Assembly: GCF_004322395.1 (NCBI RefSeq)
Contig: NZ_SCTW01000071.1
Span: forward strand, 1-42,946
DNA from: Methylobacter sp.
GTDB taxonomy: Bacteria > Pseudomonadota > Gammaproteobacteria > Methylococcales > Methylomonadaceae
Length of the DNA stretch: 42,946 bases
Reading direction: 5' to 3'
Part shown: positions 1 to 42,946 of the stretch, piece after piece
Layout: every line of letters starts with the position of its first letter
How positions within the stretch are numbered: the first letter of the stretch is position 1
Made by a program: the position numbers and the translations under genes
Notes under the pieces: generated by a model
What the model saw: the letters and a program-made list of their open reading frames with translations, nothing else
Database searches by the model: none
Told to the model about the DNA's origin: nothing

Positions 1-1388
1 AACAACGTATTCAACGAAGTATTCGCGGCATTTTGGTAAATTTTCTCAACATCATCCAACTTTTGACCAAGATCGGGCGGCGCAACAAAAACAAACGAAT
101 TGCCGTATTTACGTTTGCTGAGGATTTTGAATTGATCGGCCAAGTTTAGCAAATCCGTCCGGGCCGTTTGATAACTAATTTTATGAGCTGCCTGATGCTC
201 CCGAATGCTATAAATGGTATTGGGATGATCCAGCGCATGGCGCAGAATAGCCAACTGACGGGGATTTAATTGTCCTTGCAGCACAGAGCCGTCCAGGCGT
301 TTTTCGATGGTATATAGTTCCTCTGCCTTCTTTGCAAGATGTTCATGCAACGCATTGATTGCTTTCTTGATCACCTCCAGTTGATGGACGATGAAATAGG
401 TCAGGTCGTTGTCATCGGTTTCGGTATACAGGTAGGCTCTACCGTATTGTGCCGGGGCTTGTTTAATGATTCGGGAAATGGAAATAAATTCCATCAGCCA
501 ATATTGCTGGTTCGCCATCGACCAGTAAAATAGCGCCCGCGCCGTCCGGCCATTGCCGTCGACAAACGGATGATCGTAGCCGATCATAAAATGCAGGATA
601 ATCGCCCTGATTACCGGGTGGATAAACTCTTTACCGTCCAGGTCATTAGCAAACTGGCATAGGCGTTCTACTCTTTCTGGCAGCTCCAATGCTTCCGGCG
701 GCGTGTGCAGCAAAACCGCTGCTGTGGCATCGACCACATGAATGTCGTCACCTGCATCCCGGTATTTTCCCGCTTTGTTTGCATCGTCCAGCGTTGCCTC
801 TGTTAACAATTGATGCAACTGCAAAATCATGGCTGGGGTCAATTTTTCCTGTTTATATTCCCGAATGAATTGCATTGCTTGATAGTTATTAAAAATCATC
901 TGTTCGCTATGGTCTTTAGGCTTTCTACCCTGCCTGAGCATTTCTTTCGCTACATTTCGGGTCGTTGACGCACCTTCCAGTTGGCTGGAATTGATGGCTT
1001 CTTCAATCAGCGATCCGACAAGATAAGTATCGCGGGTATGCGGATTAGTGACCGGCTTGTCCATGCCGATACGACCGGCGGCATTTTGGTCTATCCACAG
1101 CAAATCCCTATGGATGCCATTAGTCATGCAAAACTGAAATTGTTCACCGAATTTACTGATAAAAGGCAATTTTCTATAGAGCGTTCTCCGCGCAAATTTT
1201 AAAACCAGCCAATAATCTTCCGGCGTCCAACCTTCCGGCGGCTGTAGATGGCGTAATTTATCCCAATGCAAATAACGACCTTCCGAGTCAGTAGGCCCTA
1301 AATTTGAGTCGAAAAACCCAGTGAATTTATTGATATAAGCATTGTCATAAAGAGTCCCGAAATCAGGCGGAGAAAGAGGCAATTTCAT
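1..1388 (-). CDS. Fic-family protein (AMPylator), class II, partial
   Basis: Reading leftward from the ATG at 1388, the frame stays open to the window edge (462 codons, no stop), so the C-terminus is missing. The Fic core motif HPFVDGNGR is intact at residues 273-281, with the catalytic His273. An N-terminal SSQLEG at residues 134-139 fits the inhibitory (S/T)xxxE(G/N) helix, which makes this a class II, self-inhibited Fic enzyme. Such enzymes transfer AMP from ATP to hydroxyl side chains of target proteins. The C-terminal 90 or so residues look like a winged helix (LNPRQLAILRHAL...), as in Fic proteins that also bind DNA. It is divergent from nifE, and its promoter carries paired dyads described separately. 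The target is unknown. Family call is secure; the DNA-binding role is inferred. Confidence 0.93.
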   Translation of the reverse strand, partial: MKLPLSPPDFGTLYDNAYINKFTGFFDSNLGPTDSEGRYLHWDKLRHLQPPEGWTPEDYWLVLKFARRTLYRKLPFISKFGEQFQFCMTNGIHRDLLWIDQNAAGRIGMDKPVTNPHTRDTYLVGSLIEEAINSSQLEGASTTRNVAKEMLRQGRKPKDHSEQMIFNNYQAMQFIREYKQEKLTPAMILQLHQLLTEATLDDANKAGKYRDAGDDIHVVDATAAVLLHTPPEALELPERVERLCQFANDLDGKEFIHPVIRAIILHFMIGYDHPFVDGNGRTARALFYWSMANQQYWLMEFISISRIIKQAPAQYGRAYLYTETDDNDLTYFIVHQLEVIKKAINALHEHLAKKAEELYTIEKRLDGSVLQGQLNPRQLAILRHALDHPNTIYSIREHQAAHKISYQTARTDLLNLADQFKILSKRKYGNSFVFVAPPDLGQKLDDVEKIYQNAANTSLNTL

Positions 1389-1403
1389 GGTAGACGCCTT
1401 AAT

Positions 1404-1426
1404 TACTAATTAATGAAAAATTAGTA
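1404..1426. promoter_or_regulatory. Candidate operator 1 at the fic promoter
   Basis: Dyad TACTAATT-N7-AATTAGTA, 16 bp upstream of the fic start codon. The same half-sites with the same 7-bp spacer recur at 1449-1471, with centres 45 bp apart. Matching geometry suggests two sites for one dimeric DNA-binding protein; the winged-helix part of the Fic protein is an obvious candidate for autoregulation. The repeat is seen directly; the binding is inferred. Confidence 0.6.
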
Positions 1427-1436
1427 TAGCATCCTG

Positions 1437-1483
1437 CTCACAGCATGGTACTAATTTTTAAATAATTAGTACCATGCTGTGAG
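1437..1483. promoter_or_regulatory. 20-bp perfect inverted repeat containing candidate operator 2
   Basis: Perfect 20-bp arms (1437-1456 and 1464-1483) flank a 7-bp spacer, TTTAAAT. The inner part, 1449-1471, repeats the TACTAATT-N7-AATTAGTA dyad found at 1404-1426. The arms could form a cruciform or a hairpin in RNA, but no T-tract follows on either strand, so an operator is more likely than a terminator. It lies between fic (minus) and the nifE promoter (plus). Confidence 0.6.
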
Positions 1484-1561
1484 TGTAACTTGCTTATTAA
1501 GCTTTCTTCACCGTCAATATTGCTCCAATGAAGCTGCTTGTCATATCCATCCATCAACTTT

Positions 1562-1577
1562 TGTAAGCTTTCCTACA
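1562..1577 (+). promoter_or_regulatory. NifA upstream activator site
   Basis: TGT-N10-ACA, the consensus NifA binding site, lies 45 bp upstream of a sigma-54 promoter and so roughly 85 bp before the expected transcription start, the usual distance for NifA acting by DNA looping. The pair of elements supports NifA control of the whole nifE operon. Confidence 0.75.
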
Positions 1578-1621
1578 AACAAATCCCCAACAAAACTCAA
1601 TAATTTCAAAGTTATACAAAA

Positions 1622-1637
1622 TGGCACAACGATTGCT
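1622..1637 (+). promoter_or_regulatory. Sigma-54 (-24/-12) promoter of the nifE operon
   Basis: TGGCAC-N5-TTGCT matches the sigma-54 consensus with exact spacing between the GG and GC elements. Transcription should start about 12 bp downstream, near 1648, leaving a leader of about 25 nt before the nifE ATG at 1674. Together with the NifA site at 1562 this is a textbook nitrogen-fixation promoter. Confidence 0.85.
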
Positions 1638-1673
1638 AAGACCAATATAAACAAAGCCATTTGGTCAAAGCCG

Positions 1674-3110
1674 ATGAAATCAACTAAAGACATTGCTCAA
1701 CTACTGGACGAACCTGCCTGTGAGCATAATAAGAAGGAAAAGTCCGGTTGCGCCAAACCCAAACCCGGCGCTTCGGCGGGCGGTTGCGCTTTTGATGGCG
1801 CTCAAATCGCCCTGCTGCCGATTGCCGATGTCGCGCATATCGTCCACGGGCCTATCGCTTGCGCGGGCAGTTCTTGGGACAACCGGGGCACGCGCTCTTC
1901 CGGCGCGGATTTGTACCGCATCGGTATGACCACCGATTTGACCGAGCAGGACATTGTGATGGGACGCTCGGAAAAACGCTTGTTCCATGCGATCAAACAG
2001 GCAATCGATACCTATCATCCGCCCGCCGTGTTTATTTATAACACCTGCGTTCCAGCTTTGGTCGGCGACGATATTAACGCGGTCTGTAAATCCGCCGAAG
2101 AACGCTGGGGCGTTCCGGTGGTGTCGATTGATAGCGCCGGATTTTACGGCACCAAGAATCTGGGTAACCGCATTGCCGGCGATGCAATGGTCAATCATGT
2201 GATCGGCACTCGCGATCCCGACCCGTTACCGTTAACGGTGCAACGAGCGGAAATCATCATCCATGACGTTAACCTGATCGGCGAATACAACATCGCCGGT
2301 GAATTCTGGCATGTGTTACCGCTGTTCGATGAACTGGGTTTACGCATCTTGTGTACTTTGTCCGGGGATGCCCGGTTCCGCGAAGTGCAAACCATGCACA
2401 AAGCCGAAGTCAATATGATGGTTTGCTCCAAAGCGATGGTTAATGTCGCCCGCAAGTTACAGCAAAAATACGGCACACCCTGGTTTGAAGGCAGTTACTA
2501 CGGCATTACCGACACCAGCCAATCGTTACGCGATTTCGCCAGAGTGCTTAACGATCCCGATTTAACCGAACGTACCGAAGCATTGATCCTGCGCGAAGAA
2601 ACCCGGATCAGGAAAGAACTGGAACCGTGGAAAACGCGCCTGAAAGGCAAACGGGTGTTGCTGTTTACCGGCGGCGTTAAAAGCTGGTCGGTGATTTCCG
2701 CGTTGCAGGATTTGGGCATGGTGGTCGTTGCGACCGGCACGAAGAAATCCACCGAAGAGGACAAAGCCAGAATCCGCGAATTGATGGGCGAAGATACTGT
2801 GATGATCGACGATGGCAGCCCAAGAGCGTTGCTGAAAATCGTCCATGATTACAAGGCCGACATCCTGATTGCCGGCGGCCGCAACATGTACACCGCGTTA
2901 AAAGCCAAGGTTCCGTTTTTGGATATTAACCAGGAACGCGAATTCGGCTATGAAGGCTACCAAGGCATGCTGGAGCTGGTGCGCCAATTGGCGTTAACGA
3001 TTGAAAGCCCGGTATGGGAGGCAGTTAGAGCGCCTGCGCCGTGGAGAAATCCCCCCTGCCCCCCTTTGCTAAAGGGGGGAAATGCTATGGAAGGGGTGTG
3101 CAATGGCTGA
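1674..3110 (+). CDS. nifE: Nitrogenase iron-molybdenum cofactor biosynthesis protein NifE
   Basis: 478 residues. NifE pairs with NifN in a NifEN scaffold that matures the NifB-derived iron-sulfur core into FeMo-cofactor before transfer to NifDK. The N-terminal [10 protein letters not shown]...[10 protein letters not shown] segment and [19 protein letters not shown] are typical of NifE, including the cluster-ligating cysteines. The frame is open further upstream to 1479, but the sigma-54 promoter at 1622 lies inside that extension, so translation must begin downstream, and the ATG at 1674 gives the family's normal N-terminus. The C-terminus is odd: after the usual [11 protein letters not shown] the last 20 or so residues are read from a C-rich/G-rich hairpin repeat, and the stop overlaps the nifN start by 8 bp. 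First gene of the nif operon here; nifHDK are not in the window. Confidence 0.97.
3050..3081. repeat. CCCCCCTTT/AAAGGGGGG hairpin repeat at the nifE-nifN junction
   Basis: A 9-bp stem (3059-3067 with 3071-3079) and 3-nt loop, preceded by another C-tract. It looks like the short dispersed hairpins common in this kind of genome. It encodes the tail of NifE and lies about 20 bp before the nifN start, where an RNA hairpin could alter nifE to nifN coupling. Dispersed status is inferred, since only one copy is in the window. Confidence 0.6.
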
Positions 3111-4500
3111 CATCCTAAAAAGAAACAAAGCGCTATCGGTCAATCCGCTGAAAGCCAGCCAACCGATAGGCGGCTCGCTGGCAACGCTGGGATTTAATCG
3201 AGCTATGCCGATGTTGCATGGCTCCCAAGGCTGCACCGCATTTGCCAAAGTGTTTTTTGTGCGTCATTTCAGGGAACCTATTCCTTTGCAAAGCACCGCG
3301 ATGGATCAAGGCAGTTCGGTGATGGGTGCGGACGAAAATGTGCGCGAGGGCATTCTTACCATTGCCGAAAAATCCCGCCCTGCCCTGATTACTATTTTGA
3401 CTACCGGCCTAGCTGAAACTCAAGGTGCCGATGTGCACCGGAATGTCAGGGAGTTCAGGGAAGCCAACCCGGAATTTGCCGATGTTGCGGTTGTCGCGGT
3501 CAATACTCCGGATTTTACCGGCAGCGTCGAAACGGGTTTTGCAGCGACTCTCACTGAAATCATTCGCGCCTTAGTGCCGGATGCCAAGGAAGCCGGAACT
3601 TATCCTGGAAAAAGAAAACGCCAGGTTAATGTCCTGGTCAATTACATGCTGACGCCCGGCGACATCGAAGCGCTTCGGGATATTTTCGAGCAATTCCAGC
3701 TCAGGCCTGTGTTCGTGCCGGATATTTCCGATTCCTTGGACGGGTGTTTGACGGACGAGGATTTCAGTCCGGTCACTATCGGCGGCACCCCACTATCTGA
3801 AATGGCTACATTAGGTGATGCGCAGGCGACGGTCGTTATCGGCCCATCGCTAGCCAAGGCGGCGGAATTGCTGGAACAAAAAACCGGCGTGCCGACTTAC
3901 TCTATTGATCATCTTTACGGCTTAAAAGCCAACGATGCGCTGATTTCCGCATTGGCTGAAATCAGCGGTCATGACGTGCCTGAACGTATCGAACGGCAAC
4001 GTTCACAGCTACAGGATGCAATGCTGGACACGCATTTTATGCTTGGCCAATTGCGCATTGCGATTGCGGCCGATGCGGATTTACTGAATGCGTTTGTCGA
4101 TCAGGTTCAGGAAATGGGCGCGGAAGTGGTTGCTGCGGTCACCTCCTGCAACGTGCCGCTGCTGGCGCGAATCCCTGTCGCCAGCATCAAAATCGGCGAT
4201 CTTGAAGATATGGAGCTGATAGGCAAAGCCAACAAAGTGCAGTTAGTGATCGGCAATTCCCATGCGGTTGATACCGCCGAACGCTTGGGCACGCCCATTT
4301 TAAGAGCCGGATTTCCGTTATACGACATCATCGGCGGCTACCAAAAAACCTGGATCGGCTATCGCGGCTCACGGCAAACGCTGTTTGATCTTGCCAACTT
4401 GGTCATCAATTATTCGCATGAAGAAATCCCGGTCTACCGTTCGATATACGGCCAAAAACCGGCCAGCGAACTTACCGACTACCCGTTGTCATGTCATTAA
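3103..4500 (+). CDS. nifN: Nitrogenase iron-molybdenum cofactor biosynthesis protein NifN
   Basis: 465 residues, the usual length. It is the beta-like partner of NifE in the FeMo-cofactor assembly scaffold. Diagnostic features are [18 protein letters not shown] near the N-terminus, the [20 protein letters not shown] segment and [20 protein letters not shown]. The frame opens upstream at 3082, but the ATG at 3103 is preferred because AAGGGG lies 7-12 bp before it and the resulting [17 protein letters not shown] is the normal NifN start. It overlaps the end of nifE by 8 bp, consistent with translational coupling and equal amounts of the two subunits. Confidence 0.97.
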
Positions 4501-4544
4501 CAAGACGCATGCACATAGTGCAAAGCACTGATGAGAGGAAGTTT

Positions 4545-4976
4545 ATGGAAACCGCATTAAAAATAGCGTTTGCCACGACCGATATGGAAACGGTCAACCA
4601 ACATTTCGGCTCGGCCAAGTCTTTCGCGATTTATGCGGTGAATATGGACGATGCGCAATTGCTCGAAGCCGCCGAGTTTGGCGAACTCCAGCAGGACGGC
4701 AACGAAGATAAATTGTCAGTCAAGATTGAATTGCTGAACGGCTGCGCGGCGGTGTATTGCCAAGCCGTTGGCGGTTCGGCGATTAACCAGCTGATCGCCA
4801 AAAACATACAGCCGGTCAAGGTCCATGAAGGCGGCAAAATTAAAGACCTGATCGTTGACCTGCAAAATGAAATGAAAGCCGGACCGTCCAATTGGCTGGC
4901 AAAAGCGATTAATCAACACAAAAGTCCCGATCCTGAGCGCTTTAATCAAATGGAGGATGAAGGTTGGGATGAATGA
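4545..4976 (+). CDS. nifX: Nitrogenase cofactor carrier protein NifX
   Basis: 143 residues. NifX binds NifB-cofactor and FeMo-cofactor precursors and shuttles them between NifB, NifEN and apo-nitrogenase. The sequence begins LKIAFATTDMETVNQHFGSAKSF, the start of the dinitrogenase iron-molybdenum cofactor binding fold, and later has GCAAVYCQAVGGSA. An upstream ATG at 4491 is in frame inside the end of nifN, but the ATG at 4545 has a good ribosome site (GAGAGGAAG) and begins exactly where the conserved domain does. It follows nifN by 44 bp, the usual nifENX order. Confidence 0.94.
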   Translation: METALKIAFATTDMETVNQHFGSAKSFAIYAVNMDDAQLLEAAEFGELQQDGNEDKLSVKIELLNGCAAVYCQAVGGSAINQLIAKNIQPVKVHEGGKIKDLIVDLQNEMKAGPSNWLAKAINQHKSPDPERFNQMEDEGWDE

Positions 4977-5000
4977 TATTTACTCGCCTGTCCCGCTTAC

Positions 5001-5120
5001 CTCGTTCCCACGCGCTGCGTGAGAATGCAGTCAAGGCGCGCTGCGCCGCGAGTCACAATCAGCGTATAGAAATGTACATTGCACAAACACGGGACGCGGC
5101 GCGTCCTACACCGCAACGAG
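5001..5120. repeat. Dispersed intergenic repeat between nifX and DUF269
   Basis: GC-rich 120-bp block bounded by CTCGTT at the left and its inverse AACGAG at the right, with internal palindromes such as GGACGCGGCGCGTCC. It fills most of the 175-bp gap between two nif genes that are usually adjacent. Terminal inverted repeats suggest a small non-autonomous element or REP-like unit. No open frame is evident in it. Confidence 0.55.
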
Positions 5121-5151
5121 AATAAATTTATTACTTAACGGAGAAATAAAC

Positions 5152-5625
5152 ATGGCCACTGCTGCATTAGTCATACAAGAAGACGACGCCAATCTGAGTT
5201 CCGACATCGTCAAAGACATGATCAAACAACTGCGCGCAATTGATACTTACGACACCTACGAAGGCTGGTCGGAAGCAAAAATCATCGACCCTATCGTGTT
5301 AACCAAAGAGCGCAAAAAGAATATTCCTGTGATCGGCGACCCCGATGAAATCACCATTGCCCGCTTAAAAGCCTATTACAACTCATTAGCGACACTGATT
5401 GAGAAAAAAACCGGCCTGATGGCGGCGCCAATGGTTCATCTTAGCCATGAAGGTTTCGGCCGCGCGCTGATCATGGTCGGCAAGCTGGTTGTAGTCGACA
5501 AAATCCTACGCGACACCCATCGTTTCGGCTTTTCAAGCCTCGAAGACCTGTGCGAAAAAACTGATAAAACCATCGAAAAAGCGATGGGCTTAATCGAAAA
5601 ATACAATGCAGCTGCAACCGACTAA
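5152..5625 (+). CDS. NifX-associated nitrogen fixation protein (DUF269)
   Basis: 157 residues, matching the family length. The DUF269 family is found almost only next to nifX in nif operons; its biochemical role is not settled. Recognised from IKQLRAIDTYDTYEGWSEAKIIDPIVLTKE, the PVIGDPDEIT segment and the central HLSHEGFGRALIMVGKLVV. The start has a clear ribosome site (GGAGA) 7 bp upstream. It is separated from nifX by a repeat element and followed 10 bp later by the DUF683 gene, so it still appears to belong to the operon. Confidence 0.93.
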   Translation: MATAALVIQEDDANLSSDIVKDMIKQLRAIDTYDTYEGWSEAKIIDPIVLTKERKKNIPVIGDPDEITIARLKAYYNSLATLIEKKTGLMAAPMVHLSHEGFGRALIMVGKLVVVDKILRDTHRFGFSSLEDLCEKTDKTIEKAMGLIEKYNAAATD

Positions 5626-5635
5626 GGAGGTGTGC

Positions 5636-5848
5636 ATGTCTGAAGAATTAAGAAAACTGGAAAAAGAAGTCAAAAAGACCAAGCGTATGGCCAGCGAACA
5701 GGCAATGGAGCTGCATGACCTGATCGAAGACCGCCTTCCTGACGCTTACGGCGAACTGATGTGTATTGCGCAAGCCACTTATGACGCCTGCAAAGTCTGG
5801 GATGAAGCCAATCAAAAACTAATTGCCGCTCAAAGCGATGCGGCCTAA
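5636..5848 (+). CDS. CCE_0567-family metalloprotein (DUF683)
   Basis: 70 residues, almost all helical: a charged N-terminal coil ([33 protein letters not shown]) and a second helix with Cys and Trp. The family is small, helical, metal-binding and restricted to nif clusters beside DUF269. A strong ribosome site, TAAGGAGGTG, overlaps the stop of the preceding gene and fixes the start at 5636, although the frame is open from 5606. Function in nitrogen fixation is unknown. Confidence 0.9.
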
Positions 5849-5862
5849 GCAGGAGAATAACC

Positions 5863-6180
5863 ATGTCTGATTTTGTAACCGGCGTTACCTTTGGCGGCAC
5901 GGAGTGGACGCCCGCTTACGTTACCGACATCAATCAAAAAACCTGCATCGGTTGCGGCCGTTGCTTTAAAGTCTGCCCGCGCGATGTTTTCGATTTAGTG
6001 GAAAAAGCCGACGTGCTTGATCCCGAGGATTTTGATGACGATTACGGCGATTTTGAAGACGACGATGACAACAGTATGGTCATGAGCATCAAAAACAAAC
6101 TCGATTGCATCGGTTGCGAAGCTTGCTCCAAAGTATGCCCGAAAAACTGTTTTACTCATGAAAATAAACAAGCGGCTTAA
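5863..6180 (+). CDS. fdxB: Nif-specific ferredoxin III, 2[4Fe-4S]
   Basis: 105 residues with two ferredoxin motifs, [14 protein letters not shown] and [14 protein letters not shown], each able to hold a [4Fe-4S] cluster. An acidic stretch ([15 protein letters not shown]) lies between them and is typical of the nif-specific ferredoxin III family. It probably supplies electrons for cofactor assembly on NifEN or NifB rather than for nitrogenase itself; this role is known only from related genes. It lies 14 bp after DUF683. Confidence 0.93.
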
Positions 6181-6194
6181 TTACTCATTCAGCA

Positions 6195-6330
6195 AACGTA
6201 ATAGAACGCAGATGCCAAAAGTAGGCGCCTCTAGGCGACGCTGATAATTATGATTAAATAAGATTTAATCTGTGTCTATCATATTCATCTGCGTCATCTG
6301 CGTTCCATTTTAATAGTTCCCGCGCCGGAG
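6195..6330. repeat. Intergenic block with AACGCAGATG-type inverted repeat
   Basis: The 188-bp gap between the two ferredoxin genes contains AACGCAGATG near the left (6207-6216) and CATCTGCGTT on the right (6295-6304), around an AT-rich centre. This resembles short dispersed repeats of other gammaproteobacterial genomes. No promoter consensus is evident here, so the downstream genes are probably still read from the nifE promoter. Confidence 0.45.
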
Positions 6331-6368
6331 CGTGTGGACGATAAACAATTTTTAAAAGGATCACGATT

Positions 6369-6692
6369 ATGCCCAGACCTGAAAAACACGTATTCGTATG
6401 TACCCAAAACCGTCCGCAAGGACATCCTCGCGGCTCCTGCGCCAGCAGCGGTTGCGCCGACATCATGAACGAATTCATGAATGAAATACAAACCCGCAAC
6501 CTGTTTGAAAAAATCGCCCTGACCAACACCGGCTGCATGGGACCTTGCATGATGGGCCCTAGTGTCCTGGTTTATCCTGAAGGAGTAATGTACGGCAAGC
6601 TGAAAAAAGACGATGTCCTTACCATCATCGAGCAACACCTGCTCGGCGGCGAGCCGGTTGCCGAGCTGATGATTCCGGCCGAAATTTGGTAG
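6369..6692 (+). CDS. Thioredoxin-like [2Fe-2S] ferredoxin
   Basis: 107 residues. Cysteines at 11, 24, 56 and 60 give the C-x12-C...C-x3-C spacing of thioredoxin-fold [2Fe-2S] ferredoxins, the group that includes Azotobacter Shethna protein I; a further Cys29 is present. Recognised from HVFVCTQNRPQGHPRGSC and NTGCMGPCMMGPSVLVYPEGVMYG. In diazotrophs such proteins lie in nif clusters and are thought to carry electrons or protect nitrogenase. A ribosome site (AAAAGGA) precedes the ATG. Confidence 0.88.
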   Translation: MPRPEKHVFVCTQNRPQGHPRGSCASSGCADIMNEFMNEIQTRNLFEKIALTNTGCMGPCMMGPSVLVYPEGVMYGKLKKDDVLTIIEQHLLGGEPVAELMIPAEIW

Positions 6693-6706
6693 CCTGAGGA
6701 ATTTTT

Positions 6707-7081
6707 ATGGCTTTGTCTGAGCACATCAAATCCAACCGCGATCTGGGTACGTCTATTTGTCATCGGCTGACCGAAGAAATCAATGAACTGGGCTTCACTG
6801 AAGCAGATATTCGACACTATCCACGCTACGATGATGCTGACTTTGTACTGATCAAAGACCCTTATTCCGGAGAGCAAAACTTAGCCTGCTATTGGTACGA
6901 TGAAGCTAAAAGACAGCGTATCGGCCGACTTCAGTTTAATAGTGACGGCACTTTTTACGCAGAATACGATGTCGTCAAGCCGCATCCGACCAAAACCCGT
7001 CGCTTTGTCGAGGGCGTCACTGCCTGGGGCAAAGCCGAACAGATTAAATCCGAGCCCAAGTTGCTGAATATGCCTGAATAG
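6707..7081 (+). CDS. Unrecognised nif-operon protein, 124 residues
   Basis: I do not recognise a family. The protein is soluble, with no signal peptide or membrane segment. It has a helical N-terminus (LSEHIKSNRDLGTSICHRLTEEINELGF) and a strand-rich middle with many aromatic residues (DADFVLIKDPYSGEQNLACYWYDEAKRQRIGRLQFNSDG is one continuous block, residues about 46-84), then YAEYDVV and a basic tail. The gene begins 14 bp after the [2Fe-2S] ferredoxin and ends 5 bp before the DUF364 gene. That tight packing suggests a part in nitrogen fixation or redox partnering with the ferredoxin. The ribosome site is TGAGGAA. Confidence 0.75.
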   Translation: MALSEHIKSNRDLGTSICHRLTEEINELGFTEADIRHYPRYDDADFVLIKDPYSGEQNLACYWYDEAKRQRIGRLQFNSDGTFYAEYDVVKPHPTKTRRFVEGVTAWGKAEQIKSEPKLLNMPE

Positions 7082-7086
7082 CCAGC

Positions 7087-8037
7087 ATGGAAAATCCGTC
7101 GCGAATTTATGAACTGTTGTTGGATTATGCCGGTAGCGATACCCAAGTCACCGAACTAAACATCGGCCTGGTTTGGACGGTTTGTAAAGCGCAGCATACC
7201 GGCTTGGCGATGAGCCCCGGCATTCCGACCCGCACCCTATCGTGGCCGGGTACCTTAACCGGTAAGACATTGGCCGAATTGGCCGGATGGATTACCGATT
7301 GGGAGCCTTACAAATCGACAGTTGCGATGGCGGCGATTAATTGCAGTTTAAACCGCTACGAACTGCCGTCAGGAATAACCCTGTTACCGACTCCCGACAG
7401 CGCCAATCTGGCTGTTTTCGACTATTTCCTGCCCCAATTGCAAAGTAAAAAAGTCGTTGTCATCGGCCGTTATCCGGGCATTGAACGCTATGCCGAACAA
7501 TTCAATCTCAGTATCATCGAACGGCAGCCCTCGCCGGGCGATTATCCAGATCCTGCCTGCGAATTTTTATTGCCGGACGCCGACTGGGTATTTTTAACGG
7601 CCAGTTCGATTACCAATAAAACCTTCCCGCGCTTGGCCGAGCTTGCTCAACATGCCACTACCGTATTGATGGGGCCGACCGTACCGTGGCTTCCCGAACT
7701 GCACGAGTTTGGCATTGATTATTTGGCCGGGGTTGAAGTTATCGATCCGGTAAAACTGCGCCAAACTGTGGCGGAAGGCGGTGGAGTGCGCATTTTTGAT
7801 GAAGCAGTGCGTTACCGAATCGTCGATTTAACGCCCGGTAACAGTATGATGTGGCTGAAGAAACAAATAGCTCAGGACTATACAGATAGGCAACAATTAA
7901 ACTTGGCGATGGAACAATGGTACAGCAACGGCAAGAAAGGCCGGTTTCCCGAATTTTACCGGCTCAATCAAGTCACGACCAAGCTTTCGCGCATGGATAG
8001 CAGTTATAAGCGGCTGTGGGATATGCATTCGAAATAA
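7087..8037 (+). CDS. DUF364-type protein with C-terminal extension
   Basis: 316 residues. The first 250 or so look like the DUF4213/DUF364 family, thought to chelate metal or bind small molecules: ELNIGLVWTVCKAQHTGLAMS at the start, then a Rossmann-like half with KKVVVIGRYPG, DWVFLTASSITNKTFPRLAELA and VLMGPTVPWLPEL. Residues 258-316 form an extra helical tail (EQWYSNGKKGRFPEFYRLN, then SYKRLWDMHSK) that I do not recognise. DUF364 proteins occur in some nif and metal-handling operons, so a role in molybdenum or iron supply is possible but unproven. Last gene of the nif operon in the window. Confidence 0.75.
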   Translation: MENPSRIYELLLDYAGSDTQVTELNIGLVWTVCKAQHTGLAMSPGIPTRTLSWPGTLTGKTLAELAGWITDWEPYKSTVAMAAINCSLNRYELPSGITLLPTPDSANLAVFDYFLPQLQSKKVVVIGRYPGIERYAEQFNLSIIERQPSPGDYPDPACEFLLPDADWVFLTASSITNKTFPRLAELAQHATTVLMGPTVPWLPELHEFGIDYLAGVEVIDPVKLRQTVAEGGGVRIFDEAVRYRIVDLTPGNSMMWLKKQIAQDYTDRQQLNLAMEQWYSNGKKGRFPEFYRLNQVTTKLSRMDSSYKRLWDMHSK

Positions 8038-8071
8038 GCGATAGAATCATTCTGTCATTACTTCGCCACGT

Positions 8072-9553
8072 TCAGTCTTCATGCCGAACAGCGTCTGTTT
8101 CCCCCAAATCAGTGTTCGACTCCCAACCGCCTCCTAAAGCCTTGTAAAGCGCGGCCAGCGCCGTTGCCGTAGCGGTTTCACTTTGGGCCAGACGTTCCTG
8201 GTCTTGCAATAAGCGCAATTCGGCATCCAGTACGGTCAGAAAGTCGGCGATGCCTTCCGCAAATCGAATATGAGCCAATTCATGGGCTCTTTCGCTGGCC
8301 TTGGCAGCTGAGGTCAGCAACTCTCTGCGGCTTCGTTCCCGATTGTAATTTACCAGCGTGTTTTCGGTTTCTTCCAAAGCATTCAGCACGGTCTGCTCGT
8401 ACTGCGCCAAGTCAGCCTCGGCACGAGCGTCTGCGGCTTTGATTCGTGCGTACACGCGGCCTAAATCCAGAGCCGCCCAACTGATCCTAGGGCCGGCGGA
8501 ATAGGTATCGGAACCCGCCGCGCCGATTCCGGACAAAGTACTGGCCTCAAGAGCGATAGTGCCGACAAATGTTACGCGCGGAAATAGATCGGCGGTGGAG
8601 ACGCCTATACGGGCGGTAGACGCTGCCAGAGTCCGTTCGGCGATACGAATATCAGGACGGCGGCGCAGTAGTTCCGCAGGCCGCCCGATTTTGATAGTCT
8701 TGGGTATTTTCGGCAGCGGCGCAGGCTGCGACAATTTCTCTGTCAGAGCGCCTGGGAGTTGCCCTGTGAGTACACTGAGCCGATGTATAGTCTGCTGAAT
8801 TGCGCTCTCCAAAGGCGGAATGAGCGCCCGAGTGGAATCGAGCTGAGCTTTTGCCCTTGAAGAATCAAGTTCGGTTCCACGGCCGTTTTCAAGCCTGACA
8901 AGGGTTATTTCCAATGTTTGAGTCTGGTTCATTGCGTTTTTTTTCGCCGTTGCCAACTGATTTTGCAGCCCTCGCAGTTCGAAATAATTTCTGGCCACTT
9001 CAGCGATCAGGCTAACACCAAGATCCCGAAGACTTGCTTCCTGCACATCAACTTCGTCGCTGCTTGCTTCGACGTTGCGCCGTACTCGGCCGAAGAAATC
9101 GACTTCCCAAAAAGCATCGAACCCGATGTTGTAGAGTTTAAGATCGCGCGGCGCAAAGGACCTGTTATTCAGGGCGGCCGCGCTTCGTTTTTGATCTGTA
9201 TAATTGGCATGAGAACTGACGATAGGCGCCAAATTCAGTCCCGCTTCCATATACAACGCCCGTGCTTCACGAAGATTAGCTCGGGCAGCTTCCAGATCTC
9301 GGTTGCGCCGCACTGTTTGATCGACAAGTCCGGTTAAATCCTTGTCTTCAAACAGTTTCCACCACGCTACGTCTACAGCCTGGGCGGAAAATTCCGGGTA
9401 GTTCGCATTGGCGAAGGCTTGTCCGGCATCCATAGTCGGGGTCTTGTAATCGGGACCTACTGCACAGGCGCTGAGTAAAAAGGCGTAAAGTAGAATCCGG
9501 CCGCGACCAATGGTATTACGGAGGTAAAGTTCTGCGGAATGCATTTTTTTCAT
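8072..9553 (-). CDS. Efflux outer membrane factor, NodT/OprM family lipoprotein
   Basis: 493 residues. This is the TolC-like trimeric channel of a tripartite pump. A short leader ends in a lipobox (LLSAC), followed by AVGPDYKTP, the hallmark of NodT/OprM proteins. The two outer-membrane efflux repeats follow, with WWKLFEDKDL early, RRRPDIRIAERTLAASTARIGV in the middle and FAEGIADFLTVLDAELRLL near the end. A second Met at residue 4 is an alternative start. It lies downstream of the RND pump gene with a 160-bp gap containing a hairpin repeat. Expected in the outer membrane. Confidence 0.93.
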   Translation of the reverse strand: MKKMHSAELYLRNTIGRGRILLYAFLLSACAVGPDYKTPTMDAGQAFANANYPEFSAQAVDVAWWKLFEDKDLTGLVDQTVRRNRDLEAARANLREARALYMEAGLNLAPIVSSHANYTDQKRSAAALNNRSFAPRDLKLYNIGFDAFWEVDFFGRVRRNVEASSDEVDVQEASLRDLGVSLIAEVARNYFELRGLQNQLATAKKNAMNQTQTLEITLVRLENGRGTELDSSRAKAQLDSTRALIPPLESAIQQTIHRLSVLTGQLPGALTEKLSQPAPLPKIPKTIKIGRPAELLRRRPDIRIAERTLAASTARIGVSTADLFPRVTFVGTIALEASTLSGIGAAGSDTYSAGPRISWAALDLGRVYARIKAADARAEADLAQYEQTVLNALEETENTLVNYNRERSRRELLTSAAKASERAHELAHIRFAEGIADFLTVLDAELRLLQDQERLAQSETATATALAALYKALGGGWESNTDLGETDAVRHED

Positions 9554-9589
9554 AGACTATATCGTCGTTAAATATGGGAGCTGTTGACT

Positions 9590-9641
9590 GCCGGAGTGCA
9601 GGCTCCGCCTGCAAGTACAAGCAGAGCTTGCACTCCAGGCG
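9590..9641. repeat. GCAGGC/GCCTGC hairpin repeat
   Basis: GCAGGC-TCC-GCCTGC at 9598-9612, followed by a second, similar hairpin with GCAAGC/GCTTGC character ending in CACTCC. A related copy (GCAGGC-GAA-GCCTGC then ACTCC) lies at 23309-23327, so this is a dispersed family. It sits between the pump and outer membrane factor genes, and may affect expression of the last gene. Confidence 0.65.
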
Positions 9642-9713
9642 CAATGCGTTGACTGCTTTGTCTAAACATAATGCAATATGAATTATTTCTATCGCTTAGA
9701 TGAAATAGCTTTT

Positions 9714-12700
9714 TCATAAGTCGTGTCCTGAAGATGCATGCCCGGGCAATTTTTGCCTCGAAGATTGCCAACGTTGCGCCAAAGCCTGAGCGATTACATA
9801 AAACACCGGCGTTAACAGCAGACCAAACACAGTCACACCCAACATGCCGCTGAACACAGCAGTGCCAAGTAATCGCCGTGATTCCGATCCCGCTCCTTGA
9901 GAAATCACCAGCGGAAACACGCCCATAATAAAAGCGAATGAAGTCATCAAAATGGGTCTCAGCCGAATTCGTGCCGCTTCCATCGCCGCATCGAAACGGT
10001 TAAGTCCGCCCTCTTGACGCCGTTTGGCGAACTCCACGATAAGAATCGCGTTCTTGCTGGCTAAACCCACCAGTACGATGAACCCGATCTGGGTAAAAAT
10101 GTTGTTGTCCATGTCGCATAGCCATACGCCTGCCAACGAAGACAGAATACACATCGGCACAATCAGGATCACCGCAAACGGCAACGACCAGCTTTCATAC
10201 TGGGCAGCCAAGGCCAAAAACACAAAAATCACGCTTAACGGAAAAACAAGCAGAGCAGTGTTTCCTGCTAACACTTGTTGCAGGCTGAGTTCGGTCCATT
10301 CAAAGCCGAATCCCGGCGGCAGTTCTGCGTCCATTAGTTTGTTCATCGTGATAATCGCTTGGCCGGAACTGATTCCGGGCAAGGTGCTGCCGTTAATTTC
10401 CGCCGCCGGATACATGTTGTAGCGGGTGATTTTATCGGGCCCGGTGATTTCCTTAACCGACATAAGAGACCCGAGAGGCACCATTCCGCCTTGAAGATTG
10501 CGCGTCTTTAGCTCGGCGATATCGGACGGTTTCATGCGAAACTCCGAATCGGCTTGTGCCACTACCTGATAAGTTCTGCCAAAACTATTGAAATCGTTTA
10601 CATAAAGAGATCCAAGATAAATCTGCAACGTGTCGAACACTTCCTTTAAAGGCACATCCATAGATTTGGCTCGAGTACGATCCACGTCCAGAAAAAGTTG
10701 CGGCACTCCTGCACGGAAAGTCGTAAACAGCCCGGCCAGACCCGGTTGCTGGCTGCCCTTGGCGACCAGATCGTTGGTGATATTCTGTAGCGCGTCAATA
10801 CCGGCATTGGAACGATCCTGGATTTGCAGTTTAAAACCGCCCACTACGCTCATGCCCCGAATCGGAGGCGGCGGAAATGCGGCAATGTAAGCCCCCTCAA
10901 TTTGGGCAAGATTCTGCGTAAGTTTTTTGACCACAGCGTCGGCATGAAGCTCTGGATGACCGGCGCGCCGATCGAAGTCATCCAGTCTGGCAAACATCGT
11001 CGCGACATTGGATTGGTTGGAGCCGGCCAAAAACGAAAAGCCGGCATAGGCAATTACATGCTTGACCCCTTCCGTTTTCATAATAATGCGGGTGGCCTGC
11101 TGAACCACGTCCTGGGTGCGGGCCAACGAGGCTGCGTCGGGCAACTGCGCGTACAAAATAAGGTATCCTTGGTCTTGCTGAGGGATGAAGCCTGTCGGTA
11201 CTTTTTCGAAAGCCAGCAAATTGAGCCCATTGAGCCCTACATAAAGCACCAGCACCACCGCCGTCATACGGATCAGTCTGCCGACCAGCCGGGAATAGCC
11301 TTCACTGAACAAATCGAAGAAGCGGTTGAAGCCGGTGAAGAACCAGCCGAACAGGCGATCGAACAGCCGTGTGAGCCAGTCCTTGTCGCCATGCGCCCGA
11401 TCCAGCAGTAACGCACACAGGGCTGGGCTCAGGGTCAATGAATTGAACGCCGATATTGCTGTGGAAACCGCGATGGTCAATGCAAATTGCTTATAGAAAG
11501 CGCCCGAGACACCGGTAATAAAGGCGGTGGGCACGAACACAGCGACCAGAACCAACGCTGTAGCAATGATGGGGCCGACGACTTCACCCATAGCCTTCCG
11601 GGTGGCCTCGCGGGCCGTCAAGCCTAAGGCCATGTGGCGTTCCACATTCTCTACCACCACGATGGCGTCATCTACGACAATACCGATAGCCAGCACCAAG
11701 CCGAATAAGGATAAGGTGTTAAGCGACAAGCCCAGCGCCGACATTATCGCGAAGGTGCCGATCAAAGAAACCGGTACGGCAAGCAGCGGAATGATAGTGG
11801 CGCGCCAGTTCTGCAAGAATATTACAACCACCAGCACCACCAGCAGGATGGCTTCGAACAGGGTTTTCGCCACCGCGTCGATGGACTGCTGCACAAACAC
11901 GATAGTGTCATAAACAAGCGTGTAGTCAAGACCTTCGGGGAAGCGCGGCTTAAGCTTCTCCATAGTCTCCAACACTGCTTTTCTGGTTTCCAGAGCGTTG
12001 GAGCCGGGCAGCTGGAAAATGGCAAGGCCCACGCTGGGTTCGCCATCCAGGAACAGACCCGAGTTATAATCCTTGGCGCCTAGTTCGATACGAGCCACGT
12101 CCTTTAGACGGGTCACTTGTCCATCATCACCTTTCTTAATAACGATTTCGGAGAACTGATCAGCCTCCATCAGCCGTCCCATGGTAGTGACAGTGTATTG
12201 AAAATCGGTATTTTCCTTGCTGGGCTGCTGGCCGACTGCGCCTGCGGCGACTTGCACATTTTGTTCGCGGATTGCGTTAATCACATCGCTAGCGGTCAGA
12301 TTGAGAGCGGCAATTTTCTCAGGGTTCAGCCAGAGGCGCATGCTATAGTCGCGGGCGCCGAAAATCGCGATATCTCCGACGCCGGGCAGCCGCGCCAGGG
12401 TATCTTTAAGTTGCAGCAGCGCGTAATTGCTCAAATAAACGCTGTCATAGCGCTTGTCCGGGGAGATTAGGTTAACAACCAAACTCAAGTCCGGGCTGCG
12501 TTTTTTGACGCTGATGCCTTGCCGGCCCACTTCCTGTGGCAGCTTGGGCTCGGCCAAAGCCACCCGGTTTTGCACCAGTACCTGAGCCTTGTCCAGATTA
12601 GTGCCCGGTTTGAACGTAATGGTCAGCGCCATGTTGCCGCTATTGGTGGACTGAGAAGTCATGTACAGCATATCCTCGACACCGTTCACTTCCTGCTCGA

Positions 12701-12902
12701 TAGGCGTCGCTACGGTTTCGGCCACTACTTGGGCGTTGGCGCCGGGGTAGGCCGCACTCACTTGCACGGTAGGGGGAGCGATCTCGGGATATTGGGCAAT
12801 AGGCAGGCCAATCAGCGCCAGCCCGCCGACGATGACAATGACGATGGATAATACCGACGCAAAAATCGGGCGGTCGATAAAAAAGCGAGTGAATCGGTTC
12901 AT
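9714..12902 (-). CDS. RND efflux pump, inner membrane transporter (HAE1/MexF-like)
   Basis: 1062 residues, full length for a hydrophobe/amphiphile efflux-1 pump. It uses the proton gradient to export drugs or other toxic compounds. The N-terminus MNRFTRFFIDRPIFASVLSI is typical, followed by AQYPEIAPPTVQVSAAYPGA. The transmembrane proton relay is visible as GIVVDDAIVVVENVERH, with the paired Asp, and GLASKNAILIVEFAK, with the relay Lys. Twelve membrane segments and two large periplasmic loops are expected. Closest by eye to the MexF/OqxB branch. The adaptor gene lies upstream and the outer membrane factor downstream. Confidence 0.96.
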   Translation of the reverse strand: MNRFTRFFIDRPIFASVLSIVIVIVGGLALIGLPIAQYPEIAPPTVQVSAAYPGANAQVVAETVATPIEQEVNGVEDMLYMTSQSTNSGNMALTITFKPGTNLDKAQVLVQNRVALAEPKLPQEVGRQGISVKKRSPDLSLVVNLISPDKRYDSVYLSNYALLQLKDTLARLPGVGDIAIFGARDYSMRLWLNPEKIAALNLTASDVINAIREQNVQVAAGAVGQQPSKENTDFQYTVTTMGRLMEADQFSEIVIKKGDDGQVTRLKDVARIELGAKDYNSGLFLDGEPSVGLAIFQLPGSNALETRKAVLETMEKLKPRFPEGLDYTLVYDTIVFVQQSIDAVAKTLFEAILLVVLVVVIFLQNWRATIIPLLAVPVSLIGTFAIMSALGLSLNTLSLFGLVLAIGIVVDDAIVVVENVERHMALGLTAREATRKAMGEVVGPIIATALVLVAVFVPTAFITGVSGAFYKQFALTIAVSTAISAFNSLTLSPALCALLLDRAHGDKDWLTRLFDRLFGWFFTGFNRFFDLFSEGYSRLVGRLIRMTAVVLVLYVGLNGLNLLAFEKVPTGFIPQQDQGYLILYAQLPDAASLARTQDVVQQATRIIMKTEGVKHVIAYAGFSFLAGSNQSNVATMFARLDDFDRRAGHPELHADAVVKKLTQNLAQIEGAYIAAFPPPPIRGMSVVGGFKLQIQDRSNAGIDALQNITNDLVAKGSQQPGLAGLFTTFRAGVPQLFLDVDRTRAKSMDVPLKEVFDTLQIYLGSLYVNDFNSFGRTYQVVAQADSEFRMKPSDIAELKTRNLQGGMVPLGSLMSVKEITGPDKITRYNMYPAAEINGSTLPGISSGQAIITMNKLMDAELPPGFGFEWTELSLQQVLAGNTALLVFPLSVIFVFLALAAQYESWSLPFAVILIVPMCILSSLAGVWLCDMDNNIFTQIGFIVLVGLASKNAILIVEFAKRRQEGGLNRFDAAMEAARIRLRPILMTSFAFIMGVFPLVISQGAGSESRRLLGTAVFSGMLGVTVFGLLLTPVFYVIAQALAQRWQSSRQKLPGHASSGHDL

Positions 12903-12934
12903 GATTTGTTCTAAGTTAACCGTTGGAAAAATAG

Positions 12935-13078
12935 AGCACTGATGGCACGGATTTGACTGATAAGCTCAGATAAAATGAATTTCTTTTTCATCAAGATATA
13001 AATAATTTTGTAAGGGAAAACATTCACGAATAAAAAGAAAATCAGATCCGTTTATACCCGTCTAAATCCGTGTTCTAA
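12935..13078. repeat. Dispersed repeat with CACGGATTT/AAATCCGTG ends
   Basis: The 197-bp gap between adaptor and pump genes holds GCACGGATTTGA near 12949 and CTAAATCCGTGTTCT near 13062, an inverted pair around an AT-rich core. A related GCACGGATTTG occurs at 38691. No open frame or terminator is evident, so the pump genes are probably still cotranscribed. Confidence 0.5.
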
Positions 13079-13099
13079 TGAAGTCAGCATTACCATAGT

Positions 13100-14359
13100 T
13101 CATATCTTTCCATCGCGTCCGTTAGCCACTGTGCTGCGTTCAGGACTCACCTTAATGCCCGGTCTGAGCTTTTGTATGCCTTCGATAACTATCCAGTCTT
13201 CAGGTTTAAGCCCTTGAGTGATTACACGAGACTGACCGATATGAGCGCCAAGCTCCACCTTGCGGTATTCCACCTGATTTTCCTGATTCACCACCCATAC
13301 AAACCGTTGCGCTTGATCCGTACCGATAGCTCGATCGGGAATCAAGATGGCTGGGTACGGCGCACTACCGCGAACCCGCATACGGGCAAAAAAGCCGGGA
13401 CTTAACAATTCGTCCGGGTTAGCAAACACCCCCCGCAATGTCAGAGTCCCCGTAGCCGCATCTTCACGCGGCGATATATAGTCGAGATGGCCCTGGTGAG
13501 GAAAACTAACCTCATCAGCCACAGCCAATTCCACTGGCGTTTGTTCATCACCTAGACTGCCGCGCCCATCTTTCTGTGCCTGACGCCGATATTTCAGTAC
13601 CGAACGCTCGTCCGCATCCACGTAAATATAGACCGGGTCGGTGGAGACGATAAAAGTCAATAAAGTTGCATCGCCTCCGCCACCGTTGACCACATTACCG
13701 GCAGTGATCAGTTCACGACCGATACGGCCGTCTATAGGGGAGCGTATTTGGGTATACTCCAAATTCAACCGAGCCGTATTGACATTGGCTTGTGCAGACT
13801 GAACTGCCGCAACTGCTTCCCGTAGTCCCTTGCTGCGAGAGTCATGTTCCTCTTCGGAAATGGCTTTGGCGCGAAATAAGCGCTCGGCTCGGGATAAGTC
13901 GTTTTTTGCCAGCTCGTGCCGAGATTTAGCCCGCTCCAATTCGGCTTCGGCGTAGTTCAGTTGGGCGGCGAATGGTTTCGGGTCGATCTGGAATAAAAGA
14001 TCGCCTTTATGTACCTTGTCTCCAGCCTTGAAGTTCACTTTCTCCAGGTAACCGCTCACCCGGGCGCGCACGTCTACCGAGTTGACTGCCTCGATGCGTC
14101 CGGTGTATTCGTCCCATTCAGTCACTTGTTGCGACAGCGGCTGTGCAATTTTGACAGTGGGCAATTGGCCATGGCCCGGCTGAGAGCCCGACTTGTCATG
14201 GTTTCCGCAACCGGCTATTACCATCAAAGTGAAAACGGCCAGCAGACCGTTGGATAACCTTGCACTCAAAGAAAAGCTTTCGTGCCATACAGTAGATAAC
14301 GCCCTCCCCTGTAACCTTAAGCGATGGATGACAGCCAACCTATGTGTTTCTTTTTTCAT
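13100..14359 (-). CDS. RND efflux periplasmic adaptor (MexE/AcrA-like lipoprotein)
   Basis: About 419 residues. It bridges the inner membrane pump and the outer membrane channel. A hydrophobic leader ends in a lipobox (VIAGC), followed by the barrel-sandwich hybrid domain (EYTGRIEAVNSVDVRARVSGYLEKV), the alpha-hairpin, and RSPIDGRIGRELITAGNVV. The frame is open from 14410, but that start would overlap the promoter and the operator-like palindrome at 14393-14408, so the ATG at 14359 (MKKETHRL) is preferred. First gene of the pump operon. Confidence 0.93.
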   Translation of the reverse strand: MKKETHRLAVIHRLRLQGRALSTVWHESFSLSARLSNGLLAVFTLMVIAGCGNHDKSGSQPGHGQLPTVKIAQPLSQQVTEWDEYTGRIEAVNSVDVRARVSGYLEKVNFKAGDKVHKGDLLFQIDPKPFAAQLNYAEAELERAKSRHELAKNDLSRAERLFRAKAISEEEHDSRSKGLREAVAAVQSAQANVNTARLNLEYTQIRSPIDGRIGRELITAGNVVNGGGGDATLLTFIVSTDPVYIYVDADERSVLKYRRQAQKDGRGSLGDEQTPVELAVADEVSFPHQGHLDYISPREDAATGTLTLRGVFANPDELLSPGFFARMRVRGSAPYPAILIPDRAIGTDQAQRFVWVVNQENQVEYRKVELGAHIGQSRVITQGLKPEDWIVIEGIQKLRPGIKVSPERSTVANGRDGKI

Positions 14360-14392
14360 CCTTTTTACATCCTGAACTTTAATGGCAAAAAC

Positions 14393-14408
14393 GGTAAGAT
14401 ATATTACC
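14393..14408. promoter_or_regulatory. Candidate TetR operator
   Basis: GGTAA-GATATA-TTACC, a 16-bp dyad lying 5-20 bp downstream of the -10 element of the pump promoter and 57 bp from the tetR start. Position and symmetry fit a repressor site for the divergent TetR-family regulator. Inferred; no binding data. Confidence 0.55.
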
Positions 14409-14412
14409 ATTT

Positions 14413-14441
14413 AATTTAAAGTATGCTATTGTTTGCGTCAA
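14413..14441 (-). promoter_or_regulatory. Sigma-70 promoter for the efflux operon
   Basis: On the minus strand, TTGACG (14441-14436), a 17-bp spacer and TAAATT (14418-14413). Five of six bases of the -35 and four of six of the -10 match consensus. It directs transcription into the adaptor gene, with the candidate operator just downstream. Confidence 0.55.
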
Positions 14442-14464
14442 ATTAATTTCGTGAGTACTACGCT

Positions 14465-15118
14465 ATGATTAAATGCGGACGACCTCGCAAAGGAGAGGAA
14501 CTTCAAAGTCGTGATCGATTACTGGACACTGCTTTCAACCTTTTCCTTGAAAACGGCTACGGCAACCTCAGCCTGGAAACTATCGCTCGGGATGCGCGCG
14601 TGTCAATGCGAACCATTTATAGCCAGTTCGGCGGTAAGGTTGGGTTATTCGGCGCTGTGATAAGGCGTTGCAGCGATCAGTTCGTGACCAGTCTGACAGA
14701 AGAACACGTTTTGGAGAGTTCTCCAGAGGAAGCGCTGATCTCTTTTGCTAAACAGTTTCTGTACCGCATCACACGGCCGGACGTGGTGCGTATACGCGCC
14801 ATACTGATTGGCGAATCGCCACGCTTTCCCGATCTAGCCACGCAATTTTATGAACAAGGGCCTCAGCGTACTCTTGATTATCTGGCACAGTTTTTCGCAC
14901 GGCAGCAGCAAGCAGGCTATTTTGCCGAAATAGATACGCATTTTCTCGCTGAACAATTCTTGAGCGGATTGCGCAGTGAGCGAATATTAAAACTACAGCT
15001 CGGTTTGGAACCAACGCCGGATGAAGCGGAAATCGATATTTGGGTACGTCAAGCCGTTGACTTGTTCCTTTACGGTAGCCTGAAAAACAGGCGGAACATT
15101 AGTAATGAACATTCATGA
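14465..15118 (+). CDS. TetR/AcrR-family transcriptional regulator
   Basis: 217 residues. The N-terminal helix-turn-helix is clear: RDRLLDTAFNLFLENGYGNLSLETIARDARVSMRTIYSQFGGKVGLFGAVI. The rest is the variable ligand-binding and dimer domain, with AEQFLSGLRSERILKLQLG near the end, similar to AcrR-type C-terminal domains. It is divergent from the efflux operon with only 105 bp between start codons, so it probably represses the pump and is relieved by a pump substrate. The substrate cannot be told from the sequence. Confidence 0.92.
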   Translation: MIKCGRPRKGEELQSRDRLLDTAFNLFLENGYGNLSLETIARDARVSMRTIYSQFGGKVGLFGAVIRRCSDQFVTSLTEEHVLESSPEEALISFAKQFLYRITRPDVVRIRAILIGESPRFPDLATQFYEQGPQRTLDYLAQFFARQQQAGYFAEIDTHFLAEQFLSGLRSERILKLQLGLEPTPDEAEIDIWVRQAVDLFLYGSLKNRRNISNEHS

Positions 15119-15320
15119 CCAATCTTCCGCGTCTGCTTAGGCGCATCGACAGTTAAGCCAATATCTCCTAAAACTACAACTCAGATAGTTACTTTCCTGT
15201 TTTTAAAGTGCTTTTAAAAGTACACACCTTGCTGGCTCCCCATTTATAAAGCATCCAGCCTTATTTCGTGTCAAAATATAAGTTTACACTCATATATTGA
15301 ATCGAGAATTTTAAGTCTTT

Positions 15321-16265
15321 ATGAAAATAGCTATTCTGTCCCGCAACCCCAAACTGTATTCGACCACTCGGCTGGTCAAAGCCGCAGAAGCACGGGGCCA
15401 CAAAGTACGGGTGCTGGATGTATTGCGCTGTTATATGAATATTACTTCCCACAATCCATCTATTCATTATCGGGGTGAAGACTTAACCGGATTTGACGCC
15501 GTTATTCCTCGGATTGGTGCTTCAGTCACTTTTTACGGGACTGCGGTATTAAGACAATTTGAAATGATGAATGTTTTTCCTTTGAACGAGTCGGTAGCTA
15601 TATCGAGATCACGCGACAAGTTAAGGTCAACGCAACTGCTAGCCAGGAAAGGCATAGGTTTGCCGGTAACCGGCTTTGCCAATAATCCTGACGATATCGA
15701 AGACTTGATTGCTCAAGTAGGCGGCGCCCCGCTGGTGATTAAATTGCTGGAAGGCACGCAAGGTATCGGCGTGGTCTTGGCCGAAACTCATAACGCCGCG
15801 GAAAGCGTTATTCAGGCGTTCATGGGACTTAAAGCCAATATCATGGTACAGGAATATATCAAGGAAGCCAGTGGCAGCGATATTCGCTGTTTTGTAGTAG
15901 GCGACAAAGTCGTCGCCGCGATGAAACGGCAAGCAGTGCCTGGGGAGTTTCGTTCGAACTTACACCGTGGCGGGTCCGCGGCTTTAGTACGACTAACCCC
16001 CGAAGAACGGTCTACCGCTGTGCGAGCCGCAAAAATCATGGGCCTGAATGTATGCGGCGTAGACATGCTGCGTTCTAATCATGGCCCGGTTATTATGGAA
16101 GTTAATTCATCTCCCGGTTTGCAAGGTATCGAAGTAGCCAGCGGCAAGGATATTGCGGATTTAATCATTCAATTTATTGAAAAACGCTTTGAGACATTGG
16201 AAATCTCCAAAGACAAATCCGCTGTCGGTACCAACACAAGAACCCGTACTCGCGGTAAAGGCTAA
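15321..16265 (+). CDS. rimK: RimK-type ATP-grasp glutamate ligase
   Basis: 314 residues. RimK adds glutamate residues to the C-terminus of ribosomal protein S6. It carries the family N-terminus [21 protein letters not shown], the ATP-grasp nucleotide-binding segments [15 protein letters not shown] and [11 protein letters not shown], and the metal-binding [14 protein letters not shown]. The last 25 or so residues are a basic, Thr/Arg-rich tail. A second, decayed copy, including upstream and downstream flanks, lies at 23515-23984. This copy has no frameshift and is probably functional. Confidence 0.93.
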
Positions 16266-16308
16266 TCGTACAATCAGCCCTCAATACACATCGATTTATC
16301 TTAATAGA

Positions 16309-16355
16309 AGGCAAAAACCATGTCCGTTTTTAAAAAAAGTCCGACAGACTCCTAG
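16309..16355 (+). pseudogene. Possible remnant of a rubredoxin gene start after rimK
   Basis: An AAGGCAAAAACC leader and an ATG at 16320 open an 11-codon frame, MSVFKKSPTDS. The intact rubredoxin downstream of the second rimK copy has AAGGCAAATC and MSDYKKYHC. The similarity is short, but it sits at the equivalent position about 54 bp after each rimK stop. It suggests the duplicated segment once ran from upstream of rimK into rubredoxin. Confidence 0.4.
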
Positions 16356-16684
16356 ACAGTAAGTGATTATCCAGTTTTGCAACTAACCAGTTGGTTTAGC
16401 AGGCTTACCGAGTCGAAGCACCAAAACTCGTTTTAATCAAACAATATCGCGGGCGATTATTATTAACTCTAGCAGCAGCCCTCGTTAGCGTATTTGCACG
16501 TTAAACTTCGCTTTATTGAAGATTCTCCTCCCCTGAATTCGTGAGGAAAATAGCCATATTGGCTAATTTTAGCTATTTAACATTGTTCTGAGTCTGGTAT
16601 AGTCAGTGCAGTATGTAGTTTCACCAATATAACTAAGTACTTCTATCTATATAAAAGGCTGCATTAATAAACAAGGAACTCAGT
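16356..16684. other. Intergenic region upstream of the two-partner secretion locus
   Basis: 329 bp without a credible gene. An extended -10 element (TGGTATAGT, 16595-16603) with no good -35 lies about 80 bp before the tpsA start and may drive the pair. The remainder is AT-rich and unlike the GC-rich coding sequence that follows. Confidence 0.4.
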
Positions 16685-19600
16685 ATGAAACGCCATGCAT
16701 CCATGAATCGCGTCTATCGGCTTGTCTGGAGCCACGTCCATAAAATTTGGATTCCTGTAGCGGAAACCTCGCGGGGACGAACCAAAGGCTCCAGCCGCAA
16801 ATTGTTCGCGGCAGCTTTGTCGCTGACCGCCGCCGTCGCCCAGGCCGAACCGATCGGCGGGCAAGTCGTTTCGGGTTCCGGCAGCATCGAACAGTCGGGC
16901 ACTACCACCACCATTAACCAGGCCAGCCAGAACCTGTCTGTCAACTGGCAGAGCTTCAACATCGCCCCGCAGGAAACGGTCAACTTCCAGCAGCCTTCGA
17001 CTAGCGCCATCGCGGTCAACCGCATTGCCGATACCAACGGCACGCAAATTCTCGGCCACCTGAACGCCAACGGCCAAGTCTACCTGATCAACCCGAACGG
17101 CATCCTGTTCGGTCAGGGCGCGCAGGTCAACGTCGGCGGCCTGGTCGCCTCCACGTTGGATATGAGCGACTCCGCCCTGAACAGCAACGAAAGGACTTTC
17201 TCAGGTTCCGGCACCGGCAGCGTCATCAATAAAGGTACCATCACTGCGGCCAATGGCGGCTCAGTCGCGCTGCTTGGCAACACTGTCAGCAATCAGGGCA
17301 CGATCACCGCTCAGCTCGGCACCGTAGCATTGGGCGCCGGCAGCGCCGCGACGCTGACCTTTAATGGCAATAACCTGGTGAAGATGCAAATCGACCAAAG
17401 CGTACTGAACAGCTTGGCTGAAAATAGCCAACTGATCCAGGCCGAAGGTGGGCAGGTTATCATGTCCGCAGGTGCCCGAAGCGCCCTGCTAGCCAGTGTC
17501 GTCAATAACACCGGCGTCATCGAAGCGCGCACCGTCGAGAATCATGGCGGCGTGATTATTCTGGGCGGCGATATGGTCGTCAATACCGGCTCCCTGAACG
17601 CTTCAGGCAACAGCGGCGGCACTGTCGAGATTAGCGGCCGCAGCCTGTTGCAAGGCGGCGCGATCCATGCCGACGGCAATAGCGGCAACGGCGGCGAGAT
17701 CAAACTCAATGCCGGCGGCGCGCTGATCCAGACCGATGCCGGCGAGATCACCGCGAACGGCGGCGGCACGGGCGGCAATATCGCGCTCACCGGCGGCAGC
17801 TCCGCCTTTTTATCCGGCAAAGTATCCGCCAATGGCGACAGCGGAGGCCACGTTACCGCCACCGCACCGCAACTGACCCTTGCCGCCGCCAAACTCAGCG
17901 CCGACGGCCGGAATCAAGGCGGCGCCGTGCTGGTAGGCGGCGACGCTCACGGCGCCAACCCAGATATAGCGAATGCCGACCACACCAGCGTTAATTCTTT
18001 CACGACGCTCAGCGCCCAAGGACGTCAGGGCAAAGTGGTCGTCTGGGCCGACGACGTCACCGATTTCTTTGGTAGCGCCAAAACCGGCCCCGAAGGTTTT
18101 ATCGAAGTCTCCGGCAAGCAGACACTTAATTACGGCGGACAGGCCAATGCTGGCATGAATGGTAACGTGCTGTTCGACCCGACTAACCTGAATATCACCG
18201 CCAGCGCTCCCAGCCTGTTCTATCTTGATCTGGCCAACCCCAACCCGGCCGCCAATGAGAAGCATGGTAACGGCGGTGTGATGAGTCTTAGCTCCGGCAA
18301 TATCGTGGTGGCATCGCAGAACGACAGCTTTGGCGGAACAGATGCTGGTGCGGTGTATTTATATAATGGTAGCACCGGTGCACTGATTTCGACGCTGGTC
18401 GGAAGTGCGTCCGGTGATTTGGTGGGCAATGGCGGTATTACCGCGCTCAGCAACGGCAACTACGTGGTGAGAAGCTACCACTGGTCCAACGGCGCAATTA
18501 TGAACGTCGGCGCGGCGACCTGGGGCAACGGCCTTATCGGCACCACCGGCGTGGTATCCAGCGCCAACTCACTGGTCGGTACTACGGCCAATGATCAGGT
18601 GGGCCATGGCATTACCTCGCTCAGTAACGGCAATTATGTGGTAAGCAGCACCTACTGGAGCAACGGCGCGGCCACTGATGCCGGCGCGGTGACCTGGGGT
18701 AACGGCCTCACCGGCACTACCGGCGCGGTATCCAGCGCCAACTCGCTGGTCGGCAGCACGGCCAATGATTTGGTGAGTCTTGACGGCATTACCGCGCTCA
18801 ACAACGGTAACTACGTGGTTCATAGCTCCAGCTGGGACAACGGCGCGGTCACTAATGCCGGCGCGGTGACCTGGGGCAATGGCGCCGGCGGCACCACCGG
18901 CGCAATATCCAGCGCCAACTCGCTGGTCGGTACTACGGCCAATGATCAGGTGGGCGATGGCTTTCGCCCCATTATCGCGCTGAGTAACGGCAACTACGTG
19001 GTAAGCAGCTCCAGATGGGACAACGGCGCGGTCACTGATGCCGGCGCGGTGACCTGGGGCAATGGCCTCACCGGCACCACCGGTGCGGTATCCAGCGCCA
19101 ACTCGTTGGTTGGCACTACGGCCGGTGATCCTGTGGGCTTTGCAGGCATTACCGCGCTCAGTAACGGCAACTACGTGGTAAGCAGCTCCAGATGGGACAA
19201 CGGCGCGGTCACTGATGCCGGCGCGGCGACCTGGGGCAATGGCCTCACCGGCACCACCGGTGCGGTATCCAGCGCCAACTCTCTGGTCGGCACTACGGCC
19301 GGTGATCAGGTGGGCCTTGGCATTACCGCGCTGAGCAACGGCAACTACGTGGTAAGCAGCTCCAGCTGGGACAACGGCGCAGCCACAGATGCCGGTGCGG
19401 TAACTTGGGGTAATGGTGCCGGCGGCACCACCGGCGCGGTATCCAGCGCCAACTCACTGGTTGGCAGCACGGCCCAGGATCGGGTGGGCCTTGGCGGCAT
19501 TACCGCGCTCAGCAACGGCAACTATGTGGTGAGTAGTTACAACTGGGACAACGGCGCAACCACTGAAGCCGGTGCGGTAACTTGGGGTAATGGTGCCGGC

Positions 19601-21274
19601 GGCACCACCGGCGCTGTATCCAGCGCCAACTCGCTGGTCGGCAGCACGGCCCAGGATCAGGTGGGCTATTGGGGCATTACCGCGCTGAGCAACGGCAACT
19701 ATGTGGTGAGTAGTTACAACTGGGACAACGGCGCGGCCACTGATGCCGGCGCGGTGACCTGGGGCAATGGCGCCGGCGGCACCACCGGCGCAGTATCCAG
19801 CGCCAACTCGCTGGTCGGCACTACGGCCAATGATCAGGTGGGCGACATTGGCGGCATTACCGAGCTGAGCAACGGCAATTATATGGTGAGTAGCTCCAAC
19901 TGGGACAACGGCGCGGTCATTGACGCCGGTGCGGTGACTTGGGGCAATGGCGCCGGCGGCACCACCGGCGCAGTATCCAGCGCCAACTCGCTGGTCGGCA
20001 CTACGGCCAGTGATCAGGTAGGCCTTGGCGGCATTACCGCGCTGAGCAACGGCAATTATGTGGTAAATAGTTACAACTGGGACAACGGCGCGGTCATTGA
20101 TGCCGGTGCGGTGACTTGGGGCAATGGCGCCGGCGGCACCACCGGTGCGGTATCCAGCGCCAACTCGCTGGTCGGCACTACGGCCGGTGATCAAGTGGGC
20201 AATGATGTTAACACGCCGATGTACCACGGCAATACCGCGCTCAGCAACGGCAACTACGTGGTAAGTAGTTACAACTGGTCCAACGGCGCAATCATGAACG
20301 CCGGCGCAGTGACCTGGGGCAATGGCCTCACCGGCACCACCGGCGTAGTGTCCAGCGCCAACTCGCTGGTCGGCAGCAGTGCCAATGATCGGGTGGGCTA
20401 TGGCGGCATTACCGCGCTCAGCAACGGCAATTATCTGGTGAGGAGTATTCTTTGGGACAATGGCGCTGCTTTCAATGCCGGCGCAGTCTGGCTTGTCGCT
20501 GATCCTTCCAATCTGGCAACGATGGTCAACAATTCTATTGGCAACACCAGCCTCAGCCCAACCGCCATTGCCGGCGCGGCGGTTACCGGCAGCACCGTGA
20601 CGCTGCAAGCGAGTAATAATATTTCGGTCAATAGCGCAATCAACGTCGCGGGGCGCTTGAATCTGGTTGCAGGCAACGCGATGACGTTGAATGCCGGCAT
20701 CACCTCCACCGCCACCGGCGATGCCCTGCAATTATCCGGTCTCAGTTTCACCAACAACGCCGGCGCGAATGCCCTCTCTACTCCGAACGGCCGTTGGCTG
20801 GTATGGTCCGCGAACCCTGCCAATAACACGCTAGGCGGCTTGACAGCAAACTTTACCCAGTACAGCGCCACCTATGACACCACAACGCCTTCTGGCAGCA
20901 GCAGTAGTTTTCTTTATTCTATGCCGGTAGTCACATCTCTATCAACATCAACATCAACATCAACATCAACGTCGCCTGCACCGGCTCCCGAGCCGACGCA
21001 CGAACCCAACAAACCGCCTGAATCGGTGACTAATGTGACAGCCCTGCTGACGGCGAATCTTACATCGACCACAACAAACAGTCAGCCAGCCATCCTCTAC
21101 AAGTCTTCTTTTTTGAATAAAGAGACGCAAGGTTCCGGCCAGAACTTTGAAGAGAGCTCATCCTCGCCTAAGTCCAATAGCGGATTAACGCAAAATAACA
21201 CGATAACCATCGGTGGCAGTGACATGATCATCAATATCGTGGATGACGGCGTGAAGCTACCGGACAATAATTAA
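16685..21274 (+). CDS. Two-partner secretion exoprotein (filamentous haemagglutinin-like TpsA)
   Basis: 1529 residues. An extended signal peptide region (MNRVYRLVWSHVHKIWIPVAE) is followed by a hydrophobic stretch ending AVAQAEP. The TPS secretion domain follows, with NPNGILFGQGAQVNVGGLVAST, then Gly/Asn-rich beta-helix repeats to about residue 520. Residues 584-1267 are eleven near-identical repeats of about 58 residues, listed separately. The C-terminus holds more beta-helix sequence, a Ser/Thr microsatellite stretch and a Pro/Glu-rich segment. AAGGA lies 8 bp before the ATG at 16685; M7 is an alternative. It should be exported by the adjacent TpsB and act at the cell surface, perhaps in adhesion. 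GC content is visibly higher than in neighbouring genes, suggesting transfer. Confidence 0.9.
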   Translation: MKRHASMNRVYRLVWSHVHKIWIPVAETSRGRTKGSSRKLFAAALSLTAAVAQAEPIGGQVVSGSGSIEQSGTTTTINQASQNLSVNWQSFNIAPQETVNFQQPSTSAIAVNRIADTNGTQILGHLNANGQVYLINPNGILFGQGAQVNVGGLVASTLDMSDSALNSNERTFSGSGTGSVINKGTITAANGGSVALLGNTVSNQGTITAQLGTVALGAGSAATLTFNGNNLVKMQIDQSVLNSLAENSQLIQAEGGQVIMSAGARSALLASVVNNTGVIEARTVENHGGVIILGGDMVVNTGSLNASGNSGGTVEISGRSLLQGGAIHADGNSGNGGEIKLNAGGALIQTDAGEITANGGGTGGNIALTGGSSAFLSGKVSANGDSGGHVTATAPQLTLAAAKLSADGRNQGGAVLVGGDAHGANPDIANADHTSVNSFTTLSAQGRQGKVVVWADDVTDFFGSAKTGPEGFIEVSGKQTLNYGGQANAGMNGNVLFDPTNLNITASAPSLFYLDLANPNPAANEKHGNGGVMSLSSGNIVVASQNDSFGGTDAGAVYLYNGSTGALISTLVGSASGDLVGNGGITALSNGNYVVRSYHWSNGAIMNVGAATWGNGLIGTTGVVSSANSLVGTTANDQVGHGITSLSNGNYVVSSTYWSNGAATDAGAVTWGNGLTGTTGAVSSANSLVGSTANDLVSLDGITALNNGNYVVHSSSWDNGAVTNAGAVTWGNGAGGTTGAISSANSLVGTTANDQVGDGFRPIIALSNGNYVVSSSRWDNGAVTDAGAVTWGNGLTGTTGAVSSANSLVGTTAGDPVGFAGITALSNGNYVVSSSRWDNGAVTDAGAATWGNGLTGTTGAVSSANSLVGTTAGDQVGLGITALSNGNYVVSSSSWDNGAATDAGAVTWGNGAGGTTGAVSSANSLVGSTAQDRVGLGGITALSNGNYVVSSYNWDNGATTEAGAVTWGNGAGGTTGAVSSANSLVGSTAQDQVGYWGITALSNGNYVVSSYNWDNGAATDAGAVTWGNGAGGTTGAVSSANSLVGTTANDQVGDIGGITELSNGNYMVSSSNWDNGAVIDAGAVTWGNGAGGTTGAVSSANSLVGTTASDQVGLGGITALSNGNYVVNSYNWDNGAVIDAGAVTWGNGAGGTTGAVSSANSLVGTTAGDQVGNDVNTPMYHGNTALSNGNYVVSSYNWSNGAIMNAGAVTWGNGLTGTTGVVSSANSLVGSSANDRVGYGGITALSNGNYLVRSILWDNGAAFNAGAVWLVADPSNLATMVNNSIGNTSLSPTAIAGAAVTGSTVTLQASNNISVNSAINVAGRLNLVAGNAMTLNAGITSTATGDALQLSGLSFTNNAGANALSTPNGRWLVWSANPANNTLGGLTANFTQYSATYDTTTPSGSSSSFLYSMPVVTSLSTSTSTSTSTSPAPAPEPTHEPNKPPESVTNVTALLTANLTSTTTNSQPAILYKSSFLNKETQGSGQNFEESSSSPKSNSGLTQNNTITIGGSDMIINIVDDGVKLPDNN
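18431..20488 (+). repeat. Coding tandem repeat array in the TpsA exoprotein
   Basis: Eleven full copies and a partial twelfth of a unit of about 174-198 bp encode GITALSNGNYVVSS, then WDNGA, AGAVTWGNG, GTTGAVSSANSLVG and a variable linker ending DQVG. A degenerate copy precedes the array (18275-18430, VMSLSSGNIVVAS...AGAVYLYNG). Copies differ mostly at residues next to SS, at LTG versus AGG, and in linker length (GFRP in copy 3, NDVNTPMYHG in copy 10). DNA identity between copies is high, so length change by recombination is likely. Confidence 0.92.
20941..20970 (+). repeat. Hexanucleotide microsatellite (ATCAAC)5 within tpsA
   Basis: Five perfect ATCAAC units encode alternating Ser-Thr in the C-terminal linker of the exoprotein. 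Because the unit is two codons long, slippage would change linker length without breaking the frame. Confidence 0.85.
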
Positions 21275-21366
21275 AGGCAACCTGAACAAAAAACATCATC
21301 AGGCCAAGCGGGACACCGCTGACTCTGCCCGATGTTAGCGCGAATACCGGACACTAAAACAATACC

Positions 21367-23214
21367 ATGACATTTGATACCCGACCTCAAACCAAGCAAT
21401 CATCCTTATTCCCCCGTGCTTCAGTCGGGAGCCGGCTCCTGAGTAGCGGAAGCGGCTTCAGCCACCCATCGACTATCTTGGCAGAGCGACTGAAGTCGCC
21501 CCCACAGCCTGCCCGTGGTAGTGAGCACGTCCTGAACCCATTGTTGGCGTCCCTGCTCGCGCTGGCTCCGCTGGCGGTACAGGCCGAGCCCGTCGCACCC
21601 AATTCCGGCTCGATGCTGCAACAGATCAAGCCGGTCACGCCGCCCCCGCCGTCGCCTACCGGCACCGGCCTGACCATCCAAGGCTCCAGCGCCGGTAAGC
21701 TGCCTGAGAGCGCACCGTTTGCAGTCAAGTCCATCCAAATCACCGGCAACGCCATGATCGATGTTCAAACCCTGCACACGCTGGTCGCGGACACCGAAGG
21801 CCAAAGCATCACCCTGCCGCAACTGGGCGAGCTGGCCGACCGCATCACCGCCTATTACTACGACCACGGCTATCCGCTGGCTCGGGCCTACATCCCGGCT
21901 CAGACCATCCAGTCCGGCATTGTGCGCATCGAGGTCATGGAAGCGAAGTACGGCCAAATCCAGCTCGACAACCGTAGCGGCGTTGACGATGCGCTGCTGA
22001 ACGACGCCTTGGCCACGTTGCACAGTGGGCTGACCATCGGCCAGTCCGGGCTTGATCATGCCCTGTTGCTGTTGTCCGACATCCCTGGCGTTACCGCCAC
22101 CTCGACCTTGAAGCCGGGCGCGGCCGTCGGCACCTCCGACCTGGTCGTGGACGCCAGCGCCGCCCCGGCGGTTACCGGCAATCTGGTCCTCGACGACTAT
22201 GGTAACCGCTATACCGGAAGGCCAAGGGCCGGCGGCATAGTGAACTGGATCAACCCGCTGCACCACGGCGATGTACTGAGCTTAAGCGGCTTGACGTCCG
22301 GCAGCGACATGAACTACGGGCGGCTGGCCTACGAATCACTGGTCAACGGCCTTGGCACCCGCTTGGGCGCGGCTTATTCGGCGCTCGACTACACGCTGAG
22401 CGGATCGCTGTCGGCGCTGGAGGCGCGCGGCACCGCCCAGGTCGGCAGTGTTTGGGGCCTGCATCCGCTGGTGCGCAGCCGGGATTTCAACCTATACGGA
22501 CAGATCGGGTACGACCGGATGGAGCTGCGCGACCGTGTTGACGCCAGCGACATCAAGACCTACCGCCATCTCGATAACGGCACAATCAGCGTGTCCGGCG
22601 ATGCCAGGGACAGCCTGCTGTCCGGCGGCATCAATACCTGGATTTTTGGTTGGACTGGCGGGCATGTTGCCTTCGACAACGATGAGGCGCAATTTGCCGA
22701 TAGAGCGACCGCAAAAACTCAAGGCCTATTCTCGAAATGGAACGCAAATTTGTCGCGGCTGCAAAGCCTGAGCCAGAAGGACGGCTTGTATCTGGCCTTC
22801 GCCGGGCAATGGGCGCAGGATAACCTGGACTCGTCGAAGAAAATGATTGTCGGCGGCCCGTACACCGTGCGCGGCTACGACATGGGCGCGGTTTCCGGCG
22901 ACAGCGGCTATATCGGCACTGCCGAACTTCGGCACGATCTCAGTTCAGGCCCGTTCGGGCAATTCCAGGTGGTCGGCTTCATCGACAGCGCGCAGGTAAC
23001 CATCAACCAGAATCCCTGGACCGGGGGCACCAACCGGGCCACGCTCAGCGGCGCCGGTGCCGGACTTAACTGGCTAGGCCCCAAGCTCCACTGGGTTGGC
23101 GCCAGCCAATTGAATGCACGGGCTTTCGTCGCCACCCCGGTCGGCCCGGTGCCGGAACTGGTCGGCAAGACCGACGACGTGCGGGCTTGGCTGGAAATGG
23201 GCATGAGGTTTTGA
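21367..23214 (+). CDS. Two-partner secretion transporter TpsB (ShlB/FhaC family)
   Basis: 615 residues. This outer membrane Omp85-type barrel should export the preceding exoprotein. A hydrophobic leader lies unusually deep, at about residues 56-73 (LLASLLALAPLAVQA). It is followed by a Pro-rich linker, a POTRA domain (VKSIQITGNAMIDVQTL, YYYDHGYPLARAYIPAQTIQSG), the polypeptide transport region and a 16-stranded barrel ending in Phe. The VRGY motif of the L6 loop is at 501-504. The first 50 or so residues are encoded by a dispersed hairpin repeat and look like an acquired extension. It begins 92 bp after tpsA. Confidence 0.92.
   Translation: MTFDTRPQTKQSSLFPRASVGSRLLSSGSGFSHPSTILAERLKSPPQPARGSEHVLNPLLASLLALAPLAVQAEPVAPNSGSMLQQIKPVTPPPPSPTGTGLTIQGSSAGKLPESAPFAVKSIQITGNAMIDVQTLHTLVADTEGQSITLPQLGELADRITAYYYDHGYPLARAYIPAQTIQSGIVRIEVMEAKYGQIQLDNRSGVDDALLNDALATLHSGLTIGQSGLDHALLLLSDIPGVTATSTLKPGAAVGTSDLVVDASAAPAVTGNLVLDDYGNRYTGRPRAGGIVNWINPLHHGDVLSLSGLTSGSDMNYGRLAYESLVNGLGTRLGAAYSALDYTLSGSLSALEARGTAQVGSVWGLHPLVRSRDFNLYGQIGYDRMELRDRVDASDIKTYRHLDNGTISVSGDARDSLLSGGINTWIFGWTGGHVAFDNDEAQFADRATAKTQGLFSKWNANLSRLQSLSQKDGLYLAFAGQWAQDNLDSSKKMIVGGPYTVRGYDMGAVSGDSGYIGTAELRHDLSSGPFGQFQVVGFIDSAQVTINQNPWTGGTNRATLSGAGAGLNWLGPKLHWVGASQLNARAFVATPVGPVPELVGKTDDVRAWLEMGMRF
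21409..21510. repeat. Dispersed hairpin repeat in the tpsB leader
   Basis: The segment contains CTTCAGTCGGGAG, GGCTTCAGCCACC and the 14-bp palindrome GCGACT-GA-AGTCGC (21486-21499) followed by CCCCCACA. This pattern is characteristic of short intergenic repeats in related genomes (from memory; not searched). Here it is read in frame as the N-terminal residues of TpsB ahead of the signal sequence. Confidence 0.6.
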
Positions 23215-23514
23215 GTTGGGGTTAAGTGGTTGCCGTTTTAATCAACCCCATAGTGGTTGATCGAATAACCGGCTTACAAGCTTGACGAAGCTTAACACTA
23301 TCGCAATGGCAGGCGAAGCCTGCACTCCCTTCTTAAGCCTGAAACACTAGCATTGTGTCTGTCTCTTTAGCCCATGCCCGTTTTCCCTAATAAGCACCAT
23401 TGGATATACCCTATTCCGCTCACCCTCAGTTCCCTATTTCTAAAGCATCCTTTCTTATTTCGTGTCAAAATATGTTCTTATCTTAAATGTATTAGATCGA
23501 GAACTTAAGTTTGT
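23215..23514. other. Intergenic region with GCAGGC/GCCTGC hairpin and rimK-like upstream sequence
   Basis: 300 bp. It holds a second copy of the GCAGGC-N3-GCCTGC hairpin (23309-23323, followed by ACTCC; compare 9598). From about 23445 there is a stretch that repeats the upstream region of the intact rimK, including CTTATTTCGTGTCAAAATAT and ATCGAGAA. This shows the duplication reaches about 65-70 bp upstream of the rimK start codon. Confidence 0.7.
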
Positions 23515-23984
23515 ATGAAAACTGCTATCTTGTCCCACAATCCCAAACTGTATTCGACCTCTCGGCTAGTTAAAGCCGCGGAAGCGGGGGCTATACGATA
23601 CGGGTTTTGGATGTGTTGCGTTGCTATATGAATATCACTTCGCATAATCCCTCCATCCATTACCGGGGTGAAGATTTAACAGAATTCGATGCCGTTATTC
23701 CTAGAATCGTCGCTTCGGTCACTTTTTACGGGGCTGCGGTTTTAAGACAATTTGAAATGATGAAGGTTTTTTCTTTGAACAAGTTGGTAGCAATATCACG
23801 GTCAAGAGACAAATTAAGGTCAACGCAACTACTTGCCAGAAAAGGCATCGAAGTTGCCAGCAGCAAGGATATTGCCGATTTAATCATTCAATTTATTGAA
23901 AAACGCATTGAGCCATTGGAAATCTCCAAAGACAAATCCGCTGTCGGTACCAACACAAGAACCCGTACTCGCGGTAAAGGTTGA
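23515..23984 (+). pseudogene. Decayed second copy of rimK
   Basis: Aligns with the intact rimK from its ATG. A single-base loss at about 23588-23600 (33 bp where the intact gene has 34) shifts the frame after about residue 24. An in-frame deletion of 474 bp (158 codons) then removes the ATP-grasp core, joining LLARKGI directly to EVASSKD. The deletion ends match at a short AAGGCAT/AAGGTAT repeat, pointing to recombination at microhomology. The final 60 or so bases before the stop are almost identical to the intact gene, so the duplication is fairly recent or the ends have been converted. Confidence 0.92.
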
Positions 23985-24039
23985 CCGCGCGCCCAATTTT
24001 TTTAACACACGTAAACTTTATATATTAGGAAGGCAAATC

Positions 24040-24210
24040 ATGTCAGATTATAAAAAATACCACTGTTTGGAATGTGAACATATTTATGATGAAGCCAAAG
24101 GAGACCCCGATAGCGGCATTGCTCCCGGAACCCGCTGGGAAGATATTCCCGACAGCTGGAATTGCCCGATATGCGGAGCGCCAAAAAGTTTTTTCAAATT
24201 GCTTGAATAA
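24040..24210 (+). CDS. Rubredoxin
   Basis: 56 residues. Cys9, Cys12, Cys42 and Cys45 form the two CxxC iron-binding loops ([33 protein letters not shown]). Trp and Pro residues are typical of bacterial rubredoxins. It transfers single electrons in the cytoplasm, for example to oxidases, rubrerythrins or hydroxylases. The true start is the ATG at 24040 behind AGGAAGG; the frame is open through the end of the rimK pseudogene, but that extension is not part of the protein. Confidence 0.96.
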
Positions 24211-24249
24211 TCCGACTGTTTAGCGCTTTTGAAAGTGGGGACGTCAAAA

Positions 24250-24936
24250 ATGAAACGTAAATTTCCGACAATTACTCCATACATCGCTCTATCCGGCAAA
24301 ACTGCTCAAAAACTCATTTTGGCGCTGCTGTTTTCTTGTCCGTTTAACGTATTCGCTGACAATAGTTGGAGTTATCATCAAGAAAGCGACCGGTTAACCA
24401 ATCGAACCTATAGCTTTGCCTTATCGCCTCTGCCGCCTCGAGGTCTTTATGACAACATCAGACTGGAAATCGCCTGTAAGGACAATGTCTTGCAAGTGAT
24501 TATCGATGCCGACGACTTAATCGCCTCGCAAGACAGCGCTTTTGATTTTGAATATCAAATCGACAAAAAACCCGCCGTTACGCTCCAAATGAAAACCTTT
24601 AAAGACTCAAAGCGCAAAGGCTATACAGAGGAATACGCCAAACGCATCGTCGATGACATATTGACCGGGCAATCCATTTTTATCCGCGTCAATACCATGA
24701 TACGCGAGGTTCTGTCCGCCGCAATGCCGCTAGAAAATGCCTCTGAACCCATTAAACACGTTGTTACCGATTGTGGGCTTAACTTATCCGGTAGCGCAGC
24801 AGGAGAATCTGCTTATAGCTTAAGCCAATTCGAACAAGAGTTTGGCAAACTGCCTCCAGAGCAGCAACAGCAGGTTCTGAGTAAAATAAAACAAATTATC
24901 ACGGAAACACAAAAGGCTCTTTTAATAGAGAAATGA
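24250..24936 (+). CDS. Predicted exported protein of unknown function
   Basis: 228 residues. A basic start and hydrophobic stretch (KLILALLFSCPFNVFADNSW) form a likely signal peptide cleaved after about residue 33, so the mature protein should be periplasmic. The mature part has mixed strands and helices, a Cys at IACKDN and another at VTDCGLN that could pair, and a Gln-rich helical end (EQEFGKLPPEQQQQVLSKIKQII). I do not recognise a family. It lies 39 bp after rubredoxin and 46 bp before nnrS. Confidence 0.75.
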   Translation: MKRKFPTITPYIALSGKTAQKLILALLFSCPFNVFADNSWSYHQESDRLTNRTYSFALSPLPPRGLYDNIRLEIACKDNVLQVIIDADDLIASQDSAFDFEYQIDKKPAVTLQMKTFKDSKRKGYTEEYAKRIVDDILTGQSIFIRVNTMIREVLSAAMPLENASEPIKHVVTDCGLNLSGSAAGESAYSLSQFEQEFGKLPPEQQQQVLSKIKQIITETQKALLIEK

Positions 24937-24982
24937 GTATAATCGCCGACATTATCGAACGCTGACTGCTGGAAACATCACA

Positions 24983-26158
24983 ATGAAATCGCAACCTATT
25001 TTTGATTATCCACTTTTTGCCCTGGGATTTAGAGCCTTTTTCGCCTTGGCCGGATTGGCGGCGCTAATCCTGATTGTCTTTTGGAATGCCCTGTTCAACG
25101 GCACGTTAACATCTGAGCATTACTTTCCCAATAACTACTGGCATGCGCATGAAATGCTGTTCGGTTATGCGGTAGCCGTCATTTCAGGATTTTTGTTAAC
25201 GGCTGTTAAAAACTGGACCGGCAAACCGACTGTGACCGGCGACCCGCTGGCATACCTGTGTCTGTTATGGCTCTATGGGCGCATCCTGCCGTTTTATGCC
25301 GAAGAGTTACCTGACGCGTTGATTGCACTGGTGGATTTTTCATTTTTGCCGGCATTGGCTTATCAAGTCAGCAAACCTATCATTCAGGTAAAGCAGTACA
25401 GGAATATGTTTTTTATAGGACTATTACTGCTATTGGCCCTGGGCAATGGTTTAATTCATGTTGAAATGCTTGGCTTACAGGAAAACACCGCTGCAGCTGG
25501 AATCCAGCTGACCGTAGCGACTATTATCGTTTTGATTTTGATCATTGCCGGACGCGTATTTCCTTTTTTCACCGAACGGGGAATACCGGGGACGTTAATC
25601 ATCAGGAATCCGTTGCTGGATAATTTGTCGGTAGCCTCAGCCGTTATCGTGTTTGCCCTGCAACTTTTCGGCGTTTCCGGAACATTGCTAGCTTTGGCCG
25701 CGATTGCTGCGGTTGCTGTCAATATCGCCAGACTATCCGGCTGGTATGTAAAACGCATCTTATATGTGCCGTTACTATGGGTACTTTATGCCGGTTACGG
25801 CTGGATAATTCTAGGATTTATGCTGACCGTATTATCGGCCTATTCCGTGATATTGCCGTCGTTAGCGCTGCATGCCTTTACATTGGGAGGAATCGGCGTA
25901 CTGACCCTAGGCATGATGTCCAGGGTTTCATTAGGCCATACCGGCCGTGCTCTTAAAGCTTCCAACACAATTGCTATCGCATTTGTTTTAATTAATGTCG
26001 CCGCATTGTTTCGGGTTTTACTGCCGATAGCGATGCCAGGTTGGTACGAAAACTTGATCTATGTATCGACACTAAGCTGGTTGGCGGCGTTTTCCCTGTT
26101 TGTGTTTGTTTATGCGCCGATATTAACCAGTGCCAGAATTGACGGTCAGGAAGGTTAA
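24983..26158 (+). CDS. nnrS: NnrS-family membrane protein
   Basis: 391 residues, about twelve membrane segments. NnrS proteins are haem- and copper-containing and protect against nitric oxide stress, often near denitrification genes. Recognised from FDYPLFALGFRAFFALAGL at the N-terminus, the conserved NYWHAHEMLFGYAVAVISGFLLTA with two His, and MSRVSLGHTGRAL late in the protein. Its stop is directly followed by the DUF2721 start, with which it forms an operon. Confidence 0.93.
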   Translation: MKSQPIFDYPLFALGFRAFFALAGLAALILIVFWNALFNGTLTSEHYFPNNYWHAHEMLFGYAVAVISGFLLTAVKNWTGKPTVTGDPLAYLCLLWLYGRILPFYAEELPDALIALVDFSFLPALAYQVSKPIIQVKQYRNMFFIGLLLLLALGNGLIHVEMLGLQENTAAAGIQLTVATIIVLILIIAGRVFPFFTERGIPGTLIIRNPLLDNLSVASAVIVFALQLFGVSGTLLALAAIAAVAVNIARLSGWYVKRILYVPLLWVLYAGYGWIILGFMLTVLSAYSVILPSLALHAFTLGGIGVLTLGMMSRVSLGHTGRALKASNTIAIAFVLINVAALFRVLLPIAMPGWYENLIYVSTLSWLAAFSLFVFVYAPILTSARIDGQEG

Positions 26159-26587
26159 ATGCTGTCGAGGCTGGATGGCATTGTTGAACTGGTAACCAGT
26201 TCCCTGGTTTTATTTTCCAGTATCGGCATTTTTGTACTGACCTTGAATGCCCGTTATACCCATGCAATCAGCCGGCTCAGAGACATCTACACTGAGATGA
26301 AAGCCAGCCCAAAACCGGAAAAGCTGGAAAAAGAGCTCAATGCGATGGTGTACCGGTGCCACGTGCTCAAATGGAGTTTCGGCTTGCTGTTGTGCAGCGC
26401 GATCAGCAGCGGTGTATTTATGCTGGGCTCAATCTCTTCGCGATTTACCGATCAAATCAGCGCTGAAGTTTTGATTATATTTGTCGTGTTCAGCGTGTTG
26501 TTTATTTTCAGCTCAATGGTTTGCTTGTTTATCGATGTGTTGGCTTCTTTAAGAGCGACTATGATTCATATTGAAAGAGTGAAATAA
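26159..26587 (+). CDS. DUF2721 membrane protein
   Basis: 142 residues with three membrane segments: LVTSSLVLFSSIGIFVLTLN, LLLCSAISSGVFMLGSI and VLIIFVVFSVLFIFSSMVCL. The cytoplasmic loop NARYTHAISRLRDIY, and a hydrophobic architecture of this length, fit the DUF2721 family, whose function is unknown. The start codon abuts the nnrS stop (TAAATG), so the two are translationally coupled. Confidence 0.85.
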   Translation: MLSRLDGIVELVTSSLVLFSSIGIFVLTLNARYTHAISRLRDIYTEMKASPKPEKLEKELNAMVYRCHVLKWSFGLLLCSAISSGVFMLGSISSRFTDQISAEVLIIFVVFSVLFIFSSMVCLFIDVLASLRATMIHIERVK

Positions 26588-27098
26588 AGTTTTTTTAAGT
26601 TAGGCTGTAACACCTATAAACATATATCGCCAAGAATTCGCTTCAGACTATCCTGCCTGAAGCCTTTCGGGTTAATGCAAATCTGTTCTAAACAGATTTA
26701 TGCCGGACTCGTTAGAGCGCGTAGCGAATCCACGACTGCAAGGACAGATATTTGCTCCTACGTCACCTAAAGCGCCTACTGTTGGTGCTCTACTACACGC
26801 CATCCATAGCGTTAATACAATATCTGCATTGCTTACAATTCTAAAGTTTCACACCCTTGTGACTGGATACCGGCGTCCCTGCCAGTATGACGACTTTCCG
26901 GTTATGTTGCATATATTGGTTGCATAAAATATCAAATAGTTTGTTGTTTTATAAAATCATTTTCTTGGATACCTCAGTCTCAGCCTCAGCTTCAGACCAT
27001 TTTTTGCATTTTAATATTCCCGTAACAAGTCCACCCTATACTTCGATAGCAATTATTTACTTAGATTGAAATTACTGTAAATCCTTCTATAACCTAAT
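26588..27098. other. Intergenic region with an inverted repeat and repeat-like sequence
   Basis: 511 bp without a convincing gene. A hairpin GCTTCAG-N10-CTGAAGC (26640-26663) may terminate nnrS-DUF2721. A perfect dyad AAATCTGTT-CTA-AACAGATTT lies at 26679-26699. ACTGGATACCGGCGTCCC... at about 26860-26890 resembles a widespread intergenic repeat. The last 150 bp are AT-rich and probably carry the promoter of the kinase gene at 27099. A 75-codon frame at 26700 has no family features. Confidence 0.5.
26679..26699. promoter_or_regulatory. 21-bp dyad of unknown role
   Basis: AAATCTGTT-CTA-AACAGATTT, perfect 9-bp arms with a 3-bp centre. No T-tract follows, so an operator is possible. It is 400 bp from the next start codon and no neighbouring regulator suggests itself. 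Confidence 0.35.
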
Positions 27099-29798
27099 AT
27101 GACAATTAAACAAATATCGAAGTTAGTCAGTTTGACACTTGCCATTATTATTATTGGTTTCGCGGTTGCTGTCAGTTGGTCGTTAAATCAATTAAACCAA
27201 GCTTTTGCATCGGTCGAATTTTTTGGCCAGCAAAAAGATAAAATCTTTACCCAGATCAGTCAGCCGATTTTCAGCTATTTACTCACAGGCGAAGCTACCG
27301 TACTCGGTGAAGTTGAACGAGCTGCCAATCAAATCAAAACTGAAGTTGAAGGACATACCAACCTATCAGCTTCATTACAAGCACCTTTTGTTGGACTTAT
27401 CGATGAGTTGCAACAAACGACTTTGGCGGAGCTTACCGCCGCAGGTAAGCTGGCTGACCCGCAAGTGCTGCTGATAAATAATGAGAAACAGTTGTCACAG
27501 CATCTGCAAAAACTATTGTTATATGTTAAAGAAGCGCAAGGCGCTTCTCAATCGAAGAAACAGCTTTATTTGAAGTTAGTGGGTGACTCTCAGGCTGCAC
27601 TAATAAACCTAGCAAGAGCACGGCAAAGTTTTTTTACCTCTCGCAAACAAATGTCGCCGGATAATATTAACCGCCCCTTACAAGAGCTGATTGCTTTGGC
27701 TGGCGAATTAAAGAACTTGCCTTTGCTCGGCGTTATGAAACAAGAATCAGCAGCCAGTGATGTTTTGAGTTTCGGTGAAGCGGAAACAAAACAGTCCGAA
27801 GACAAAGCGATTGAACCGATCAGCGAAATTCCGTCATTGCTGCAACACTATAGTAAGGATATGGAGTTAGCCTTGAGAATCGCTCAGGATAAAGTCACAG
27901 GTCAGGCAAAGGTCAATCAGCAACTCAGCAATCTACAGCAGCGGTTGCTAACGCTGGAAGCTGAACTCACCAGTGATTACCTACACTATGAGCGCTTAAC
28001 ACTCATTATTATAGGTGTATGTTTATTATTGATAATTTCAGCGGTATTGTTCTGTATTTTCGGTGGAGCGCGTATTTTGCGCAGGGTGTCGGGCCTGGAG
28101 TCGACCATGTCAAACATTGCGCATACCCAAGATTTATCTCTGCGAGCTGAGGCTTTGCATAATGATGAAATCGGTAGTATGGCGCAATCCTTCAATTCGA
28201 TGGTTGAGCAACTGCAAGAGTCATCGAAGCTTCTCAAACAGAAGATCAATGACATTCAAACAATGCTGCAAAATATGCCGCAAGGTTTGCTAAGTTTTGA
28301 TGCTCTAAACAAGATCAACCCGGAATATTCGGCTCATTTGGAAAAAATACTGGAGACCGATCAGATCGCTGGAAATGACTTAATCAATTTAATTTTTGCA
28401 GACTCTAACTTAGGTTCGGACGCAATTTCGCAAATTGCAGCCGTTGCTGGCGCTTGTGTGGGAGAGGACGCCATGAATTTCGAGTTCAACCAGCATTTGC
28501 TTGTTACTGAAATCGAGAAAGAAATGCCGGGCGGCTTGAAGAAAGCCCTTGATTTGAATTGGGCGCCGGTGGTTAATGAGATTGATGTGGTGGAGCAAAT
28601 ACTACTGTGTTTACGAGATGTGACTGAGTTGCGCGAATTGAGCGCTGAATCTGCCGAGCAAAAACGTCAACTAGAAATTATCGGGGAGATTTTGGCCGTC
28701 AGCCAGGAAAAATTTCACCAGTTCATCACTTCAACTAAAAACTACAAGGCAGAAATTGAAAACATAATTCGTGATAATCCGAACGGCGGTTTGGATGCAA
28801 TTAACGCTATGTTTAGAAATATGCACACCATCAAAGGAAATGCCAGGACTTTTGGCTTGAAGAATTTAACCGATCTGGTTCATAGCATTGAATCGATTTA
28901 TGCTGAAATGCGCCAACCCAATTCTACTGTTGAATGGGATCAAACTCGCTTGCTGGATGATCTGACGAAATTACGTCACTTGGTTGATCATTACGCCAAC
29001 ACCAATGAAGTCAGTCTTGGCCGCAAAGGCCCCGGCCGCAGAGGCGACGTCGAGAAATACCTTATGGTTGAGCATGAGAAAATTCAGGAAGCAATCAATT
29101 TACTGGAAAAGATCAATCATTCCAACATTCACGATTTGATCGAAGCCAAAAGAGTTGTGCGAAGAACGCTAAGGCTACTTGGAACGGAACCCCTTGATAC
29201 CGTGTTCGCTTCGATTGTTGAATCGTTGCCGGCGTTGGCGCAAAGCTTGGGTAAGCAGGAACCCGAAGTTTCAATAAACAACGGGGATCTACAGCTGAAA
29301 AGCCAAGGCGTTGGCGTGATCAAAGACATTTTTACGCATCTGTTCAGAAATTGCGTCGACCATGGATTGGAAATGCCTGCCGATCGTTTGGCCAATGGCA
29401 AGCCAGCGCAAGGGCGTATTGCTGTAGCCATGGAAATAGAAGACGACCAGCTCAAAATATCCATAAAAGACGACGGCTGCGGTCTTGCCCTGAACAAAAT
29501 CCGTCAAAAAGCATTGGCCAATGGCTTGATGCAGGAAAATGAAAATCTGAACGATGAGAGAATCGCTGCGCTGATTTTCCTTCCAGGGTTTTCAACAGCT
29601 GACAAACTTACCGACATCTCAGGGCGTGGTGTTGGCATGGATGCAGTTATTGGCTTCGCCAGAAAAGAAGGCGGGCATGTCAAAATTAATTTCCTGGACA
29701 ACAAGGAAGGTTTTGACCATCGAGCATTTGAAACGGCTGTCTATTTTCCTGCAAATTACGCGGTGAGCATCGAAGAACAGCTAATGGCGGCAACATGA
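27099..29798 (+). CDS. Membrane hybrid kinase: HAMP, PAS-like, Hpt and CheA-type ATPase
   Basis: 899 residues. Two membrane segments (about 8-30 and 299-322) enclose a helical periplasmic domain. A HAMP domain (about 325-377), a PAS-like region (about 390-525), an Hpt domain with HTIKGNARTFGL (phosphorylatable His576) and a CheA-type ATPase follow. The ATPase has the N-box LFRNCVDHGLE at about 748, DDGCG at 791 and GFSTADKLTDISGRGVGMDAV ending about 850. Unlike CheA it has no CheW-like P5 domain and no P2, and it is itself a transmembrane sensor. It probably phosphorylates the CheY at 32582 and perhaps other receivers. First gene of the chemosensory-like operon. Confidence 0.9.
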   Translation: MTIKQISKLVSLTLAIIIIGFAVAVSWSLNQLNQAFASVEFFGQQKDKIFTQISQPIFSYLLTGEATVLGEVERAANQIKTEVEGHTNLSASLQAPFVGLIDELQQTTLAELTAAGKLADPQVLLINNEKQLSQHLQKLLLYVKEAQGASQSKKQLYLKLVGDSQAALINLARARQSFFTSRKQMSPDNINRPLQELIALAGELKNLPLLGVMKQESAASDVLSFGEAETKQSEDKAIEPISEIPSLLQHYSKDMELALRIAQDKVTGQAKVNQQLSNLQQRLLTLEAELTSDYLHYERLTLIIIGVCLLLIISAVLFCIFGGARILRRVSGLESTMSNIAHTQDLSLRAEALHNDEIGSMAQSFNSMVEQLQESSKLLKQKINDIQTMLQNMPQGLLSFDALNKINPEYSAHLEKILETDQIAGNDLINLIFADSNLGSDAISQIAAVAGACVGEDAMNFEFNQHLLVTEIEKEMPGGLKKALDLNWAPVVNEIDVVEQILLCLRDVTELRELSAESAEQKRQLEIIGEILAVSQEKFHQFITSTKNYKAEIENIIRDNPNGGLDAINAMFRNMHTIKGNARTFGLKNLTDLVHSIESIYAEMRQPNSTVEWDQTRLLDDLTKLRHLVDHYANTNEVSLGRKGPGRRGDVEKYLMVEHEKIQEAINLLEKINHSNIHDLIEAKRVVRRTLRLLGTEPLDTVFASIVESLPALAQSLGKQEPEVSINNGDLQLKSQGVGVIKDIFTHLFRNCVDHGLEMPADRLANGKPAQGRIAVAMEIEDDQLKISIKDDGCGLALNKIRQKALANGLMQENENLNDERIAALIFLPGFSTADKLTDISGRGVGMDAVIGFARKEGGHVKINFLDNKEGFDHRAFETAVYFPANYAVSIEEQLMAAT

Positions 29799-29801
29799 AC
29801 A

Positions 29802-30007
29802 ATGGACGAGCATGCGATTGGCTGTTTTATTCCCAATGACGACATCATTCAGTACAAACCGTCGCCTGCCATCGACAAATCGTGTTCAATAATTAATTTT
29901 TCGAAGCGCTCAAGAATTCGTTTAAGCACATCGTTTTGAACAATCCTGACAGCGCGAAAATTTACGCTTTATCAGCGCAGTCTTTGAAGAATTTTCGAAC
30001 CAAATAG
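29802..30007 (+). pseudogene. Frameshifted small ORF between kinase and MCP-like gene
   Basis: An ATG 3 bp after the kinase stop opens MDEHAIGCFIPNDD..., which stops early at 29937. In a second frame the sequence continues FFEALKNSF...LNNPDSAKIYALSAQSL...RTK to a stop at 30005-30007. Adding one T to the TTTTT run at 29897-29901 fuses the two into a single 68-residue frame. It is therefore a small gene broken by one base, a sequencing error, or a programmed frameshift. No family recognised. Without it the operon would have a 247-bp gap. Confidence 0.5.
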
Positions 30008-30045
30008 ACTGTCTGTTTACTTCTGAGATCAATAAGTAGATCACT

Positions 30046-31002
30046 ATGGAAAATACAATTCTAACTGCTGCATTGGGTTTTTTATTCGCGTCCGGCCTGA
30101 GTATAGCTTTGCGGCGTATCAGTAAAAAAACGCTTATAGATGTGACAGTTACACAGCAGACTGCTGCTGCAAGTTTGACAGAGCAACTCGTTACAGCCGA
30201 AGAAAAAGTAAATCGATATGAACAAGAACTGCAATTAAAAATTGCAGACATGAACTACCAATTAGAGCAGTTCAAGCTCATGGAGCAAGAAAAACATAAA
30301 CTATCTGCCCAAGTGAGCCAACTTCAGCAAAATCATGAATTGAAGCTTGGTCTTTTGGAAAAAGAGATCAAAAACAAACTGAGTTCTTACGAGCAGGCGT
30401 TGGAACTAAAAAGTGAGGAATTGAATCGCCAATTTGAGCAATCGAAGTTCCTGGCACAAGAAAAAGCCGAGCTTTTTGACCAGATTGACCAGCTTCAGCA
30501 AAAACATGGCACGGAGCTTAGCCGCTTGGAAGAGCAAGGAAAGGATGAGAAGCGAGATTTACTTGAAAAAATGAATTATCTGGCAAATGAGATAAGTCAA
30601 GTTGCTAAATTTGCCGAAGTCTTCGAACGTTGGCATACCGACATGAATTCATTGATGATTCAAAATACGGAAATGCATTTGCAAAACGCCAAGTTTTCCA
30701 TGATCGTTCAAGATATTGTCATCTTATCGTTTAACGCTGCGATCGAAGCGGCCCGAGCGGGCGAAAGTGGTCGCGGATTTGCCGTAGTGGCCGCTGAAGT
30801 CCGTAAACTTGCCACAGATTCGGAAAAACTTTCTAAGGATTATGGCAAGAATCTATATAAGAATGACTGGATAACTACAGCGACATTCCAGGACATACAG
30901 GCAGGAGGAAAGATGATTACATCGGCTTTGGTTGGTATTGATGTGGCCTGTAAGAATCTGATGAATAGTATAAAAATAACTGAGACCATCGAAAATGATT
31001 AG
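30046..31002 (+). CDS. Membrane-tethered coiled-coil MCP-like protein
   Basis: 318 residues. One N-terminal membrane segment (about 5-22) is followed by a long coiled coil that contains a 57-residue tandem duplication (YEQELQLK... at 58 and YEQALELK... at 115; LQQNH at 93 and LQQKH at 150). Residues 222-257 carry a shortened chemoreceptor signalling tip, with [28 protein letters not shown]. There is no periplasmic ligand domain and no HAMP. It resembles a receptor hairpin mounted on the membrane by a coiled coil, and may gather or control the kinase. It overlaps the next gene by 8 bp. Confidence 0.85.
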
Positions 31003-31546
31003 TGAGCAGGCGCAAAGTGGCTTTGATCACATTTTTAAAAAAGCGGTGCTGGGAAATATTTCATCCTCTGCCGACGATAACTGTGAAATAGAACCCGTTG
31101 ATGACTTGGAAGAAGTTAATGAAAATGAATTCGTTGTTCTGACGATTTCATCGGCTTTTTTTCGATTCTTGACACTTTTTCATTTTGATAGCGATGATGA
31201 TGCCACAAAAAATTATTTCTTAAGAAATTCTAACCTTGAGGTAGAAGACAACAGCGCGTTTCTCGACGCTTTTCAAGAGGTTTGTAATATTTGTTGCGGT
31301 GTGATGAACAGAGAGCTGCACAAAAGCTATCTTTTCTTGGGGATGTCAACGCCCTATATTTTATTAAGACAGTGCGTACCCTTCGTCTCAGCTCTTAACC
31401 CTGGGTATGTCAAACATTACAAAATCACTATTAATCACTCGTTAGTGCTACACGCTACTTTATGCATTTGTGACTATGACATTGTGGATTTTACAGTGAA
31501 TACCAGTGCAGATGAAGACAGTACCGGAGAACTAGAACTTTTTTAA
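30995..31546 (+). CDS. CheX-like protein with GELELF tail
   Basis: 183 residues. The core (about 44-170) looks like CheX/CheC phosphatases: [17 protein letters not shown] contains the E-x2-N-x3-G active-site motif as Glu95, Asn98 and Gly102. Only one such half-site is seen, as in CheX. These enzymes strip phosphate from CheY-type receivers. The first 43 residues are acidic and likely disordered. The last six residues, GELELF, are identical to those of the next protein. It overlaps the MCP-like gene by 8 bp and is probably cotranslated. Confidence 0.8.
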
Positions 31547-31570
31547 CAGCGGACACTATAGGATTTAAGC

Positions 31571-32557
31571 ATGAGTGATGAAATGCAATTAGTAAGTAAG
31601 GTTTTGGTTTTGGATAACTCTCCGGAATGTTTTATACAAATTAAGCAATTTTGCGATCAAAACGGGCTTATCGGTTTGAAGGTCACTTCTACCAATATCA
31701 TGGCCATTTTGAGCGCTTACGTTGACTTGGGCGCGATTTTGTTGTCGGACAATTATTGTGAGTCGCAGGCTGATACGCTGGATTTAGCGCAACAAATACA
31801 TAGAGCAAGACCCGAATTACCTATCGTACTGCGCAAAACATCAACATCCAATTTTGATGATCTGCCGGAAAAACAACGGAAACTGTTTTGCGCCACTTAT
31901 ACGATTGATAACATGTCACCGCTTCGGAAAGTTATCGATGAATATATTTTTAGCCTCGTTTATCCCAATGCATTGGTCAGAGGAATTTCTGAGCTTACAG
32001 TAAGCACTTTGGAAAATCTAAGCACTTTAGAGAATCGTTTTAAGCATATCAAAGTGATTACTGAAACGCCTTATATTGTCAGGGACCGGATAATCTTCGG
32101 TGAGGTATGCAGCCTGATTCCGCTGGAAAGCAGCTGGTGCCGGGGGTATATGATGTTGCAAACGGAAGAAGGCGGCATCCTTGATGTGCTTGGGTACAAT
32201 GAATTAACGATGAACGAAGGCCCTGCGGCATTCAGGACAGTAAATAATATTTTGGCTGAACTAACTAATCTTCTTTGGGGAGCTTTCAAGACACATTTTA
32301 TTGCAGCTGACGATCCAGGTCCCGGTTTTGCGTCAGAAGTGCCTATTGTCATCAATCATCAACATAAATACATTTCGTTTGGTTCTGAAAATCCCCATCT
32401 CTGTTTCAAATATATACTAACGGATGAGAACAATAGCCACTTTATTCCAGTTTATCAATGGTTTGCATTCAATCTATATTGGTCGCCTGAGGATTTCAAA
32501 GAAATTTATGCATCTGTTGATGATTTTGTTGATTCGGGTGAATTGGAATTATTTTAA
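31571..32557 (+). CDS. Degenerate receiver fused to a CheX-like domain, GELELF tail
   Basis: 328 residues. Residues 10-130 resemble a receiver domain (KVLVLDNSPECF; AILLSDNYCESQ with Asp60 at the phosphorylation site), but one acidic pocket residue is Asn16 and the conserved Lys-Pro near residue 112 is absent. This suggests a pseudo-receiver. Residues about 165-310 form a CheX-like domain, with ILAELTNLLWGAF giving E-x2-N-x3-G at Glu230, Asn233 and Gly237. The C-terminus ends SGELELF, as in the preceding protein. It probably acts on the adjacent CheY. It lies 24 bp after the first CheX gene. Confidence 0.75.
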   Translation: MSDEMQLVSKVLVLDNSPECFIQIKQFCDQNGLIGLKVTSTNIMAILSAYVDLGAILLSDNYCESQADTLDLAQQIHRARPELPIVLRKTSTSNFDDLPEKQRKLFCATYTIDNMSPLRKVIDEYIFSLVYPNALVRGISELTVSTLENLSTLENRFKHIKVITETPYIVRDRIIFGEVCSLIPLESSWCRGYMMLQTEEGGILDVLGYNELTMNEGPAAFRTVNNILAELTNLLWGAFKTHFIAADDPGPGFASEVPIVINHQHKYISFGSENPHLCFKYILTDENNSHFIPVYQWFAFNLYWSPEDFKEIYASVDDFVDSGELELF

Positions 32558-32581
32558 TAACTATTTGTGGAGCGTTAATTT

Positions 32582-32947
32582 ATGGCGAAAATTTTACTCG
32601 TTGATGATTCAAACACTGTCAGAGATGAGGTGGGAGGGTTCTTGACAAAAAATGGCTTGGAAGTAATTACTGCAGTTGATGGAAAGGATGGTCTTAACAA
32701 ACTTAAAGCTGATCCTGGTATCAAACTTATAGTGAGCGACGTGAATATGCCCAATATGGATGGGTTAACTATGGTTGAAAAAATTCGTAGTGAGTTGGGA
32801 AACAACGCAGTAAATGTGATTATGCTAACGACAGAGAGCAATCCGAGTATGAAAGAGCGAGGAAAAGCAGCTGGGGTCAAAGGTTGGATCGTTAAGCCAT
32901 TTAAGGGTGAGAGCGTCCTTGAGACGTTTAGGAAGCTGTCAGCATAA
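32582..32947 (+). CDS. CheY-like single-domain response regulator
   Basis: 121 residues, a lone receiver. Asp8 and Asp9 form the acidic pocket, Asp53 is the phosphorylation site (LIVSDVNMPNMDG), Thr83 is the switch residue and Lys105 (VKPFKG) is the conserved lysine; all are intact. There is no output domain, so it must act by binding another protein or as a phosphate sink. Last gene of the operon, 24 bp after the receiver-CheX fusion. No flagellar motor genes are adjacent. Confidence 0.93.
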   Translation: MAKILLVDDSNTVRDEVGGFLTKNGLEVITAVDGKDGLNKLKADPGIKLIVSDVNMPNMDGLTMVEKIRSELGNNAVNVIMLTTESNPSMKERGKAAGVKGWIVKPFKGESVLETFRKLSA

Positions 32948-33136
32948 ATTATGCGAGATCGTCATGCAGAGTGTTAAGCATTCCACTTGACGTATAAAGC
33001 ATCCATACATATTTTGATACGCCGTACTCGATCGATATGCGCGGGTACGGCAGTCTGTGATTCCTGCCGACAGCAGGATGTCAGTCTGTCATTATTACTT
33101 AATATGTTGTGTTTCACAGACAACCAAACTTAAATT

Positions 33137-34126
33137 TTATTTCTTTCGCAGCTGCTCCAATAATTGCTCGGCAAAGCCAACTTCAGGAACGGCTTGTACC
33201 GGAATATACCAATGCTGTTCGCCTGCAAACGTCATGCACTTTACCGCATCTTTCTCGGTCATTAATACCGGCCAGAAATCAGGGAACGAGATGTCGCTCC
33301 GCTGAAATTTATAATGATCCGGAAAACTGTGCGTTTTACAGGTCAAACCGGCTGACTCAAGCAGTTTAAAAAAACGGTCGGGGTTGCCTATGCCAGCCAA
33401 GGCATGACAGCCGGTTGCAATAAACTCCTGTAATGGCTTTTGCTCTTCGGTGACCAAATTGACCGCGATATTTCCGGTGATTTGCATCGAAAACTCGTTA
33501 TCTTCCGATTTTTCTCCGTTCACGACGATAAAATCGACGCTTTGCAATCTTTCTCTCGGTTCGCGAAGCGGCCCTGCCGGTAGGCAATAACCGTTGCCGA
33601 AACGTCTTTCCCCGTCGATCACGGCAATCTCAATATCCCTATTCAACGCGTAATGTTGCAGACCGTCGTCGGATAAAATGACGTTACAGTCCGATTTTTC
33701 AAGCAGTAGTTGGGCGGCCTCTGCGCGCTGAGGACTTACGGCCATAGCACAGCCGGTTTGTTTGGCTATCAACATTGCTTCATCGCCGACGGTTTCCGCA
33801 TTGCTGTTTGCATCAACCCATTGCGGCCATGATTCGGCTTGTCCACCGTAGCCTCTACTGATTATGCCGGGCTTAAAGCCTTCGCTTTTAAGCAGCTTGG
33901 CCAACCATATAATCAACGGCGTTTTGCCTGTACCGCCAACCGTAATATTGCCTATCACGATAACCGGAACCGGCAAGGTAAATCTTTTCAACACACCGAT
34001 GCGGTACAAGAATTTCCTGAATTTAACGAAATCGCTGAATAAAAAACCTAACGGCATCAAGAACACGCCGATAAAAGGATCTTTGTACCAGATGTCCACC
34101 AGCCATCGGGATAAAGTTTTTTTCAT
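33137..34126 (-). CDS. lpxK: Tetraacyldisaccharide 4'-kinase
   Basis: 329 residues. LpxK adds the 4'-phosphate to the lipid A precursor at the inner membrane. The Walker A motif GNITVGGTGKTP, GIISRGYGG, and ILSDDGLQHYALNRDIEI are diagnostic, as is GPLREPRERL. A hydrophobic segment near the N-terminus (FIGVFLMPLGFLFSDFV) anchors it. It follows exbD by 3 bp, a common gammaproteobacterial arrangement. Confidence 0.95.
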   Translation of the reverse strand: MKKTLSRWLVDIWYKDPFIGVFLMPLGFLFSDFVKFRKFLYRIGVLKRFTLPVPVIVIGNITVGGTGKTPLIIWLAKLLKSEGFKPGIISRGYGGQAESWPQWVDANSNAETVGDEAMLIAKQTGCAMAVSPQRAEAAQLLLEKSDCNVILSDDGLQHYALNRDIEIAVIDGERRFGNGYCLPAGPLREPRERLQSVDFIVVNGEKSEDNEFSMQITGNIAVNLVTEEQKPLQEFIATGCHALAGIGNPDRFFKLLESAGLTCKTHSFPDHYKFQRSDISFPDFWPVLMTEKDAVKCMTFAGEQHWYIPVQAVPEVGFAEQLLEQLRKK

Positions 34127-34129
34127 GGC

Positions 34130-34561
34130 TTAGTCAGTTGGATGCAAGGTTGCAAAAGTGATGTGACTGAATCCCACTTGACCGGCAATATCCAGCGCAG
34201 TCATTACCGCTTTGTTAGGTGTTTTGTCATCGGCATTGATCACAAAAGGAATGTCCCTGGCCTGTTCTGCCAATTTGCTCAATTCCTGTTTTAAACCGGC
34301 CCTGTTTTGGTTGATTAATTGATGAGGCAAGCCGTCATCGCCTACAAGTGAGTAGACACCGTCTGCATCAATCACCAAGGAAACTGTTTTAGGGTGTTCA
34401 TCAGCCGCTGCTCCTTCCGCTTCGGGAAGCTTGATATTGACTTCCGTATGCTGAGTAAAGCTTGTAGAAACCATGAAGAATAGCAACAGAACAAAAAGTA
34501 CGTCGATCATTGAGATCAACGCAATATCGACATTTTCTCTTTTCTTACGTTGGAACTTCAT
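34130..34561 (-). CDS. exbD: ExbD/TolR-family proton channel protein
   Basis: 143 residues. One membrane helix (ALISMIDVLFVLLLFFMVSTSF) contains the conserved Asp that faces the proton channel of ExbB. The periplasmic part (VNIKLPEAEGAAADE onward) has the ExbD/TolR fold. With ExbB and a TonB protein it energises outer membrane transport, or alternatively acts in a Tol-like system. No tonB is adjacent. Start and stop codons of the pair overlap by one base (TGATG). Confidence 0.92.
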   Translation of the reverse strand: MKFQRKKRENVDIALISMIDVLFVLLLFFMVSTSFTQHTEVNIKLPEAEGAAADEHPKTVSLVIDADGVYSLVGDDGLPHQLINQNRAGLKQELSKLAEQARDIPFVINADDKTPNKAVMTALDIAGQVGFSHITFATLHPTD

Positions 34562-35187
34562 CAGGAGGCTTTCCGGTCATCGTGCAAAATATCGACCAGC
34601 TTTAGCGCTTCCTCTTCCATGGTGACCACATATTCGTCGACCAGCCTTTCAAAATAGCGGTGGAAAATCAGGCTGGGGATGGCGACTGTCAAACCTGCTG
34701 CTGTAGTAATCAATGCCACCGAAATACCGCCCGCCAAGACCGCCGGGTTACCGGCGCCGTGCTGCAAAAGCGAGGCAAAAATATCAATCATGCCGAATAC
34801 GGTACCCAATAGTCCCAGCAACGGGCTGACGGCGGCAATGGTACCCAAGGTATTGAGGAAACGTTCCAGATCATGCACGACCCTGCGACCGGCTTCTTCA
34901 ATACATTCTTTCATGAATTTTCTGCCGTGATGGCTATTGGTAAGGCCGGCAGCCAAAATACAACCGAGCGGCGAGCTGCTTTTCAAATGCCGTAAGGTAA
35001 TATCATCCAGCTTTTTTTCACGGGATAATCGCCATACCTGCGCAACAAGCTCTGGCGGCAAAATCCTTTTTCTACGTAAGGACCAAAAACGTTCCGCAAT
35101 AATGCCCATGGCAGTAATGGAACACAGTACGATCGGCAGCATCATCCAACCACCGCTTTTTATAATTTCAAACACATTATTTCCCAA
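34561..35187 (-). CDS. exbB: MotA/TolQ/ExbB-family proton channel protein
   Basis: 208 residues with three membrane segments: WMMLPIVLCSITAMGIIAERF, TLGTIAAVSPLLGLLGTVFGMIDIF and a third with ISVALITTAAGLTVAIPSLIFHRYF. These contain the conserved TVFGMI and T-T-x-x-G motifs of the family. It forms the pentameric channel in which ExbD sits. It is first in the exbB-exbD-lpxK operon; the gene order favours ExbB over TolQ. Confidence 0.92.
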   Translation of the reverse strand: MGNNVFEIIKSGGWMMLPIVLCSITAMGIIAERFWSLRRKRILPPELVAQVWRLSREKKLDDITLRHLKSSSPLGCILAAGLTNSHHGRKFMKECIEEAGRRVVHDLERFLNTLGTIAAVSPLLGLLGTVFGMIDIFASLLQHGAGNPAVLAGGISVALITTAAGLTVAIPSLIFHRYFERLVDEYVVTMEEEALKLVDILHDDRKAS

Positions 35188-35240
35188 AAAATTACAAATC
35201 AGGTTAACGTAACCCGGTGCTATTTTAACCTATACCCACA

Positions 35241-36419
35241 TTAGGGACTAGAGACAGCTCTGTTTTGAGAATTTTTACGCCCAACCCAGATATAGGCAAT
35301 CATAAAAGCAATACTACAAAAAACTGCCGCCATTGAATAGACGAACTCAGCTCCGAGTGACTCCCAATATTGGCCGCTATAGTAGCTACCTATCATTCCG
35401 CCCAAACCAAAAGTCAGGCTGGCGTATAGTGCTTGGCCTTTACCCTGATGTCGAGCCCCGAAATACAAATGAACCAAGTGAATCGCTGCGACATGCGCCC
35501 CGCCAAATGTCGCGGCATGTAATAACTGGGCAAACAGCAGAAGCCAAAAATAATCGACACCCCAACCGATTACCAACCAACGCACAACCGACAGCAGTAT
35601 ACTAGCCAATAAAATCGCCCGCAGGGAAAAACGCTTCAACACCCGGCGCATGTAGATGAATAAAACAATTTCGGCAAAGACAGCCAACGCCCACAAGAAT
35701 CCAGTCAAGCTTGCGCTGTATTGATAATGCTTAAGATAAATCGAATAAAACACATAGTAAGGCGAATGGGCAAGCTGGAGCAGCAAATAAACAATCAGGA
35801 AAGCCCATAGTTCAGCGCTTTTCATAATTTGCATAATATCGACAGTAGCTGTTTCTTGCTGCGGGGCCTGAATTGCCGGTGTCATTAAACTGACCAGCCA
35901 TATCAGCGTCATCGACAGGGTGACCGCTATCGGGATTATGACGTGGGGCTGGTAATCCAACAGTTGGCCTACGCCCAAAACCGCAACGATAAAACCTATA
36001 GACCCCCACAATCTTATCCGGCTGTAACGATGCGCTTGATCTTTTAAATGATACAAGGTCACAGCTTCAAATTGCGGCAAGGTGGAATTCCAAAACATGC
36101 CGAAAGCGATCGTTATCCAGGCAAACCAAAAATAGCCTTTTGCATATAAAAAAGCGGCAAACAGCAAAGCGGTCAAAAAAGAGGTTATGCGGATAATCCG
36201 CAAATGTCTTCCGGTATAATCTGCAATCCAGCCGCATAGCATCGGAGCAACAATCCTTGTGCCGCCCAACAGCGCAAATAGTTCGCCGATTTGGACAGGG
36301 TTAAAACCGCTGTCTTTTAAATAAAGGCTCCAATAAGGGAGAAAAGTACCTAATGTTGCGAAATAAAAAAAGTAAAAACCGGACAGCCGCCAGTAAGGGA
36401 TTGAAGTTGGATTATTCAT
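35241..36419 (-). CDS. Major facilitator transporter (MFS_1-like)
   Basis: 392 residues with twelve membrane segments. It looks like the HcaT/phenylpropionate permease-like branch: PYWRLSGFYFFYFATLGTFLPYWSLYLKDSGF at the N-terminus, then GGTRIVAPMLCGWIADYTGRH, and YSRIRLWGSIGFIVAVLGVG, an arrangement typical of that subfamily. The substrate is unknown. It is separated from exbB by 53 bp and followed on its upstream side by a strong hairpin at 36436. Confidence 0.87.
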   Translation of the reverse strand: MNNPTSIPYWRLSGFYFFYFATLGTFLPYWSLYLKDSGFNPVQIGELFALLGGTRIVAPMLCGWIADYTGRHLRIIRITSFLTALLFAAFLYAKGYFWFAWITIAFGMFWNSTLPQFEAVTLYHLKDQAHRYSRIRLWGSIGFIVAVLGVGQLLDYQPHVIIPIAVTLSMTLIWLVSLMTPAIQAPQQETATVDIMQIMKSAELWAFLIVYLLLQLAHSPYYVFYSIYLKHYQYSASLTGFLWALAVFAEIVLFIYMRRVLKRFSLRAILLASILLSVVRWLVIGWGVDYFWLLLFAQLLHAATFGGAHVAAIHLVHLYFGARHQGKGQALYASLTFGLGGMIGSYYSGQYWESLGAEFVYSMAAVFCSIAFMIAYIWVGRKNSQNRAVSSP

Positions 36420-36435
36420 CTAAACGGTGTAAGTG

Positions 36436-36468
36436 AAACCTTCCAGGTTTTAAAAACCTGGAAGGTTT
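36436..36468. terminator. Strong hairpin between aroC and the MFS gene
   Basis: AAACCTTCCAGGTTTT pairs perfectly with AAAACCTGGAAGGTTT (16-bp arms). On both strands it ends in a short T-run, so it could end aroC transcription (minus strand). The same CCTTCCAGG/CCTGGAAGG hairpin is common as a dispersed repeat in other genomes, as I recall, so it may be both. Confidence 0.6.
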
Positions 36469-36539
36469 TGCGTAACGGTTGGGTGTGTCTGTTTCCTTTG
36501 AGTTCTGGAGTCCAAATTTCCGGAAGTTCAAAGCCGGAC

Positions 36540-37628
36540 TTATCTTAAAACAGGCAATCCCGATTGCACGTTAATGTTTTGCGCCCGATGCCGCAACAAA
36601 TGATCCATAAGCACTATAGCCATCATCGCCTCGGCAATCGGCGTTGCACGGATGCCCACGCAGGGGTCATGACGGCCTTCGGTGACCACTTCAATAGCCT
36701 CGCCTTGCAGATTGATGCTTCTACCCGGCAGCCGTAGGCTTGAGGTCGGTTTTAAGGCGATACTGGCTGTAATATTCTGGCCGCTGGAAATGCCGCCCAA
36801 AATACCGCCTGCATGATTGCTTAAAAAGCCATCGGGAGTGATTTCATCGCGAAACTGTGTGCCTTTGCTGTTGATACAATCAAAACCGTCACCTATTTCC
36901 ACGCCTTTTACCGCATTAATGCTCATCAAGGCATGGGCCAGATCGGCATCAAGACGATCAAAAATAGGCTCGCCTAAACCCGGCGGCACATTGGTTGCGA
37001 CCACTTCAATCCTGGCGCCGATGGACTCGCCTTCTTTGCGCAACGCATCCATATACGCTTCCATTTCAGCAACTTTATCGGCATCCGGACAGAAAAAAGG
37101 ATTGCTGTCGATAATCGCCCAATCGACTGTCTCGATTTTTATCGGCCCCAGCTGCGATAAATAACCGCGTATTTCTATTCCGGCTTGTTCCTTGATGTAT
37201 TTTTTGGCGATGCCGCCTGCCGCAACACGCATCGCCGTTTCACGAGCCGATGAGCGCCCTCCTCCGCGATAATCCCTAGTGCCGTATTTGTGCTGATAGG
37301 TATAGTCGGCATGGCCGGGCCTGAAAGTATCGGCGATATTGGAATAATCCTTGGAGCGTTGATCGGTATTTTCGATTAATAGTCCAATCGGTGTGCCGGT
37401 GGTTTTGCCTTCAAACACGCCGGACAGGATTTTGACCTCATCGGCTTCACGCCGTTGAGTAGTGTGCCGCGAGGTGCCGGGCTTCCTGCGATCCAGGTCT
37501 TCCTGCAAATCGGCTTCGGTCAAGGCCATGCCCGGAGGGCAACCGTCAACAATGCAGCCTATCGCAGGGCCGTGGCTTTCGCCGAACGAGGTAACGGTAA
37601 ATAATTTTCCTATTGAGTTTCCAGACAT
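36540..37628 (-). CDS. aroC: Chorismate synthase
   Basis: 362 residues. It catalyses the last step of the shikimate pathway, converting EPSP to chorismate using reduced FMN. All family signatures are present: [18 protein letters not shown] at the N-terminus, [37 protein letters not shown] and the later [17 protein letters not shown]. It begins 2 bp after the end of prmB, so the two are cotranscribed. Confidence 0.97.
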
Positions 37629-37630
37629 AT

Positions 37631-38560
37631 CTATAAAGCCGCTAAAAATAATTCGTTATATTGACTGATCTGTTCAGCCGTCAGCAAGAATACGCCATCG
37701 CCGCCGCGCTCAAAATCCAGCCAGTAAAAAGGCACATCGGGAAAAGCGCTCTGCAATGTTTCCGCACTACTGCCCACTTCCACAATCAAAATCCCCTGCT
37801 CTGCCAGATACCGGTCGGCATCGACCAGGATGCGCAACACAATATCCAGTCCCGTGTGTCCGCCTTTAAAACCCATGTCAGGCTCGGCGCGAAATTCTGC
37901 GGGTAATTGCTCCCATTCTTCAAGACATACATAAGGCGGATTGCTGACGATGATGTCATAGCGGAATTCCGGCAACTCTTTAAACAAATCCGATTGGTAA
38001 AGTGTCAGCGCATCGTCCAACTGATGTTTCGCAACATTCATCTCCGCCACGGCTAGCGCATCGGCCGATAAATCCACCGCATCGATATCGGCGTCCGGAA
38101 ACGCATAGGCACAGGCTATGGCGATGCAGGCGCTGCCGGTACACAAATCCAGAATGCGTTCGACCTGCTCTTCATCAACCCAAGGCGCAAAACGCTGTTC
38201 GATTAATTCGGCAATAGGCGATCTCGGTACCAGCACCCGCTCGTCAACATAAAACGACAGGCCTGCAAAAATGGCTTCATGCGTCAGATAGGCGACCGGT
38301 ATGCGTTCGTTAATGCGTCTGTCGATCATATCGATTACAGCCTGGCGCTCAGTCAGCGTTAAAACGCTCTGTAGATACGCATCGGCCAAGTTATAAGGCT
38401 GGCGAACGGTATGTAAAACCAAAGCCGCCGCTTCATCCAGCGCAGTTGCAGAACCATGGCCGAAACACAGTTCGGCCTCGGTAAAGCGGCTGGCGGCCCA
38501 ACGGATATAATCGCGAATGGTTGATAAAGTTGTTAAAACTTCGGAGGGTGTTGTTTTCAT
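37631..38560 (-). CDS. prmB: Ribosomal protein L3 glutamine methyltransferase PrmB
   Basis: 309 residues. PrmB methylates a glutamine of ribosomal protein L3. The SAM-binding motif [20 protein letters not shown] and the catalytic NPPY ([12 protein letters not shown]) are clear. The N-terminal helical domain ([35 protein letters not shown]) distinguishes PrmB from the release factor enzyme PrmC. prmB upstream of aroC is a conserved gammaproteobacterial order. Confidence 0.95.
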
Positions 38561-38744
38561 TGCTGAGCAAGGTAAGATAGATGCAATCCGGTTCGACGAA
38601 GAGGTAGATTTTAAACTAAACTTTACGGGCTTGTTTGAATATTAAATAAACGTGATTGTTCGGCATATAGAAAAACAGAATGCAGATATAGCACGGATTT
38701 GGGTAACTTCTCATTAACAACAGGTAAATTCATAAAAGCCCAAT

Positions 38745-39626
38745 ATGAGCCACACCAATAACAACTTTAGCAATACCCCTGCAAGTTTGGCTAAAAACAA
38801 CCTACTAATGGATTGCTATCGGCATATGCAATCCGATGACCTGGTGTTGCCCACTATCCCGGATGTATCTTTTAAGATTCGTCGCGCCATTAATGATGAA
38901 AAATCCAACATCTCTTCAATAGCGCGTGTAGTGCAAATTGATCCGTCAATTACGGCTCGACTGATACAAATTGCCAACAGCCCTTTATATGTAGGCCGAA
39001 AAAAAATTGAAAGCTGTCCCGAGGCATTAACCCGACTGGGTTTGAAAGCAGCTCAGGACATTATTACCTCGTTTGCACTAAAGTCGGTATTCAACGCCAA
39101 ATCGCCGGTTATTCGTAAAAAAATGGCGGAATTATGGACGCATAGTAGTTATATTGCATCGATCAGCGCCGTCTTAGCTCATAAAATTCCAGGCTTTGAC
39201 CCGGACCGGGCAATGTTGGCCGGACTGATTCACGATATCGGTATCGTGCCTATTTTGACTTATGCCGATAATCATCCCGATATTATTGCCAACCCTAAAG
39301 ACCTGGTAGAAACAGTGAGGGAATTACGCGCCGATATTGGTGTGCAGATTATACGTCGATGGGATTTCCCGGAAGATTTTGAAGACGTGGTGAGCAATGC
39401 CGAAAATTGGTTTCGTAATGACAATAAGCCATCGAGTTATGCAGATATCGTGATGATTTCGCAGTTGCACAGTTTTATCGGCAAAATTGATATAAAAAAA
39501 ATACCTAAAATAAACGACCTGCCCGCTTATAAAAAACTGGCAGTTCAGTTGGATGCAGACGACAGCATTAATATACTTGATGCCGCCAAAGATGAAATCG
39601 AGCATATTCGACAAATGTTGGCTTGA
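38745..39626 (+). CDS. HDOD-domain signalling protein
   Basis: 293 residues. The HDOD domain covers most of the protein: LPTIPDVSFKIRRAINDEKSNISSIARVVQIDPSITARLIQIANSPLY and later LAGLIHDIGIVPIL, with the HD pair retained. No other output domain is attached. HDOD proteins regulate motility, biofilm or type IV pili through partner binding rather than hydrolysis. It lies 16 bp before the FliK-like gene and is probably cotranscribed with it. Confidence 0.9.
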   Translation: MSHTNNNFSNTPASLAKNNLLMDCYRHMQSDDLVLPTIPDVSFKIRRAINDEKSNISSIARVVQIDPSITARLIQIANSPLYVGRKKIESCPEALTRLGLKAAQDIITSFALKSVFNAKSPVIRKKMAELWTHSSYIASISAVLAHKIPGFDPDRAMLAGLIHDIGIVPILTYADNHPDIIANPKDLVETVRELRADIGVQIIRRWDFPEDFEDVVSNAENWFRNDNKPSSYADIVMISQLHSFIGKIDIKKIPKINDLPAYKKLAVQLDADDSINILDAAKDEIEHIRQMLA

Positions 39627-39642
39627 AGCAATGCACTGCTAA

Positions 39643-41403
39643 ATGGATATTAACTCGCTAATAAACACTCAAACCCTGTTAACCCCTAACAGACTGATAG
39701 AGAACAGTTTAAACCTGAAAGTTGGGCAACAGCTTGACGCAAAAATAATCAATGCCGATATACAAGCAGCGAAAAACGCTATTACTTTATCGTTAGGCGA
39801 TAAAAATATTACTGTGCAAAGCAGTCAGCCTATTAAGCTAAATATTGGACAGGAGCTAAAAATCCAGGTTACTCAAGTCGCCCCTGTCATCGAATTTACA
39901 GTTCTCGATCCATTACTCAAACTAAAAAGCCAAGACGTTGAATTACGCTTAAAACTAATTTCGACCGCCAGGGATGGTGGAAGTATCGCAGCCGGTAGGG
40001 AACCGGCGCGATCGACCGCCAGGGATGGCGAAAGTATCGCAAACGGTAAGGAACCGATGCGACCAACAGTTGATGAATATGCTTCATCGCCCGTAAAACT
40101 GCTATTAAACGTAAAAATAACCGGCATCATCAACGATAAAATCCAGTTACTGGTTTTGACCGATACTCCACCAACAGCGCAATCAGGCAACAAGCAAACC
40201 GTACCGATTACTATTGACCGAACTCAACTAACTAACGCGTCTTCTGATTTAAAAGTTGGGCAAAATCTAAATCTGGAAATCTTAAAAACAGGAGCTACAC
40301 CGGAATTTAAGATTATTCCTACTGCTAATATCATTCCTGAAGCAAAAATAGCCGAATTTATAAAACAATTTCTACCGAGACATGAAGCTTCACCCATTTT
40401 CTTAAATCAGTTAATAAAAGATTTGCCGGAACTATTGAAAAATAGAAGCGTTCCCCAAGCTCTAAAAGATATTGCCGTAAAAATAGTCCAAAACCTGCCG
40501 CCAAAAGAACAGTTGATCACCAGCCAAGGACTTAAGCTGGCAATTGCGAATTCAGGGTTGTTTTTTGAAGCCAAGCTGCCTGCAATGGCTCAAGCTGAAT
40601 TAATTAAAGAACTACCGCAACTAATAAAAAATGAAAGCGTGCCTCAATCATTGCAACGTATTGCCGCTGAAATATTACAGAACCTGACGCAAAAAGAGCC
40701 ATTGCTTAATGGCTCGGGGACTAATTCGAAGCCTATTTATGAGTCCCTAGTATTTTCACCCTCAACAGACACCGCTATGAATGCAGAAGGGAACATACCC
40801 AAAGCAGGCGCTTTTGGCGATGTCGAACTCATTACCGGGGATTTTAAAGCCAATTTACTTAAATTTATTCAAGCTTTAAAGCAAGAAATCACTCATCAAA
40901 GCGAGCAGCACTCCCTTCCAATCGATCTTGACCTGCTCAAGAACCTGCAACATAAAACTGAAAACACCGTAGCCAAGCTAGTTCTGGATCAATTGATGTC
41001 CCTACCTAAAGAGGACAACCTAAAGCAGTTATGGATTATCGACATTCCTTTCGTAGACAGACAACAGGCTGAATCGATCAGAATTGAAGTGCAGCGGGAC
41101 AAGGAAAACAAACGACAATCCGATAACGGCGACTGGTCGGTTAATATCACCATTACACCTCCGGGACTAGGTACTATTCATTGCATAGTTTCCTACCGGA
41201 ACGATGTTATCAACACCTTTTTCAAAAGCCAAAACATTCAAACGACTGAACTCATTAAACACAACCTTGATTATTTGAAAAAGCAACTTGAAGAATCGGG
41301 TTTAAAAACAGGACACATAGATGCTCGCGTTGAAGCTCAAAAAACGCAACCAGTGCATCCACATCAATTGACCGGAAAAAAATTGTTTGATGATAAAGCA
41401 TAG
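39643..41403 (+). CDS. FliK-like hook-length control domain protein
   Basis: 586 residues. The last 150 or so residues resemble the C-terminal domain of flagellar hook-length control proteins: LWIIDIPFVDRQQAESIRIEV, WSVNITITPPGLGTIHCIVSY and a terminal LDYLKKQLEESGLKTGHIDA. The N-terminal half is low-complexity with repeating VGQ-L and LP-ELLKN-SVPQALK-IA motifs (twice, about residues 260-285 and 325-350). Two tandem 17-codon repeats lie at about 107-140. FliK sets hook length, but no other flagellar genes are here, so it could be a stand-alone relative with another job. Confidence 0.75.
   Translation: MDINSLINTQTLLTPNRLIENSLNLKVGQQLDAKIINADIQAAKNAITLSLGDKNITVQSSQPIKLNIGQELKIQVTQVAPVIEFTVLDPLLKLKSQDVELRLKLISTARDGGSIAAGREPARSTARDGESIANGKEPMRPTVDEYASSPVKLLLNVKITGIINDKIQLLVLTDTPPTAQSGNKQTVPITIDRTQLTNASSDLKVGQNLNLEILKTGATPEFKIIPTANIIPEAKIAEFIKQFLPRHEASPIFLNQLIKDLPELLKNRSVPQALKDIAVKIVQNLPPKEQLITSQGLKLAIANSGLFFEAKLPAMAQAELIKELPQLIKNESVPQSLQRIAAEILQNLTQKEPLLNGSGTNSKPIYESLVFSPSTDTAMNAEGNIPKAGAFGDVELITGDFKANLLKFIQALKQEITHQSEQHSLPIDLDLLKNLQHKTENTVAKLVLDQLMSLPKEDNLKQLWIIDIPFVDRQQAESIRIEVQRDKENKRQSDNGDWSVNITITPPGLGTIHCIVSYRNDVINTFFKSQNIQTTELIKHNLDYLKKQLEESGLKTGHIDARVEAQKTQPVHPHQLTGKKLFDDKA
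39961..40062 (+). repeat. Two tandem 51-bp repeats within the FliK-like gene
   Basis: Two 51-bp units, 39961-40011 and 40012-40062, each begin TCGACCGCCAGGGATGG and encode STARDG-SIA-G-EP-R in frame. The block has the look of a dispersed intergenic repeat (CCGCCAGGGATGGCGG type) that has inserted into a coding region without shifting the frame. Confidence 0.75.
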
Positions 41404-41889
41404 GCTTATTAAGTTGGGCTACCAAACAGTAGACAGCCTAACTGCTATCATAGCTAAGGTTCATCCCCACACCCGTGGGGATGAACCCAGGTTTCAGCGC
41501 CAGAACTGTCAAAAACCATGGAAAAGTTGGCAGTTTTGCCAGAAAAAAAGCCTCAGAATTTACTAGCAGTCTTTATTATCTAAATACCTATGCTTTAGCG
41601 GTTTTTTTGCGACTATCTCAGACGCTGACTTAATATAGATATTAATTATCATGCAAGACTTACCTGAGAATCAGGAAAATCAAATTTGAAAACTTTACAG
41701 GTAATAAAATTGTTTCCGTCCATATCAATATCTTATAACTTCTTGCTTGAAAAGATTTGTGTTGATAGCTGGAAAGCGAGTGGCGTTGATTTACATATTA
41801 ACAGCATTACTGTTTAATATGAGTTTGATTTCTCAACTAGTTTTGCTGTTTGAAATTTTATTCTGTCGTAGAAATAAATATTTTATGTT
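41404..41889. other. Intergenic region upstream of the TonB-dependent receptor
   Basis: 486 bp without a gene. The left part holds the 13-bp-stem hairpin described at 41458. The right 250 bp are AT-rich and probably include the receptor promoter. A Fur-like GATATTAATTATC at 41638-41650 is 240 bp from the start codon and too weak to call. Confidence 0.5.
41458..41487. repeat. Solitary CRISPR-repeat-like hairpin
   Basis: GGTTCATCCCCAC-ACCC-GTGGGGATGAACC, perfect 13-bp arms and a 4-nt loop. The half CCCCACACCCGTGGGGATGAACC fits the general form of type I-E CRISPR repeats (GTGGGGATGAACC end). There is no second copy, spacer or cas gene in the window. It may be an orphan repeat, or simply a strong terminator for the FliK-like gene 55 bp upstream, though no T-tract follows. 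Confidence 0.6.
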
Positions 41890-42946
41890 ATGAAATATTA
41901 CTTGCAAATCGTGTGTTTCTCCCTTTCTTGTCTTATTTCAACGACATGCCTAGCAGATATAGCCCTTGATGAGATTAAAGCAATGTCTTTAGAGGAGGTA
42001 ATGGATTTAACAATAGAGACCTCGTCAAAACAAAAGAAAAAACAATTCAACGAATCTGCTTCAACTTATGTTATTACTCAAGAAGATATTACCCGCTCTG
42101 GAGTGACATCCCTGCCTGAAGCACTACGTTTAGCGCCCGGTGTGCATGTTGCGCGTATCAGTGCAAATCAATGGGCTATCAGTATTCACGGATTTAATGA
42201 ACGTTTTTCAAATAAATTATTAGTGTTGATCGATGGCCGTTCTGTTTATTCGCCACTGTTTTCCGGGGTTTATTGGGATGCACAGGATATCCTGCTGGAA
42301 AACGTGAAACGTATCGAAGTTGTCAGAGGCTCAGGTACTGCTTTATGGGGTTCGAATGCGGTAAATGGAGTGATAAATGTTATTACCTATTCGGCTAAAG
42401 AAACTCAAGGCATCGAAACAACCGCAGGATACGGAACTGAGGAGAATGGTTTCGGTTCTCTACGATATGGCGGTGCATTGGGAGAAAAAACGCATTACCG
42501 AATATACGGCAAACATTACAAAAGGGATGACGGGGGTATCTTTAACCAACAACCTGCCCACGATGATTCATCCATGAATAGCGGTGGCATCCATATCGAC
42601 TCAAACCTTACGGAAAACCAGAGTTTATTGATTACCGGTGGTGCCTATGACGGTAAAATGGGGCAGTCTGGTAATGTACCTGAGTTAAGCTCACCAACTT
42701 TCACACGTTTTATTAATGATAATGTCAGGCTAAGTGGTGAAAATATATTAGCGCGTTGGACTGATCAAGAATACGGCCATAAAAACTGGGCCTTACAAGC
42801 CTACTATGATCACACGAGCAGAGAAGACAGTGTTTTAGGCAACCAGGAAGTCAATATTGCCGATTTGGATTTCCAGCGTCACTTTGCTTGGCTGTCTAAC
42901 CAGGAAATAGCCTGGGGTCTCCAGTACCGGTATGTTAATAATAAAC
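41890..42946 (+). CDS. TonB-dependent receptor, partial
   Basis: 352 codons, cut by the right edge. A signal peptide (YYLQIVCFSLSCLISTTCLA) is followed by LDEIKAMSLEEVMDLTIETSS, typical of a receptor subgroup in which the plug begins after a short acidic segment. The plug domain is clear: STYVITQEDITRSGVTSLPEALRLAPGV, then VLIDGRSVYSPLFSGVYWD and RIEVVRGSGTALWGSNAVNGVINVIT. The beginning of the barrel follows. The ligand is unknown; the exbB/exbD pair at 34130-35187 may energise it. An ATG 5 bp upstream leads to an immediate stop and is excluded. Confidence 0.92.
   Translation, partial: MKYYLQIVCFSLSCLISTTCLADIALDEIKAMSLEEVMDLTIETSSKQKKKQFNESASTYVITQEDITRSGVTSLPEALRLAPGVHVARISANQWAISIHGFNERFSNKLLVLIDGRSVYSPLFSGVYWDAQDILLENVKRIEVVRGSGTALWGSNAVNGVINVITYSAKETQGIETTAGYGTEENGFGSLRYGGALGEKTHYRIYGKHYKRDDGGIFNQQPAHDDSSMNSGGIHIDSNLTENQSLLITGGAYDGKMGQSGNVPELSSPTFTRFINDNVRLSGENILARWTDQEYGHKNWALQAYYDHTSREDSVLGNQEVNIADLDFQRHFAWLSNQEIAWGLQYRYVNNK

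Follow-up and report, generated by a model that had tools for sequence, protein, structure and literature searches.

The P5 domain and CheW are held to link receptors to CheA. How might a cluster work, then, in which a CheA-type kinase and a receptor-like protein are found together and both of these links are missing? We examined such a cluster from Methylobacter sp. in a window—the whole stretch of DNA analysed, 42,946 nucleotides of contig NZ_SCTW01000071.1—where genes for a kinase, an MCP-like protein, CheX1, CheX2 and CheY occupy positions 27099–32947, all on the + strand. A preliminary description had proposed this composition (membrane kinase, MCP-like protein, two CheX-like proteins and CheY); the ORFs lie where it placed them, and Pfam, alignments and models bear the composition out. 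It recognized no named system here, and a full-text search of the literature turned up no description of a system composed in this way, either. The features are:

27099..29798, + strand: sensor kinase, 899 aa (ORF list, Pfam, alignment to CheA, TM prediction)
28071..28220, + strand: HAMP domain of the kinase, residues 325–374 (Pfam E 1.7e-10)
28224..28628, + strand: PAS-like region, approximately residues 376–510, strongly conserved in the family
28719..28973, + strand: Hpt domain, residues 541–625 (Pfam E 3.6e-11), with His576 in MHTIKG
29088..29690, + strand: end of P3 plus P4 CheA-type ATPase, residues 664–864 (aligns to 6s1k, E 2.1e-39)
29802..29939, + strand: 45-codon ORF between the kinase and MCP-like genes
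30046..31002, + strand: MCP-like protein, 318 aa (Pfam, TM prediction, predicted structure, motifs)
30703..30855, + strand: receptor tip, residues 220–270, the preceding QTN of canonical receptors replaced
30995..31546, + strand: CheX1, 183 aa, with CheX fold, E95xxN98 and tail GELELF
31526..31546, + strand: GELELF-stop tail of CheX1 (from the sequence)
31571..32557, + strand: CheX2, 328 aa, with receiver-like N-terminus (weak), CheX domain and E230xxN233
32537..32557, + strand: GELELF-stop tail of CheX2, with CheZ-like VDDFVDS before it
32582..32947, + strand: CheY, 121 aa, a single receiver domain

The 45-codon ORF, counted earlier as a member of the cluster, is probably not a gene. It has no relative in other loci, and in many relatives the kinase and MCP-like genes adjoin without it, so we rejected it as a sixth gene. 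Nor did we find a sixth conserved neighbor: recurrent ORFs are either antisense or present in no more than six loci. A terminator scan came out at chance (6 versus 5.6), and promoter-like sites, consensus matches only, number 21 versus 13.3. In NCBIfam, the kinase, MCP-like protein and CheY match only parts of families, far under the curated cut-offs, and CheX1 and CheX2 match none; a PHROGs search gave no match for the latter two, either.

The kinase begins with TM1 (1–19), followed by an inter-TM region of about 280 residues, TM2 (302–320), HAMP, the PAS-like region, Hpt, a P3-like hairpin and the CheA-type ATPase. Ordinary membrane sensor kinases have a similar layout (TM–sensor–TM–HAMP–PAS–kinase), but this one has Hpt plus a CheA-type ATPase, and no HisKA, and its partners are CheX and receptor-tip proteins. 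Pfam matched HAMP, Hpt and HATPase_c, and found no CheW, CheY-binding (P2) or H-kinase_dim domain up to E = 1; it does not match PAS in the window's kinase, and the name is a putative one for residues ~376–510. The Hpt domain aligns to CheA P1, His576 is invariant across the 19 rows of alignment A1, and the alignment to CheA starts at residue 664, inside P3. Hpt and P4 are thus homologous to those of CheA by sequence; what differs is that the kinase has a sensor, HAMP and PAS-like input of its own, and lacks P5, because the 35 residues that remain after the P4 match are too few for that domain. Berry et al. 2023 (PMC10782961) give the P5/CheW domain as present in 100% of 13,673 CheA. Their archaeal CheA were collected by a search with the CheW domain itself, which would have kept any P5-less kinase out of the archaeal part of the set.

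The input region of the kinase differs between relatives. In Paraburkholderia (L034), the only Burkholderiales kinase scanned, it bears the receptor sensor 4HB_MCP_1, and the N-terminus of the window's kinase is common to a true receptor (L043). Both findings support the earlier proposal that sensing resides in the kinase, as, on this evidence, it probably does. L049 is a distant kinase with a propeller sensor, and without the cluster.

The MCP-like protein resembles methyl-accepting chemotaxis proteins in its conserved tip and helical hairpin. It has a single N-terminal TM, a long coiled coil, an ERWH motif (194–197), the tip and a short return helix with TFQD; the predicted structure consists of two antiparallel helices, 4–237 and 239–317, the second, the return helix, of 79 residues. 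The MCPsignal match (Pfam, E 6.2e-16) covers only model positions 49–95 of 172. Unlike methyl-accepting chemotaxis proteins, it has neither a sensor domain nor HAMP by Pfam and TM prediction. A methylation consensus pattern matches only two of 32 MCP-like proteins, the window's (at residue 42) among them. QTN precedes the tip in none of the 32, versus eight of the eight canonical receptors that one expression selected from the fetched loci. In what we take to be Tsr numbering, all 32 retain E385, R388, G390, G393, G395, F396, V399, A400, L406 and A407 on the return side of the tip, and R404 is found in 31, E402 in 24 and E391 in 19. The protein may be a scaffold or a regulator.

CheX2 matches Pfam CheX (E 4.8e-9; domain residues 179–280). 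CheX1 lies under the Pfam cut-off (E 0.015), and the first PDB match of its predicted model (pLDDT 90.7) is CheX. Fold and ExxN motif (32/32 CheX1, 22/22 CheX2) are those of CheX/CheC phosphatases, from which the two proteins differ by a shared GELELF-type tail and, in CheX2, by an extra N-terminus (~6–128) that weakly resembles a receiver (hhalign probability 73 over 25 columns). In this genome the exact tail ends the CheX1 and CheX2 genes only; among relatives it is exact in 24/32 CheX1 and 13/22 CheX2. By two expressions written post hoc, after the tails had been seen, and with antisense ORFs among the comparison ORFs, GELELF or a close variant ends 32/32 CheX1 and 22/22 CheX2 versus 0/1023 other ORFs, and a CheX2 pattern fits 21/22 CheX2, 6/7 CheZ, 0/32 CheX1 and 1/1023 other ORFs. 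The CheX2 tail resembles, again post hoc, the VDDLL-type C-terminal tails of CheZ from relatives' genomes (seven read from 24 fetched loci, the others missed by frame choice or weakly matched). The CheZ fold is unrelated to that of CheX; the likeness lies in the tail, and in the role of CheY phosphatase that CheX would share. The lack of a CheZ match in this genome favors the reading preferred below; that CheZ is present as well in 17 of 19 genomes tested counts against it, as does the absence of CheX2 from some loci. We rejected the idea that CheX1 and CheX2 are recent duplicates: the hhalign alignment is limited to 22 columns at the tails. A third CheX match in the genome belongs to a separate regulator/CheC–CheX/GGDEF locus. 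CheY retains the acidic pocket, Asp, Thr and Lys of a receiver domain (D8, D9, D53, T84, K105). The preliminary description had two phosphatase-like proteins resetting CheY; that both carry ExxN and are encoded beside CheY stands, and that they dephosphorylate it we infer from sequence.

Four arrangements of the cluster are found among beta- and gammaproteobacteria, where its genes repeatedly occur together. Of 51 loci examined, 40 were counted, L049 included. We dropped two without a kinase match (L047, L048), three that are receptors or receptor-like ORFs with the same sensor (L041, L043, L046; only L043 was scanned) and six that end with their contig (L011, L012, L016, L018, L036, L037). 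The kinase led to most of the loci, so its presence was not counted; CheX1 led to three (L066, L067, L068), of which L068 lacks an adjacent kinase. Receptor-tip and CheX1 genes occur together in 39/40 loci, CheY in 37 and CheX2 in 27, being missing from 13, so the conserved neighborhood that the preliminary description suggested looking for—kinase with CheX and MCP-like genes—does exist. Distance matrices agree at 0.61–0.83 between the kinase and the others, and at 0.84–0.95 among the other four proteins, agreement that kinship alone can produce.

The earlier statement that CheW and P5 are missing is true, for P5, of the kinase and, for CheW, of the cluster and the window; CheW is not missing from the genome: a whole-genome search found no CheW on the window's contig and seven matches, all outside it. 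CheR and CheB, said to be missing from the window, were indeed absent among the 26 window proteins scanned, a set that takes in the ORFs of 180 aa or more, apart from three antisense ones (10824, 19454, 21421), and some of the shorter ORFs. A cheW gene elsewhere, always accompanying the cluster, had been named as an observation that would count against the original reading, and to the letter that is what we see: CheW is present elsewhere in 43 of 43 cluster-bearing genomes tested. CheW-independence therefore cannot be claimed, and we dropped the absence of CheW as proof of it; the module may need CheW. None lies within the five-gene cluster. L009 has a CheW gene ~5 kb upstream, as part of a canonical che cluster (MotB, CheZ, CheW, CheB, receivers and a complete CheA with all five domains) that ends 0.6 kb before the module.

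FliM is present in 42/43 cluster-bearing genomes versus 278/398 in a draw from the phylum and, within the order, in 13/14 kinase genomes versus 156/287 others (Fisher p 0.003, kinship ignored); the count over 43 genomes and that within the order overlap because some genomes stand under two handles (G003 and G990, for example, with the same FliM coordinates). For the five kinase genomes of the phylum draw, the association is not significant (p 0.17, kinship ignored). Two cluster bearers have no FliM match: G009, and G1063, which is 73% complete. The module may signal to the flagellar motor.

We lean, at slightly better than an even chance, toward a one-piece receptor-kinase that phosphorylates its own CheY, with CheX resetting CheY, and motility as output. 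Reasoning from composition, the steps might be these. A stimulus at the kinase's sensor would act through HAMP and the PAS-like region, within a kinase dimer, on the CheA-type ATPase, leading to phosphorylation of His576. Since sensor and kinase form a single polypeptide, P5 and CheW would be unneeded for coupling. From Hpt the phosphoryl group would go on to the CheY encoded in the operon, as homology and co-occurrence suggest. CheX1 and, where present, CheX2 would dephosphorylate CheY via their ExxN site, and the common C-terminal tail, plain enough as a motif, could bring them to CheY or to another partner in the module, CheX2 in the manner of CheZ. The MCP-like protein might hold its bare tip at the membrane, where it could serve the neighboring kinase as a scaffold or else connect the module to ordinary CheW arrays. 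The output would be the flagellar switch, to judge from FliM; reset would fall to CheX, no CheR or CheB having turned up with the module among the window proteins scanned. A bolder version, which we entertain only tentatively, is of a self-contained class without CheW or methylation: a receptor-fused, P5-less CheA core, a detached tip that contacts the kinase directly, CheX recruited by peptide, and a second, array-independent input to the motor.

The module could instead be an accessory of ordinary arrays, its tip binding normal CheW and CheA, and a second kinase and phosphatases being added to a system on which it depends. CheW in every genome, the conserved return side of the tip and the adjoining che cluster of L009 all point this way, but a tip without QTN, with E391 and E402 often changed and a return helix of just 79 residues, argues against it, and so does a cluster without CheW whose kinase lacks P5; we consider this reading rather doubtful. 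CheY might also act on some target other than the motor, exopolysaccharide or c-di-GMP, for example. In L034, glycosyltransferase and GDP-mannose 4,6-dehydratase genes flank the cluster (by scan), as do exopolysaccharide-type homologues in L031, L033, L035 and L045, making five Paraburkholderia loci, and in L008 an EAL gene adjoins it (similar ORFs occur somewhere in six loci, L008 included). There is a precedent in pdcABC—a diguanylate cyclase, a CheC/CheX phosphatase and a response regulator, of which the latter two control the cyclase—where a CheX-type phosphatase acts on a response regulator, but where, by the description in PMC9899790, neither a kinase nor a receptor-like protein is among the three genes. 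Antisense ORFs aside, no neighbor recurs in more than six loci, and this, with the FliM association, makes a non-motility output improbable.

Missing parts could also signify decay, the cluster being the remnant of a canonical one that lost P5, CheW, CheR and CheB. Individual loci do look damaged: in L066 the kinase is truncated close to transposase genes, and in L051 CheY seems to be broken. Across the family, however, catalytic residues are conserved, as are the motifs specific to the module, and relatives miss identical parts; because this conservation spans distant relatives, decay is most improbable for the family as a whole.

What is new here are the GELELF tails, the CheZ-like tail of CheX2, the loss of QTN, the variable kinase input and the co-occurrence with FliM. 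A family that keeps the CheA core and the receptor tip without P5/CheW shows that parts of the chemosensory machine are separable, and provides a small system for testing the effect of a receptor tip on a kinase without CheW. It also suggests that a kinase may reach the flagellar motor by a route that surveys based on the CheW domain would not detect.

The analysis establishes the module's gene composition and order, its conserved catalytic residues, the C-terminal tails of its CheX proteins, the altered tip of its receptor-like (MCP-like) protein, and its association with flagella. In the window it comprises five ORFs:

27099–32947, plus strand: kinase (899 aa), MCP-like protein (318 aa), CheX1 (183 aa), CheX2 (328 aa) and CheY (121 aa), by ORF reading

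The MCP-like and CheX1 ORFs overlap by 8 bases, and the next gene on this contig (C41 of a 4.59 Mb genome), lpxK, is convergent. An intergenic stretch at 29802–30045, partly in common with locus L008, may be the remnant of a small gene. A flagellar-type gene (39643–41403, with a FliK-type Flg_hook domain), preceded by an HDOD gene (38745–39626), lies about 7 kb from the module, and a two-partner secretion pair occupies 16685–23214: a ShlB-type transporter and its TPS partner of 1529 aa, in which DUF5650 is repeated at least 12 times.

The kinase matches HAMP (325–374), Hpt (541–625) and HATPase_c (744–863) in Pfam, a search that found no CheW domain in it. In PDB sequence searches its Hpt matches CheA P1, and residues 664–864 match the P3-end/P4 of CheA 6s1k (2.1e-39); only 35 residues remain after P4. 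In contrast, the same library assigns Hpt, CheY-binding, H-kinase_dim, HATPase_c and CheW to the canonical CheA of locus L009. According to Berry et al. (PMC10782961), all 13,673 CheA proteins contain the CheW domain, and the module kinase falls outside CheA as defined there because its P5 is missing. Toward the N-terminus, two TM segments flank a region of ~280 residues, and the HAMP-to-Hpt stretch, strongly conserved in an alignment of 19 kinase sequences (mean column identity 69%), is probably PAS-like.

The input end varies. Non-methanotroph kinases have a shorter inter-TM region (TMs near 9–27 and 187–205), which at L034 matches 4HB_MCP_1, a receptor sensor. The kinase of L067 (656 aa) carries an N-terminal PAS_3, and residues 1–362 of the window kinase are 74% identical to an L043 protein that carries an MCP signalling domain. 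The L049 protein has a Reg_prop/Y_Y_Y sensor ahead of an Hpt-ATPase core of this type, and a CheY-like gene is close by:

L049, 4276–8460: 1394-aa protein, two-component propeller sensor (Reg_prop, Y_Y_Y) with Hpt and ATPase

At L066 (5233–10283) the kinase ORF stops early, in the PAS-like region, and transposase genes of the DDE_5 and IS1 kinds are found upstream of the kinase and downstream of CheX1.

Scanning species genomes for exact short peptides of the window kinase, which for that reason reaches near relatives only, yielded 42 loci, by title from Methylobacter and other Methylococcales, Burkholderiales, Chromobacterium, Silvimonas and Formivibrio (Neisseriales), Methylophilaceae, Thiotrichales and Sulfuricellaceae. 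The nearest named relatives are Methylobacter (kinase identity 89% and 75%). Counting the window's own genome, the kinase occurs in 5/398 genomes drawn from the phylum and 14/301 from the order, and CheX1 in 5/369 from the class. Among 40 loci with room to judge, the MCP-like protein and CheX1 occur together in 39, CheY in 37 and CheX2 in 27. The order kinase–MCP-like–CheX1–CheX2–CheY is found in 20, including L050 and L070 where over-long ORFs blur it; seven have the same order minus CheX2, six have kinase–CheX2–CheY–MCP-like–CheX1, three have kinase–CheY–MCP-like–CheX1, and four some other order. In five Paraburkholderia loci (L031, L033, L034, L035, L045) the cluster lies between glycosyltransferase and GDP-mannose 4,6-dehydratase genes, apparently inside an exopolysaccharide locus. 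On an Ideonella plasmid (L051, 9760–16091), where its CheY looks broken, its neighbours are an integrase, reverse transcriptases and a pair of avd genes belonging to diversity-generating retroelements.

CheX2 is a Pfam CheX match (4.8e-9) with a weak resemblance to a receiver at its N-terminus. CheX1 falls under the Pfam cut-off (E=0.015); its predicted model (pLDDT 90.7) retrieves CheX structures first, at 5e-7, and FliM after them. ExxN is kept in all CheX1 (32/32) and CheX2 (22/22) proteins. The C-terminal end is exactly GELELF in 24/32 and 13/22, respectively, and in the window's genome in these two genes only; by an expression composed post hoc, from tails already known, GELELF or a close variant ends 32/32 CheX1, 22/22 CheX2 and 0/1023 other ORFs (at least 150 aa, same loci, antisense included). 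Residues ahead of the CheX2 tail (e.g. VDDLVES) resemble CheZ tails (e.g. VDDLLESLGF) of cluster-bearing genomes, and a single expression, likewise post hoc, fits CheX2 21/22, CheZ 6/7, CheX1 0/32 and other ORFs 1/1023. The CheZ tail binds CheY.

The MCP-like protein is a coiled coil with a receptor tip between ERWH and TFQD, motifs kept in 32/32; L068, outside that set, has NRWD in place of ERWH. An N-terminal TM is present in 28/32 and was not found in L012, L013, L014 and L028. The predicted model, an antiparallel helix pair (4–237 and 239–317; pLDDT 84.5, pTM 0.39), retrieves receptor cytoplasmic domains in Foldseek. Eight canonical receptors encoded at the retrieved loci served for comparison: in Tsr numbering, N381–A407 is nearly the same, whereas the Q374-T375-N376 of all eight is replaced in the MCP-like proteins: Q374 survives in 3/32, T375 and N376 in 0/32.

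CheW was present in every cluster-bearing genome sampled (35/35 and 8/8 in two sets), so independence from CheW cannot be shown by this sample. Triple-CheW ORFs (~490–570 aa, three CheW matches each) occur in genomes G004–G009, G357, G652 and G653; in G005, CheW matches are confined to them. FliM is present in 42/43 cluster-bearing genomes, the exception being G009 (genome of L016), versus 278/398 in the phylum draw. With kinship ignored, FliM accompanies the kinase in 13/14 genomes of the order versus 156/287 others (Fisher p 0.003), in 13/13 versus 130/215 at ≥90% completeness (p 0.002), and in 5/5 versus 233/333 in the phylum draw (p 0.17). CheZ is present in 17/19 genomes tested, all but the window's own and G653. 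At L009 a canonical cluster containing MotB, CheZ, CheW, CheB, receivers and CheA is followed, 0.6 kb on, by the module.

A full-text literature search (titles and abstract openings, few subscription papers covered) found no description of this composition. Elsewhere in the window's genome, one row has a layout like the pdcABC c-di-GMP operon:

L096 (contig C51, about 57910–58143), ORFs 923–2891: receiver, CheC/CheX protein and PAS-GGDEF-looking protein in a row (domain scan of the middle protein only)

In the module, the kinase would pass phosphate to CheY and the CheX proteins, docking through their C-terminal tails, would dephosphorylate it, with the motor as the probable target. The tip of the MCP-like protein may be a partner beside the kinase, or a bridge to ordinary arrays.
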